This document shows, piece by piece, positions 1 to 64,000 of a stretch of 64,000 bases of DNA. Position numbers and translations under genes: made by a program. This DNA comes from Phycisphaerales bacterium (GTDB taxonomy: Bacteria; Planctomycetota; Phycisphaerae; Phycisphaerales; SM1A02). The stretch spans positions 1 to 64,000 of the forward strand of contig SIAM01000005.1 in assembly GCA_009691785.1 (NCBI GenBank). Direction: 5' to 3'. Positions within the stretch are counted from its first letter, which is position 1, and every line of letters starts with the position of its first letter. Under the pieces are notes generated by a model. That model did no database searches, was not told where the DNA came from, and worked only from the letters and a program-made list of their open reading frames with translations.

Positions 1-464
1 AATAAATCCGGCACTTCAAAGCCAACAAATTCGCACGGCGTGGCCAAGGCTTCTGGCAATTGTTTGCGCAACAGAACGCACGCGCGCACGCTCAAAGCGC
101 CGCTTTCTTGCACACTTTTGCGCAAAAACTTTATGGTGCGTCCGCTGTCAAGAATGTCATCCACAATCAGAACATGTCGCCCCTTCACCCCCTCAGGAAC
201 ACCGCCCTCAAGCTTTGGTCCTTGGCTGTGCGTACCGGCGCCGTAACTGCGCGCGGTGATCAGATCCATGCGCAAGCGCTGGGGAAAGCAGCGAATGAGA
301 TCCGCTGCGAACACCAGCGCGCCAGTGAGCACCGGCATGATCACAAGACCGTCCATATTGCCACCAAGCGACGCGGCGATTTCCGCGGCAAGCACAGGCA
401 GACGCCGTGCGATGGCTTCATGCGTGACGACCACTTCACTAGGCTCTAGATTTGGATCATTCAT
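1..464 (-). CDS. hpt: Hypoxanthine phosphoribosyltransferase (3' end runs off the window)
   Basis: My own reverse-strand translation from ATG at 464: MNDPNLEPSEVVVTHEAIARRLPVLAAEIAASLGG...; PRPP motif VLIVDDILDSGRTIKFL; no stop before the window edge, so it is absent from the ORF track. Confidence 0.85.
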   Translation of the reverse strand, partial: MNDPNLEPSEVVVTHEAIARRLPVLAAEIAASLGGNMDGLVIMPVLTGALVFAADLIRCFPQRLRMDLITARSYGAGTHSQGPKLEGGVPEGVKGRHVLIVDDILDSGRTIKFLRKSVQESGALSVRACVLLRKQLPEALATPCEFVGFEVPDL

Positions 465-555
465 GGCGTGCTCCGTTGACAACGCTCGGCGTGATTGTTG
501 CGTGAGTTCGTTGCGTTCCATTTCAACATATGTCTGTTTGCTCGCGCGCGCATTT

Positions 556-2091
556 TTATTTCCTCAGTCGCTTGATCAAGCGCTCGTTGATGCTCTTGGC
601 GTCGGCCTTGCCCTTTGAGAGTTTCATGACATGACCCACCAAGCGCCCGGTGGCGGCGTCCTTGCCCGCGGCCACATCGGCGGCGGCTTGCGGTTGCGCA
701 AGAATCGCTTCTTCCACCCACGCGTCAAGCGCGGAGTCATCGCGCACTTGAAGAAGGCCGTGCGTTTGCGCCAAGGCAAAAACCGTCTCATCCGAATCAC
801 ACATGAATCCAAACAATTGATCGGCGGCTTGCGGACCAACCTCATTGGCTTCGCGCAATTTCACAAGCTCCGCAACTTGCGCTGGCGTTGCGCCCAGTTG
901 ATGAATGAGGCATTTCTTTTCATTGGCGCGCTTGGAGCCCGCGTTGAGCAATAATTTCCCAACCGCAAATCCGGCTGCCGCTGTTGCGCCCGCGGCGGCA
1001 ACACACGCTTCAAAATAGAAACAGTCGTCGCGCTCGGCCACCAAGTTCTCCGCGTCAACCGGCAACAATCCCCACTCTTGTTGATAGCGGCGTTGGCGAC
1101 TGAGCGGCTGCTCCGTCAGCGACGCGCGAATTTCTTGCAGCCACGCCGCATCCATGTGCACGGGAACAAGATCGGGATCTGGAAAATATCGATAGTCATG
1201 GGCGTCTTCTTTTTCGCGCTGCAACACGGTCTCCAGTTTTTCATCAAGCCAACCACGAGTGGCTTTCATGCCGCGGCCCATCACGCGGCCATCTTGTTTC
1301 CACGCCTCCACTTGGCGCACAAACTCATATTCAATCGCGCCCTTCACGGCCTTGAATGAATTCAAATTCTTCACCTCCACAATGGGCGTGCGCACCGTCG
1401 TGCCATCTTCAAAGGTGATCTCCACATTAATGTTGGGCTCAAAGCGCATGTGGCCCTTCTGCATCACGCCCTCGGTCACGCCAAGAAAGCGGCACAAAAC
1501 CCGCAGATTTTGCGCGAATGCAACCACTTCCGCGGCGCTTGCAAAATCCGGCGCCGTGACAATTTCAAGCAGTGGCGTGCCCGCGCGATTCAAGTCCACC
1601 AAACTTCCGTCGTAGTGGCGGCCGCCTGGAAGTTCATGGCCAAGCTTTCCGGTGTCCTCCTCCAAGTGCGCGCGAATAATTCCAATCGTCTTTGTGGATC
1701 CATCTTCCAGTGGCAATTCAAACTTTCCCTCACCGCACAACGGTTGGTCATACTGGCTAATTTGATAGCCCTTAGGAAGATCGGGATAGAAATAATTTTT
1801 TCTATCCCAGCGGCATTGCTTGGCAATGTCGCACCCCAGCGCCATGCCAACGCGCGCGGACATTTCAACCGCGGCGCGGTTCATGACGGGCAATGTTCCT
1901 GGAAGCGCGGCCACCAACGGGTCCACAAGCGAGTTTGGATCGGAGCCATCAAAGTCCATATGCGCCGGATTGGGCGCGCGCGTGAACATTTTGCTGCGCG
2001 TGCATAGTTCCACATGAATCTCCAGTCCAACAATCAATCGGGTGTGGGCAATGGCACTCGGCATCAGGACACTATAAAGTGGATTGCTCAT
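556..2091 (-). CDS. gatB: Aspartyl/glutamyl-tRNA(Asn/Gln) amidotransferase subunit B
   Basis: LIVGLEIHVEL, KNYFYPDLPKGYQISQYDQPLC, EVKNLNSF and DYRYFPDPDLVP motifs. Start taken as MSNPLYSV at 2091 (alternative MPSAIAHTRLIVGLEIHVEL at 2064) rather than the ORF-track start at 2310. Confidence 0.95.
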   Translation of the reverse strand: MSNPLYSVLMPSAIAHTRLIVGLEIHVELCTRSKMFTRAPNPAHMDFDGSDPNSLVDPLVAALPGTLPVMNRAAVEMSARVGMALGCDIAKQCRWDRKNYFYPDLPKGYQISQYDQPLCGEGKFELPLEDGSTKTIGIIRAHLEEDTGKLGHELPGGRHYDGSLVDLNRAGTPLLEIVTAPDFASAAEVVAFAQNLRVLCRFLGVTEGVMQKGHMRFEPNINVEITFEDGTTVRTPIVEVKNLNSFKAVKGAIEYEFVRQVEAWKQDGRVMGRGMKATRGWLDEKLETVLQREKEDAHDYRYFPDPDLVPVHMDAAWLQEIRASLTEQPLSRQRRYQQEWGLLPVDAENLVAERDDCFYFEACVAAAGATAAAGFAVGKLLLNAGSKRANEKKCLIHQLGATPAQVAELVKLREANEVGPQAADQLFGFMCDSDETVFALAQTHGLLQVRDDSALDAWVEEAILAQPQAAADVAAGKDAATGRLVGHVMKLSKGKADAKSINERLIKRLRK

Positions 2092-3448
2092 GAATGATCC
2101 AACCGACAAATTGGCTGAGAAATTGCGCGGCGCGGCGCGCATGCTTTGGACTAGGCGCGCCATCCATGCACTGCTGCGTTGCGCGCTCATGTCAACGCTT
2201 GTTGCGCCATCTTGCCAAAGCGCGAAACAGTCGGACACCATTGCGCCTTTGGCGGCCAAGGACTCCGCCGCGGAGGAGACTTCCACGCCAAAGAACTTTT
2301 CACAATCCATTATTCCTGCACGACCCTTGGCTCAGCCAGAGCCGATTGTTGCAACGTCCAGTGTCGACACGATTGCCAAACAAAATGCCAACATGGCGCG
2401 CAGCACGCTAGCGAAATCCGCGGCGCTTGAATGCGCGCGCAGATTTCATCGCGCGAAAGAACCTGTCGAAATTCGCGTGGTCGCGCCCAGCACCCACGGA
2501 CAACTCACGATTCAAGTTCTTGACACCGATGGAAAATCATTGGGCGATCTTGGCGTGACCCCAGGCATTGTTGATTTGCGCCCGCTTATACCCACTATTG
2601 ACAGTCTTTCCAAATCCGCCTGGGTGCAATTGTTCGAGGATGGAAAACCAATCGCTTCCCCAATTGTTCTTGAACCGCTGCGAAGTCCCCCTTCCGTGCG
2701 GACACAACGCGCGCAACGCAAAGGCACAAACGACGCATACACGCGCATTGTTGGCTGGGGCGATCGCTTGCTCGATCCCGCTGATCAAGAAGTTGTGATC
2801 GCATCGGCGCAGTGGATTCCCTCGGAGCCAGTGGTGTTAAGCGGCTTCCGCACTGAACTTGATGTCGACGCGATGGTGATGACCGACGCTGGCCCCATTC
2901 GCATTGCCTTCGCCACGGACGCCGCGCCAGCCACAGTGCGCAACTTTGTCACGCTGGCCGATCAAGGTTTTTATAACAACACTATTTTTCACCGCATTGT
3001 TCCAATGAACCGCGAGGGTCAACCGTTTGTGATTCAGGGCGGCGATCCAACCGGTACTGGTGATGGCGGACCAGGCTGGAACTTGGCGCTGGAACCCAGC
3101 GATTTGCCGCACGATATTGGTGTGGTTGGCATGGCGCGCGGCGACGATCCGAATTCCGCTGGCAGCCAGTTTTATATCGCGCTTTCGCGCGCGGGTACGG
3201 CAAGACTAGATGGCCAGTACTGCACCTTTGGCTATGTCGTGTCGGGGCGTGAAGCCATGGGAAAAATAGCCGCCGCAAATATTGCCGACGCGGCAACTGG
3301 TCGCCCAACAACTGCTCCAAAGATTCAAGAGGTGATCATTGTTGCGGCTCCACCAAGAATTCCCGGTGAAAATAGGCGCGCCCAACGCATTCGTAGCGAG
3401 GTGATTGATACGCCAAACGCAATTCCTACTTCGCCGCAGTCGCGGTGA
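2090..3448 (+). CDS. Exported cyclophilin-type peptidyl-prolyl cis-trans isomerase with long N-terminal extension
   Basis: Cyclophilin domain at the C-terminus (FHRIVPMNREGQPFVIQGGDPTGTGDGGPGW, GVVGMARGDDPNSAGSQFYIAL). N-terminal secretion-like segment; alternative ATG at 2141 (MLWTRRAIHALLRCALMSTLVAPSC). Confidence 0.85.
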   Translation: MNDPTDKLAEKLRGAARMLWTRRAIHALLRCALMSTLVAPSCQSAKQSDTIAPLAAKDSAAEETSTPKNFSQSIIPARPLAQPEPIVATSSVDTIAKQNANMARSTLAKSAALECARRFHRAKEPVEIRVVAPSTHGQLTIQVLDTDGKSLGDLGVTPGIVDLRPLIPTIDSLSKSAWVQLFEDGKPIASPIVLEPLRSPPSVRTQRAQRKGTNDAYTRIVGWGDRLLDPADQEVVIASAQWIPSEPVVLSGFRTELDVDAMVMTDAGPIRIAFATDAAPATVRNFVTLADQGFYNNTIFHRIVPMNREGQPFVIQGGDPTGTGDGGPGWNLALEPSDLPHDIGVVGMARGDDPNSAGSQFYIALSRAGTARLDGQYCTFGYVVSGREAMGKIAAANIADAATGRPTTAPKIQEVIIVAAPPRIPGENRRAQRIRSEVIDTPNAIPTSPQSR

Positions 3449-3905
3449 TTCTATTCATCTGAATTGGCTTGAGCGGTCGACCTGATCGCGCATCAACTTC
3501 AGACGCCGCGATATTTTCAACAACATCCATGCCCTTGATGACTTGACCAAACGCTGTGTATTGATTGTCCAAGTGTTGACATTGCCCGCGCGTTAAACAC
3601 ACAAAAAATTGACTGCCGGCGCTGTCTGGGTGCGCGCTACGAGCCATACTGAGCGTGCCCGGCATATGTTTTTTCTTGTTGAACTCCGCCTTCACTTGCC
3701 AGCTTGGTCCGCCAGTTCCATCTCCCTTGGGGCAGCCGCCTTGGATCACAAAGCCAGGAATGATGCGATGAAAAATAAGCCCGTCATAAAAACCTTTTTT
3801 TGCCAGCTTTAGAAAATTTTCGGAATGCCCTGGAGCCACATCGTTCCAAAGCTCCACTTCGATGTCGCCAATGTCGGTTGCAATTGTTGCGGTTGGGTAT
3901 GCCAT
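3426..3905 (-). CDS. Cyclophilin-type peptidyl-prolyl cis-trans isomerase
   Basis: 159 aa; FHRIIPGFVIQGGCPKGDGTGGPSW, SMARSAHPDSAGSQFFVCL, YTAFGQVIKGMDVV. Confidence 0.95.
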   Translation of the reverse strand: MAYPTATIATDIGDIEVELWNDVAPGHSENFLKLAKKGFYDGLIFHRIIPGFVIQGGCPKGDGTGGPSWQVKAEFNKKKHMPGTLSMARSAHPDSAGSQFFVCLTRGQCQHLDNQYTAFGQVIKGMDVVENIAASEVDARSGRPLKPIQMNRITATAAK

Positions 3906-3966
3906 TGTCGGGTGACAATAGCACTATTTGAAATTGCCGCAACGCATTCAAGAAACATTTGCAATT

Positions 3967-5238
3967 TCAGCGCGACAACAATTTGCCCAAACTTAAAGTT
4001 CTAAATGATGTTGGCAAGATATATGAGCGCCCTTCAAACAGCGTGATTTCCCCTGAAAGAAGGCCAGAAGCCAAGCCGCCACTGGATCGCGCTTGTTTGG
4101 TCAATGATTCCGTCAACGTACAAGGCAGCAACTCCGCCTCGCGTTCACCAACCCTGCCGCGGCTGGATTCAAACACAAATCTCCAAACACCATTCACGGG
4201 ATCGCACATCACCGTGCCCAAGCGATCATGCACACGACGTCCAGGTTGCAGCCACTTCATTTCGTTGGTTGCATTTGGATTCAACGCCGGCAAGCGCGGT
4301 GCATCCATGGATCTTTGAATATCTCCCACACGCGCGACCAATTCTTGCTCAATGTCCTCGGCTGAAATGCCGCCAATAAATTTTTGTTTCTGCGATGATT
4401 CCGCAGCCAATGCCTGCGGGGAAAGTGGCGAGGCGAGCGAAAGGAAAGTTTGCCTCACCAAAGCCATGGCCGCTTGTTTGGCGGCCAATGCGCCGCTTAC
4501 GGTTGAAATTTCCGCCAATTGAAGCGCTTGACTTGAGCCATACCACGCGCCGGGTGGCGCCAATGTTGGCCTAGATTGCTGCGGCGGAAATTCGGAAATG
4601 ACCGTGGCAAAAAGTGGCATGACATAATTTGAGCCGCGATACAAGGTCACTTTTCCAGTGATGGAAAATTTCGCAATAAGTCCCGACTTCAACTGCGCGT
4701 AAGTTCGAATCATGTCCGCCAGCGTGATCGATGGCAGAAGTTGAACCACGCGATCGGGTTCACCTTCAAATGAATCTCGGAATCGAAATTGCCATCCTCG
4801 ATCGCCCTCGATCGGTTCAAGAGACCCACCGACCTGCGTGAGATACGCGCCCTCTACTAGAAGCGGCGGGCGCTCGGAGATTTTCAAACCACTTGCGAAA
4901 GGGGTTGGCGTGGATGAAGTCACTGGCGGCGCGACTGTTGGGGCTGCTGATGGCGCAAAGGGCGGCGTCACTGGCGGCGCGACTGTTGGGGCTGCTGATG
5001 GCGCAATGGGCGGCGTCACTGGTGGCGCGACTGTTGGGGCTGCTGATGGCGCAATGGGCGGCGTCACTGACGGCGCGACTGTTGGGGCTGCTGATGGCGC
5101 AATGGGCGGCGTCACTGACGGCGCCAGCGTTGCAGCGCCCGTTGATGTCAGCGTGTCAGACTCAACAGCGAAACCCACTGTTGGAAGAATTGCAACAAAC
5201 AAAGTCATTCCAAAAGATTTCAGAATTCGTGTGGTCAT
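3967..5238 (-). CDS. Hypothetical secreted protein with Pro/Ala/Val-rich tandem-repeat linker
   Basis: 423-aa ORF, signal peptide MTTRILKSFGMTLFVAILPTVGFAVES, then 16-aa repeats (VTPPIAPSAAPTVAPP). Confidence 0.7.
   Translation of the reverse strand: MTTRILKSFGMTLFVAILPTVGFAVESDTLTSTGAATLAPSVTPPIAPSAAPTVAPSVTPPIAPSAAPTVAPPVTPPIAPSAAPTVAPPVTPPFAPSAAPTVAPPVTSSTPTPFASGLKISERPPLLVEGAYLTQVGGSLEPIEGDRGWQFRFRDSFEGEPDRVVQLLPSITLADMIRTYAQLKSGLIAKFSITGKVTLYRGSNYVMPLFATVISEFPPQQSRPTLAPPGAWYGSSQALQLAEISTVSGALAAKQAAMALVRQTFLSLASPLSPQALAAESSQKQKFIGGISAEDIEQELVARVGDIQRSMDAPRLPALNPNATNEMKWLQPGRRVHDRLGTVMCDPVNGVWRFVFESSRGRVGEREAELLPCTLTESLTKQARSSGGLASGLLSGEITLFEGRSYILPTSFRTLSLGKLLSR
4919..5125. repeat. 48-bp in-frame tandem repeat, 4 full copies plus a partial copy
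   Basis: GTCACTGGCGGCGCGACTGTTGGGGCTGCTGATGGCGCAAAGGGCGGC repeated head-to-tail with few substitutions. Confidence 0.95.
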
Positions 5239-5279
5239 TGCGTTGACGCCAAGAGCGTTCGATGCAAGGATACGGTCTC

Positions 5280-5353
5280 GGCCGAGTACCCAAGTGGCCT
5301 AAGGGAACGGATTGCAAATCCGTGATTCGTGGGTTCAAATCCCACCTCGGCCT
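5280..5353 (+). tRNA. tRNA-Cys (anticodon GCA)
   Basis: Acceptor GGCCGAG/CTCGGCC, anticodon arm ACGGA-TTGCAAA-TCCGT, T-arm GTGGG-TTCAAAT-CCCAC, discriminator T. Confidence 0.95.
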
Positions 5354-5443
5354 TTCACCGCTGGCATTCAATTTGCCGCATCATTTGCGGAAAATGACCA
5401 AACTGCAACGCGCCAACTGTCGCAAATTGGACGGCGCTTGCGC

Positions 5444-6595
5444 TTAGTCTTTGAAAGAAGGTCCAAGCGGGTCCCAAATTAAATCGGCGCGATTGAAGTT
5501 CACATTTTTCTCTTTCGACGGACCGGTTGCGCCCGCTGGTGTGCAGGCGACACTATTGTCAAACCAACCCACATGACCATCGCCATACATGAAATGCCCG
5601 CCATTCCTATGGCGCGCGGCGAAGCGTTGCCAATCACCACGATGTCGATTGAGAAGTTCTGAATAATACGGGTGCCACAATTCCGGAGTCTTTCCATTAT
5701 TGGTCCCGGCGCCATCAAGCTCCGCGGGAATGGTGCGCATCTCCATCAACAACACCGTGCTTGACGGTTTTTTAATTCGACTCACTCGCATTCGGCGCGC
5801 GTCAATCCAATCAGCGGTGACTGCGGTTGTTTTCGGATCATATTTTTTGGCGGTGCTGCGCCGATGGATCAATGAAGATGGACCCACAATCGGGTGGCAC
5901 CGGAACAGAAGCATCTAGCGACGCCAAAGTGTGTGTCCGCGGAAGCGCCGCCGTCTGCATCAACAGTTGCGGTGCCGCCGTTCAAGTAACCAGTGGACAT
6001 GACGGCGTTGTATTCATTCAAGAAGATTGGCTTGCATGTGGCGCACTCCGCCAGCGTTGGTTCACCCAGCGCGGCAAAATCTTGACGCACCTTGCATGTC
6101 ACAAAGATCGCATCCTTCCACGAATTGGGCGAACCAAATGAAGAATTGTCACCGTCGTCAAATAAGGCGTTGGAAATATTGGCGGCGGGCTGAGCCTCCA
6201 ACTTACACACTTCGGTACTGCTCACGCCACTGCCACCGTACGAAGCCCCGCCTTCGCCACAACCCGCTGTCACCAGGGCGTTGGTCGCGTTGCGAATTTC
6301 CATAAGCCAATTGTTGTTTCCCACGCTGAAATTGCCTGAAATATCAAGGGTTTTGTTGGTGGTCGTTGTGAAGTATGTCGGATTGTTGAAGGTGTGGGCG
6401 TTGATCCACCAGTCGCCGCCGTTTCCAAGCACGCGGCCAAAAATAGGAATCAACACCGTTGGTTGGATCACCAACAACCGTCGTGCGATACTTTGTGGAA
6501 CCAACCGCGTTGTACTCGTTCAAAATCAGTCCACCAGCAACTGCGTGCGCGGAGAAACTTATGGAGAGCGCAAGAACGATTTATGAAATTTTCAT
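5444..6595 (-). pseudogene. Decayed secreted protein: lamin-tail-like segments followed by a prepilin H-X9-DG fragment
   Basis: From ATG 6595 the frame reads MKIS*IVLALSISFSAHAVAGGLILNEYNAVGSTKYRTTVVGDPTNGVDSYF: a stop at codon 5 (6581-6583), then a frame change at A5 (6439-6443) into FGRVLGNGGDWWINAHT. A further break near 5900 leads to the C-terminal ORF with RHRNGGHFMYGDGH (exact H-X9-DG). Confidence 0.75.
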
Positions 6596-6800
6596 GGATG
6601 ATCCTTTGATGATTGCTTCACCCAACAATTGGGCGATCAAAGAATTGCGCATCCAAAAACGACGACAGCCGTAAAGATTGCGTCAGAAAAAAATGTGGTT
6701 TGTGTTCAGATTATGTTTGGAGCCGCGCGCACGCGCCAGCGAATAAAATGAAATTGATGAAGTGGTCGTGACCACGCGTGTGGGCGGCAGTGGCTCTTGC

Positions 6801-8651
6801 TTATGTGAGCGACAAAAGCGCCAAGGCAACATCGCCAGAATCAACATCCCCACTTTGATCAAGATCCGTTATGCACCACCCCTCACAATGGCCAAAATCC
6901 AGCAGAATGAGGCTGATATCGCCCGCGTCGACCATGTTGTCGCCGTTCACATCGCCAAAGATGCTAGAGCCAACAATAATGTCAAAGTTCACCGTGATGT
7001 TGCGCGACGCCGCGCCCAGAATGTCCTCATCGCTTGTGCGTACGGTGGCAACGGCCGCGTAGGGACCAGGCGTGAGACCCACCGTGTTCAACTCAAAGCG
7101 AAGAGTGTGCGTTCCCGTGGTCAACCCCGCGCCAAGGCCGCTTGCAAGTGAAAGTCGGCTGGCCGCGGTGCCCGTGAATGAAACGCTGTCAATATCCAAC
7201 TTGGCTTGATTGCTGTCATACAAATGATTGCGCACGCCTGCGTCAATGGTGACGGAACCAAGATCGGATTGCGTATCAAGGAGCAGCGTGACGCTGTCCA
7301 AGTCCGCGGTTGGGTCCAGGCTTGGATTGCTTGAACGAACCACTTGCGTGGAAACTGGAAGCGAGATGGATGGAGTCTCCACGCCTTCATTGGAGCTGGT
7401 GACATTCACGCTGCCGGTGGCCGTTCCGACAACGGAAGTATTCAGCGTGACAAATTTACTGATTGAACTTGGCGACAAGGGCCCAGTTCCGCTGGCCGTT
7501 CCAAGGACGCTGCCTGTGCAAGCCACCGCAAACAACAGGGGTTCCACGCCAGTGCTATTGAAATACGGCGCGACATTTTGCACTTTCACTTCGATGGAAG
7601 CCAACGCGCTTTTGATCACGCGGGTTGGTGCGTTCACCAGCAACGCAGACATTTTGGCCGGCACTTGAAACTCCATGAGTTGCGCAATGTGGTCGCTGGC
7701 CATTCCCAAGTTGTCCGCCAAAATGTTGGAACGAGTGATATCTGGAGAGTAATACGTGTTATTTCCAGCGTTGATGTCTGTGTTGTAGTGGATGCCATCA
7801 TTGCCAGGCACGCGCATGGTGCTGGTCATGGCGGAAATACCGTGTCCGTCCGACGCGCCAAGACTGGGCACGATGAAATCAAATCGATCGTTCAAGCCGC
7901 CGCCAACCATGTTGTTGTAACCAACAACCAGTGGTGCTTGCGTTTGCTTCCAAGCGTTGGAAGAACCGGTCCAATTTCCATTTCCGTATGGATCTATTCC
8001 TTGACTATTGCCCGCGGCGATCAGGACCGTGTATCCAGTTTCCGCGTTGCTGTAAAAATTAAAATCACCAGTAAAAATGCAGATAGCGCCCGCGCCAAGC
8101 GCGTCGGCGTTGGCGCGTATGGCCACCATGCCAGTGCGACGCACTTCTTCATTGGTGCTGCCCGTGCTGGCTTTCAAATGCGCGCCGTATATATAAAATT
8201 TTGACAAGGCCGATGTGTAGCCCTTCAGTTGCATCTGCCAGCGATCGCAGTAACGGCTAGCGCCAGAAAAAATGTCTGCGTGACCACTGGGGATCTCGGT
8301 CAGTGTGTCCGAGCGATAAAACATTGCTTGCGCGCCAGAGGCGGAAGTTTCTCCACTGGCGGAGGTGTATGTTCCCGCCGTGTATGTCACGCCAGCGGGA
8401 GCCGACGCGTTGACCGCGGCAATAATTTTTGGCCAGGCTGTGTTGTTGACTTCGTTGAAAAGAAAAATATCAACTGGTTGCGCCCAACCCATTTTGTTAT
8501 CCGCATGCATGGCCGCAAGAACCGCGCGCATGGCCGTATCATCGCCTTGATACCCGGCGATGTTGTAATGCATAACACGAACTTGGGCGGTCGCCGAAGC
8601 AACCCAACCAAGAACGATGAATATCACCACAATTGATTGGGTCTTGAACAT
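6801..8651 (-). CDS. Secreted endonuclease/exonuclease/phosphatase-like protein with C-terminal dockerin-type repeat
   Basis: Signal peptide MFKTQSIVVIFIVLGWVASATAQ; VRVMHYNIAGYQG, IFTGDFNFYSNAETGYTVL; C-term FGDVNGDNMVDAGDISLILLDFG...DLDQSGDVDSGDVALALLSL. Confidence 0.8.
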   Translation of the reverse strand: MFKTQSIVVIFIVLGWVASATAQVRVMHYNIAGYQGDDTAMRAVLAAMHADNKMGWAQPVDIFLFNEVNNTAWPKIIAAVNASAPAGVTYTAGTYTSASGETSASGAQAMFYRSDTLTEIPSGHADIFSGASRYCDRWQMQLKGYTSALSKFYIYGAHLKASTGSTNEEVRRTGMVAIRANADALGAGAICIFTGDFNFYSNAETGYTVLIAAGNSQGIDPYGNGNWTGSSNAWKQTQAPLVVGYNNMVGGGLNDRFDFIVPSLGASDGHGISAMTSTMRVPGNDGIHYNTDINAGNNTYYSPDITRSNILADNLGMASDHIAQLMEFQVPAKMSALLVNAPTRVIKSALASIEVKVQNVAPYFNSTGVEPLLFAVACTGSVLGTASGTGPLSPSSISKFVTLNTSVVGTATGSVNVTSSNEGVETPSISLPVSTQVVRSSNPSLDPTADLDSVTLLLDTQSDLGSVTIDAGVRNHLYDSNQAKLDIDSVSFTGTAASRLSLASGLGAGLTTGTHTLRFELNTVGLTPGPYAAVATVRTSDEDILGAASRNITVNFDIIVGSSIFGDVNGDNMVDAGDISLILLDFGHCEGWCITDLDQSGDVDSGDVALALLSLT

Positions 8652-8804
8652 GATGTAAGAGTACCCCCGCAGGCGCCTGTGTCCAAGAATTTTTTGTACG
8701 AAATTGCAATTTTGCAAGTTGAAAGTCCGTATATCATCCAAATCCGCCAATTTCGGCGTTCAGATCTTGTTCAACATTCCATCGCTTTCAGTAAGGACCT
8801 TGCC

Positions 8805-10820
8805 ATGAGACAACTGCTTGTACTTGCGTCACTTCTTGTAGCCGCCGCAACCGCTTCGGCACAGCAAGTGGATGTTCAGGAATTCACTCTGCCAAACGGC
8901 ATGAAATTTCTTTTAATCCCGCGCACGGATCAGCCCAATGTCATCGCCGCTGGCTGGCTTGCAAAAGTTGGCTCGGTGAATGAGCGCCCTGGCATCACCG
9001 GCATCAGCCACTTCTTTGAGCACATTATGTTCAAGGGAACCAACACCATTGGCACGCTTGATCCACAGAAGGACGCCGAGTACCGCGCGCAACAGAAGGC
9101 GCTGCGCAATCAAATTAATCAAATGGCGTGGACCACGCAGTACACCCGCTTTTTCAAAGGCGAAATTGATGATCCGTGGAATCCCAACAACGACACGCCG
9201 GAGTTGAAGGATTTGCGCGCGCAGTTGAAGAAGTCCATGGATCAGCAACAAGGTCGCTCATCGGCCGATGCCATTTCCAAATTAAAGAAGGACTTGGCCG
9301 CGGTTCCAAAGACCGACGCTGGCAAAGCGCAAGGCGATGACATTCAAAAGCAAATCTCCAAATTGGAACTTGCTCAGGCCGCGCAATCCAGCATTGTGAA
9401 GGACGAATTTGACCAGGTCTACACCAAGGCCGGCGGCAGCGGCATGAACGCCTTCACCAGCAACGATCTCACATTTTACTTTATCAATGTGCCATCGAAT
9501 AAATTTGAATTGTGGGCGTGGATGGAAAGCGACCGCTTGATGGACAGCGTGTTCCGCGAATTTTATTCAGAGCGCGATGTGGTGCATGAAGAGCGCAGAT
9601 TGCGCACCGAAAGCACGCCAACCGGCCGCTTTCAAGAGCAGTTTGACGCCATGTTCTGGATTTCAAGCGGCTACTCATGGCCCGTGATTGGTTGGACCAG
9701 CGACTTGAACAGCTACACCATGGACGGCGCCATGGAATATTGGAACACCTACTACCGCCCCAACAATTTGGTGGGCATCATTGTTGGTGATTTCAAACCC
9801 GCCGATGTGAAGGCGAAGATTGAGCAATACTTTGGCCGACTTGAGACAGGCAAAGTGAAGCCGCCGCAAGTGGTCACGCTGGAGACCAAACAAATGGCGG
9901 AGCAACGCATGAACGCCGAGGGAGATTTCCAACCCGAAGTGAATGTGCGCTATCACACCGTGGCGCTTGGCCACAAGGACGGCTACGCGCTTGACATGAT
10001 GAGTGAGATTCTCAACGGCCGCACTGGTCGTTTGTACAAGACCATGATTGAAGGCAGCAGTGTTGCCAGTAGCGCCAGCGCAAATTACGACGGCCGTAAA
10101 TACGCCGGAGCATTTGCCTTCAGCGCGGAAACCAAAGGCGATTCAACGCCCGAGCAACTGGAGCAAGCGTGGTATGTCGAGTTGAAGAAGTTGCAGGACG
10201 AGTTGGTTCCAGAGCGTGAATTGCAAAAAGTAAAAAACGGAGTCGCGGCGGACAGCTATCGCCGCTTGCAAAATAATTTCTCGCTACTGGTGCAACTTGC
10301 GTTCGCGGAAAATACATTGGGCTGGAAGGAGCTCAACGCAATGCCAGCGAAATTGCAGGCCGTAAACGCCGCTGATATTCAGCGCGTGGCCAAGACCTAC
10401 TTTGACCCGAGCAACCGCAGCGTTGCCACATATAAGCGCAAGGCTGGCGCGGCTACGGCCGGCGATGATCCGGATTTGGCGGCATTGCCTGCGCCAATGC
10501 GCGCCCGCGCCAAGCAAATGGCGGCGCAAATGCTGCAATCCACCGATCCTGCGGAACTTCGTAAAAATCTTGATGCAATGGAAGCGCAAGGCGCGCAAGT
10601 TCCACCGCAAATGAAACCCATGTTTGATTACATGAAGAAGAAGTTGCAAGAACGAATTGCACAACTTGAGGCTGGTGGTGGCGCCGCACCTGCGGCGGCT
10701 CCTGCCGATGCCGCTTCACCTGCTGCGGCGAAACCCGCCGCCAAGGTGAAGGGTCCTGCCAAGAATGAGCCCGCGAATGCCGTTCCAAACGCAACCGCGC
10801 CAAAGGGTGGTGGTCAATGA
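8805..10820 (+). CDS. M16-family zinc metalloprotease (catalytic type)
   Basis: Signal peptide MRQLLVLASLLVAAATASAQQ; HXXEH as ISHFFEHIMFKGT; LPNGMKFLLI start typical of M16. Confidence 0.93.
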   Translation: MRQLLVLASLLVAAATASAQQVDVQEFTLPNGMKFLLIPRTDQPNVIAAGWLAKVGSVNERPGITGISHFFEHIMFKGTNTIGTLDPQKDAEYRAQQKALRNQINQMAWTTQYTRFFKGEIDDPWNPNNDTPELKDLRAQLKKSMDQQQGRSSADAISKLKKDLAAVPKTDAGKAQGDDIQKQISKLELAQAAQSSIVKDEFDQVYTKAGGSGMNAFTSNDLTFYFINVPSNKFELWAWMESDRLMDSVFREFYSERDVVHEERRLRTESTPTGRFQEQFDAMFWISSGYSWPVIGWTSDLNSYTMDGAMEYWNTYYRPNNLVGIIVGDFKPADVKAKIEQYFGRLETGKVKPPQVVTLETKQMAEQRMNAEGDFQPEVNVRYHTVALGHKDGYALDMMSEILNGRTGRLYKTMIEGSSVASSASANYDGRKYAGAFAFSAETKGDSTPEQLEQAWYVELKKLQDELVPERELQKVKNGVAADSYRRLQNNFSLLVQLAFAENTLGWKELNAMPAKLQAVNAADIQRVAKTYFDPSNRSVATYKRKAGAATAGDDPDLAALPAPMRARAKQMAAQMLQSTDPAELRKNLDAMEAQGAQVPPQMKPMFDYMKKKLQERIAQLEAGGGAAPAAAPADAASPAAAKPAAKVKGPAKNEPANAVPNATAPKGGGQ

Positions 10821-10867
10821 ATCATTTCAAACTGAACGCTTTCAATTTCATCAACGGAAACAACTCA

Positions 10868-12415
10868 ATGAAAACAACAATTGCAACACTGGTACTGGCT
10901 TCAATCGCGCTTCCACTTTTCGCGGCGCAACAAACCGCAGGCACAAGCGTGCCCAAGCGCCCTGAGGAAATTAAATATGGTCCGCTGACATTCGATGCCC
11001 CGGACGCCGCCAAGTTTCGCTTCACGCTGAAAGATGGAATCGCGGTGTACATGGCGCCTAGCAAGGAGTTTCCACTGATTACGCTCAGCATGACCTTCAA
11101 AGGCGGCAACTATCTTGAACCCAAGGACATGGTTGGCCTTGCCGGCATGACTGGCCGCATGATGCGTGAAGGCGGAACAACAACCATGAAGCCCGCGGAA
11201 TTTGACGAGGCGATTGATTTTATGGCCACGCAAATGTCCGCCAGTTGCGGCGACACCACAAGCAGTGCCAGCATGAATTGCCTGACCAGCAACTTTGACG
11301 AAAGTCTGAAGTTGTTCGTGGACATGTTGCGCAGTCCTGGATTTGACGCGGCGCGTTTGGAAACCAATCGCGGTCAAGCCCTTGAAGGAATGAAGCAACG
11401 CAATGACGACGCTGGTTCCATCATGGGCCGCGAGTGGAGCCGCCTGATGTACGGCAGCGACCACTTTGAGTCGCGGGATTCCACCGAGGCAAGTTTGAAG
11501 GCGATCACGCCAGAGAACATGCGTGCGTTTCAAGCGCGCATCTTCAATCCGGGCAATGTCATCATTGCGGTCAGCGGCGACTTTGAGCCAACGGCCATGC
11601 TTGCCAAACTGAACGCCGCATTTGATGGCTGGGCGCGCGGCGAGAAGATGGCGGACCCACCGCCTCCAACGGCCACGATTGTTCCCGGCATTTACCACGT
11701 GCAAAAAGATATTCCGCAAGGCAAGGTTCGCATTGGCATGCGCTCTATCAAGCGTGATGACCCTGATTACATTCCATACTTACTCCTCAATGACATTCTG
11801 GGTGGCGGCGGTTTCACCAGCCGCATCATGCAACAGGTGCGCAGCAACGAAGGCCTGGCGTACTCCGCTGGAAGCCGTCTTGCGGCCAAGGTGTATTACC
11901 CTGGCGTGTTCGCCGCCAGTTACGAAAGCAAGAACCCAACCGTGGCGCTTGCGGCCAAGATTGTGCTTGAAGAAATGGACAAGGTGCGCAATCAACCAGT
12001 GACGGCCGAGGAATTGGAGACATCCAAGCGCCAATTCATTGAGACGTTCCCGCGCACATTTGAAAGCAAGCCCGCCATGCTTGGCGTATTTGTTGGCGAC
12101 GAGTGGACCAATCGACCAAAGGAATATTGGAAGACCTTCCGTGACAAAGTGAACGCGGTCACGGCGGCGGACTTGCAACGCGTGGCCCAAAAATATATCA
12201 CCCCCAATGAAATGGTTCTGTTGGTGGTTGGTGATTGGAACACCGTGGGTCCTGGCGACAGCACGGGCCGCGCCAAGATGGATGATTTGCTTGGTGGCAA
12301 GGTGACGCATTTGCCACTGCGAGATCCCATGACCATGCAACCCATTGTGAAGATGGATCAAGTGACTCCAACTCCACCACCTAGTAGCGGCGAGGGTTTG
12401 GCTCCATCGCGCTGA
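10868..12415 (+). CDS. M16-family peptidase-like protein without HXXEH (non-catalytic partner type)
   Basis: Signal peptide MKTTIATLVLASIALPLFAAQQ; LAGMTGRMMREGGTTTM in place of HXXEH; C-terminal M16 domain (NDILGGGGFTSRIMQQVRSNEGLAYSAGS). A start at 10817 would give an ATGA overlap with the upstream gene. Confidence 0.9.
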   Translation: MKTTIATLVLASIALPLFAAQQTAGTSVPKRPEEIKYGPLTFDAPDAAKFRFTLKDGIAVYMAPSKEFPLITLSMTFKGGNYLEPKDMVGLAGMTGRMMREGGTTTMKPAEFDEAIDFMATQMSASCGDTTSSASMNCLTSNFDESLKLFVDMLRSPGFDAARLETNRGQALEGMKQRNDDAGSIMGREWSRLMYGSDHFESRDSTEASLKAITPENMRAFQARIFNPGNVIIAVSGDFEPTAMLAKLNAAFDGWARGEKMADPPPPTATIVPGIYHVQKDIPQGKVRIGMRSIKRDDPDYIPYLLLNDILGGGGFTSRIMQQVRSNEGLAYSAGSRLAAKVYYPGVFAASYESKNPTVALAAKIVLEEMDKVRNQPVTAEELETSKRQFIETFPRTFESKPAMLGVFVGDEWTNRPKEYWKTFRDKVNAVTAADLQRVAQKYITPNEMVLLVVGDWNTVGPGDSTGRAKMDDLLGGKVTHLPLRDPMTMQPIVKMDQVTPTPPPSSGEGLAPSR

Positions 12416-12451
12416 ACGTTTTTATTTCTGCTTGTACAAATTTCTGCTTGT

Positions 12452-12499
12452 AAAAAAGACCTCGGGTCGCACCCTCCTGCGATCCGAGGTCTCTCTTTT
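12452..12499. terminator. Bidirectional-looking intrinsic terminator
   Basis: AAAAAA-GACCTCGGGTCGCA-CCCTCC-TGCGATCCGAGGTC-TCTCTTTT: 14-bp stem with one G-U; T6 directly after the stem on the minus strand, TCTCTTTT on the plus strand. Confidence 0.85.
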
Positions 12500-12650
12500 G
12501 CCGAACGGTTCCCAACGTTCGCGAACAACCTACCTTTTCACTCTCCCGCCGTCGCGTTACTTCGAGGGCAGGCGACCTGTCCTCACTTCTCCGCAGGCTG
12601 ATTCTCAATCTCTTGCACACCTGCGCTCCTCATACGGCGCATGGGTCTAG
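12452..12650 (-). ncRNA. Candidate structured ncRNA (about 200 nt, family unknown)
   Basis: Consecutive minus-strand hairpins: CGCAGG...CCTGCG; GAGG-A-CAGG-TCG-CCTG-C-CCTC; CGAACG-TTGGGAAC-CGTTCG; then the 12452-12491 terminator with T6. No convincing ORF. Confidence 0.45.
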
Positions 12651-12669
12651 TATGTGTGTCGATAATGTT

Positions 12670-12703
12670 AAAAAAAGGGGCTGCGCCCACCGTGGACGCA
12701 GCC
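12670..12703 (-). terminator. Minus-strand intrinsic terminator
   Basis: Minus strand: GGCTGCG-TCCACGGTGGG-CGCAGCC-CC-TTTTTTT. Confidence 0.75.
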
Positions 12704-12780
12704 AGACCACTCGGTGTGTAGATGATGAATCTCCCCACGACCAGTGGACCACTCTATATACGGCGCCTGAATGGGGTCTA
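12670..12780 (-). ncRNA. Candidate second short ncRNA (about 110 nt)
   Basis: Lies between two minus-strand terminators. Its 5' part (TAGACCCCATTCAGGCGCCGTAT) resembles the 5' part of the neighbouring candidate (TAGACCCATGCGCCGTAT). Confidence 0.35.
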
Positions 12781-12784
12781 TAAG

Positions 12785-12805
12785 AAAAACGGGATTTTTT
12801 CCCCG
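12785..12805 (-). terminator. Short terminator-like hairpin downstream of murJ
   Basis: Minus strand: CGGGGAAAAAATCCCG-TTTTT. Confidence 0.5.
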
Positions 12806-12829
12806 TACTTTTGATATGTTCAGAGTCGC

Positions 12830-14452
12830 TTAGGGTCCTTTATCAATGGCTTGAATATCCTCGTCAATTTGCCCAAAAGTCCACTTCCATTCGGGCATAT
12901 TCCACCATTTGGCCAGTGCGAATATGCACACAATTCCGGCGCAAGTCAGCGCTAGAAGTTGCACAAGTGATTGTCCCCAGCCTGTCCCTACTGGAAGCAC
13001 ATGCGCGATCGCCTGCATGCCAGAGGGAAGCGCCAACGCAATGGCGGTGATGATGGCGGTCATGACCAATGTTGCGGCGAATATTTTTACGCTGGCCATG
13101 CGCGTGTGAATGTCAAACAGATTATTGACGCGGCCATGAAGCAGATACATTAAAATTGCCGCCTGAATGAATGCGCAAATGGTTGTGCTCCACGCCAAGC
13201 CTGCGGTGTTGAGCGGCGTCCAAATCAAAGTGCAATTTAAAATAAAGTTTAAGCACACCATCCAAATTGAAACGCGAGTTGGTGTGGCGGTGTCGCCCAA
13301 GGCGTAAAAAGCGCGCGTCATAGTTTGCATAATGCTAAAGACGGCGACCGCGGGCGCGAAGCCAAGCAAGATTGTGGCCACGCGGATGGTGTCGTCCGCG
13401 GAGAATTTACCGCCTTGAAAAATAACGGCGGTCAAATGCGTGCGCACCACGATCAAGCCGGCGCTTGCGGGAAGTCCAATGAACAAGGCCAGTCGAATGC
13501 CGCGGCGCAATGTGTGGGCGAACAACGCAGGATTGGAAGCCTGCCGTGAAAGCGTGGGAAAGATGGCCGTGGCAATGGCAATTCCAAACACGCCCAGTGG
13601 AAATTCATACAGGCGCGTGGCGAAATTCATGGCCGCGTTGGAGCCCTCCATCAATGGGAATTGCATTCCGAAAATGGTGGGACCAATCAAGGTGGGGTAA
13701 CTGGCAATCATGCTGTCAATGAATGTGTTGATTTGAAATACGCCCAACCCCAGCATCATGGGCAACATGGTTGTCAGCATGGTGCGTAGTGAGTCGCGGC
13801 AACCATGCCATTGCAGCGACAGGCGAATGCCGTAGCCACGCATGCTCCACATCATCCATGCCAGCTGCAACAGACCCGCGACCACCACGCTGTAGGCGAC
13901 AATTTGAATATGGAGCTCGCGCTCTAGACCACCATGCATGTACGACACGCCAATTGACGCCGCGATAATGGCCGCGTTTAAAATAATTGGGCTGGCCGCG
14001 GCCACGGCGAACTTGCCGTGCACATTTAAGATGCTGCCCATGAGCGCCACCACGCAAATCAGCGGCATGTACGGCAACATGGTCGCCATCAATTGATAAG
14101 CAAGTTGTTCCTTGGGCAAAAAGAGTGGCAACGAAACCACAACGGCCTCGCCCACAAGAGTGAGCGCGGCCAACACAACTGCAAGCAACGCCAGTGTGAC
14201 CGACGCGAAGAGCTTTGCTTTTTGCGGATTGTCTTGCTCCAATTTGGCGTACACAGGAGTGAACGACGCGCTGAGCGCGCCATCGCCAAAAAGTCTGCGA
14301 AATAAATTTGGCAATTGAAACGCGATGGCGAACGCGTCCATGATTGGACCAACGCCAAACACGCGGCTTTGCGCGGCGTCGCGGGCGAGACCAGAAAATC
14401 GGCTGACCAAAGTAAACAAGGAGACGGTTCGTGCGTGTTTTTCAAACGACAT
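12830..14452 (-). CDS. murJ: Lipid II flippase MurJ (MviN family)
   Basis: Multi-spanning 540-aa protein; RVFGVGPIMDAFAIAFQLPNLFRRLFGDGALSASFTPVY is diagnostic of MurJ/MviN. Confidence 0.95.
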   Translation of the reverse strand: MSFEKHARTVSLFTLVSRFSGLARDAAQSRVFGVGPIMDAFAIAFQLPNLFRRLFGDGALSASFTPVYAKLEQDNPQKAKLFASVTLALLAVVLAALTLVGEAVVVSLPLFLPKEQLAYQLMATMLPYMPLICVVALMGSILNVHGKFAVAAASPIILNAAIIAASIGVSYMHGGLERELHIQIVAYSVVVAGLLQLAWMMWSMRGYGIRLSLQWHGCRDSLRTMLTTMLPMMLGLGVFQINTFIDSMIASYPTLIGPTIFGMQFPLMEGSNAAMNFATRLYEFPLGVFGIAIATAIFPTLSRQASNPALFAHTLRRGIRLALFIGLPASAGLIVVRTHLTAVIFQGGKFSADDTIRVATILLGFAPAVAVFSIMQTMTRAFYALGDTATPTRVSIWMVCLNFILNCTLIWTPLNTAGLAWSTTICAFIQAAILMYLLHGRVNNLFDIHTRMASVKIFAATLVMTAIITAIALALPSGMQAIAHVLPVGTGWGQSLVQLLALTCAGIVCIFALAKWWNMPEWKWTFGQIDEDIQAIDKGP

Positions 14453-14496
14453 GATCCACCCCTTTGAGGTTGGCGACTGTATCCTTGGCTATCGAC

Positions 14497-14925
14497 ATGA
14501 ACCGAAATCTTCCTGCAATTATTCTGCTGGTGGCGTGGACAACGCTTGTGATTGGATGTGGTTCGGGTCCATCCATGATTTTGGAGAGCGATATTCCCGC
14601 GCCGCCTGAAATGGAAAGCCGTCACAGCTCCAACATTGATCAACGCAGTGGAGAGCTTGATGGCGGGAAATTTACGTTTCGCGGAACGATCACGGACGTG
14701 GTGGAATTCACTAACGAGTCCGTGGGCTTGTTTCTAGCACAAGGTTGGATAGTGGCTAAGCGCGAGGTTCATCCAACCAAGGGTGACTTGGTTTTTCGCA
14801 AGGGCACCCGCGAAGTTGAAGTGAATTTCAGGGCTGGTCAGTTGAATCCAACCATGAGCGAGGCCACAGTTATTGTGCGCCAAACTGCAACGCCAACTCC
14901 GCCGCCAATCGTCCCGAACGCATAG
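14497..14925 (+). CDS. Hypothetical lipoprotein
   Basis: MNRNLPAIILLVAWTTLVIGCGSG with lipobox LVIGC; about 142 aa. Confidence 0.65.
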   Translation: MNRNLPAIILLVAWTTLVIGCGSGPSMILESDIPAPPEMESRHSSNIDQRSGELDGGKFTFRGTITDVVEFTNESVGLFLAQGWIVAKREVHPTKGDLVFRKGTREVEVNFRAGQLNPTMSEATVIVRQTATPTPPPIVPNA

Positions 14926-15220
14926 CGCTATCAATGGATCCTTCGCTGACAAAATCGCCCGCGACAAAAAGTCCGTTGCTTTGCGACGCATGTGGTCGCA
15001 GGCGCAACGCGTCCAAGTCAAGCCACGCGCCCGCCTCTGGATATGCGGGCAAATACACTTGAAATCCGCGGTCAATTTGATACCCGTAAACCATGTCCGT
15101 GGCCACGCGCCAGCCCACGCGGTCGTAACTTTCAAACATGGTGAAACTTTGTCCAGCGCGCTGCAATGTTCGCGCCGCCGTCAATCCAGCGAGTCCCGCT
15201 CCAAGAATGGCGATCATCAT
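14870..15220 (-). pseudogene. Internally deleted FAD-dependent amine oxidoreductase
   Basis: 116 aa: N-terminal dinucleotide-binding motif (IAILGAGLAGLTAARTLQRAG...GYQIDRGFQVYLPAYPEAG) runs directly into what is normally the extreme C-terminal FAD motif (NGLFVAGDFVSEGSIDSAMRSGRLAAELAL). Confidence 0.7.
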
Positions 15221-16080
15221 GTGGAAGAAACCGACGACTGTTGCGCCGCGTCAGTGGACGCGCGCTCATTCCACATGGCCATCAAGTTGTTGGCCACGCT
15301 GCGATAATCGTCGGCGCCAGCGCATTTGGGGTCGTAGTCAAAAATAGTTTGGCCAAACGATGGCGCCTCCGCCAACTTAATATTGCGGCGAATGGGCGGC
15401 TGCAGCAATCGACATGTGTTCCATGGCACATCGCTGTCGCGGCAACTTTCAAAGTGCTGGCGAATTTCCTCCACCACGGCGCGCCCGTGGCTTGACTGAC
15501 TTTCATGCATGCACAACACCACGCCGGTGCAACGCAACTTTGGATTTAATCCCGCGGTGATGTCGGAAACGGTTTGCAATAATTTTTCCAGGCCGCGAAG
15601 CGCAAGATATTGCGCCTGCATTGGAACAATCACTTCATCTGCGGCGGTGAGCGCATTCACGCTAAGAACACCAAGCCCCGGCGGACAGTCAAGCAAGACC
15701 ACATCAAATTGATCTCGCACGGTTTCCAAAGCGTTGGCCAAAATATGCTGCGCGTCCTGCTGCCCTTCGGCCAGCGCAAGATGTTGATCCGCCGGAATAA
15801 ACCAAAGATTGTCGCGCGCCTGCGTGAGGCATTGCGCGATGGGTAGCGGCGGATCCGCGAACAAACTTGTGCTGCTTGGACGCGGCTCGTCGTTGGAGGC
15901 CTCCACGCCAAAATGCAAACTGAGATTGGATTGCGGATCAAGATCAATCAGCAAGGTGCGCAAGCCACTGGCGGCGAAGGCTGCGCCAAGATTCACGGTG
16001 GTGGTGGTTTTTCCAACGCCACCTTTCTGATTAAGCAGCGCAACCACGCGCATTTTTTTCTCGCCATTCATCGCGTGCAA
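15217..16080 (-). CDS. ParA/Soj-family ATPase
   Basis: Deviant Walker A LLNQKGGVGKTTTTVNLGAAFA; LLIDLDPQSNLS; VVLLDCPPGLGVLSVNALTAADEVIVPMQ. Start could be internal (16053-16080). Confidence 0.92.
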   Translation of the reverse strand: MHAMNGEKKMRVVALLNQKGGVGKTTTTVNLGAAFAASGLRTLLIDLDPQSNLSLHFGVEASNDEPRPSSTSLFADPPLPIAQCLTQARDNLWFIPADQHLALAEGQQDAQHILANALETVRDQFDVVLLDCPPGLGVLSVNALTAADEVIVPMQAQYLALRGLEKLLQTVSDITAGLNPKLRCTGVVLCMHESQSSHGRAVVEEIRQHFESCRDSDVPWNTCRLLQPPIRRNIKLAEAPSFGQTIFDYDPKCAGADDYRSVANNLMAMWNERASTDAAQQSSVSST

Positions 16081-16090
16081 GTATAGAGAA

Positions 16091-17758
16091 TCATGGTGAT
16101 GGAATCACGCGCTGAACTGGAGGATCAATCCATTTGGACGCCTCAAGTTGCAAGAGCGGCGGCCCAATTTGCCATGGGGCGGCGGCGGCAATCGCTGTCT
16201 GGCGCGACGAAGGACCTTTGGTGAATCTGGAAATACCAATCACAAATGGCCGACCGTTCACGTCGGCGGGCAACCATTCCTCTGGAATTTCAATCACACA
16301 ACGCCAACGGTCGGCGAAAGAATCCGTGCGCACTTCGGGTGCGCTGGCGCCGCTTGGCGAATCCACTTTGCGCACTCCCGCTTCACCAATTTGAATGCGC
16401 CCCATTGGTCGATTGCTGTCGCCAATAATGACATCCAACTGATCTTCAATCCGAACTTCTTGCCGCAAGCATTCCGCAAAAATTTCCCAATGTCCAAACT
16501 TGCGCCGAATACTTGCGGTGGTGCTCCATGACGAAGTCACAGGTTGAATTTTTCTAGTCTGCGCGTCGGCCAGAGAAAGCATGGGAAGAAATAACCCCAG
16601 CGAGTATCCAGGCGGACGCATAACGTTTTGAGCCGGAGCAACATTTATGCGCGCTGAATTGTTTGGCCACGTCATAAGAAGTGAACCGATGGTTGGACTT
16701 GGTTCGCCTGTCAGTGGATCCGGCATTAATTCCGCGGGGCGATCGACCGCGATACGTGAAATGCCATGCGGTGGCAAGCGCATGGCAAGCGACGCCAAAC
16801 TTGGCGCCTCCACCCACGAAAATAGAATCACAACTTCCTCCGGTGAGGCGTTGCAAGCTGCGAAATGAATGGCGCGACCATCATCGGCTTCGGGCCAAAA
16901 CGTAATTGGAGAAATAGAGCGAATGTAACTCAGCGAATTCTGCATGGCCTTCTCATCGCTGCGCTCTGTTGAAATGAGATTAGATAAAATTTCCGCCAAC
17001 GAATCGGCATTGGCAATCCAACTGGCTTTGTGACTGGCGGGCAGCGTTGTGTCTGACTCAACGCACACCGTCGTAAGCCGCTCGCGAATTTCTGCGGCAA
17101 CTCCAGGACTTTGTCGCTCAATGCGCTCAATACCCGCTTGCCATAATTGCGCGCGATGAAGCGCAAAAAGTCGCTGCGTTTCATCGCCAACGGCGGGCGG
17201 TGGATTGCGATCAAGTTGATCCGCAAGCAACCACCAACGAAACCATTCGGCCGGCGCGGTGGGATCGGGCAAGGCGTATGTCTCGCTGCAATTCATTGGC
17301 AACTTTGATGTGTCGGGTTGGACCTCCGCCAATTCAAGCCACGCGGGCTCAACCTTTGAAACTCCAATCACAAGAGCGCCTTGAATATCGCGCGGGGTAT
17401 TTGCAAGCAACACCACGGTGCCGGACTGCTCAGGATTTACATCGCTAGGCGCCATTGCAATGGGTCGAATATCAAGTTGCTCTTGCGTCTGTGTCCATGC
17501 GCGCTCCGTCGGCGCCGCCTTGGCGCCAATCCAAGCAATCACTCCATCAAATGCGGGGCCTCCATCATCGCGTTGAATTGTCAAATGCGATGGCCACCTG
17601 TCAGTGGCGGATTGTTGATGCAAAGGAATGGCGATGACTCCGGCGCGGGCCGCGGATGGATGCTCGAGCGCCGCGGAAATTTGCGCGAAAGTTTTTTTTC
17701 CAAGATGACCGCACGCGATCGCTAGGACCACGGCACAACCCATTCGCTTTCGAATCAT
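16091..17758 (-). CDS. Hypothetical secreted protein
   Basis: 555-aa ORF with hydrophobic N-terminus, ATGA overlap with the upstream gene; no recognised domain. Confidence 0.65.
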   Translation of the reverse strand: MIRKRMGCAVVLAIACGHLGKKTFAQISAALEHPSAARAGVIAIPLHQQSATDRWPSHLTIQRDDGGPAFDGVIAWIGAKAAPTERAWTQTQEQLDIRPIAMAPSDVNPEQSGTVVLLANTPRDIQGALVIGVSKVEPAWLELAEVQPDTSKLPMNCSETYALPDPTAPAEWFRWWLLADQLDRNPPPAVGDETQRLFALHRAQLWQAGIERIERQSPGVAAEIRERLTTVCVESDTTLPASHKASWIANADSLAEILSNLISTERSDEKAMQNSLSYIRSISPITFWPEADDGRAIHFAACNASPEEVVILFSWVEAPSLASLAMRLPPHGISRIAVDRPAELMPDPLTGEPSPTIGSLLMTWPNNSARINVAPAQNVMRPPGYSLGLFLPMLSLADAQTRKIQPVTSSWSTTASIRRKFGHWEIFAECLRQEVRIEDQLDVIIGDSNRPMGRIQIGEAGVRKVDSPSGASAPEVRTDSFADRWRCVIEIPEEWLPADVNGRPFVIGISRFTKGPSSRQTAIAAAAPWQIGPPLLQLEASKWIDPPVQRVIPSP

Positions 17759-18459
17759 GGCTTGGGTGGCGATGGCGCCGCGGCGTTCTTGGCGGAATGC
17801 GTTGATTGCGCGGCAGGAGTTTGTGGCAATGCAGTCGCTGCTTGAGGCGGCGCCGTCACTTCGGCCACGTGTGGCAATTCGGGGACCGCGCTGGAATGGC
17901 CAAACCCAACATCCTTGATCGGCACCCGAACAGGTGTTCTATCCGTAACGGGTTCGTTAAGCATTCGTAATCCAATCGGAACAGTTTGGATTAAATTATC
18001 GCTGGGTAATGCTCCTATTCTTTTGTCAGCACCAGAAGTTTTTCCCTGTATAGCCATTCCCGGCGGCACAGTGGAACCATTTTGCACCATACGAATGCTG
18101 CTGCGTCGCAGGGTGTAAAAATCTGGCTGACCAATGTAATACACCATTCCCGCTGGCCACTGAATAAAAGTTTTCCCTTGCGCAATTCGATACGAACCTT
18201 GGTTAAACACCGCGAAGAGTCCACCTTGAGACCTTACAAATAGATCAGGTCGCCCCGCGACGCCAAACAACTTTTGAAAGTTTGTTGATTGACTTAATTC
18301 GACTTGCTGAATCTTTAACGAAGTCGCCGATACAGATCGATCAACGGTCCCTTGCTCAACAGGCACCAAAGTTCCGGGCAAGCTGGTTTGAGCCGCGGCC
18401 ACGCAAGCAAGAACAAGAATGGAAAATGTGGCGAACATGGAAGTACAAGTGTAGATCAA
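17755..18459 (-). CDS. Hypothetical secreted protein, Ala/Pro-rich C-terminus
   Basis: 234-aa ORF with signal peptide (MFATFSILVLACVAAAQT; start possibly at 18438). Confidence 0.6.
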   Translation of the reverse strand: MIYTCTSMFATFSILVLACVAAAQTSLPGTLVPVEQGTVDRSVSATSLKIQQVELSQSTNFQKLFGVAGRPDLFVRSQGGLFAVFNQGSYRIAQGKTFIQWPAGMVYYIGQPDFYTLRRSSIRMVQNGSTVPPGMAIQGKTSGADKRIGALPSDNLIQTVPIGLRMLNEPVTDRTPVRVPIKDVGFGHSSAVPELPHVAEVTAPPQAATALPQTPAAQSTHSAKNAAAPSPPKP

Positions 18460-18483
18460 ATGTATAAATCGACCGAATGCGTT

Positions 18484-19320
18484 CTAAGGTTGAACCCGCG
18501 TGGTGGCAGAAGGCAAATTTTGCACGCCCGTGGGGGTCTGGACCATCAATCCAATGGCTGGATCGCAGCGCAGAACCACCCCTTCCACCACGCCTTGTGG
18601 CGTGAGAAATTTCATGCGCAATCCCGCGGTCCGGTCAAGTGTTTCATACACCTCTTCAATCACTCGATTGCTTGCGGAAAGATAATGATCAAGGTTGCGC
18701 GTCAGTTGCAGCAGAACCTCTAGACGATCGCATTCCTGCCCAAGTTGCAGCAAACTCACAGCGCGGTTGGTGAGTTCATTTTCAAAGTTGGATTGTAAAA
18801 TATTAATTCCAATTCCAATCAACGCACGATCGCCTTTGCTTTCAATCAAAATGCCGGCAAGCTTTTGTGGCGCCCCGTCACCGCGGGCCACCACGATATC
18901 GTTTGGCCACTTCACGCCTATTCGTGCGGCAACATCGTGTTGCACAACGAAGCGCAAGGTTGTTGCCGTGGCTACAGCCGCGGCCATGGCCAATCGATCT
19001 GGGGATTGCGTTTGAACAACAAATGTCGCCGCGAGACCTTGATGACCCGTGTCAGTCCAATGATTTCCAAGTCGACCTCGGCCAGCGCGTTGTCGACCCG
19101 TCGCAACCACGCACCCAAACGCGCTTGTTGCCGCGATATTTTGCGTGCTGTCGGTTTCGCTCAGCACCGTGGCGGACTTGAAATGCGTCAACCCCACCAT
19201 GGCGTTCTGAAGCGCTTCGCTCCAAAGTTCAAGTGGCGTGTCGCTGTTCGCCGCGTCGTTGCCTGGCGCGCTCTTGCTTGTGCGAATGCGCGCGGCGTTG
19301 TTGTCAGGTTGCGCGCTCAC
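18484..19320 (-). CDS. birA: Biotin--[acetyl-CoA-carboxylase] ligase
   Basis: TDSTQ, GRQRAGRGRLGNHW, VKWPNDIVV, KLAGILIES, IGIGINI: BirA catalytic motifs. Confidence 0.92.
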   Translation of the reverse strand: MSAQPDNNAARIRTSKSAPGNDAANSDTPLELWSEALQNAMVGLTHFKSATVLSETDSTQNIAATSAFGCVVATGRQRAGRGRLGNHWTDTGHQGLAATFVVQTQSPDRLAMAAAVATATTLRFVVQHDVAARIGVKWPNDIVVARGDGAPQKLAGILIESKGDRALIGIGINILQSNFENELTNRAVSLLQLGQECDRLEVLLQLTRNLDHYLSASNRVIEEVYETLDRTAGLRMKFLTPQGVVEGVVLRCDPAIGLMVQTPTGVQNLPSATTRVQP

Positions 19321-20291
19321 AAACGCCCGCCTTTGCGCGGGGAGCTTTGAATGTCCATTGCAAAATCAATTTGCGCCGCGGAGTGCGTAATGGCGCCAAC
19401 GCTGACAAAATCAACGCCCGTCTTTGCAATGGCGGCGATGGTGGCCAGCGTCACGCCGCCACTGGCCTCTAGTTGCACGCCTGGCGCAAGTAGATCGCGT
19501 AAAGCGACGGCCTTGCGCAACGTGGCCACGTCCATGTTGTCCAACAAAATGGCGTCAATCACGCCATGTGGAAGGCGCAACAATGCCTCAAGTTGATCAA
19601 GGGTGTCCACCTCCACCATGGCGAACTTGAGTTTGTTTGTGCGCCGCGCCGCGCCAATGGCGCGCTGAATTTCCAGCGCCATGCTGCGCGGATGTAAACC
19701 CGCGACATGATTGTCCTTGGCAAGAAACGCGTCGAACAATCCCGCGCGATGCGAAACGCCGCCTCCGCAAATCACCGCGTATTTTTCCAGCGCGCGCAAG
19801 CCCGGCGTGGTCTTGCGCGTGTCGCGAATGCGGGCCTTGGTTCCCACGACTTGCTTTGCGAACGAGTTGGTGAATGTGGCCACGCCACTCAGGCGCCCCA
19901 ACAGATTCAACATGGTGCGTTCCACAAGAAGAATGCCGCGCAGCGAACCTGAGATACGAAATACTTTCTGGCCTTCGCAAACCTGTTCGCCATCGTGCGA
20001 ATTGCAGTGAACGGCAAGCGCGGGCTTGACCTGGCCAGCCAGCAACTGCACAAGCCGCGTGCCCGCAAGCACGCCGGACTTTCGCGCCACAACAAATGCC
20101 GTCGCCTGGCGCTGTGCGCTGATCATGGCGTTGCTTGTCACATCGCCAGCGGCGCCAAGATCTTCTTGAAGAAAAATTGCCAGAAGTTTTTTTAGCACCG
20201 CGTCTGGTGGCAATCGCGCGTCCGTGGTGTTGCCCTTGCTGGCTTGCTTCAATAGTTTTTTCTTAGCTTTTTTCTTGCGCGCATTCGCCAT
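19317..20291 (-). CDS. nadC: Nicotinate-nucleotide pyrophosphorylase (quinolinate phosphoribosyltransferase)
   Basis: EDLGAAGDVTSNA, ERTMLNLLGRLSGVAT, DTRKTTPGLRALEKYAV, KDNH, DAILLDNMD, EASGGVTL. Start taken as MANARKKKAKKKLLKQ at 20291. Confidence 0.95.
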   Translation of the reverse strand: MANARKKKAKKKLLKQASKGNTTDARLPPDAVLKKLLAIFLQEDLGAAGDVTSNAMISAQRQATAFVVARKSGVLAGTRLVQLLAGQVKPALAVHCNSHDGEQVCEGQKVFRISGSLRGILLVERTMLNLLGRLSGVATFTNSFAKQVVGTKARIRDTRKTTPGLRALEKYAVICGGGVSHRAGLFDAFLAKDNHVAGLHPRSMALEIQRAIGAARRTNKLKFAMVEVDTLDQLEALLRLPHGVIDAILLDNMDVATLRKAVALRDLLAPGVQLEASGGVTLATIAAIAKTGVDFVSVGAITHSAAQIDFAMDIQSSPRKGGRL

Positions 20292-20315
20292 GCTTCCGAT
20301 GGTACGCTTGTCCAC

Positions 20316-20732
20316 ATGGCCAGCATATTTACCCGCATTATTGGCGGCGAAATCCCCTGCCACAAACTTTTTGAGAACGATTTAGTGATTGCGTTTTTGG
20401 ATGTGAACCCGCTTTCGCCGGGCCACACGCTTGTGGTTCCCAAGCAAGAAATGGCTGAATTACACATGCTTTCGCCGGCTAGTGCGGCGGCATTGGGCGC
20501 GGCGCTGCCGCTGGTGGCCGGCGCCGTCATGAAAGCGACCGGCGCGGCGGCGTACAACATTCTGCAAAATAACGGAGCACTTGCGCATCAGGAAGTTATG
20601 CATGTGCACTTTCACATTATTCCCAAATATAAGGACGGCCGCGGGCTTGCGCTGACATGGAAGCCCGGCGCCATTGATCACGCCAGCGCCGCCGAATTGA
20701 CCACGCGCGTGACACACGAGTTGCGCGCCTGA
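20316..20732 (+). CDS. HIT family (histidine triad) protein
   Basis: FTRIIGGEIPCHKLFEND, NNGALAHQEVMHVHFHIIPK. Confidence 0.95.
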   Translation: MASIFTRIIGGEIPCHKLFENDLVIAFLDVNPLSPGHTLVVPKQEMAELHMLSPASAAALGAALPLVAGAVMKATGAAAYNILQNNGALAHQEVMHVHFHIIPKYKDGRGLALTWKPGAIDHASAAELTTRVTHELRA

Positions 20733-20893
20733 AAATGCGCGCGCGAATAGAAGTCCGTTGCGACAAAGTTCCACACGCATATGAAATACTCCGCGCCTGA
20801 AAATGCGCGCGCGAATAGAAGTCCGTTGCGACAAAGTTCCACACGCATATGAAATACTCCGCGCCTGAAAATGCGCGCGCGAATAGAAGTCCG
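20725..20893. repeat. 68-bp tandem repeat, about 2.5 copies
   Basis: Identical units starting at 20725, 20793 and 20861 (GCGCCTGAAAATGCGCGCGCGAATAGAAGTCCG...); third copy truncated after 33 bp. Confidence 0.97.
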
Positions 20894-20912
20894 AACTGAA
20901 ATTGCTATTGAT

Positions 20913-22268
20913 TTACGGAAACACGCCGCGCAACTCATGCACGCGTCCAATTTGCTCCACCGCCGCGCACATGGCCGCGGTTCGCAAATCACATTCAAAG
21001 CGGTGGCGCGCCAAGCGCGTTCTTCGCGCCGCTAAAATCATTTGCTGGCTCAATCGCTCCTCCACTTCGGTGGCGCTCCAAATTTCAGAGCCCTTGTTCA
21101 TGACCCACTCAAAATAACTGGCAACTAAACCGCCGGCGTTGCACAAAATGCTTGGAAGCACCTCTATGCCGCGCTGCAAAAATATTTCATCGCCCTCGGC
21201 CGTGGTGGGCAGACTGGCCGCTTCCGCAACAACTCGTGCCGTGATCAACGATGCCGCCTCCGCGTCCAACATGCGCTCAAGCGCGGCGGGAATGAACACA
21301 TCAACTGGGGCGCTGTAAAAATCATTTGGCTGAACGGCTTGCGCCTCCGCGAATCCAATCACGCCACCATTCGCGTGCACGTGACGCGCCAACTCCTGCG
21401 CGTCAATTCCTCGGTCATTGCGCACCGCGCCGGTGTCGTCCATGACGGCCCCCAACAAAGCGCCGCGCTCCTGCAAAATGCGCGAAGTCCAACTTCCAAC
21501 TTTGCCAAAGCCAAGCACGCTGAAGCGCAAGCCTTCAAGCGACAAATCAAAATCAGGAAGCAACTCCTCAAGCACCGTGACCATGCCCATGGCGCTGGCG
21601 CGGTCGCGACCAGGACAGCCACCAAGTTCAACGGGCTTGCCAGTGACGGCGCGCGTGACATCTTGTCGACCATGCTCGGGAGTGGTTTGCGCGAATGTGT
21701 CGGCAAACCACGCCATGACTTGCGCGTCCGTACCAACGCCCGGACCGGGAATGTCGTAGTCGGGGCCAATCTGATTGCTGATGGCGGAACAAAATCGGCG
21801 CGTAACACGCATGAGTTCGTCCTTGCTGAGTTCGCGCGGATTACAACGCACGCCACCCTTGGCGCCGCCAAATGGAAGACGCATAAGGCTGCACTTCAGC
21901 GTCATGACCATGGCCAGACCCTTCATTTGATCCAGCGTGACATGCGGATGAAATCGCAGACCGCCCTTGTATGGACCAAGCGCGTTGTTGTGTTGAATGC
22001 GGTAGCCAGTGAAAAGACGGTGTTGTCCGTCGTCCATGAGCACTGGAAAGTGAACCACGATTTCATTCTTGGGTTGCGCCAACATAAGTTGATGCGAACG
22101 GCGCATGCCGGTGAGTTGCGCGGCGGTCAACGCTTGTTGCAAGACTTGGTGGAATAAATTGTCTGCATCTGGAATGACTTCCAAGTGCTCAAGCAAGACG
22201 CGTTGATCTTGGGGCGGGTGTCCAAGTGAAAATGAATCCGAAGATGTGGTTGGTTTTTGATGTTGCAT
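20913..22268 (-). CDS. gdhA: Glutamate dehydrogenase family
   Basis: GYRIQHNNALGPYKGGLRFHPHVTLDQMKGLAMVMTLKCSLMRLPFGGAKGGVRCNP, ISNQIGPDYDIPGPGVGTDAQVMAW. Start taken as MQHQKP at 22268. Confidence 0.93.
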   Translation of the reverse strand: MQHQKPTTSSDSFSLGHPPQDQRVLLEHLEVIPDADNLFHQVLQQALTAAQLTGMRRSHQLMLAQPKNEIVVHFPVLMDDGQHRLFTGYRIQHNNALGPYKGGLRFHPHVTLDQMKGLAMVMTLKCSLMRLPFGGAKGGVRCNPRELSKDELMRVTRRFCSAISNQIGPDYDIPGPGVGTDAQVMAWFADTFAQTTPEHGRQDVTRAVTGKPVELGGCPGRDRASAMGMVTVLEELLPDFDLSLEGLRFSVLGFGKVGSWTSRILQERGALLGAVMDDTGAVRNDRGIDAQELARHVHANGGVIGFAEAQAVQPNDFYSAPVDVFIPAALERMLDAEAASLITARVVAEAASLPTTAEGDEIFLQRGIEVLPSILCNAGGLVASYFEWVMNKGSEIWSATEVEERLSQQMILAARRTRLARHRFECDLRTAAMCAAVEQIGRVHELRGVFP

Positions 22269-22379
22269 AAAAAATCCTTTACGAGGTGTTGTATTCGCAT
22301 TCAAAGCGTTTAAGGCTGCACAATTGCCGTGAAATTTATAAAAATACACGCCCCAACACAAATTTCATTCATAAAACCG

Positions 22380-23245
22380 CTATTTACTAATGAATTCCAC
22401 AACGCCCCAATGCTCCAACCGATGCATGTCGACCGCCCATTGCGGAGTCCAGACCCAGTTGAACTCTGACGTTCCAGGTTTCTTCACATAGGTCGAGCCA
22501 ACTTTTTCAAGTTGCCACTCCACACGTGAAAAGTTCATGCGCCACTTCTCGCCTTCACTTGGAAAGTCACCATCGCGGATATTTTCTGCCCTGTCGTTGG
22601 ACACTGTCTTTGGCGGACGCAGGCACTTGAATGGAATTTTAATTTCAACCGTCCAACACTTGTCCGTATCTGTGGAATTATTCGCTGTGCCAACGCAGTT
22701 GACTACACCCTGAATACCTTCACAATCCCATTCGGGATGGGCGGTTCCCCCAAGCCGATATTCCTTGTCCATATAAAGATCAAAAATAGACCCAAGGATA
22801 TTGAATTCAATTTCGTAATAAGAAGCCATGTCGCCGTCGGGATCAATGAATATTTCAAAGTCGTGCTGAGAAAAAATAACCATGTCGTTCTTGTCTATGG
22901 TGCCCCACAAATCAGGCTCTACTATAAATGCGGCGACATACAAAAATTCTGTATCCCACAACATCTTCATCCATGTTGCGTAGCACGGACTTGGCATGCT
23001 TGGCCCTTCGATATCAAGAAAGGCATCACTCCACGGTGCCCGCCTCCATGGATTCTCTACCTTTTTTCCATCGATCAAGAGGGGTTCTTCCAACAAGCCA
23101 TCCAGGGTTGGCGCTAGCGTTGTCCTGATACAGGGATAGTGGCGCACCGTGCCAGGAACCATTTCCCGCGGCCAAGGTCCGTACGCAATATCTTGGCACG
23201 AATTCAACGCACACAGCGCCGCAAGAAATATGCTTGCCTTCAATC

Positions 23246-23249
<4 letters not shown>
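22380..23249 (-). CDS. Carbohydrate-binding family 9-like (CBM9-type) secreted protein
   Basis: [10 protein letters not shown]...[53 protein letters not shown] start overlapping the ppdK stop. Confidence 0.75.
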
Positions 23250-26155
<2,906 letters not shown>

Positions 26156-26282
26156 AAAAACCTCTGAAATGTGTGAGTTGAACCAAATAATTGCGGCGGG
26201 CGCCGCGGACTTGTAAGGATATTGATTTTGCGTTTTTTCGCACGATCGCATCAAAATGGCTTGAAATGCCTAGCATGACGGC

Positions 26283-27731
26283 ATGTCCCCCGCTCAACGC
26301 CTTGACTGGAATGTGCAGCCACTTGATGTGCTGCGTCGTTGGCCGCGCTCTGTCGCGTTGGCGGCGCTTCTTTCAGGCGATGATTCATGTTGGTCGCGTG
26401 TCAGCGTGATTGGTGTTCCAAGCCAGTGGAAGATTTTGCGCGGCCAAGAAGGATTGACCAAACACGATGTGTTGGCATGGATTCGCTCGCTTGATGTCGC
26501 GCGCGCCGACACACATTCCACTTCGAATGACGGTCCGCCGATGGGCGCGGGTTGGTTCACGCAATTTTCCTACGAACTTGGCGGCGTGTTGGAACCGACG
26601 GCGTGCGCAAATCCAAATTCATTCAATGCTCAGTCCAACAATGACACGCGCATTCACGAAGAGTTGCGCGGGGGTGACACAAAGTTGTCTTATGAAACGA
26701 CTCAGCTTTGCGAAATGGAAGCCGTGAACAACACGGGAACATTGCGCGCAACTTCTGCGCAATGGCCGCTGGCGCAAGCCGCGCGGTGCGATCAAGCATT
26801 TGTGTTTGATCATGTGGCGCAGCAATGGTGGTCCATTGGTGGCGCGCTTGATGCGATTCAATTGAGCGACGACGACGCGATGGACCACTGCGAATGCGCA
26901 GCGCTACAGGAAGAAACTTCCGACAAGCAGTACGCCAAAGCCGTGGCCCGAACAATTGCGCTGATCCATGCCGGCGATTTGTTTCAAGCCAATATTGCGC
27001 GCCGTTGGCGGAGCGAGTTGCGAGGCTCGCCGCGCGCCTTCGCCCACTTGGCTTTAAGCAGCAGTGCCGCACGCTACGGCGCGTGGTTGGAAACCGACAA
27101 TGGAATGTTGGCCAGCATGAGCCCCGAACTTTTTCTTGAGCTTGACGCCAACAGGCGCGTGATTTCGCGTCCCATTAAAGGCACGCGCTCCAGCGAAGTG
27201 GGCGCCGAGGAGTTGGCGGGCAGCGAAAAAGATGCGGCCGAACTGCACATGATTGTCGACTTGATGCGCAATGATTTGTCGCGCGTATGCCAGCCTGGGA
27301 CGGTGCGCGTGCGCCAAACGCGCGTGATGGAGACGCACGGAACAGTGGTGCATGGCGTGGCGGAAATTCACGGACAACTTCATGACACATGCGATCGAGC
27401 CCAGTTGTTGACCAGCACATTTCCACCAGGCTCAATCACGGGCGCTCCAAAAATTCGCGCCATGCAAGTGATTGATGAACTGGAAAATTTTGTGCGCGGG
27501 CCATACTGCGGCGCCATTGGATATTTCGCCGACACAGGCGCCATGAAATTAAGCGTGGCTATACGCACCGCTACTTTGCGCCAAACTTTGCCCAACACAT
27601 TCGCCCTGACCTACGCCGCGGGTTGCGGAATTACCAGCGATTCAAAGCCCCATGAGGAGGTTGCTGAGACCCACGCCAAAGTTCGCGTGTTGGAGCAGGC
27701 AATTCAAGCCGCGCAACCTTCGCATATTTGA
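26283..27731 (+). CDS. pabB: Aminodeoxychorismate synthase component I / anthranilate synthase component I family
   Basis: SPELFLELDANRRVISRPIKGTR, GSEKDAAELHMIVDLMRNDLSRVC, STFPPGSITGAPKIRAMQVIDELE, GAIGYF. Confidence 0.88.
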   Translation: MSPAQRLDWNVQPLDVLRRWPRSVALAALLSGDDSCWSRVSVIGVPSQWKILRGQEGLTKHDVLAWIRSLDVARADTHSTSNDGPPMGAGWFTQFSYELGGVLEPTACANPNSFNAQSNNDTRIHEELRGGDTKLSYETTQLCEMEAVNNTGTLRATSAQWPLAQAARCDQAFVFDHVAQQWWSIGGALDAIQLSDDDAMDHCECAALQEETSDKQYAKAVARTIALIHAGDLFQANIARRWRSELRGSPRAFAHLALSSSAARYGAWLETDNGMLASMSPELFLELDANRRVISRPIKGTRSSEVGAEELAGSEKDAAELHMIVDLMRNDLSRVCQPGTVRVRQTRVMETHGTVVHGVAEIHGQLHDTCDRAQLLTSTFPPGSITGAPKIRAMQVIDELENFVRGPYCGAIGYFADTGAMKLSVAIRTATLRQTLPNTFALTYAAGCGITSDSKPHEEVAETHAKVRVLEQAIQAAQPSHI

Positions 27732-27766
27732 ATTGTTGCGGCGCGCCTGAAGATTTCGCCGGCGCA

Positions 27767-28639
27767 TCAATGCGGCAGAATTTGCTTGGCTTGTACACGC
27801 TGCACATAGCTTGCAATTTGCGCGGCCACCGTTTTCTGGTGCTCTGGATTGAAAGAAAAATCAAACGCAATTCCAGCGTAGGTGTTGTGCATGGAATCAA
27901 TGTGCGTGTGCACAAGTTTGCCCGTGGCCACAAGTGGAACCGGATTGTCCTGGCCCAGCGCAATGCGAATCCAAAAAATACGATGGCGCGAAAGCGCGCG
28001 GGCTTCGTTAGAGGCAATGCGAATTCCCACTCCGCCGCCGCCAACATTCATCAGCGTGCCTGTAATAGATGGCCCCATGTTTGGCATGAGCGCTTCATTG
28101 CCGCTTGATGCGTCAACGTCAACTTTTTCGCCACGAGAATGTGATTCAAACGCCAACTCATTGGCGCGCTCGGCAACACCAACGCTGCGCGACTCCAACA
28201 ACGGCCACATGGTGGCTTGCGGAAGTTGCAATCCCTGCAAATCAAATCGATCATTGTGGCGCTGGCAACGCTTAATGGAATCGGGCTGCGCCAAAAAAAG
28301 CGAAAGCGTGTGCGAAGCCTTTGCGGGAGCCGGCAAAATGCTGGTTTGAAACGCGAACCGATTTTGACCAATCACAAACGCCGCCACCAACTTCACGCCC
28401 TCCTTCAATTGCACCGTGCGACCAAGCGCTTGCGGAGATTCCACCTCAATCGAAGTCTCAAGCAGCGCGATCAATTGACTTCGCCAGATAATGTCCACGC
28501 CATCTTCAGGCGCGCCATTCGGACGCGCCACGGCTAACTCCAAAGCGCCGCGACGTTCAAGCACTTGTTGCAGGCTTTTGTGCCAATCGGTATTGCGACT
28601 TCTAGATGCGGGCATGTTTGTAGTGTAACTGCGGCGCAT
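27767..28639 (-). CDS. PilZ-domain (YcgR-like) protein, putative
   Basis: 290 aa; RxxxR (QRHNDRFDL), later NVGGGGVGI resembling D/NxSxxG, SFNPEHQ near the end. Confidence 0.55.
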   Translation of the reverse strand: MRRSYTTNMPASRSRNTDWHKSLQQVLERRGALELAVARPNGAPEDGVDIIWRSQLIALLETSIEVESPQALGRTVQLKEGVKLVAAFVIGQNRFAFQTSILPAPAKASHTLSLFLAQPDSIKRCQRHNDRFDLQGLQLPQATMWPLLESRSVGVAERANELAFESHSRGEKVDVDASSGNEALMPNMGPSITGTLMNVGGGGVGIRIASNEARALSRHRIFWIRIALGQDNPVPLVATGKLVHTHIDSMHNTYAGIAFDFSFNPEHQKTVAAQIASYVQRVQAKQILPH

Positions 28640-28716
28640 TGCGGTTGCAGAGAAGGCATGAGCGTGGTCGTGAGATGAGTAACGGCAATTCCAATATTGA
28701 TTTCATGCGCATCGGC

Positions 28717-30090
28717 TTACGAGAGGCCGCGCAGACGATCAACCGCCGGCAACAATTCCGTCCACACTTCGGAACTTAAATCACCCTCGGGAAGTTCAAC
28801 GCGCCAGTCCGTGATGTTGGCCACGGCCACGCGCACACTGGATCCCTGTGCCAAATCAGGTCGACTATGCGGTTGATCAAGCAGCACGGTGTCAAGCGAG
28901 TCACCTTCAAACTTGCGAACAATAAACCACGCCTGCTCAACGCGGTCGGGGTCCGTTCCGCCTTCAAGCGGCGCCTGCACCTGAAAAGATTTTTCCACCA
29001 ACGCTTGATGCGCGGCGTCATCACTGCGGCGCAAACTTGCGAAGGCCGTTGCAAAAACATCAAAGTGGCGGCGCGCGCGCGAAGCCGTTGCGTCAATAGC
29101 GTGCTCGGTTGCGAACAACGCGGCGTGACCGGTCTCCAACGCGGCAATGACTTTCGCGGGCCATGTCCACACTTTTTTAAATTCACCAACTGCTTCCGGG
29201 TGGCACACCACCGCGCGCACGCCAAGCAGTGGGGAAAACCCTTCCTCGCTGCGCGCCGCGGCGCGGAATGAATTTGATCCAGGCGCGCCATCATGCGCGG
29301 TCACGGCAACTTCTTGCCACGGCTGCAAACACACTTCAAGACCCGGCCCCACTTCCACTTTCTCGCCAACCTCCGGCATCTCACCTTCAAGCAGCAAGCC
29401 AGCCATGGCGTCGATTAAAATTAAACCGGCGCGCACATGCTTGGCGGGAATTTCCATCAACTCAAGTTCAGGCCGACCGCAGCGCCACAAGCCCGTGGTG
29501 AATAAAAGTGTGGGACGATCTTCGTTGGCCTCCTCGCCTGCAACACCAACTCCGCCCACGCGCCACAACCAACGCTCATGCGGCTTGGCCTCGGGCAAAA
29601 TAAATCCGGTCTCCAAAGTTTCGCGCGGCATGAATTGACCCGTGACCGCGTCCAAAATTCCAGCGACATCGCTCAGCGCGCCGGCCAACAGCGACACCAC
29701 GCGAAAGTACGCCTCGTGCGGCTCGCTTTGCGGCAACACCACTTGCATACGCACCACCCACTTGCAATCACGAATCGCTTGCAGTCCCTCTTCATCTTGG
29801 ATTGGAATGGCCGACTCCGCCCACACCACCGCTGGCGCATCCATGCCTTCAAGCGTGAAGGCCATGACCCACAACACGCTGTCCTCTTCGTTTTCTGGAG
29901 ATTGCGCGTCAATGTCGCGCCCCAACCACGCCGCGAACGCGCTGCCAATTTCCTCACGCGTTGGCGCCTCTTGATGCGGCCAAAACACCACCCAACTTGA
30001 TGGAAACGGCTCGTCAAGCGTCCAAGGCGACCCACTTTGGAGGTGGTTGTCAGGCTCTTTGGGCTCTACATCGTCGGGTTCTACATCCAT
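28717..30090 (-). CDS. DUF2314-like (C-terminal) protein of unknown function
   Basis: 457-aa ORF; C-terminal EQAWFIVRKFEGDSLDTVLLDQPHSRPDLAQGSSVRVAVANITDWRVE resembles DUF2314. Confidence 0.6.
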   Translation of the reverse strand: MDVEPDDVEPKEPDNHLQSGSPWTLDEPFPSSWVVFWPHQEAPTREEIGSAFAAWLGRDIDAQSPENEEDSVLWVMAFTLEGMDAPAVVWAESAIPIQDEEGLQAIRDCKWVVRMQVVLPQSEPHEAYFRVVSLLAGALSDVAGILDAVTGQFMPRETLETGFILPEAKPHERWLWRVGGVGVAGEEANEDRPTLLFTTGLWRCGRPELELMEIPAKHVRAGLILIDAMAGLLLEGEMPEVGEKVEVGPGLEVCLQPWQEVAVTAHDGAPGSNSFRAAARSEEGFSPLLGVRAVVCHPEAVGEFKKVWTWPAKVIAALETGHAALFATEHAIDATASRARRHFDVFATAFASLRRSDDAAHQALVEKSFQVQAPLEGGTDPDRVEQAWFIVRKFEGDSLDTVLLDQPHSRPDLAQGSSVRVAVANITDWRVELPEGDLSSEVWTELLPAVDRLRGLS

Positions 30091-30211
30091 TCAAGTTCTT
30101 TCAGATTGGGCGACTTATCTTATAGGATCTTGCGGCAAAGTTGTTGGCGCAATAATGAACTAATTTAAATATGTCTCTTGCATTGCGCGCTAGTCGGGCT
30201 ATTGATGAAGT

Positions 30212-30328
30212 ATGTCATTTGATTCCGTCCGATCCCTGCTGACGCGCCTTGTACGAATTGTGCTGGGCTCTAAGCCAAAGCCAGTTCTAGTGCGCGTAAG
30301 ACCGGGACCGAGACGGAGCGTTCGTTAA
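30212..30328 (+). CDS. Candidate small basic protein (38 aa)
   Basis: ATG 30212 to TAA 30328: MSFDSVRSLLTRLVRIVLGSKPKPVLVRVRPGPRRSVR, followed by an intrinsic terminator. Confidence 0.4.
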   Translation: MSFDSVRSLLTRLVRIVLGSKPKPVLVRVRPGPRRSVR

Positions 30329-30355
30329 CCCTTTCATCGAACGAATAAATGATTG

Positions 30356-30391
30356 GCAAGCCTCGACCTCGTGCGAGGCTTGCTGCGTTTT
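30356..30391 (+). terminator. Intrinsic terminator
   Basis: GCAAGCCTCG-ACCTCGTG-CGAGGCTTGC (perfect 10-bp stem) followed by TGCGTTTT. Confidence 0.75.
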
Positions 30392-32228
30392 ATGGTGCGC
30401 CTGGCATGGAAGCGTCTGACGCGGCGGCGTCTTCGGCGTCTTGACTGGCGGCGTCTGAGCCGCTCATTTTCTTGCGCGCCTCCAAGCGCACGCGCATGGT
30501 TTCCTTTTCATATTGCTCCATAAATGTGGCCAAACTTTTCATATCGGTGGAAATGGAAATGCGCTGCGTGCCGCCTTGCACACCTTGACGAATTGACACC
30601 ATGCTTGCGGGACCTTCAGGCAATGTGAAGCCATTTGTTTCTGCCGCGGCCATAAAGGCCGCAATCACGCGCAAGTCCAGCGTGGCAAACCAATCAGTGT
30701 TGCCCCAGGCATTTGCGTTGATTTGCCCGCGAATATCCATGTTATTCGGCGCCTTGAATGCGACCGCGTCCACGCCCATGTCGGGAGTGATGACCATGGT
30801 GACATTGTTGCCCTTGAAGTTCATGATCGTGGTCACAGGCTTCGCCGATTTTTCAATGGCGTCAATTTGCTCCTGCTTCACATCCTGGCCAAACGCGCTT
30901 GCTAGGCGCTTCATGCGCTTTACATTCGGAGTAGAAGTGGTGGTCAATGAATCCGCGGTGCGCTTGAATTGCGTGTCACTGTACAGGCCGGTCTTTGAAA
31001 ATGTTTCCATCATGGCTTGCCATGCGTCTTGAAATGCCGGGGCGTCCTTGACGCGGAAGCCAACCATGAAACCAGGCTTGCCGCCAATGTCGCCAACACC
31101 TATCGCCGCGCCGGAGTTCATCATGTCCAACAAGGCGTATGTTTTCTCAACGGATTCAGTCCACGCCTGCTTCTGCTCGGGCGTGGCGGCAATGTTCATC
31201 ATGGCGTCGTCAAATGTTATTTGCTTGTTCAGTGAAATTGCCAATGTGCGTTTGGAAAGGCCGGCGTACATGGACATGCCCGCTGGAAGCAACGCGAGAT
31301 CGGCGGCGCACTCTTGCGCGGTCATTCCCTCTGGCCACGCGGCGTCGCGCGTCCAATCAGTCCACACATTCAGTTGATCGCCGCTGGTTGCCAAGCAAAA
31401 AGAAGCGCTTTTAAGCTCCGTCAACAAGTCGATGAGGTGCGTGGCCTGATCGCTCATGGCGGCACTCATTTGCTCCTTGATCTGCTCGTATTCCTTCCCC
31501 TCTTGCGTGGCGTTTTTTGACAGCGGCGCGTTTGACGATAAAGCCATGCCAATCAAGCTGGCGCCCATGCGCAAATTATTTTCTTGCTCGCGAATGAATG
31601 TTGCAAGGTCAAGGCGGCCACTGACGGCGCCGACTGGAAGTTGCTTGAGCAACGCGCATGTCGCGGCGCCAGCGTTTGGCATTTCGTACGCGGCTCTTTG
31701 CGCGCCCACCACAACCATGTCGTTGGCAAGCAGCGCAAGACTGGTGCGTTTTGTTTTTGATTTCACATTGTCTTTGGTGGCGCCTGGAATTTTCATGGCC
31801 ATATATGAGCGAATGTCTGGGCCGCCCATCGCGTCTTGATTTGGATCGTTCTCATCCGCCACAGACATGGTGATCCAGAACACCAATGGTTGATCCATTG
31901 GAATTTCAAGTTCTGTTTTTAAATTGGTCTTGAGCAAAGTTTGAATCGCCTTGGATGGAGCGACCATGCCACGCATTGGCCCACCAACGGAGGCGAGTTG
32001 CGTGGCAAGTGATTCCGCCGCGGCGGCGTTTGGCATAAAGATCACGGCCACTGCGTCGCTTGGAACAAGCGCCGCAAGGTCGGCGGGCACATCAATGGTT
32101 GGACCAATATTGGCAACCTTGGTCACTGCAATCGCGGTTGGTTTGTTGGCGGCTGTTGCAGTTGTTGGCCACGTGGCGGTTGCCGTTTGCAAACACAGGA
32201 CGCTTAAAAGAAGTGTTGCGATAATCAT
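30390..32228 (-). CDS. Hypothetical secreted protein (DUF3352-like)
   Basis: 612 aa with signal peptide MIIATLLLSVLCLQTATAT; VPADLAALVPSDAVAVIFMPNAAAAESLATQL resembles DUF3352-type openings. Confidence 0.65.
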   Translation of the reverse strand: MIIATLLLSVLCLQTATATWPTTATAANKPTAIAVTKVANIGPTIDVPADLAALVPSDAVAVIFMPNAAAAESLATQLASVGGPMRGMVAPSKAIQTLLKTNLKTELEIPMDQPLVFWITMSVADENDPNQDAMGGPDIRSYMAMKIPGATKDNVKSKTKRTSLALLANDMVVVGAQRAAYEMPNAGAATCALLKQLPVGAVSGRLDLATFIREQENNLRMGASLIGMALSSNAPLSKNATQEGKEYEQIKEQMSAAMSDQATHLIDLLTELKSASFCLATSGDQLNVWTDWTRDAAWPEGMTAQECAADLALLPAGMSMYAGLSKRTLAISLNKQITFDDAMMNIAATPEQKQAWTESVEKTYALLDMMNSGAAIGVGDIGGKPGFMVGFRVKDAPAFQDAWQAMMETFSKTGLYSDTQFKRTADSLTTTSTPNVKRMKRLASAFGQDVKQEQIDAIEKSAKPVTTIMNFKGNNVTMVITPDMGVDAVAFKAPNNMDIRGQINANAWGNTDWFATLDLRVIAAFMAAAETNGFTLPEGPASMVSIRQGVQGGTQRISISTDMKSLATFMEQYEKETMRVRLEARKKMSGSDAASQDAEDAAASDASMPGAP

Positions 32229-32351
32229 TGGTGGTGCTCCGTGAGATTGCGAATGTGTGGACCTAGTTGTGGCTCAAGCCCGTTCAATCCAGACTTGGGA
32301 TAGCAATGCTAGCCAAATTCATGTGGGAAATGGCGCGCGGATTTGCGCCAT

Positions 32352-35237
32352 TCACGCCACGATATTCACAAGCCGCCCCGCGACCACGATGATTTTCTTG
32401 GGGGTTTTTCCCGCGAGCATTTCTATGACCTTGGGATCGGCCAGCGCCATCTTTTCTATTGCAGCCGCATCCGCGGAAGATGGAACACGCAGGCGCGTCT
32501 TCACTTTGCCGCACAGTTGAACGGCAAGTTCAACTTCATCGTCAACCAGAAGCCTTGCGTCAACGGTTGACCAACTCGCGGTAGCAAGCGCTTCGGCGCA
32601 CCCAAGCTTGTGCCAAATTTCCTCCGCGAAGTGCGGCGCGAATGGCGCCAGCAATTTCACAAAGCGAATCATTTGATCGCGCGTCAAGCCGCCGTCGGTC
32701 GCGTTGACCAGCGTTGTGCTTCGAGTGGCGGCGTTGACCACTTCAATCAACGTGGCGATGGCGGTGTTGAAGGCCAGGCGCTCAATGTCCTCGCCCACTT
32801 TCTTGCTGGCGCGGTGCAGAAGTTTTTCCAGAGCGTCGTCAGCCTTGGCCGCCAACAGCAACTCACCCGTGCGCTCATCCACCGCAAGGCGCCACGCGCG
32901 CTGCAAGAAACGGAAACTGCCGACAATATCGCGCGTGTTCCATGGCTTGGACGCTTCCAGCGGACCCATGGACATTTCGTACAGGCGAAATGTGTCGGCT
33001 CCAAAATTGGCGATGACATCATCGGGGTTCACCACATTCTTCAAGCTCTTGCTCATCTTGGCAATGACTTGCTTCACGGATTGCCCCGTGGATTTTTCAG
33101 TGAACACGCCGTCGCTGATTTCTTGAACCGTATCCGCTGGCGCAAGCGATCCGTCGGCGCGCTGATAGGCGAAACTAGTGATCATGCCTTGGTGAAAAAG
33201 TTTGGCGAAAGGCTCCGGCGTGGTGACGTGGCCCAAATCAAAAAGCACTTTGTGCCAGAAGCGCGCGTACAACAAATGCAATACGGCGTGCTCGGAGCCG
33301 CCCACATACAGGTCAACGCCGCGCTCGCCCATCCAATATTTTTCCGCCTCCGTGCTGACAAAGCGCGTGGTGTTTTTAGGATCGCAATAGCGCAGGTAAT
33401 ACCAGCATGAACCAGCCCAATTTGGCATGGTGTTGGTCTCGCGCTTCACGGGCGTTTGCGGCGGCAAATCGGCGGCGCTTACCCCCGCGTGACCCGCGGT
33501 TGTGTTGATCCACTCAACGACCTTGCCAAGCAACGGCCGCGGCGTGTCACTTTCGGTGGGCTTGAAATCTTCAAGCTCGGGCAAGCGAACTGGTAGCGCG
33601 CTTTCAGAAATGGCGTACGGCAAACCGTCGGGGGCAAACACCACAGGAAACGGTTCGCCCCAGTAACGCTGGCGACTAAAGAGCCAATCGCGCAGCCGAT
33701 AGTTCACGCGCTTCTTGCCAATGCCGCGCTGTTGCAGCCACGCGATTATTTTTTCCTTGGCTTGCGCGCTTGGCAAACTATCAAGCGAAACTTCCGCGTT
33801 GCTGCTGGCGGTGGCAATGCCGTCGCCGCCGTATGCGGTTTCTGTTTCAACGGTGCCGGAGCGCCCTTGGTGTTGGCTTTGAAGCCTGTGGGAAAGTTGC
33901 GCGGCTTCTTGTGGCGGCAACACCACAACGCGAATTGGAAGTTTGAACGCCGTGGCGAATTCGTGGTCGCGTTGATCATGCGCGGGCACGGCCATGATGG
34001 CACCCGTGCCATAATTCAGAAGCACATAGTCGGCGGTCCAAATTGGAATGTCGGCGCCCGTGGCTGGATTGATGGCAAAAAGCCCAAGAAAAACGCCTGT
34101 TTTTATTTTTCCGTCGGATTGGCGATCTATATCGGAGCGGCGGCGCGAAGCCGCGACATAGTCGCTGATTTCTTTGCGCGCCGCGGCGCTTGCAAGTTCC
34201 AGGGCGCGCTTCACCAACGGATGTTCTGGCGCCACAACCATATAAGTCGCACCAAACAACGTGTCGGGGCGCGTGGTGAACACGCTTAAAGGTTCAAGCT
34301 CCGTCTTGTTGGTCTGGCCAGCCGCATCCCCATGCACCCGAAAATAAATCTCCGCGCCCTCGCTTCGGCCAATCCATTCCGCTTGTTGCGTGCGCGTGCT
34401 CTCTGGCCAATCGACCAACTTCAAATCTTCCAGCAACCGCTGCGCGTACTTGGTGATGCGGAACATCCATTGCTTGAGCGGTTGACGCATCACGGGGAAA
34501 CCCCCGCGCTCGCTCTTGCCGTCAATCACTTCCTCATTGGCCAGCACGGTTCCAAGTTTGGGGCACCAATTCACAAGTTGCTCGCCTAAATATGTCAGGC
34601 GCATGTTGTCAATCGCCTGTCGTTGCTCACGCGCGTCGCACTCGCTCCACAACTTGTTGATGTTGTTTGGCAATTCAACACTGCGCGCGCCAGACTCAAA
34701 CTGCTGCATCAATTGCGAAATTGGCCGCGCCTTCTGCGTCGACTCGTCGTACCACGCGTTCCAACATTGCAGCCAAATCCACTGTGTAAAGCGCACATAT
34801 TCAGGATCAATGGTGGCGAACTCGCGGCTCCAGTCGTAGGAAAAACCAAAGCGCTTCAGTTGCTTGCGAAATGTTTCAATGGCGCTGCTTGTGGTGAGGC
34901 GCGGATGCACGCCGGTCTGCACCGCGTATTGTTCGGCGGGCAAACCAAACGCGTCCCACCCCATCGGGTGCAGGACATTGAATCCCTGCATGCGCTTGGC
35001 GCGCGCGGCAATATCCGTGCCGATGTATCCAACTGGATGCCCCACATGCAGGCCCGCGCCGGACGGATAGGGAAACATGTCCAGCACATAAAATTTTGGT
35101 TTGGAAATGTCAAAGCCGGCGTCGCCAGGATTGCGCGTGATGAATGAACCGCGCTGATCCCACCATGCTTGCCACTTGCGCTCAATGCTATCGGCGAACG
35201 CGGCGTCATATCGAAATGGGGTTTCCAACTCTGCCAT
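32352..35237 (-). CDS. leuS: Leucyl-tRNA synthetase
   Basis: MFPYPSGAGLHVGHPVGY (HIGH), IAKMSKSLKNVVNPDDVI (KMSKS), editing-domain TTRPDTLFGATYMV. Confidence 0.97.
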   Translation of the reverse strand: MAELETPFRYDAAFADSIERKWQAWWDQRGSFITRNPGDAGFDISKPKFYVLDMFPYPSGAGLHVGHPVGYIGTDIAARAKRMQGFNVLHPMGWDAFGLPAEQYAVQTGVHPRLTTSSAIETFRKQLKRFGFSYDWSREFATIDPEYVRFTQWIWLQCWNAWYDESTQKARPISQLMQQFESGARSVELPNNINKLWSECDAREQRQAIDNMRLTYLGEQLVNWCPKLGTVLANEEVIDGKSERGGFPVMRQPLKQWMFRITKYAQRLLEDLKLVDWPESTRTQQAEWIGRSEGAEIYFRVHGDAAGQTNKTELEPLSVFTTRPDTLFGATYMVVAPEHPLVKRALELASAAARKEISDYVAASRRRSDIDRQSDGKIKTGVFLGLFAINPATGADIPIWTADYVLLNYGTGAIMAVPAHDQRDHEFATAFKLPIRVVVLPPQEAAQLSHRLQSQHQGRSGTVETETAYGGDGIATASSNAEVSLDSLPSAQAKEKIIAWLQQRGIGKKRVNYRLRDWLFSRQRYWGEPFPVVFAPDGLPYAISESALPVRLPELEDFKPTESDTPRPLLGKVVEWINTTAGHAGVSAADLPPQTPVKRETNTMPNWAGSCWYYLRYCDPKNTTRFVSTEAEKYWMGERGVDLYVGGSEHAVLHLLYARFWHKVLFDLGHVTTPEPFAKLFHQGMITSFAYQRADGSLAPADTVQEISDGVFTEKSTGQSVKQVIAKMSKSLKNVVNPDDVIANFGADTFRLYEMSMGPLEASKPWNTRDIVGSFRFLQRAWRLAVDERTGELLLAAKADDALEKLLHRASKKVGEDIERLAFNTAIATLIEVVNAATRSTTLVNATDGGLTRDQMIRFVKLLAPFAPHFAEEIWHKLGCAEALATASWSTVDARLLVDDEVELAVQLCGKVKTRLRVPSSADAAAIEKMALADPKVIEMLAGKTPKKIIVVAGRLVNIVA

Positions 35238-35336
35238 GAATGGCGAAGCCTACAACGACTTGGCTCTGCATGACACGGCGGTCTAGTTGACATGTACGCC
35301 GCACCAAATCAAACCAAGCAAATCCGTGTGCGGAAC

Positions 35337-36806
35337 TTAATCCTTCAACGCGCGCGCGGGCATTGGCGGCGTGTGATTGACATCTTGCTGGACATACTTA
35401 ATCGCCTCGCCCACCAAGTAGAAGGATCCAGTCACCACGATCAAATCCTCGCGGCTTACGGCGCGCGTGGCAATTTCAATGGCTTCGGGCAGGTTTTTTG
35501 CCACTTGGCTCATTTTGCCGCTGCGCTCCGCGAACATTTTTTGCAAATCTTCAGGCGATGCCGCGCGCGGCGTTGTGGTGGCGCGCGTGAAAATAACCTT
35601 GTCGGCGCCAAGGTTCACCTTGTCAAGCATGGACGGAACATCTTTGTCGGAGCAGCAACCAAAAATGCAAACCATGCTGTCGTATGGAACATGCGCGCCA
35701 ACGCACTTCATGAGACTTTGCACGCTGGCGGGATTGTGCGCGCCGTCCACCAAAATGCGTGGACGCTCGCTGATGACTTCCATGCGCCCTGGAACTTTGA
35801 CGTTGCCAAGTCCGCGCGTGACTTTATTTTCCGGACAATCAAATCCGCGGCTCTTTAAAATATCGACGGCGGAAAGCGCCAGTCCGCAATTGGAACTTTG
35901 GTGCTCACCAGGAAGCGGCACGGGCAAATGCTCCAGGCGGCTAGTCTTGGTGTACAAGCACACGCGCGCGTGCGGACCAAGGTCCGGGTCGGAACAGAAT
36001 CGACTGGAGAACTCAATGTCCTTGTTCACCACGCGCAGATCGGCGCCAACTTTGGCGGCGACATCGCGGAATACTTTTTCAATCTCGGCTGGCGGATCAA
36101 AGACCAAGGCGGTCACGCCCTTCTTAAAAATACCGGCTTTTTCACGGGCAATTTGCGGCAATGTGTTGCCAAGCAACTTGCAATGGTCGTAGTCAATGGT
36201 GGTAATCACGCACACTTCTGGCGTGATGACATTGGTGCTGTCAAGGCGTCCGCCAAGACCCACTTCAATCACCGCGATATCAACGGCCTCGTTTGCAAAA
36301 TGCTTCAGACCAATTGCGGTCATGACCTCAAAGAATGTCGGTTGCTCGTTCAACTTCAATGTGGCTTTGGCCACCTTGCGAATTAAATCGGCGAAATCAT
36401 TTTTACTGATGGGCTTTCCATTCACAACCACGCGCTCGCGCACATCCACCAAATGCGGACTTACAAACTCGCCAACGGTGTAGCCGCACTCGCGCATCAT
36501 GCTTGCAATCATGGCCACGGTGCTTCCCTTGCCAACAGTTCCCGCAACATGCACGGTCTTCACTTCATCTTGGGGATCGCCAATCAACCCAAGCAACTTG
36601 CGCATGCGATCCAATTTGAATGCGTTGTCGGAGTACTGAACGTTGCGAATCTTTTCGTAGTCAGTTCGATCATGCAACCACCGCAAACAAAACGGATAGG
36701 TGGACAAGTCTGGAAGTTTCGCCTTTACTTCGGGCTTTGCTTCAATTGTGGACTTCGCAGTTTTAGGTGCAGATTTAACAAACTTCTTGGGGGTCATTCG
36801 TGACAT
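35337..36806 (-). CDS. folC: Folylpolyglutamate synthase / dihydrofolate synthase
   Basis: HVAGTVGKGSTVAMIASMM, FEVMTAIGLKHFANEAVDIAVIEVGLGGRLDSTNVI, ILVDGAHNPASVQSL. N-terminal start uncertain (36806/36797). Confidence 0.94.
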   Translation of the reverse strand: MSRMTPKKFVKSAPKTAKSTIEAKPEVKAKLPDLSTYPFCLRWLHDRTDYEKIRNVQYSDNAFKLDRMRKLLGLIGDPQDEVKTVHVAGTVGKGSTVAMIASMMRECGYTVGEFVSPHLVDVRERVVVNGKPISKNDFADLIRKVAKATLKLNEQPTFFEVMTAIGLKHFANEAVDIAVIEVGLGGRLDSTNVITPEVCVITTIDYDHCKLLGNTLPQIAREKAGIFKKGVTALVFDPPAEIEKVFRDVAAKVGADLRVVNKDIEFSSRFCSDPDLGPHARVCLYTKTSRLEHLPVPLPGEHQSSNCGLALSAVDILKSRGFDCPENKVTRGLGNVKVPGRMEVISERPRILVDGAHNPASVQSLMKCVGAHVPYDSMVCIFGCCSDKDVPSMLDKVNLGADKVIFTRATTTPRAASPEDLQKMFAERSGKMSQVAKNLPEAIEIATRAVSREDLIVVTGSFYLVGEAIKYVQQDVNHTPPMPARALKD

Positions 36807-36953
36807 GGGTTCGATACTATGAAATCTAGGGTTACAATTCAAATAGAAGTATTTAACTTGATATTTTACAATAACTTATAACAAAAACAAAATATGCGCA
36901 TATTGACCAATTTTAGGTTGAGTTCAAGTTCAGGCACTATCGCCGCAATTGTT

Positions 36954-39452
36954 CTAGCGCCATTCATGCTTGGGATAGCGTCGGCGCAATTCATTGCGCA
37001 AATGCGGATACAACGTCTTCCAAAATCCACCAAGGTCGCTGGTGACTTGAAGTGGGCGCATATTTGGCCCAAGAATTTCCAACACAATGGGCGCGCGTCC
37101 GGCGCAAATTGCGGGCGTGGCTTCCAGTCCATAAAGCCATTGAATTTTCGCCGCGCCCCTTGGCGGCGCGCCAACTTCATAAATCAGCGGCATGCTGCGA
37201 CCACTGGGCAACGACAGAGCGCTTGGCGCCATGCGCTCCACGAAGCGTTGATCATCATAAGACAGCGCATCCTTGACCGGTCCAAGACACGCGCGTGTTT
37301 GAAGTTCACTGGCGCGCACAGCGCCGCTGACAATTTCAAGTTGAATGCATTGCGCGTCGCCTTGGTCGTAGGTCAATAAATTTCTTTCTGGAAACAATTG
37401 CGCAACGCAACGCACGCGTTCAATCCACTGCGCAACTTCTTCGTTCCACAACGGCAATTGCAAATCGCCCGCTTGAATTTTAGAAACAAGAATAGTCGCC
37501 GCCTGCGCCAAGTCCTTTGGCGGGCGACTGATGGAGCCCAACACAATGTCGTCAAATGTGTTCTGCTGCGCCTCTTCCACGGCTTTTATGGAATCATTCC
37601 AGCGCGTGATATGGGAAGTAGAAAACCGCTTGGAAAGAGCCATTTCAAGCCATTTTTGTTCAATGGGCGCGACCATGGAAAGCAACTGCGCCGTGGGATC
37701 CCCAGGATTCTCTCGCGCCTCAAGGGCAATCATGAAACCCGCGTGCGCGACAACAGAGTCGCGATCTACTAGCGCCTTACGCCTTCCCGACGCCAACACG
37801 TGAGGCCTTTGCGTGTCTGGCTTCCACACAATGTGATCGGCATATCCTGCGACAAGCGACAACGTGAGATCCTCAAGCGAGTCGCTGCTATCTGCTGTTG
37901 AACACATGTTCAGGGCCAAGCACGTGGCTTGCTCAAGCCGATCAGCGGCGCGGACCACTTCACGAATGGTCTCATCTGCTACTTCAATGGAGCGCGGCAA
38001 CTTGCGCGCTTGCCACGCATCCAAAATTCGCTCGCGTACCAATAAGTCGCTTGGCTCTTCGCCCGCGTGCAAGATGTGAAGAAGCGCGTTGTGATTCGCC
38101 GAACGCACAAAATCGCGCTCGGAAATGAGCGCGGCCCAACGCGCGCCACGACGCAGGCAACCACGTCGCGCGGCTTCGGTCAACATGCACGCCACCCGCG
38201 GCGGCGCGGGAATGCGGCTCATTTTTTTCCCACACTCGGTCAACGCGCCGGACGCATCAATGGCGTTGAGCGCCTCAAGATTGTCAACCGCGCGCTTTAA
38301 CGCGTCCACCGATGGACTTTCAATCCATTTAAAATTGGCGTATTTTCCCGCCAAAGCTGCCGCAAGCATCACGGCTTCTGAAAGTTCGCTGCGCTGAATT
38401 TCAGGAAGATCAAACGCCTCACGCTTGGCGTGGTCAACCTCGCTCCACAAACGAACGCAGCAACCAGATTGTGTTCGACCCGCGCGACCCGCGCGCTGAT
38501 CCGCGGCGGCGCGGCTGATGCGCTCTGGACGCAGCGTGTCAATGCCGCGCTTGGCGTCGTAGCGATACACCCGCGCGTAGCCCGCGTCCACAACCGCGCA
38601 AATTCCTGGCACCGTGATGGAAGTCTGCGCAACATTGGTACACACCACAATGCGTCTTTGCTTGGATGGATCAAGCGCCGCGTCTTGTTCATGCGCAGGC
38701 ATGGACCCATGCAGGCGGCGAACTTCAATATCGTTGGTGTTCACCAATAATTGCAACGCGCGCATGGTGGCTTCAATTTCCGCGGCGCCAGGCATGAACA
38801 CAAGCACATCGCCATTCATGCGCCGAGCCAACTCGACCGCTTCTTTCGCGGCAACTTGCGGCACATCTTTCCACGCGGGCTCGCGGCGATATTGAATGTC
38901 AATTGGAAAGTTGCGGCCACTGGCGTGCACATGCACGGCGTCGAGCGTCTTTGAAAGCGCTTGAGCGTCCAATGTTGCGCTCATGACAACAAGCGCCAAA
39001 TCGCCGCGTTTTTGCTGCAATTGCGCCACCGCAGAAAGAGCCATGTCCGCTTGCAATGATCGTTCATGAAACTCATCCACTATTACCGCGCCCACGCCGC
39101 GCAATTGTGGATCCGCAAGAAGCATGCGCAAAAAAACCCCCTCAGTCACAAAACCAATCCGCGTGTTGGCGCTCCACGCGGATTCAAAGCGCGTTCGAAA
39201 TCCAACCACATTGCCCAGTTCCGTTCCCATTTCACTGGCAACGCGCCGCGCCACCAAGCGCGCCGCAAGTCGCCGCGGTTCCAGTACAAGTATGGTTCCC
39301 TTCATTCCATGCGCCGCCAAAATCTGCGGCAACTGAGTGGTTTTTCCAGAGCCGGTCTCCGCGGTCACAATCAAACGACCAGCGCGTTCCAGCGCCGCGA
39401 CCAATTCATCGCGCATCAACTGAATGGGCAGCGTCGCAACTTCAAAGATCAT
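36954..39452 (-). CDS. hrpB: ATP-dependent helicase HrpB (DEAH-box)
   Basis: TAETGSGKTTQLPQIL, VIVDEFHERSLQADMAL, SATLDAQAL, NVAQTSITVPGICAVVDAGYARV, RAGRAGRTQSGCCVRLWS. Confidence 0.95.
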   Translation of the reverse strand: MIFEVATLPIQLMRDELVAALERAGRLIVTAETGSGKTTQLPQILAAHGMKGTILVLEPRRLAARLVARRVASEMGTELGNVVGFRTRFESAWSANTRIGFVTEGVFLRMLLADPQLRGVGAVIVDEFHERSLQADMALSAVAQLQQKRGDLALVVMSATLDAQALSKTLDAVHVHASGRNFPIDIQYRREPAWKDVPQVAAKEAVELARRMNGDVLVFMPGAAEIEATMRALQLLVNTNDIEVRRLHGSMPAHEQDAALDPSKQRRIVVCTNVAQTSITVPGICAVVDAGYARVYRYDAKRGIDTLRPERISRAAADQRAGRAGRTQSGCCVRLWSEVDHAKREAFDLPEIQRSELSEAVMLAAALAGKYANFKWIESPSVDALKRAVDNLEALNAIDASGALTECGKKMSRIPAPPRVACMLTEAARRGCLRRGARWAALISERDFVRSANHNALLHILHAGEEPSDLLVRERILDAWQARKLPRSIEVADETIREVVRAADRLEQATCLALNMCSTADSSDSLEDLTLSLVAGYADHIVWKPDTQRPHVLASGRRKALVDRDSVVAHAGFMIALEARENPGDPTAQLLSMVAPIEQKWLEMALSKRFSTSHITRWNDSIKAVEEAQQNTFDDIVLGSISRPPKDLAQAATILVSKIQAGDLQLPLWNEEVAQWIERVRCVAQLFPERNLLTYDQGDAQCIQLEIVSGAVRASELQTRACLGPVKDALSYDDQRFVERMAPSALSLPSGRSMPLIYEVGAPPRGAAKIQWLYGLEATPAICAGRAPIVLEILGPNMRPLQVTSDLGGFWKTLYPHLRNELRRRYPKHEWR

Positions 39453-40156
39453 CGATTGATAAGCCGGGTTCGAACATCATCAAGAAACTTGGTTATTTGT
39501 CCTTGTTCTTTCGGCGTGCTGCTGCCCTCAATTTCGCCCTGCCAAAAATCAAGAAATCCGCTGGCGCCGCGATCAGTCAAACCTCCGCCGCCAGTCATGC
39601 GGCTTTGCCGCTCTGTATTGCGCTTGCCTTGATCACGCATTGCATCAAGGCGCTCGGAGTCGGTTTTTTTATCTTCTTTGCCGGTCGTTGCTTTTTCAAG
39701 AGTGCGTTGCCATTTCAGAATCCATGCATCAATAAACAAGTCGCGCTTGGCCGGTGGAAGCGACATGTATGTTGTGGCGCCCTCCGTCAACACATCTTTG
39801 GCGATCATCTTGACATTGTCGCGCAACTGATCGCGCGCAGGGCCAGCCAACCCCGCCAGAAACGCCGCCATTGCCGCGCTCTCAGTGGATTTCAACTTCC
39901 GGAAGCGATCGGTCAATTCCAACATGAACCGAATACGTTTGTCCAGCGGAAGTTTGGAGAAATCTTTCAGCGTGAGATATTCCAAAGTATTGTCAATGGG
40001 CGTGCCAAAAATACTTGGAGGCTGTCGCAACCGCATGGCGTTCCATAACAAGGCAATACACACCAGAATTGCCACAAACAATGCAACGCCTAACTTCGCC
40101 AATCGCTTGCGATCCTCCAAAAACATTTGCACTTGGAATGGAATTGCAAAAGTCAT
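39449..40156 (-). CDS. Hypothetical membrane-anchored protein
   Basis: 235-aa ORF with one N-terminal TM helix; ATGA overlaps with both neighbours. Confidence 0.7.
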   Translation of the reverse strand: MTFAIPFQVQMFLEDRKRLAKLGVALFVAILVCIALLWNAMRLRQPPSIFGTPIDNTLEYLTLKDFSKLPLDKRIRFMLELTDRFRKLKSTESAAMAAFLAGLAGPARDQLRDNVKMIAKDVLTEGATTYMSLPPAKRDLFIDAWILKWQRTLEKATTGKEDKKTDSERLDAMRDQGKRNTERQSRMTGGGGLTDRGASGFLDFWQGEIEGSSTPKEQGQITKFLDDVRTRLINR

Positions 40157-40851
40157 TTTTCCTGAACTTCCCCGTCATCTTTGGCGGCTTCTTCCTCGGG
40201 CACAGTTTCATGAACGGATCCATCCAAATACAAACCGTTGCGCGGTTCGCGCGTTCCTGAATGTCGATCCGCTGAATCCATAAGCAAAGGATAATACGCG
40301 GCGCGTGGACCCGTCCCATTTGCACTGGTGTCAACGCCTAAATAAAATGCCCGCAGAAGTTGACCCTCCAAATCCGTTCGCTCTTTGGCCTGCGCTTTGG
40401 AAGTCAAATTCTGTTTCAGTAGAACCGTGCGTGTCACCTGCATTTGAATTTCGGGCGTGTAACGCAGAAGTCCTGGCACATACATGTAACTGGTTCCAGT
40501 GGCCAAACTTTCCGAATCGTCATCGGCGGGGCAAATCCAAACGGGACTAGTAATCTCAATGTAACTCTTTAACAATTGCGGCAAACCAGTTTCAGGACCG
40601 TTCAAGCCAATCGCTGGCAACATGTTGGCGATTGGAATTCGATCCCCATTCGCTTGCGAGTACATGCGAAGCGGTGAATCAAGTTGGCGCAAATTTGAAA
40701 TGCATTGGGCGTTCTTGGCGCTGGCGCGCACCATTGAAAATGTTGGAAAGGCAATGCCAGAAAGAACCGCGATGATGCCTAGCACCACCAGAAGTTCAAT
40801 AAGCGTGAAACCACGAACAGACGAGCGCATATTTCCATGATAGGCGAGCAA
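40153..40851 (-). CDS. Prepilin/pseudopilin with N-terminal methylation motif
   Basis: RGFTLIELLVVLGIIAVLSGIAFPTFS (type IV prepilin signature); C-terminal NGLYLDGSVHE resembles the DG-motif end of H-X9-DG prepilins. Confidence 0.9.
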   Translation of the reverse strand: MLAYHGNMRSSVRGFTLIELLVVLGIIAVLSGIAFPTFSMVRASAKNAQCISNLRQLDSPLRMYSQANGDRIPIANMLPAIGLNGPETGLPQLLKSYIEITSPVWICPADDDSESLATGTSYMYVPGLLRYTPEIQMQVTRTVLLKQNLTSKAQAKERTDLEGQLLRAFYLGVDTSANGTGPRAAYYPLLMDSADRHSGTREPRNGLYLDGSVHETVPEEEAAKDDGEVQEK

Positions 40852-40865
40852 CTCACTCTTTCAAA

Positions 40866-41801
40866 TCACTCTTTCAAATCATCCAGCGATTCAAACAGCG
40901 CCTCCACAAAACGATCGGCGTCGAATGGTTCGACATCGTCGGGGGTTTCGCCAACACCAACAAGTTTCACGGGCACTCCAAGTTCCTCGCGGATTTGAAC
41001 CACGGAACCGCCGCGCGCGGTGCCGTCAAGTTTGGAAAGAAACACGCCCGTCACGCCGGCCGCCTCGCCAAATGCCTTGGCCTGCGCGATGGCGCTTTGA
41101 CCCGTGGTCGCGTCAAGCACCAACAATGTTTCATGCGGCGCGCCAGGAATTTTCTTGGCAAGCACGGCGCGAATTTTCACCAACTGCCGCATCAATCCCT
41201 CTTGATTGTGCAATCGCCCCGCGGTGTCCACCAATAACACATCGGCCTTGCGCGCAATGGCCGCTTCCGCCGCGTCAAACACCACGGAAGCCGGATCCGC
41301 ATTGGTGGAGCCGCGCACCATATCAATGTCCAGGCGCTTGGCCCACACTTCAAGTTGCGCAACCGCGCCAGCGCGGAATGTGTCGCCCGCGGCAAGCAAC
41401 ACAGAGCGACCTTCGTCTTTCAACGCCTTTGCAATTTTAGCCACGCTTGTTGTTTTGCCCGAGCCATTCACCCCCACAACCAAAATCACCGTTGGACCAT
41501 CCGCCACCTTTGCCAAAGACAAATCGCTGCCGCGAAGGCGCCCCTTCAATCGTTCTTTTAAAATGTCAACCGCGTCACTGCCGCGCTTGGCGGTTCCCGC
41601 ACGAAACGCGCGGCGCACTTCATCAACCACTTCACGCGCAACGCGCACGCCCATGTCCGACGCGACAAGCGTGCTTTCAATTCGATCGATCAAGTCCTCA
41701 TCAAGATCTTTGCCAGTGAGAACTCCGCGAAGTCCGCCTGTGACGGCGGCGGCGGTTTTTGAAATGCCGCGGCGAAGCGCGTCCAGCGCCGAGCGAAACA
41801 T
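40866..41801 (-). CDS. ftsY: Signal recognition particle receptor FtsY
   Basis: VGVNGSGKTTSVAKIAKAL, LLAAGDTFRAGAVAQLEVWAKRL, VLLVDTAGRLHNQEGLM, LSKLDGTARGG. Start MFRSALDAL at 41801. Confidence 0.96.
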   Translation of the reverse strand: MFRSALDALRRGISKTAAAVTGGLRGVLTGKDLDEDLIDRIESTLVASDMGVRVAREVVDEVRRAFRAGTAKRGSDAVDILKERLKGRLRGSDLSLAKVADGPTVILVVGVNGSGKTTSVAKIAKALKDEGRSVLLAAGDTFRAGAVAQLEVWAKRLDIDMVRGSTNADPASVVFDAAEAAIARKADVLLVDTAGRLHNQEGLMRQLVKIRAVLAKKIPGAPHETLLVLDATTGQSAIAQAKAFGEAAGVTGVFLSKLDGTARGGSVVQIREELGVPVKLVGVGETPDDVEPFDADRFVEALFESLDDLKE

Positions 41802-42238
41802 CAACGCATGCCTCCGCGGTCTTTCCACCAACGATCAAGCACCGCGTTCACAAATGCTGGACTGTGTTCGCCGCCAAATTCGCGCGCCAATTCAACCGCC
41901 GCGTCAATCACGACCACTGGCGGCGCAAGTTCATGCGTGATTTCATACACGGCAATTCGAATGACATTGCGATCCACCGCGGGCTGCCTGTGAATTGGCC
42001 ACTCTGGTGAAAGTTGCGCAATGGCCGCGTCGGAAACTTCGCGCTGGTTCCACGCGGCGCGCGCCAATTCAACACCTTGGGCCAGGCATGAATCACTTTC
42101 GGAACTTTGGGCGTCGTCGCGAAACGCGCCCACCAAACTTTCGCCAGCGCCACCTTTATTTTCGCCACCTAGATCCATTTCAAACATCGCTTGCAACGCG
42201 CATCGGCGCGCGTTACGTCGGTCCTTGGCCACGCTCAT
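41801..42238 (-). CDS. nusB: Transcription antitermination factor NusB
   Basis: RRNARRCALQAMFEMD, RNVIRIAVYEITH, VVIDAAVELAREFGGEHSPAFVNAVLD. Confidence 0.93.
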   Translation of the reverse strand: MSVAKDRRNARRCALQAMFEMDLGGENKGGAGESLVGAFRDDAQSSESDSCLAQGVELARAAWNQREVSDAAIAQLSPEWPIHRQPAVDRNVIRIAVYEITHELAPPVVVIDAAVELAREFGGEHSPAFVNAVLDRWWKDRGGMR

Positions 42239-42726
42239 AATTGTTTCACCTGTCGAAGGCGTTTCAGTTCCGCGTGCGTTCGCAGCGCGGCCTTCATGGC
42301 GAACGCACCAGCGTCACCCTTGTTGCCGCCCGAGCGCACCTTGGCTTGCGTTAAGCATTCAACCGTGAGCACCGCAAGTCCAATCGGCTTGCCATGTGTC
42401 ACCGCAAGTTGCGTGAATTGCGCGAACGCAGCGTCCACAATAAAGCGATCGTGTCGCGTCTCCCCGCGCACCACGCAACCAATCACCACCACCGCGTCTA
42501 TGTCGCTCCGCTCAATCATTTCAGCGACCAGTGGCGACAAATCAAAAATTCCACTGGAGCTCACTACAAGCATGTCCTGCGCAAGACCTCCGGCTTGGTC
42601 AAATGCGGACAGCGCTCCTTTGAGCAAGCGCTGACAAATTTCTGGGTGATAATCGGCCGTCACAATTCCACATCGCACGCCCTTGGCGCTTGCCGTGGAA
42701 ATCGCTTCATCTTGAGATCGACGCAT
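42235..42726 (-). CDS. ribH: 6,7-dimethyl-8-ribityllumazine synthase
   Basis: VIGCVVRGETRHDRFIVDAAFAQFTQLAVTHGKPIGLAVLTVECLTQAKVRSG, NKGDAGAFAMKAAL. Confidence 0.95.
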   Translation of the reverse strand: MRRSQDEAISTASAKGVRCGIVTADYHPEICQRLLKGALSAFDQAGGLAQDMLVVSSSGIFDLSPLVAEMIERSDIDAVVVIGCVVRGETRHDRFIVDAAFAQFTQLAVTHGKPIGLAVLTVECLTQAKVRSGGNKGDAGAFAMKAALRTHAELKRLRQVKQL

Positions 42727-42790
42727 AGGGCGATGATGGTAGTGATCTTGCCACTCTCACCGCAATCAGCCATTTCGTAGCATGCTTGAG

Positions 42791-43756
42791 ATGCGAGTTT
42801 CACTAGTCAAAATTTGTGCCGCCTTGCAACTCATGCGAATTCCACTGGCGTTCGGCGCCGCGGCGAACTTAATGTTCGCAACTTTGCTGGCGCGCCTTGA
42901 CCCAAATACGGAGCAACTTTCTATTTCCACACTGCCGCTGTGGGCGGCGTTGTTGGCGGCAGCGGTGATTGGCGCCGGATTGTTTGGTTTCGCGGCTGGC
43001 ATGAATGATTTACTTGACGCGCGCCGCGATCAAACATTTCAACGCAACCGACCATTGTCAACAGGGCGACTCACCACCGCGCAAGCGGCGTTGCTCACAT
43101 TCACCGCGCTCTTGGCAAGCATGATTGGCGCATCATTCTTTGGTGAAACCAGCATGGCCGTCGCTATATTCACCGCGTTTGGAATTGCAATGTGGAACAC
43201 AATGGGTCGCTTTGTTCCCGCGATTGGTTTGCTCATGCTTGGCCTGGCGCAAGCGGGAAGTTTTTTTATTCCGTGGATGGGACAATCATTCACGCTTCCA
43301 GCCTCGCTGATTTTGGTGCAGACCATAGCCACCGGATCACTGCTGCACAAAGCTCAAGAGAAGCGGCCGCGCCTTGATCGATCCGCCACAATTCTTCTGG
43401 CTATTCTCAGCGCCACCGCGGTCGCGGGTTTGGCTTGGCTTTCCATTCACCGCGAAGCGACCGAGTGGCCACGCGGCGAATCATGGTTGGTCTTGGCACC
43501 ACTTGTATCAGTGGCAATATTCGTGTGGCAATCCAGTCGCGCCTTGTCCGCCTCCAATGTCAATGAAACCGCAGACTCACTGCGACGGGCCGCCGCCATA
43601 TTTCCTTCTTCGGCCGCCGCGGCGTGGATGCTGTCCATTTCACAAATGCAATGGGCAGTTGCATTTGCAGTATTTGCAGCATTATTGTGGGGCCTTTCAT
43701 GGTTGGCTCGTGAAGTCAACGACATGATTGGCCAAGCCAACGCTTGGCGTGGTTGA
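42791..43756 (+). CDS. UbiA-family prenyltransferase-like membrane protein
   Basis: GAGLFGFAAGMNDLLDARRDQTFQRNRPLSTGRLT (UbiA ND..D(x)D..RP motif); multiple TM helices. Start could be 42782. Confidence 0.8.
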   Translation: MRVSLVKICAALQLMRIPLAFGAAANLMFATLLARLDPNTEQLSISTLPLWAALLAAAVIGAGLFGFAAGMNDLLDARRDQTFQRNRPLSTGRLTTAQAALLTFTALLASMIGASFFGETSMAVAIFTAFGIAMWNTMGRFVPAIGLLMLGLAQAGSFFIPWMGQSFTLPASLILVQTIATGSLLHKAQEKRPRLDRSATILLAILSATAVAGLAWLSIHREATEWPRGESWLVLAPLVSVAIFVWQSSRALSASNVNETADSLRRAAAIFPSSAAAAWMLSISQMQWAVAFAVFAALLWGLSWLAREVNDMIGQANAWRG

Positions 43757-43831
43757 ATCATTTGCGCGCGTTGTCGCCACAACTTTCTTCGCCATCTTGA
43801 TGTTCATTTCAGCGGTAGCATTCGTACATTC

Positions 43832-46800
43832 ATGATCATACGAGCGGTCATTCTTGCTTTGGTCATCACGCAAATCGCTCTTGCCCAACAAATGACCAAC
43901 GTCGCGGTAACTGGAGATCGCCTAAGCGGATTTGTTTTGCCAATTGTGCCCGTGAAGAGCGACTTGGTCATTCACGGCACTCGTGCGTTCGCGTGGAAAG
44001 TGGACGACACGCGTCGCCTTGTTGTGGAGGGCGATGTGCGCGTGACTGTTGGAGCGTATTCCTTCGCCACGAAAAAAGTTGTGGTTTGGATCAATCGCAT
44101 TCCATCCTCGACGGGCTTGATTACGCAATGCGCTCTGTACTTTTCAGAAGTTGGCGAGCCCTCGCGCCGCGCCGGACTTGGCGTATCTGGCGATGATGTT
44201 CTAGTGACAGCAAGTTTCCGTGGCGAAGTCAAACTGAAAGTTCCGCTGTTGGATGAAAAGATCGCGCCTGCGAAGGAATTTGCCGCGGGCGACTTGCGCC
44301 TGAAGGCGTTTCTAGAAAATTTAGCCAGCGGTCCCGCAAAACTTTTAACTCAGCCAGAGGTGGATCAACCCAAGGTGGCTTCTGCCGACACGCCAATGAT
44401 CGTTGGCGCAGCGTTGCCAACTCCGCCAAATATGGCCCCAACCTCGACCAGCGTTTCACTTCCTCAACGGGGTTCTCTCGCTATTTTCCAGCCCGGCGAC
44501 CTTGTCACATTTGCTGGCCGCTCCACCACCATTGATCAAAAGACCGACACAATTTTAGTAACGGGAAGCGCGCTGATTGATCTCACAGCCAATGATCCAC
44601 GACTCAAGACTGGCGAACTTCGTTTGTCGGCCGAGCGCGCGGTGGTTTTTCTAACGCCGGGTTCCATTGCCAACATTCGCGAGGACGCCGGACAACTTGA
44701 CGTCAAAGAGGTGCAAGGAATTTATCTGGAGGGCGATGTCATTGCCACCGACGGCAACTACATCATGCGCGGGCAGCAGGTGTACTACGACGTCGCGCTC
44801 AACCGCGCGGTGGCAGCGCAAGCCGTGCTGCGAACTTATTTACGCACTGGCATTCCGGTGTACGCGCGCGCCAATGAAATGCGCCAAATTTCCGCCGATC
44901 AATTCGAGGCCACCGACGCGCGCGTCAGTATCAGTGAATTTTTCACGCCGCATCTTTCCGTTGGCGCCGACAAGATCACCGTGACAAAAAATCCTGGCAA
45001 GAACGCGGGCACAACCATTGACGCCAGCCATGTCACGTTCCGCTCGGGCAACACGCCAATTTTCTATTGGCCATATCTGCGTGGAACACCAGAAAAAACC
45101 GTTCTTCCAGAAATTTCCGCCGGCTACAACGAATACCGCGGCGTCACCATTGGAACGCGCTGGGATTTGTGGGCATTGCTTGGCTACGACCCAATTCCGG
45201 GCATGAGCGCCAAATTGATCAACGACATCTACACGCTCAACGGCGTCGGACTGGGAACGGCATTCAGCAGTTTCGGCGGCAATTTAAACATGTATGGCTT
45301 CTACGACTTTGAAAATGAGGAGCAGGCGTCCACCGGTCAAACCTACACATCCACTTTGAAATACCGCGGCTTGATCGACGGTGATTACACCTATCTCATC
45401 GATGAACATTCGCTGCTGCAAGGATCCGTGGCGTGGACCAGTGACGGCGCATTTGTGAACACCTTTCGCCAGGGCGACTTCATCAATCGACTTGAATATG
45501 AAACCAAGGCGTTCATGAAATTGCAATCGAGCAACAGCGCATTCACCATGCTGCTTAAAAATGATCTTGATGGGTACGTCATTAATAGTTGGCAATTGGC
45601 CAGCCGCCCTTATACGGTGAACAAACTTCCCGAGGCCGCCTACCGCCGCTACGGTGATTCATTCTTCAGCGATCACTTGTCGTGGACGCAGGAATATTCC
45701 GCCAACGCCATGTCCATGCGCCTGCAAGATGGGACGCCAGGAACAACTGCGGTAACCAGCGCGGCGTTCAACGCGCCCAATGCCACGGGTGGAAATGCAA
45801 ATCCAAATTTCAACGCCAACACGAATATCACCAACGCATATCAAAATGCGGGCTACAACGAGGACATCTATGTGCGCGTCTACACGCGCCAAGAGTTGGC
45901 GTACCCAATTGATATTTCTCCCGCCAAGATCACGCCATTCATCAACGGCACGGCCATCGCGTACACGTTAAATGATTTCACAAACTACTCCACCATCAAT
46001 GGAACCAATGGCCAGTCCGGCACCACGCGCGGACTCATGGGAATTGGCGCGCGCAGCAGCGCTGAATTTTCACAGACATTCGATGGCGTGCAAAACTCCG
46101 CGCTTGACGTGAATCGGTTGCGCTATGTGGTGCAACCCACTTCAACCTTGTGGGCCGGCTACGACACCGCCGAAAAAGGTGAGTACCCCATCTTTGATCA
46201 AAACGTGGAAGGCATTTCCGCGGCGCAAGTGGCGCAAATTGGCGCCAAGCAACGCCTGCAAACCTATCGCGGCGGTCCTGGCGCGTGGCGCAGCGTTGAT
46301 TGGATCACTCTTGACGCGGGCGCTGTTGTGAATAATGGCGGCGCAAACTTTGGCCGCACCAGCGCCACGGGTTTGGCCTACGCGCAAAGTCCAACGCCAT
46401 CTTTTTATTCTTGGCGCCCTGAACTTTCCCAGTGGGGCAGCCATTTGTACGGCAGCAGTGCGTGGGAAATTTCCAGCACATTCACCGCCTACGGTTCGGT
46501 GAAGTGGATGCTTGAGAATGTTCCAACATACACCACGGGCCCATTTCAAAATATGGCGCGCGGATCTTTGGGTATGCGCATGCAACACTCGCCCGACACC
46601 AGTTTCTTTATCGAATACCGCAGCATCAATAATTTTGATCCGACCAACAACTACATCAACGATGAGTTGCTGCAACTTGGCGTGGCGTATCAAATTTCAA
46701 AGTTGTACACGCTCACGATCAGTCCACAAATTGATTTGGTGGAACACAACTTGCGCGCCGCCAGCGCCTCACTTACCAGAAGTTTTCCAGATTTCAATTT

Positions 46801-46951
46801 GAACGCCTCGGTGGGCTACGACTCGCTTACTCAAGTCACCTCATTTGGATTCAGTCTTTCCATTCCAGCAATTGGCGCAAGCACGCCAGGATTAATGGGC
46901 AGTTCCGCGGACGCCACGCCCTTTGGAACCACCACTGGCTTAACCCAGTAA
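43832..46951 (+). CDS. LptD/OstA-like outer-membrane protein
   Basis: 1039 aa; OstA-like segments (LEGDVIATDGNYIMRGQQVYYDVALNRAVAAQAVLRTY), IFYWPYLRGTPEKTVLPEISAGYNEYRGVTIGTRWDLWALLG and beta-barrel-like C-terminus. Confidence 0.75.
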   Translation: MIIRAVILALVITQIALAQQMTNVAVTGDRLSGFVLPIVPVKSDLVIHGTRAFAWKVDDTRRLVVEGDVRVTVGAYSFATKKVVVWINRIPSSTGLITQCALYFSEVGEPSRRAGLGVSGDDVLVTASFRGEVKLKVPLLDEKIAPAKEFAAGDLRLKAFLENLASGPAKLLTQPEVDQPKVASADTPMIVGAALPTPPNMAPTSTSVSLPQRGSLAIFQPGDLVTFAGRSTTIDQKTDTILVTGSALIDLTANDPRLKTGELRLSAERAVVFLTPGSIANIREDAGQLDVKEVQGIYLEGDVIATDGNYIMRGQQVYYDVALNRAVAAQAVLRTYLRTGIPVYARANEMRQISADQFEATDARVSISEFFTPHLSVGADKITVTKNPGKNAGTTIDASHVTFRSGNTPIFYWPYLRGTPEKTVLPEISAGYNEYRGVTIGTRWDLWALLGYDPIPGMSAKLINDIYTLNGVGLGTAFSSFGGNLNMYGFYDFENEEQASTGQTYTSTLKYRGLIDGDYTYLIDEHSLLQGSVAWTSDGAFVNTFRQGDFINRLEYETKAFMKLQSSNSAFTMLLKNDLDGYVINSWQLASRPYTVNKLPEAAYRRYGDSFFSDHLSWTQEYSANAMSMRLQDGTPGTTAVTSAAFNAPNATGGNANPNFNANTNITNAYQNAGYNEDIYVRVYTRQELAYPIDISPAKITPFINGTAIAYTLNDFTNYSTINGTNGQSGTTRGLMGIGARSSAEFSQTFDGVQNSALDVNRLRYVVQPTSTLWAGYDTAEKGEYPIFDQNVEGISAAQVAQIGAKQRLQTYRGGPGAWRSVDWITLDAGAVVNNGGANFGRTSATGLAYAQSPTPSFYSWRPELSQWGSHLYGSSAWEISSTFTAYGSVKWMLENVPTYTTGPFQNMARGSLGMRMQHSPDTSFFIEYRSINNFDPTNNYINDELLQLGVAYQISKLYTLTISPQIDLVEHNLRAASASLTRSFPDFNLNASVGYDSLTQVTSFGFSLSIPAIGASTPGLMGSSADATPFGTTTGLTQ

Positions 46952-47002
46952 ACGCCGCGCCGCCGTCAAATGTTCGACTTTCAATTGCATGCACACGCGT
47001 GT

Positions 47003-48034
47003 TCACTCTTCAAAGAGCGCGCCCGGAACTTCAATCAACTTCTCCCCAATGTGAGCGGCGCCCGCGACGGTCAGCCTGCGTCCTTGTCGAGTGCGCGACA
47101 AAAATCCACGGCGCAGCAAATATGGTTCAACCATGTCTTCAAGCGTGCCCGCGTCATCGCCCAATGTCGCGGCAAGCGCGTCAAGACCAACTGGTCCGCC
47201 GCGATATTGCCGCGCCAGCGTGGTGAGATATTTGCGGTCGAGTTCATCAAGACCCATGGCGTCAACGCCTTCAAGTTCCAGCGCGCCGTCAACCGATTTG
47301 TCATCCACCCTGCCGTCCGATTTCACCGCGGCCCAATCACGCACGCGCCGCAACAAGCGCAGCGCCACGCGCGGAGTTCCGCGGCTACGACCCGCGATGC
47401 GAGTCAGCGTGCTGCTGGCAACTTTCATGCTTAACAAATCCGCGGCGCGCACCAAAATGCGTTGCAAATCGCTGTCATCATAAAAATCTAAATGATGCGC
47501 AATGCCAAAGCGGCTGCGCAACGCCTGCGTTAGCAACCCCGCGCGCGTAGTGGCGCCAATCAGCGTGAATGGTTTCAGCGGCAGCGTGACAATGCGCGCG
47601 TGCATGCCGCTGTCCACCGTGAAGTCCACGCGGTATTCCTCCATGGCGGGATAAATATATTCCTCCACGCTCGCGGGCAAGCGATGGATCTCATCAATGA
47701 ACAACACGTCGCGCGGCTGCATGCGCGTGAGCGTGCCCACCAAATCGCCAGCCTTGGTGAGCGCGGGACCGCTGGTGACATAGGCGCGCGAACCCATCTC
47801 AGCGGCAATCACATGCGCCAATGTTGTCTTGCCAAGTCCCGGTGGACCGTGCAACAGCACGTGATCAATCGGCTCGTCGCGCGCTCGGGACGCGTCAAGC
47901 GCAATTCGAATGCGCTCCACCAACGCCGACTGTCCTATGTATTCGTCAAGCGCGCGCGGGCGCAATGTGTGCGACTGCGGATCAAGTTGATCCTCCACCA
48001 CTTCATCTGCGGAAACAATTCGTTCGCGCGCCAT
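47003..48034 (-). CDS. ruvB: Holliday junction DNA helicase RuvB
   Basis: LRPRALDEYIGQ, HVLLHGPPGLGKTTLAHVIAAEMG, DVLFIDEIHRLPASVEEYIYPAMEEYRVDF, GATTRAGLLTQALRSRFGI. Confidence 0.97.
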   Translation of the reverse strand: MARERIVSADEVVEDQLDPQSHTLRPRALDEYIGQSALVERIRIALDASRARDEPIDHVLLHGPPGLGKTTLAHVIAAEMGSRAYVTSGPALTKAGDLVGTLTRMQPRDVLFIDEIHRLPASVEEYIYPAMEEYRVDFTVDSGMHARIVTLPLKPFTLIGATTRAGLLTQALRSRFGIAHHLDFYDDSDLQRILVRAADLLSMKVASSTLTRIAGRSRGTPRVALRLLRRVRDWAAVKSDGRVDDKSVDGALELEGVDAMGLDELDRKYLTTLARQYRGGPVGLDALAATLGDDAGTLEDMVEPYLLRRGFLSRTRQGRRLTVAGAAHIGEKLIEVPGALFEE

Positions 48035-48037
48035 GAA

Positions 48038-48595
48038 CTAGAACCGTACCTGCGGCGTGGCGCGCGCAACTTCATCAGCTTCCTTGAAGAATTCAATCAC
48101 CTTCATGCCAAAGATGCCAGCCACAATGTTGGATGGAAACACGGCAATGGCCTCGTTGTACAAGGCGACGGTCTGATTGAACCCTTGGCGCTTGCCGCCA
48201 ATTCTATTTTCTGTTTCCGCAAGTTCGCTCTGCAATTTTATGAATCCCCCGTCGGCCTTCAAGTTTGGGTACGCCTCCGCAACAGCCATTAGACGCCCCA
48301 GTGAACGCGTGAGCGCGCCCTCAGTTTCCACACGCTCATTCAGCGTGCGTGCCTGCGTGGCGGCGGCGCGCGCCTGCATGACAGCGGTCAGCGTTTCTTT
48401 TTCATGCGTGGCGTAGCCCTTCACTGTCTCCACTAAATTTGGAATCAAATCATGGCGACGCCGCAGTTCCACATCAATGTCGGCAAAGGAACCTTCGGCC
48501 GCGATACGGCGGCGCTGCAAGGTGTTGTACATGGCGATCACGGCAATCACCACGAACAACGCTGCAACAACAAGAATGAGAATAATGGGTGTCAT
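48038..48595 (-). CDS. lemA: LemA family protein
   Basis: AMYNTLQRRRIAAEGSFADIDVELRRRHDLIPNLVETVKGYATHEKETLTAVMQARA. Confidence 0.93.
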   Translation of the reverse strand: MTPIILILVVAALFVVIAVIAMYNTLQRRRIAAEGSFADIDVELRRRHDLIPNLVETVKGYATHEKETLTAVMQARAAATQARTLNERVETEGALTRSLGRLMAVAEAYPNLKADGGFIKLQSELAETENRIGGKRQGFNQTVALYNEAIAVFPSNIVAGIFGMKVIEFFKEADEVARATPQVRF

Positions 48596-48671
48596 TTATG
48601 CGTTCTCCATATTGATAAAGATACCCACTTATCATGTTCAAGAAAATGTTTGTCCCAGTGGCGCGCCAAAA

Positions 48672-49394
48672 TTAATTCCAACTCAAACCCTTGGGCCACC
48701 GCGCCGTTCCCTGCGCGTCAGCCGCTGCCACAACGCCTTCAAGCCTGGCAATTTCATTGGCCACAAGTTGCGCTCGCTCCCAAGGATTTCCGCAAGCCAA
48801 CAAGTAATAGCGCGCGCGTTCATCACGCAACATGGCCGCACCAACCAACTCAATCACCGCGTGCGTTGGCATGTCGTGGCGGTCCGCCCACTCGGCCACT
48901 TTCTTCACGCTTGAAAGTCTTTGCAACAGCGGGCGATGCAGCAACTCCTGCAAAACTTTTCGCGCCGCCTTCATTTTTGGCGGCATTTGATTGGGTGGAT
49001 CGATCGGCTGCAACACGGCCGTGCGATACGCTCTGTGCTCGCTGGGCTCTTGAATCTCTTGAATGCGAGCGCGGCAGACTCCATGCAGGACAATATTGTG
49101 GCGACCATCTTTCAGTTGCTCGTGCTGCACAATTTGTCCAACGCACACAGCGGGCCGCAACTTTGGAGCCGCGCCAATAACATCCACAAACTTGTCGCCC
49201 ACAATTGCCATGGCGATTGGACCAGCGGTTAATAAATTTCCGTTGCGCACTTTTCGCAACGCGTCCTCCACCATTTGTCTATAGCGCGGCTCAAACACAT
49301 GCAAGCCTTGCACCGCGTGCGGCAACAACGAAACACACGCCAGGGGGAAAAGTGGAATGGGTCGATTGAAGTCGACCATGATTGTGTCGCTCAT
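48672..49394 (-). CDS. LON substrate-binding-domain protein
   Basis: PIPLFPLACVSLLPHAVQGLHVFEPRYRQMVEDAL; no ATPase or protease domain in 240 aa. Confidence 0.85.
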   Translation of the reverse strand: MSDTIMVDFNRPIPLFPLACVSLLPHAVQGLHVFEPRYRQMVEDALRKVRNGNLLTAGPIAMAIVGDKFVDVIGAAPKLRPAVCVGQIVQHEQLKDGRHNIVLHGVCRARIQEIQEPSEHRAYRTAVLQPIDPPNQMPPKMKAARKVLQELLHRPLLQRLSSVKKVAEWADRHDMPTHAVIELVGAAMLRDERARYYLLACGNPWERAQLVANEIARLEGVVAAADAQGTARWPKGLSWN

Positions 49395-49436
49395 GCAACG
49401 CCAATGGTAGGAGCGCCAAGCGAGTTCGTCACCTGT

Positions 49437-52112
49437 CTATCTATAAGGAAGAAGTTCGCGCTGCTTCACTGCGGGACGCGAGCGATGCTGGCGCGAAGAA
49501 CGGAACAGCGTGAGCAATTCCTCTATATCCACATTGCCCACGGATGTTGTTCCAAGCACATCACCCGATTGCGCCGGCACGCGCCCATCGGACAACACCG
49601 TCAACGCCAAGTGCTCGCTGGGACTGTGGCTTGCGGCAAATCCCGCGGCGCACAGCGGCGCATCCATAATCGTGTCGCCCCATGGATCAATTTGCGGCGG
49701 TGAATCAACGCAAAAACCACCTGCTCGATTCTGCCACAGCGCGCCGAACGCGGCGATGCGATCAACCATGTCACGCAAGCGCTCAATATGTGGAAGCACC
49801 CACGGCCGCGCCAACCATGGCGGCGCGCCAGGCTCCACGCGGCGATGTTCAATCACGCTTTCCAGCGCCCGCTGAGCGAATGCGAATCGATCAAAACCCA
49901 TCATGCACACATACTCTTTGGCGTTGGTTGCGTGCAGATCAACGCTGATCAGATCGGCATCAATCGCCGCCAACTTTTCAAGAGCGTCAAGCGACAACAA
50001 TTCACTGCGCACGGAAAGCCCCAACGCGCCCGCCTTGCGAATCATTTTTGCAAACTCAACAACATCCGGATGCACCAGCGGATCGCCCGCTCCGCCAAGA
50101 GTCACCACCACATCGCGCGCCTCGGCCACGCGCGCAAGTATGCGGTCCATTCTTTTGGGCGTCATGGTGGGTCGCTGCAGCGTGCCAAAGCGATGTGGAC
50201 TTGCAAGCCCACAACCACGCCGACCCGTGTTCAATTCAATGGTGAGAAATTGCGGCACAAAAGTTGGCGGCGCGTTCGCGTGGCGAACGAGGGCTTCAAA
50301 TTGTGCGTGCGCGGAAATTTCCGCGCCGTGCAACAGTGGCTCAAGCGCGCGGCGCACACGTTGAATACTGCGCGGCGTGTCCATTATTAAGCGTTCGGCC
50401 ACCGCCGCCACAAAGTCTGGAATTGCAATAATTTCCGCCGCATTTCGCGTATCTGCGCGCTTCTCAATCCACTGGCCAATGCTGCGCGCGGCGCCACTTG
50501 CCAATAAGCGCACGCTTTCTATGGGCAACAAGCACGCGCCAATTCCAGGCGCTGCCAACGAGCACACAAACTGCAATTCACCCGCGCTTGAGCGCCACCG
50601 CTCTACCAAGCCGCGCACTCCCCATTGCTCCTTCACCGCAATCAACGGCCAATCCGCGCCACACACCAACACCGCGTTGGCGTGCACATGTTCGCACGCC
50701 AACACCGCGGCCTTGGCGGAAAAAACTTCATCGAACACGCATAGATTGGCAATGCCGCCGCGCGAACATGAATCACTCCACGCTCGCGCCGCGCGAATGT
50801 CCGCATGACCCGCGCCAAAAATTGGTTCAGACGCGTACACAATGTGCAAATGCGAATTTGGTTCAATGCCTTCAAGCGCCGCGCGATGATCCCAATTTTC
50901 TGGTGCCACTAAACACACATGCTCAATCTCGTCGCTTTCTAAAAGGCGATCAATGGTGCGCCGCAACACTGTCCGTCCGCCAAACTCAAGTTCAAGCGAG
51001 CGTTCAACACCCGTTCCACCACGAAGTGGATCGATCGCAAGCACCGCAACAACTCTTGGCGCGTCGCGCATCACAGTTCCTGCATACGCAACATCATGGA
51101 CTAATCCAATTCTGTTCACCCCATCACTTGCGGAAGCTTTGGACATTTTCATTTTGCCGCGCTGCCCCCACATCATTTTCGCGTTGCGCGCCGTGGCGTG
51201 GGTCGCCAAACAGTTCGCCAACGTTTCAACCGACGCGTGGCGCTTGATCACGCCGCCTTCAGTCGCGTCAATCACGCGCAGTCCACGCCCCGTGTCATAC
51301 GCAAACGCCGACTCAAGCAAAGCGCGCTCGTTGCGCAACGCGTGATTGGTCACCACGCTGCGCTCGTGATGTTCACCAACTTCCTCGCGCTCATCGCTCG
51401 GCACGAACTGCGCAACCCGATCGGTTTCATTCGTGCGCGTCTCGCGTTGCAATTGCGTGGAGTTGCCAAGTATTCGATGCGTATGCCACCAATCCCAACT
51501 TCGCACCGATGAAATTTGCGTGCTCCACTGCACATCAAGTTCGTTGCCCTTGGCGTGCGCCACTCCATCAATAAACGCCAAATCAAATCCAACCAATATC
51601 ACCGGGTCGCAACCCAAGTAGCGCAGCAACACATATCCCAACAGCGAATCCACCACGCCCGCGGGCGAAGAAATGACAACGCCACCATCCGCGGCTTCCA
51701 AGCGTGAATGAAAAATATTTTCATGGTCGCCGCGCTTGTTCATTGCGTGCGCCCCGTCGCCACCCGCCAACGCAACATCTATATCGGCGCGCACCGAATT
51801 GGCGTTGAACGAACCTAGCCACTGCCGCGTGGCCTCACTCAGTTCATGCGTGGTCGCCACCAACTGCGGGCGCAATTCCATGGCGCGCAACGAACCCGCC
51901 GCGGCGGCCGTGGCCACCATGACAAAGCGATTTAAAAAAACTCCATCCGCCAACACATGCGCGTTCTTGGACAAACTTGGTCCGGCGGAAACCAACACGC
52001 CCGCCTGCCCCGTCATGCTGCCGGCCCACGCGCCCGCAACGGAATCGCCCAACAAAGCGGCATTCACCGCTTGGCTTACTTGCATGTATCCATTCTGAAA
52101 GTCTTGCGCCAC
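49437..52112 (-). CDS. Three-part fusion: MptE/DUF115-like + nucleotidyltransferase-like + degenerate radical-SAM/SPASM-like
   Basis: 891-aa ORF. N-term GVLVSAGPSLSKN...LLRYLGCDPVILVGFDLAFIDGVAHA (DUF115/MptE-like); middle VVAVLAIDPLRGGTGVERSLELEFGGRTVLRRTIDRLLESDEIEHVCLV (GT-A/CMP-sugar transferase-like); C-term FLTIELNTGRRGCGLASP...VVVTLGGAGDPLVHPDVVEFAKMIRKAGALGLSVRSELL...LTVLSDGRVPAQSGD...VGNVDIEELLTLFRS (radical SAM/SPASM-like layout). Confidence 0.8.
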   Translation of the reverse strand: MAQDFQNGYMQVSQAVNAALLGDSVAGAWAGSMTGQAGVLVSAGPSLSKNAHVLADGVFLNRFVMVATAAAAGSLRAMELRPQLVATTHELSEATRQWLGSFNANSVRADIDVALAGGDGAHAMNKRGDHENIFHSRLEAADGGVVISSPAGVVDSLLGYVLLRYLGCDPVILVGFDLAFIDGVAHAKGNELDVQWSTQISSVRSWDWWHTHRILGNSTQLQRETRTNETDRVAQFVPSDEREEVGEHHERSVVTNHALRNERALLESAFAYDTGRGLRVIDATEGGVIKRHASVETLANCLATHATARNAKMMWGQRGKMKMSKASASDGVNRIGLVHDVAYAGTVMRDAPRVVAVLAIDPLRGGTGVERSLELEFGGRTVLRRTIDRLLESDEIEHVCLVAPENWDHRAALEGIEPNSHLHIVYASEPIFGAGHADIRAARAWSDSCSRGGIANLCVFDEVFSAKAAVLACEHVHANAVLVCGADWPLIAVKEQWGVRGLVERWRSSAGELQFVCSLAAPGIGACLLPIESVRLLASGAARSIGQWIEKRADTRNAAEIIAIPDFVAAVAERLIMDTPRSIQRVRRALEPLLHGAEISAHAQFEALVRHANAPPTFVPQFLTIELNTGRRGCGLASPHRFGTLQRPTMTPKRMDRILARVAEARDVVVTLGGAGDPLVHPDVVEFAKMIRKAGALGLSVRSELLSLDALEKLAAIDADLISVDLHATNAKEYVCMMGFDRFAFAQRALESVIEHRRVEPGAPPWLARPWVLPHIERLRDMVDRIAAFGALWQNRAGGFCVDSPPQIDPWGDTIMDAPLCAAGFAASHSPSEHLALTVLSDGRVPAQSGDVLGTTSVGNVDIEELLTLFRSSRQHRSRPAVKQRELLPYR

Positions 52113-52214
52113 AGCGACAAAGCGTAACCCTTTTCATTGCGCCCGCAAGTATGCAACCCGCTCGCACCGCGCGCAATTCCAACAACTTTTACGGCTCAAA
52201 CCATCATTTTGCCG

Positions 52215-52982
52215 ATGTTTCCATTTATGCGCAGCATCATTCGCATCTTGACTCTCAGCGTGGCGCTGGCCCTTCTTGTGGGCGGCGGTTGGCTGGCTCT
52301 GTCCATCACGCGCACCATTCAATTGCAACGCGAAGTGGCGCGCCTGGAAGTTGAGATTGAAAAACAAAAAGAACTTCGCCTGGTCATGGCGGAGCGCCTG
52401 GGAAAAACTCGCCGCCTGGCGCGCATCCATATTCAATCGCAATTTCTCACCAACGATCCAGAAAAAAAACCGCTCACCGCCAGTGACATTTCCAAACTGG
52501 ATCCAAGTTCCATTTCGACATCCGTGAACTTCATCGAGCTCAACGAGCAAGGACGCGAAATTGGCAAGCGCACCTACACCATTCCAGGCGCGACACTTTT
52601 TGTGGATGCATGGACCGTTCGCTTTCCGCAAGACAATGTTGTTGGCGGCGACCTTCTGCGCGGCCACTCGCTGGTTCTACTGCGCCGCATGTATTCCGAC
52701 TCCATGAATCCCAAAGATGGATTCCCCATTGACACGCCCGGCGGTATTCCCGATGGCTACGCCGCGGGCGACGCGCAAAAATTTGAGCAAGCCATTTGGA
52801 AACATTTTTGGTCACTCGCCACTCAACCCGACTCCGCCGTGCGCGAACATGTGCGCGTGGCGCAAGGCGAGGCCGTGTACAAGCCCGTCTCCACTGGCCA
52901 GACTTACGAATTGCAAGTGGAGAACGCGGGCGGCATCACGCTTACGCCAGTCATTGATGGCGAAATGGCGAAAGCGCCGTAG
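52215..52982 (+). CDS. Hypothetical membrane-anchored protein
   Basis: MFPFMRSIIRILTLSVALALLVGGGWLAL TM segment then coiled-coil-like QREVARLEVEIEKQKELRLVMAERLGK. Confidence 0.7.
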   Translation: MFPFMRSIIRILTLSVALALLVGGGWLALSITRTIQLQREVARLEVEIEKQKELRLVMAERLGKTRRLARIHIQSQFLTNDPEKKPLTASDISKLDPSSISTSVNFIELNEQGREIGKRTYTIPGATLFVDAWTVRFPQDNVVGGDLLRGHSLVLLRRMYSDSMNPKDGFPIDTPGGIPDGYAAGDAQKFEQAIWKHFWSLATQPDSAVREHVRVAQGEAVYKPVSTGQTYELQVENAGGITLTPVIDGEMAKAP

Positions 52983-53171
52983 ACCAAGTCAAAAGCAAAG
53001 TTGAAACACACTTCTTCATTTTGGGATCACCCCAACGCGGAAATCCCATGCGACAAACTGGAAACAAGATTTCAAATATCAAGCATGTTTTAAATATTTC
53101 CAAACACGCTCGCAATGCTTCCATTTTAAATTGCCTGGCTCCTCGCGGCGATCGACTTCCTCTCGTAAAGT

Positions 53172-54260
53172 GTGCGCGTGAACTCCAACGCCCAACAACT
53201 TATCGCCGACCTTCGCTCCGACACCGTCACGCAACCCACCGAGGCCATGTGGCACGCCATGCGCGCCGCGCCGCTTGGTGACGACGTTCTTGGCGACGAA
53301 CCCACTGTGCAAAAACTAGAGGAGCGCGTGGCGCGCATGCTTGGAAAAGAAGCCGCGGTCTTCACGCCCAGCGGCACCATGGCCAATCAACTTGCCATCA
53401 AGTCGCAATGCGAAAGCGGCGACGAAATTATCGCGCACCATGACAGCCACATTATTCATTATGAAACCGGCGCGCCCGCCGCGCTTTCCGGCTGCATGAT
53501 TCAGCCGCTGCATGGCGATGACGGAATGTTCACGCCCGCCGATGTTTCAGCCGCGCGCCGGCCCAACACCATTCACGCTCCGCGCTCGCGCATGTTGGTG
53601 GTGGAGAACACGCACAACCGTGGCGGCGGAACATTCTGGAGCGTTGACGCGTTCAAAGCTGTCAGCGCGCAAGCCCGCGCCGACGGACTGATTGTGCATG
53701 TGGACGGCGCGCGCTTGTGGAACGCATGCGTGGCTGGCAACTACCAACCGCTTGACTTCACGCAACACGCCGACACCATCAGCGTGTGTTTCTCCAAAGG
53801 ACTTGGTTGCCCCGCGGGCAGCGCGCTGTGTGGCTCCACAAAAACAATTGAACGCGCGCGTCGCTTGCGAAAAATGTTTGGCGGCGGCATGCGTCAAAGC
53901 GGCTTGCTTGCTGGCGCCGCGCTGTACGCGCTAGACAACAACATCAAACGCTTGGCGCAAGACCACACACACGCGCGCCAACTTGCCCAAGGCGTCAGCA
54001 CCATCGCGGGCTTGCGTCCGCATGCGCAACCCAACACAATTCCATCCAACATGGTGTTCATTCACATTGACCCAGCCCTAGGCACCGCCGCGCAATTTGC
54101 CCAAGCCCTAGAGCAACGCGGCGTTCGCACCTTGCCGCTTGATCCCACCCGCCTTCGCGCCGTTACGCACCTTGATGTCACCACCGCCCACATCCAGCAC
54201 GCCATTGACCAGTTTGGGCAAGTGGCCGCGCAATTACCGACTAAGCATATTGGCGTCTAA
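53172..54260 (+). CDS. ltaE: Low-specificity L-threonine aldolase
   Basis: LRSDTVTQPTEAMWHAM, GDDVLGDEPTVQKLEE, FTPSGTMANQLAI, NTHNRGGGTFW, HVDGARLWNACVA, SVCFSKGLGCPAGSALCG. GTG start, 53172 or 53178. Confidence 0.94.
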   Translation: MRVNSNAQQLIADLRSDTVTQPTEAMWHAMRAAPLGDDVLGDEPTVQKLEERVARMLGKEAAVFTPSGTMANQLAIKSQCESGDEIIAHHDSHIIHYETGAPAALSGCMIQPLHGDDGMFTPADVSAARRPNTIHAPRSRMLVVENTHNRGGGTFWSVDAFKAVSAQARADGLIVHVDGARLWNACVAGNYQPLDFTQHADTISVCFSKGLGCPAGSALCGSTKTIERARRLRKMFGGGMRQSGLLAGAALYALDNNIKRLAQDHTHARQLAQGVSTIAGLRPHAQPNTIPSNMVFIHIDPALGTAAQFAQALEQRGVRTLPLDPTRLRAVTHLDVTTAHIQHAIDQFGQVAAQLPTKHIGV

Positions 54261-54318
54261 ACTATCGGAACTCTCAGACTCACGCACCTAACTGCCTATA
54301 TTGAAATGAGTTATCGGC

Positions 54319-54339
54319 AACAATTTTCAATAAATTGTT
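54319..54339. repeat. AT-rich inverted repeat upstream of the RCC1-repeat gene
   Basis: AACAATTT-TCAAT-AAATTGTT: perfect 8-bp arms. Confidence 0.6.
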
Positions 54340-54413
54340 AAAAATAATTTGTACTAATCAATCCTTGGTGTAATTTTGCTAAGTCCATAATTCTTGTTTA
54401 CGAGGTTATTAAA

Positions 54414-57400
54414 ATGAAGTATGCAATCTGTTTTCCGATCGTTATTGTTATCACTCTATGTGCCCTGACTTCCAACTCGCTAGCTGACACCGTTCTGGCT
54501 TGGGGTTACAACAGCAACAGTCAATGCACCATTCCTGCTTCTGCTGCTAGCGGCGTTTCTGCTATCGCGGGCGGTGGCAACCACACCATGGCTCTGAAAG
54601 ATGGCGCCGTTCTGGCTTGGGGTTACAACTACTACGGTCAATGCCTAGGAACCGACTCCTCCGGAAATGCAATCAATTCCACAGCAGATGGTGCCTTTGT
54701 ACAAATCGGTGGCGTCACTTTATCAGGCGTTTCTGCTATCGCGGGCGGTTCCAACCACACCATCGCTCTCAAAGGTGGCGCCGTTCTGGCTTGGGGTTAC
54801 AACTACCACGATCAATGCACCATTCCTGCTGCTGCACAATCTGGCGTTACCGCTATTGCGGGCGGTGACCACCACACCATCGCTCTCCAAGATGGCAGCG
54901 TTCTGGCTTGGGGGCGCAACTACGAGGGTCAATGCACAGTTCCTGCTTCTGCTAATAGCGGCGTTTCTGCTATCGCGAGCGGTGGCAACCACACCATTGC
55001 TCTCAAAGATGGCGCCGTTCTGGCTTGGGGTGCCAACTACTACGGTCAATGCCTAGGAACCGACTCCTTCGGAAATGCAATCAATTCCACAACAGATGGT
55101 GCCTTTGTACAAATCGATGGCGTCACTTTATCAGGCGTTACTGCTATCGCGGGCGGTGAATACCACACCATGGCTCTGAAAAATGGCGCCGTTCTGGTTT
55201 GGGGTTACAACGGCGACGGTGTATGCAACATTCCTTCTGAAGCGACTAGCGGCGTTACTGCTATCGCGGGCGGTGAATACCACACCATCGCTCTCAAAGG
55301 TGGCAGCGTTCTGGCTTGGGGTTACAACTACTTCGGTCAATGCGACATTCCTGCTTCTGCCAATAGCGGCATTACCGCCATCGGTGCTGGTGCAAACCAC
55401 ACTTTGGCCGTTGGGGTTGCAATCATTGATCCCTGCGACGTCGATGGCAATGGAACACCCAACGCTAACGAACCTGGACCATCCACAGCTCAGTGGCTCT
55501 ATCCAAGTCCAACAATCACCAGCACATTTGAAAATTCAACCAACTGGAGCGCTGGTATTCCTGGCTATAACACGGACGCCACAATTACTGGCAATCCACA
55601 AATCACATTTGATTGCGACAACGCAGTGAAGACCTTGGAGCTCAGCACGAACTCCAGCGAGCAAATTCCAGGCCTATCGCTCAATTTAGATGACCACAGC
55701 CTCACGGTGCACCGCGGTCAAATGCAATTCTATCCAGGCCCGGGTTTGTACGCGTTGCCCAAATGTCCAAGTTGTATGCCGTACAGCGTCAACATCAATG
55801 ACGGATTTATTTATACCGCCCCGACCGGCGACTTTCCCCTGCGCTTTGAATCCGATCACGCCACATGGAATATCAACGGCACACAACTTTATTCAAACTC
55901 AACAGAACTTGCCACCATTGGATCAAGTCAAATCGATGTCAAGCTGAATAATTCAATCCTAAACACAGCAGCCATCTCCAAAGGTGACGCAACTGGTGGC
56001 TCACGTCACATTGAACTGCTTAATAGTTCCATTAGTGACTTCCAGGGTGGTCTCACTTTTGGGGACGGCATTTCGTTATCACTTGGCAGCATTATGGCTG
56101 GCGATAACGACTATGCGCAAAACTCGATCACCGCGTATGGCGGCGCCGTGTTCCAATCTGGTTCATGGCTTGATGCGTGGGGCAATCTCACCTTCAATGG
56201 CTCTGTTGCTTTCGGCGGCCAACTTGATCTGCACACTTTCGCCAACCCATACCACGGCCGCTCCAAAATAACTGTGCAAGGAGAATCATTTAATTATGGC
56301 GCCGGCACCAGCAGTAGCGCCTTCGCTTTTATGAATATGTTTGGCAACAATTTCAACGATTCAACATGCTCTACATCATGCGACGACCCTGGGCTTATCA
56401 TGCTGCAACTCGATGGACTCGCCAGCATTGGTGGTCCGCTCTTTATCAGTAGCACAGATGGATCCATTCCCGCGGAAGGCAACATCTATACGTTGATCTC
56501 TTTGAATCCACAATACAACGGCTCATTCGATCCCAACAACCACAAGTTCTCTGCCGTTCGTTGGCTTGGCCAAAACGGTGAAGGCTTGCAAAACGGCTTG
56601 ATCTTCGAGCAAATTCTTTCGTCGAACAAACTGCAAGTGCAATGCGTGCGCGTGCCAATCGTGGAGCCCGCACCAGCCAACACCACAGATCTCGCCGTCG
56701 TTCCATTTGCTTCATCCAGCGCCGACTTCAACGATGATGGAAGCGACGATATGGTGAACCTGATTGTTGGCGACAACAATTCCGTGCAAATCATGAAGGA
56801 CATGGGCGACGGAACCTTCGCGCTACTGAGCACTTTTGAGCTGCCTCAAAACGAAACACCAAATGCCATTGCTGCCGGCAATGTGACTGGTGACTCCAAT
56901 CCTGAAATCGCCATCACGTCAATTTCCGATGACGTGGGCTTTGTCACGCTGTATGACGCAAATGGCGACGAGCTTTGGAGACTTCAGATTGCGGAGGGCG
57001 AACTTCCAACCTGCGTGTGCGTGCTGCCGCCAAGACCTCAGTTCCCCTTATCAGGCAAGGTCGCTTTTGGCACAAAAATTACAGGAAGCGGCCTCAATTT
57101 TTCGCTACCCAAAACTGGAAATTTAAATACAGTTTCGGGTTCCCCTGGGTCCCAAACTACAACTACACCACTTATCGGCGTTCCCCGCACGGTTCACAGC
57201 AGCGACATTGATCATGATGATCTAAGCGATGTCACCGCAGCTGGCAGCACCAGTGCAGAAAGTTTTACTCACGAACCCAGCCCCCCCGGCTTCATTACGG
57301 TTGTAAAAATAACGCAGACGGCGGACGTACCACAACCGGATCAATTCCTCGACTTTGTTCCTATAGCTCTCGTAACTGCCGATATTGATGACGACGGGGT

Positions 57401-57980
57401 GCAAGATATTTTCGCCTCGTGCAATTCCATTCCATCCAATATTCCCGGTTCAACACGTCCTGTTGCATGCTTCTTGAAAGGCTCTATCTCTCCCACAAGC
57501 CCCGTGTTCACTATGTCGCAACCAATAGGAATTTCCGTTGGCCGACCCGTGCAAGGCAAAGCCATCACGCTTATCAAGCGCAATGGTGGATTCAGTTTGG
57601 CCGTGGCTTCAACTGATGACGTGAATGATTCCGTCGATGTGATTGAACTCACATTCGCTCCGTCCGGCGGTCTTTCTATTGGCAATCAAACACAAATCTC
57701 AACTAGCGGCAGCGTGATTGGCTTGCGCACGTTGGAGGACCAAGGAACGCAAAAGTTTGTAACCGTGCGCAAACTGACCGAGTTCACGCCACATGCGGTG
57801 ATCGAATCCACCGGCTATGTTGAACTCGTGTACGGCGACTTCGATGGCAGCGGATTCATCGACAGCGGTGATATTGCATACATGCTGCTTTGGTACAGCG
57901 ATGCTGGCATAACCGACCTTAACGGCTCGGGTTCGACCGATTCCGGCGATCTGGCACTTCTGCTGTTGCTCATGTCTTAA
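54414..57980 (+). CDS. Secreted RCC1-repeat protein with FG-GAP-like segment and C-terminal dockerin-type repeat
   Basis: Signal peptide, RCC1-like units (SGVSAIAGGGNHTMALKDGAVLAWGYNYYGQC), later SSADFNDDGSDDMVNLIVGDNN, C-term YGDFDGSGFIDSGDIAYMLLWYSDAGITDLNGSGSTDSGDLALLLLLMS. Confidence 0.85.
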   Translation: MKYAICFPIVIVITLCALTSNSLADTVLAWGYNSNSQCTIPASAASGVSAIAGGGNHTMALKDGAVLAWGYNYYGQCLGTDSSGNAINSTADGAFVQIGGVTLSGVSAIAGGSNHTIALKGGAVLAWGYNYHDQCTIPAAAQSGVTAIAGGDHHTIALQDGSVLAWGRNYEGQCTVPASANSGVSAIASGGNHTIALKDGAVLAWGANYYGQCLGTDSFGNAINSTTDGAFVQIDGVTLSGVTAIAGGEYHTMALKNGAVLVWGYNGDGVCNIPSEATSGVTAIAGGEYHTIALKGGSVLAWGYNYFGQCDIPASANSGITAIGAGANHTLAVGVAIIDPCDVDGNGTPNANEPGPSTAQWLYPSPTITSTFENSTNWSAGIPGYNTDATITGNPQITFDCDNAVKTLELSTNSSEQIPGLSLNLDDHSLTVHRGQMQFYPGPGLYALPKCPSCMPYSVNINDGFIYTAPTGDFPLRFESDHATWNINGTQLYSNSTELATIGSSQIDVKLNNSILNTAAISKGDATGGSRHIELLNSSISDFQGGLTFGDGISLSLGSIMAGDNDYAQNSITAYGGAVFQSGSWLDAWGNLTFNGSVAFGGQLDLHTFANPYHGRSKITVQGESFNYGAGTSSSAFAFMNMFGNNFNDSTCSTSCDDPGLIMLQLDGLASIGGPLFISSTDGSIPAEGNIYTLISLNPQYNGSFDPNNHKFSAVRWLGQNGEGLQNGLIFEQILSSNKLQVQCVRVPIVEPAPANTTDLAVVPFASSSADFNDDGSDDMVNLIVGDNNSVQIMKDMGDGTFALLSTFELPQNETPNAIAAGNVTGDSNPEIAITSISDDVGFVTLYDANGDELWRLQIAEGELPTCVCVLPPRPQFPLSGKVAFGTKITGSGLNFSLPKTGNLNTVSGSPGSQTTTTPLIGVPRTVHSSDIDHDDLSDVTAAGSTSAESFTHEPSPPGFITVVKITQTADVPQPDQFLDFVPIALVTADIDDDGVQDIFASCNSIPSNIPGSTRPVACFLKGSISPTSPVFTMSQPIGISVGRPVQGKAITLIKRNGGFSLAVASTDDVNDSVDVIELTFAPSGGLSIGNQTQISTSGSVIGLRTLEDQGTQKFVTVRKLTEFTPHAVIESTGYVELVYGDFDGSGFIDSGDIAYMLLWYSDAGITDLNGSGSTDSGDLALLLLLMS
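54499..55410. repeat. In-frame RCC1-encoding DNA repeats with a 408-bp higher-order duplication
   Basis: GTTCTGGCTTGGGGTTACAACTAC...GGCGTTTCTGCTATCGCGGGCGGT recurs; the longer segment with GCCTAGGAACCGACTCC occurs at 54643 and 55051 (408 bp apart) with few substitutions. Confidence 0.9.
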
Positions 57981-58034
57981 GTTGCAGCAATCCCATTCGC
58001 GCTGGCTCAATCTGCGGCTACATTTGTGCTCATG

Positions 58035-59156
58035 TTGACCGATCCACGCATTCGTCGTCTGGCTGATCTTCTCATTCACCACTCCGTCAAACTTGCCGCG
58101 GGCGAGCATGTTCTTATTGAAACATTCGATTGCCCCGACGAGATCGCGGTCGCGCTTTGCGACGCCGCGAACGTTGCCAAAGGCCACGCGCATGTTTCCG
58201 TGCGCCGCAATCAAATCATGCGCGCTTTGAATCAAGGCGCGGACGATGCGTTGCGCGTGTGGGGCGAGTATGACCTTGAACGTATGAAGAAAATGCAGTG
58301 CTACATTGGCGTGCGCGGCGCTGACAATGCCAGCGAAATGCGCGGCATACCCGACGCGCAAATGAAATCACTTGGCCGCCTGTACGCCAAGCCCGTGCAC
58401 TTTGAGCAACGTGTCAACCACACGCGTTGGTGCGTTCTGCGCTGGCCAACTGCAAGCATGGCGCAACTTGCGCAAAGCAGCACGCAGGACTTTGAGGACT
58501 TTTATTTCCGCGTGTGCACGCTGGATTACGCCGCCATGGACCGCGCCGCCACGCCGTTGGTGCAGCGCATGCAACGCACCGACAAGGTTCACATCAAGGG
58601 TCCAGGCGCCACTGATTTGCGTTTCAGTATCAAGGGAATTGGCGTTGTCCCCTGCTGCGGCGACCGCAACATTCCAGACGGCGAGGTCTTCACCGCGCCT
58701 GTGCGTGACAGCATTGAGGGCGTGCTGCAATACAACACCCCAACGCTGCACAACGGAAATAGTTTTGAAAGCATTCGCCTTGAATTTTCCAATGGCAAGA
58801 TTGTCAAGACCGACTGCGCCTCTGGCGACAAGGCGTTGCTTGAAAGCATCTTCAACACCGACGAAGGCGCGCGCTATGTTGGCGAATTCGCCATTGGTTT
58901 CAATCCGCACATTCTCGAGCCCATGAAAGACATTCTGTTCGACGAGAAAATCGCCGGCAGTTTCCACTTCACTCCAGGCCGTTGCTACGAGGAAACCGAC
59001 AACGGCAATAAGAGCGACATTCACTGGGATTTAGTGTGCATTCAGCGTCCCGAATACGGTGGCGGAACAATTTCATTTGATGGCGAAGTGATCCGCAAGG
59101 ATGGAATCTTTGTGGCCAAAGAACTGGAAGGCCTAAATCCAAATCGGCTGGCGTAA
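58035..59156 (+). CDS. M29-family aminopeptidase
   Basis: LADLLIHHSVKLAAGEHVLIETFD...VRRNQIMRAL; TDLRFSIKGIGVVPCCGDRNIPDGEVFTAP; NTDEGARYVGEFAIGFNPHI; GSFHFTPGRCYEETDNGNKSDIHWDLV. Confidence 0.93.
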   Translation: MTDPRIRRLADLLIHHSVKLAAGEHVLIETFDCPDEIAVALCDAANVAKGHAHVSVRRNQIMRALNQGADDALRVWGEYDLERMKKMQCYIGVRGADNASEMRGIPDAQMKSLGRLYAKPVHFEQRVNHTRWCVLRWPTASMAQLAQSSTQDFEDFYFRVCTLDYAAMDRAATPLVQRMQRTDKVHIKGPGATDLRFSIKGIGVVPCCGDRNIPDGEVFTAPVRDSIEGVLQYNTPTLHNGNSFESIRLEFSNGKIVKTDCASGDKALLESIFNTDEGARYVGEFAIGFNPHILEPMKDILFDEKIAGSFHFTPGRCYEETDNGNKSDIHWDLVCIQRPEYGGGTISFDGEVIRKDGIFVAKELEGLNPNRLA

Positions 59157-59165
59157 ACCGCCGGG

Positions 59166-59435
59166 TCACTGCTTTGGCGCGGTCGGTTGCGTCTGCGGAA
59201 CTTTCTTGGGCGTCGGCTCCGCATTGGTGCCCTGCTCAATGGTCTGCTCAATACTTGCGTTGTAGTCCGCCACTTTCACTTTCAAATCCTCGGCCTGATC
59301 CATGGCTTTGCCGTAGGTGCTCTCACGATGACCCACCGCTTTGGGAACAACGATTGGTTGAGAATCGGGAGTTCTTCCACAGGCGCCAGCACAAAGCAAC
59401 GCTGCACCAACAAATATTTGCGAGCAAAGAGACAT
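59166..59435 (-). CDS. Small putative lipoprotein
   Basis: MSLCSQIFVGAALLCAGACGRTPDSQPIV start at 59435; about 89 aa, immediately downstream of the FKBP gene. Confidence 0.55.
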   Translation of the reverse strand: MSLCSQIFVGAALLCAGACGRTPDSQPIVVPKAVGHRESTYGKAMDQAEDLKVKVADYNASIEQTIEQGTNAEPTPKKVPQTQPTAPKQ

Positions 59436-59439
59436 GTGT

Positions 59440-60462
59440 TTAACCACCGCCGTTTGGTGGCGGAGTTGCTCCACCGACGGGTGTGGCAGTTGGTATGGCA
59501 GTTGGTGTGGCAGTTGGTGTGGCAGTTGGTGTGGCAGTTGGCATTGGAGTTTTCGGCGCTGGTGGCGCCATGTCGGCGTCAACCAACTCAACATCGAATA
59601 CCAGCGTGGCCTTTGGCGGAATCACTGGCGGACGACCTTGCTCGCCGTAGGCCAAACTCCATGGAATAATTAACTTGCGCTTCTCGCCAATTTTCATCGG
59701 CTGCACGCCTTGGGTCCAACCCTTAATCACACGGTCCAAGCGAAATTCAATTGGCTTTCCGCGCTCAATGCTGCTGTCAAATTTCTTGCCGTCCACCAAG
59801 TAGCCGCTGTAGTTCACCTTCACCATGGAATCAGTTCCCTTTGGCGTGGCGCCTGTTCCTTCTTGAAGCACAATCCATTGCACGCCGCCAAATTCACCCT
59901 GCATTGGCGCGTCTGTGGCATCACCAGGCAACTGCGCGGCAACTTGATCGGAGACAATTGTTCCATCAACTGCGTTCACACTGACAAGATGGCTCTTGCC
60001 ACCAGCGAACACGGACACTTTCCATGTTGGTGGATCGGCAAGCAAATCGCTGTCCACGTTGCCAACCTTGCCCGGCACTTTTTCCGATGCAGCAACGACC
60101 GCAGCAATAGCGTCCAATTTTGGAATGCGCATTTCACCAGTCTTGGCGTCAATCAACACGCGCACTGGCAAACCATTTTGAAAGCAAAGAATTTCGTAAT
60201 CAACCTTGTCCTTGCTCTTCACAATGCGCAGCGACATGACTTTGCCACCCGTGGCCTCAACCGCGGTCTTCATGGCCGCGGCGGCGTCCAATTTAAAAGT
60301 TCCAAGCTCCACTTCAAGCGTCTTTGGATCTGGTGGAAGTTGCGAGTAATCAACATCACCCGGCGGTGCCACAGTTCCACCTTGCTCATTGGCAAGCGCC
60401 AGACATGAACAAGCGCACAGTGCCAAGAACATTCCAACCAAACGCTTTGAAAGAACCTGCAT
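59440..60462 (-). CDS. Secreted PepSY-like + FKBP-type peptidyl-prolyl isomerase with Thr/Pro-rich tail
   Basis: [91 protein letters not shown]-terminal [55 protein letters not shown] resembles PepSY. Confidence 0.88.
59481..59540. repeat. 12-bp in-frame tandem repeat, 5 copies
   Basis: GTGTGGCAGTTG x5 with one substitution (GTATGGCAGTTG), encoding the ATPT tail repeats of the FKBP. Confidence 0.95.
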
Positions 60463-60661
60463 CTAAATCTCCTAGGTAGTTGACAAATAAAGCCGACAAA
60501 TGCCGCACAACCATGCTAATCAAAGATAGGCGCTTGTGCCCATACAAATTGCGCTTATAAAATTCACAGGCACGGTACTGGCCCCCTAATGAACGCTTTA
60601 TTTGCGCCCATGTATGACCACGACACGCTCGGTTCGCTTGTGAATTTCTATTGATTTACGT

Positions 60662-61117
60662 CTACGAAAGCGTGCCCTGTTCAATGGCTTTCACTTTATT
60701 TAATCGGCGCATGTGCCGCGGCTCGCCGCTGAAATTGGCCGCCAAATATCCGCGCACCATGTCCTCGGCCAGCGCCGCGCCAACAATGCGTCCGCCCAGC
60801 ACCAGCACATTCATGGCATCGTGTTCCACGCCTTGATGCGCGGAATAATAATCCTCGCAGTTGCCCGCGCGAATGCCCTTGATCTTGTTGGCAGCCACGC
60901 TGGCGCCAATACCAGAGCCGCACAATAAAATTCCGCGATCAGCCTTGCCCGCCAAAATCACCTTGCTCAATGCCAACGCAAAGTCGGGGTAATCATCCTC
61001 GCCATCGTAGGCGTGCGCGCCAACATCATTCACGGTGTGTCCCAGCGAAGCCACCAATTTCTTCAGCGACTCCTTCAACTCAAAGCCCGCGTGGTCGGAT
61101 GCCATCACAATATTCAT
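60662..61117 (-). CDS. rpiB: Ribose 5-phosphate isomerase B
   Basis: ASDHAGFELKESLKKLVASLGHTVNDVG, GILLCGSGIGASVAANKIKGIRAGNCEDYYSAHQGVEHDAMNVLVLGGRIVG. Confidence 0.95.
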   Translation of the reverse strand: MNIVMASDHAGFELKESLKKLVASLGHTVNDVGAHAYDGEDDYPDFALALSKVILAGKADRGILLCGSGIGASVAANKIKGIRAGNCEDYYSAHQGVEHDAMNVLVLGGRIVGAALAEDMVRGYLAANFSGEPRHMRRLNKVKAIEQGTLS

Positions 61118-63234
61118 CGCGCCGCTCCCGCCGCATTTTTGGCGATGGTGGCGCGCACAACAGCGGCCACAGGTTCAGGTTCAAAACCAAATTTCTTCAG
61201 CAAGTGCTTCAACGGCGCGCTGGCTCCAAACGAATTCATTCCAACCACCGCGCCATCAAGACCAACCCAACGCTCCCAACCAAGCGGGCTTGCCATTTCC
61301 ACCGCAACGCGCACGCGCATCTTTGGCGGCAACACGGAATCCCTGTACGCCTGATCTTGCTTCTCAAACAATTGCCAACACGGCATGCTCACCACGCGCG
61401 TGCGAACGCCTTCTTTTGCCAGCAAATCCTGCGTCTGCAAGCACAAATTCACTTCGCTTCCTGTGCCAATTAAAATGGCCTGCGCGTCGCCACCCTTGGC
61501 GTCGCTCACCACATACGCGCCCTTGGCGCAACCGCTGGCCTTGCCATACACGGTGCGATCAAGCGTTGGCAAATCTTGGCGCGTTAACGACAACAAGCTT
61601 GTGGCGTGGCCGTGGCTCATGGCCGCGCGCCAACACTCGGCGGTTTCATTCGCATCCGCCGGACGGAACACAAGCAATCCAGGCACCGCTCGCAAACCAG
61701 GCAATTGCTCAATCGGTTGATGCGTTGGACCATCTTCGCCAACGCCAATTGAATCATGCGTAAAGACATAGGTCACCGGCATGTCCATGAACGCGCTCAA
61801 GCGCATTGATCCGCGCATGTAATCAGTGAAGATCATGAAGCCGCTGCCGAATGGTCGCAGACCACTTAACGCAAGGCCGTTGCAAATGGCGCCCATGGCG
61901 TGCTCGCGAATTCCAAAATGCAAATTGCGTCCGCCGTAACTTCCAGGTTGAAAACTTCCGACGTTGCCATCAATGCCGGTCTTGGTGCTTGGTGTTAAAT
62001 CCGCGGAGCCGCCAATCATCCACGGAACTTTCTTGGCGATGGCGTTCAAAACTTTTCCGCCAGAAATTCGGCTGGCCATGCCTTTCGCGTCCGCTGGAAA
62101 TACTGGAATTTCCGAATCCCAACCCGTAGGCAATTCATGTTTCCACATCTGCTGCAACTGCGCGGCCAACTCTGGAAATTGCTTGGTGTAATTGGCAAAC
62201 ATGGTCTTCCACGCGGCATTCGCGTCCTTTCCATGCTTGCCCACGCCGTCGCTAAAGCGCTGCATCACGCCGTCTGGCACCAAAAACTTGGCGTCCTCAG
62301 GCCAGCCGTACAACTTCTTCGCCTTGCGAATTAAATCCTCGCCCAGCGGCTCGCCGTGCGCGGCGCAGGTGTCTTGTCGCTCGCTGCCAAAACCAATATG
62401 GCTATCAACAACGATCAACGTTGGTCGCCCCTTGGTCTCGGCGGCCACGCCAAGCGTGCGCACAATCGCGTCCACGTCATTGGCGTCGCCAACTCGCAGC
62501 ACATTCCATCCATATCCTAAATAGCGTGTGCTTGGATCATCGCTGTACGCAAGATCCGTCTTGCCTTCTATGGTGATGTGATTGTTGTCGTAAATCCAAA
62601 CCAAATTGTCCAATTGCAAATGGCCCGCGATACTTCCGGCCTCGCCACTCAGGCCTTCCATCATGCAGCCGTCGCCGCAAATTGCGAAGGTGCGGAAATT
62701 AAAAATATCAAAGCCAGGTCGATTGAATGTGGCGGCCAACCATTTTTCCGCCATAGCCATGCCAACTGAATTGGCCAAACCTTGCCCAAGCGGACCCGTT
62801 GTTGTTTCCAAACCACTTGTCCAACCATGCTCAGGATGTCCTGGACACAAACTGTCCAATTGTCGAAACGCCTTGATGGCATCAATCGGAACCGCGGGTT
62901 TACCCGTCAATTTTCCGTTCTTGTCCACTTCTTGCGTGCGCGACAAATGCAGCAAGCTGTAAATCAACATGCATGCGTGGCCGTTGCTTAACACAAAGCG
63001 ATCGCGATTGGGCCACAGCGGATCCGCGGGATCAAACTTTAAAACATTTTGCCACAGTGCGTACCCAACTGGCGCCAATGCCATGGGCGTGCCGGGGTGA
63101 CCGCTGTTTGCGGCTTGAACCGCGTCCATGGAAAGCGTGCGAATGGTGTTAATGGCAAGCGCGTCAATCATTGGCACATCGCCAGGAGTTCCGGCGAATG
63201 TTGTAGATGCGATGGATGCTGCGGCAATGGGCAT
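61114..63234 (-). CDS. tkt: Transketolase
   Basis: NTIRTLSMDAVQAANSGHPGTPMALAPVGYALW, DGCMMEGLSGEAGSIAGHLQLDNLVWIYDNNHITIEG, YVFTHDSIGVGEDGPTHQPIEQLPGLRAVPG. Start taken as MPIAAAS at 63234. Confidence 0.96.
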   Translation of the reverse strand: MPIAAASIASTTFAGTPGDVPMIDALAINTIRTLSMDAVQAANSGHPGTPMALAPVGYALWQNVLKFDPADPLWPNRDRFVLSNGHACMLIYSLLHLSRTQEVDKNGKLTGKPAVPIDAIKAFRQLDSLCPGHPEHGWTSGLETTTGPLGQGLANSVGMAMAEKWLAATFNRPGFDIFNFRTFAICGDGCMMEGLSGEAGSIAGHLQLDNLVWIYDNNHITIEGKTDLAYSDDPSTRYLGYGWNVLRVGDANDVDAIVRTLGVAAETKGRPTLIVVDSHIGFGSERQDTCAAHGEPLGEDLIRKAKKLYGWPEDAKFLVPDGVMQRFSDGVGKHGKDANAAWKTMFANYTKQFPELAAQLQQMWKHELPTGWDSEIPVFPADAKGMASRISGGKVLNAIAKKVPWMIGGSADLTPSTKTGIDGNVGSFQPGSYGGRNLHFGIREHAMGAICNGLALSGLRPFGSGFMIFTDYMRGSMRLSAFMDMPVTYVFTHDSIGVGEDGPTHQPIEQLPGLRAVPGLLVFRPADANETAECWRAAMSHGHATSLLSLTRQDLPTLDRTVYGKASGCAKGAYVVSDAKGGDAQAILIGTGSEVNLCLQTQDLLAKEGVRTRVVSMPCWQLFEKQDQAYRDSVLPPKMRVRVAVEMASPLGWERWVGLDGAVVGMNSFGASAPLKHLLKKFGFEPEPVAAVVRATIAKNAAGAAR

Positions 63235-63369
63235 GGATAAATTCCTTGTAAGGTTTGAGGACTTTAGAGTAGCGTTGAACTCATTTTTTTTCATCCTGTA
63301 TCTATGTTGTGACTCACGCGCATTCGTACACACCACGGCGGCTACCATCTACTCAGCAAAGGAATCAAC

Positions 63370-64000
63370 ATGAACACAACATTTAAACACATGTTTCACA
63401 AAACCATTGTCACTTCTATTTTTGTCTTTGGATTCACAACGCTGGCCGTGATGGCGCAAACCACGCCCAACACGCAACCGCCAACCACTGCGGCCAAACC
63501 AACTGCCTCTCCCACTTCCGCGCCGGCACAAATCCCCTCCCCACCCGCCGTTGCAAATCAAAATCCATCTGCGCCAGTTCGCATTGCTCCAACGCCAGAA
63601 CCAGCCAATGGGCAAGTTGGCAATAATCCAATCAACACCAATCAATCTATTCCCAACAGTCAATTTATGCAGAGTCAAAATGCGGTTTCGACAAGCCAAA
63701 CTGGAAATGGAACTCCTGCGGGCGTGGGCTACAACACTCCTAGCGGAATTGTAAATTCCGACGCGATGCAAAGCGCTGCGGTAAACCAAGTGCATTATCA
63801 CTATCACTATGACAGTGCCGGTCAACCGATTCAAAATGCTCCAGCTGGATACGCGCAAACAACATACGAAAATCCGACCCAGCTCAATCAATCCGCCGCG
63901 GCTATGAACATGCAGAGCACATCCTCAGGTGAAAATAGTATGTACAACTACGCAATTACCAATGATTATGGTGGTATGTACACCTACCAAAACAACAACT
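63370..64000 (+). CDS. Hypothetical secreted Asn/Gln/Pro-rich protein (runs off the window)
   Basis: ATG 63370: MNTTFKHMFHKTIVTSIFVFGFTTLAVMAQTTPNTQPP...VNQVHYHYHYDSAGQP...; frame open to the window end by manual translation. Confidence 0.7.
   Translation, partial: MNTTFKHMFHKTIVTSIFVFGFTTLAVMAQTTPNTQPPTTAAKPTASPTSAPAQIPSPPAVANQNPSAPVRIAPTPEPANGQVGNNPINTNQSIPNSQFMQSQNAVSTSQTGNGTPAGVGYNTPSGIVNSDAMQSAAVNQVHYHYHYDSAGQPIQNAPAGYAQTTYENPTQLNQSAAAMNMQSTSSGENSMYNYAITNDYGGMYTYQNNN

Follow-up and report, generated by a model that had tools for sequence, protein, structure and literature searches.

Among the described systems closest to the protein considered here are the Maf flagellin glycosyltransferases (PF20157 plus PF01973), represented by M. 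magneticum Maf (5mu5). Others are the spiro-SPASM proteins (TIGR04321), radical SAM/SPASM enzymes such as SuiB, DesII, BlsE and EpeE, the cytidylyltransferases NeuA, KdsB and IspD, and the non-flagellated bacterium Lysobacter enzymogenes OH11, in which flagellar export components have been kept and repurposed (PMC7277350). How does the locus under study compare? The window, a stretch of 64,000 nucleotides from a Phycisphaerales genome (contig SIAM01000005.1), encodes an 891-aa protein that shares with Maf the MptE-like core and its GPSL motif. Full-length relatives of this protein also share the Maf N-terminal domain, the C-terminal region, adjoining neuABC genes and flagellin, but the family differs from Maf by fusion to a nucleotidyltransferase-like (NTase) domain and a cysteine-less radical-SAM-like module. 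The window copy, in contrast to Maf, is without the outer Maf domains, most of the invariant positions, neuABC and flagellin. Throughout, NR denotes the gene, or the half of a gene, that encodes the NTase plus cysteine-less radical-SAM/SPASM-like part.

Sequence and predicted structure of the fusion protein

The gene starts with GTG, a valine codon found at the matching position in four congeners from the window's subclade, and is free of internal stops. The initial annotation had read it as one unbroken open reading frame with three segments, and the ORF check, Pfam, an AlphaFold2 (AF2) model and Foldseek all bear this out (Table 1). Among Pfam profiles, the MptE-like PF01973 scores above its cut-off (aa 37-182; 38.1 bits against 34.6), Radical_SAM (aa 648-736) and NTP_transf_3 (aa 375-492) fall under theirs, Maf_flag10_N is not matched, and CTP_transf_3 (PF02348) is absent from the matches up to E 10. 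The AF2 model, built on 53 sequences, has a mean pLDDT of 86.5 and a pTM of 0.86 and comprises three domains, with low confidence at residues 117-135, 321-348 and the C-terminus. Both the MptE/Maf-like domain and the radical-SAM barrel, the two folds for which a structural check had been proposed, are modelled confidently. Foldseek against the PDB matched radical-SAM enzymes (DesII, BlsE, SuiB) and cytidylyltransferases; 6oew was found at TMt 0.69-0.71 with most of the target covered, and KdsB and IspD were matched as well. The middle domain has the fold of NeuA, KdsB and IspD, but it differs from them in having no PF02348 match and in carrying a different invariant motif, WRGG...DE in split proteins and SRGG...DE in the window. 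A PDB sequence search with the single 891-aa protein returned noise only, and one with the NR profile gave weak matches to BlsE.

Table 1. Coordinates of the fusion gene, its parts and its neighbours in the window
Feature	Position	Strand	Remarks
LON substrate-binding-domain gene, syntenic flank	48672..49394	-	PF02190; flanks operon in L042, L043, L044
Maf(reduced)-NTase-like-radical-SAM-like fusion gene, 891 aa	49437..52112	-	intact ORF; homologues in 15/16 genus genomes
SPASM-like tail without cluster cysteines, aa 800-880	49473..49715	-	alignment
Radical-SAM-like barrel, aa 618-800	49713..50261	-	Pfam/NCBIfam sub-threshold, AF2, Foldseek
Kept GGE-like SAM-site motif GGAGDPLVHPD, aa 673-683	50064..50096	-	alignment
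Site of missing CX3CX2C, ELNTGRRGCGLASPHR region, aa 627-641	50190..50234	-	alignment across relatives
Nucleotidyltransferase/cytidylyltransferase-like domain, aa 352-560	50433..51059	-	sub-threshold NTP_transf_3; 6oew, IspD, CMP-Kdo synthetase folds
Disordered linker, aa 321-348, Maf/NTase boundary	51069..51152	-	pLDDT < 50
Reduced Maf/MptE-like domain, aa 1-310	51183..52112	-	without Maf N-terminal domain and C-terminal helical part
Pfam PF01973 match within reduced Maf domain	51567-52004	-	
Divergent gene beside fusion	52137..52982	+	no Pfam match; similar-sized gene in same place in G007
Threonine aldolase-like gene, other syntenic flank	53172..54260	+	

What is left of the radical-SAM module? 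The barrel fold and the GGE-like motif are those of radical SAM/SPASM enzymes, but the family is without CX3CX2C and its fused forms are without the SPASM cluster ligands. At the radical-SAM site CX3CX2C is absent in the window, in all aligned relatives and in the class-wide homologues (two pattern matches in homologues fall elsewhere in the sequence), and the region had rightly been called cysteine-depleted. The likeness to spiro-SPASM proteins holds in part: the radical-SAM half matches the NCBIfam model TIGR04321 (aa 584-754, E 2e-12), and split relatives align with most of that model at scores as high as 131 bits, but the window protein scores 46.5 bits, below the cut-off of 250, and is without the cluster cysteines. 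The GGE-like motif, in the form GGxGDPLxHP, is kept in most homologues, and the SPASM-like tail holds about four cysteines in most split homologues, the fused forms being without them. As CX3CX2C is absent class-wide, the loss of radical-SAM chemistry appears to be old and to belong to the family rather than to the window copy in particular. A literature search on cluster-less radical-SAM proteins found nothing useful. In the split NR proteins at L032-L040 and L151-L188, which are without the radical-SAM cysteines, the four or so tail cysteines might bind an auxiliary Fe-S cluster. In a further set of fused proteins (L046, L047, L101, L111 and L116) the radical-SAM-like region is diverged or shrunken and the GGE-like motif is lost too.

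The Maf-NR family and its reduced member

Homologues were found in 52 of the 61 genomes searched, that is, in 51 of 60 relatives and in the window's own genome. In the same taxonomic family and part of the order they are one protein of ~1200-1290 aa, arranged from N- to C-terminus as a Maf_flag10_N-like domain, MptE core, NTase region and radical-SAM/SPASM region; in other families two neighbouring genes, of ~650 and ~550 aa, carry the same parts. In relatives, full-length and split alike, Maf_flag10_N scores vary from weak to over the threshold, and a profile of the Maf part retrieves the Maf crystal structure 5mu5 as its top match, with MptE next. The MptE/DUF115-like assignment of the N-terminal region survives for the PF01973 core, but the pterin link does not: the core is that of a Maf glycosyltransferase. 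A pterin-kinase (MptE) identity was rejected: the gene is fused, and its full-length relatives, which have a Maf N-terminal domain, are Maf proteins. Of the 298 genomes covered by a class-wide search, 203 have an NR homologue at E <= 0.001, although the weakest matches may be ordinary radical-SAM proteins. A scan of named genomes, made with the Maf alignment because the NR alignment offered no conserved stretch, yielded 80 loci with titles nearly all from Planctomycetota or Phycisphaerae and none from a spirochete. Nearly all named Phycisphaerae loci with enough flank display the gene order maf-NR-neuA-neuB-neuC, whether fused or split; at some loci of this operon no adjoining neuB was detected. 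Together, neuA, neuB and neuC are the gene set expected for a CMP-nonulosonate (sialic-acid pathway). The architecture, which the initial annotation suspected to be functionally undescribed, is common in Phycisphaerae, yet our literature search found no description of spiro-SPASM or of a Maf-NTase-radical-SAM fusion; as far as our searches show, the Maf-NR family is previously undescribed, but made of known kinds.

Outside the window's genus, flagellin is present in 37/37 gene-bearing relatives and in 1/8 gene-lacking ones (45 in total; Fisher p 1.8e-7, uncorrected for relatedness, which confounds the profiles). In later genome panels G149 is an exception, having the gene without flagellin. 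Our data strongly support a part for the family in nonulosonate glycosylation of flagella. In the window's genus, by contrast, flagellin is found in none of the 16 genomes and the rod/hook C-terminal domain likewise in none, 97-98% complete assemblies among them, while NeuB is absent genome-wide in 14/16 (G005 and G014 have it, at other loci). It follows from these absences that the window copy cannot glycosylate flagellin at present. The initial annotation had suggested a surface or flagellar glycan factor, a description that suits the family and its operon but not the window copy. The accompanying proposal, to look for flagellin or nonulosonate genes in the genomes carrying the protein, was answered in the same divided way, with flagellin and adjoining neuABC in gene-bearing relatives but, in the genus, no flagellin and NeuB in just two genomes.

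In the tree, the genus forms one clade (support 100) inside the fused forms, beside G269 and G287, which are full-length and have flagellin; the branch uniting the genus with these two has a support of 92, and the tree is unrooted and does not itself give the order of fusion and fission. The 52 true split rows make up one starred clade; two seemingly split rows inside the fused clade were not counted among them, L020 being a contig fragment and L021 two overlapping ORFs. Relative to the full-length form, ~280 N-terminal residues and ~127 residues between Maf and NTase are gone from the window protein; by BLAST coordinates, it is at the linker site that full-length relatives carry the latter stretch, which is Maf C-terminal sequence. 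Of 83 Maf-invariant positions, 33-34 survive in the window copy; full-length relatives lying outside the alignment that defined the invariants have 70-74, and shuffles 13-27. The HFVTALDYH motif is lost, but GPSL and the segment LGCDPVILVGFDLAFIDG are still present. NR invariants are kept at 21-22 of 28 positions, as against 8-17 in shuffles. Two tree sisters, G030 with flagellin and G149 without it, both have a degenerate Maf core and no neuABC by the gene, so that, judging from two lineages, Maf decay seems to follow the disappearance of the donor genes, not that of flagellin. We rejected a paralogue or a decaying pseudogene, as the window's genome has a single MptE-like copy, intact and with low dN/dS.

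The surrounding genes had been thought not to explain the fusion, a view that does not hold: LON and threonine aldolase genes flank the window gene just as they flank the full operon in relatives (both in L042 and L043, LON in L044 too). In the window neuABC are missing and the flanks are otherwise syntenic. From this gene order, the locus is the former flagellar-glycan locus, from which neuABC have been deleted. Elsewhere in the window, positions 54414-57980 (+) encode a secreted-looking protein of 1188 aa in which RCC1-like repeats and, at the C-terminus, a dockerin-like pair of repeats were read by eye.

Selection and the export gate of the genus

We calculated dN/dS by the Nei-Gojobori method between the window and close genus members, more distant pairs being saturated at synonymous sites. 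Whole-gene values are 0.16-0.22 in the better-resolved within-genus pairs; by part, the NTase has 0.08-0.11, the radical-SAM region 0.10-0.15 and Maf 0.21-0.32, and the neighbouring LON gene has 0.07-0.12. Given the low dN/dS, with the NTase and radical-SAM parts near the LON level, the gene is predicted to be functional, chiefly through its NR half.

The genus keeps one cluster encoding FliO, FliP, FliQ, FliR, a truncated FlhB, FlhA and a FliA-like sigma factor, which is seen at L132 (G000:C63) 7585-14396 and also at L133 and L136. FlhB is 232-251 aa long in the genus and matches just the N-terminal part of the profile, the C-terminal domain being missing, and FliF gave no match over the cut-off. 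Lysobacter enzymogenes OH11 (PMC7277350) likewise has export components without a flagellum, but no Maf/NR fusion is described there, and the gate here is smaller, with its FlhB truncated. The export-gate cluster and the fusion gene sit on different contigs. Flagellin-less genomes without FlhA are also without the fusion gene, weak matches aside, and G013 has the fusion gene with FlhA undetected (95% complete, 9% contamination). Since three flagellin-less members of the taxonomic family (G018, G019 and G033) have a high-scoring FlhA and no fusion gene, co-occurrence is only suggestive of a tie between the gene and the gate.

A model for the fusion gene and its alternatives

Based on these observations, we propose that the window gene comes, by vertical inheritance and with reduction, from a Maf plus NR fusion for the nonulosonate glycosylation of flagellin. 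NR would be a non-radical module that serves as a binding protein, an adaptor or a transferase, and the stripped gate would supply the substrate for which it is kept; as a whole, this account seems to us fairly probable. Descent from a flagellar Maf-NR fusion is well supported, and the present role is what we infer. In the ancestor, a Maf glycosyltransferase joined to NR would have served flagellin nonulosonate glycosylation. Because the cluster ligands are absent, NR would be a binding, adaptor or transferase module and not a radical enzyme, and in flagellated relatives it would work with Maf on export-bound flagellin. In the window's genus the flagellum and neuABC have been lost and the Maf half has decayed, with the NR half still under purifying selection. 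The genus may retain the protein for a substrate of the FliOPQR-FlhB'-FlhA gate, on which it would act as an adaptor or by transfer of a different CMP- or NDP-activated sugar. We tentatively speculate, as a bolder idea that we would not favour as it stands, that the genus turned a glycosylation-and-export module flagellum-free: a stripped type III gate (FliOPQR, FlhA, the FliA-like sigma factor and an FlhB that has no C-terminal domain), whose substrates are bound or modified by Maf-NR through its radical-SAM and cytidylyltransferase folds, with no radical chemistry.

The protein might instead be an active glycosyltransferase with a new donor, its reduced Maf core and/or NTase moving a CMP-ulosonate such as CMP-Kdo onto a non-flagellin exported protein. 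A CTP_transf_3 (KdsB/NeuA family) gene is found in 16/16 genus genomes, the GPSL motif and the segment that persists with it are retained, and a C. botulinum Maf has been reported to use CMP-Kdo besides CMP-Neu5Ac (PMC11339370); but around 60% of the Maf-invariant positions are gone, HFVTALDYH among them, and both outer Maf domains are lost, and we consider such a transferase unlikely. Could the protein be a living flagellin-glycosylation factor whose flagella escaped detection, through a divergent flagellin or incomplete genomes? That the genomes are drafts, and that FlhA, FliO-P-Q-R, the truncated FlhB and the FliA-like sigma factor are present, would fit, but the lack of flagellin and rod/hook domains extends to the most complete assemblies, FlhB is without its C-terminal domain and most of the genomes lack NeuB, all of which makes live flagella improbable.

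With the flagellum and the sugar genes gone and the Maf half degenerate, the gene could also be seen as a functionless, decaying relic of flagellar loss; however, its ORF has been kept in 15/16 genomes, with dS up to saturation, and dN/dS is ~0.1 in the NTase and radical-SAM parts, as in the LON gene, and a relic strikes us as quite improbable. The retained barrel fold and GGE-like motif would be in keeping with a radical SAM enzyme that uses non-canonical cluster ligands, but at the site CX3CX2C is missing from every aligned homologue across the class, nor do these homologues share a set of alternative ligands there, and we give this very little credence.

What might our model mean beyond this locus? 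The NR protein would be a class-wide partner of Maf, its neighbour or fusion throughout Phycisphaerae, built on a radical-SAM fold minus the cluster motif. A cluster-less radical-SAM partner of Maf is surprising, as is its retention after flagellum loss. Constraint on NR outlasts the flagellum as well as the sugar genes, which points to a separable NR function. The genus represents a natural experiment in what a lineage retains once it has given up the flagellum. A second lineage, comprising G149 (L160/L194) and G030 (L041), has lost neuABC at the locus as well.
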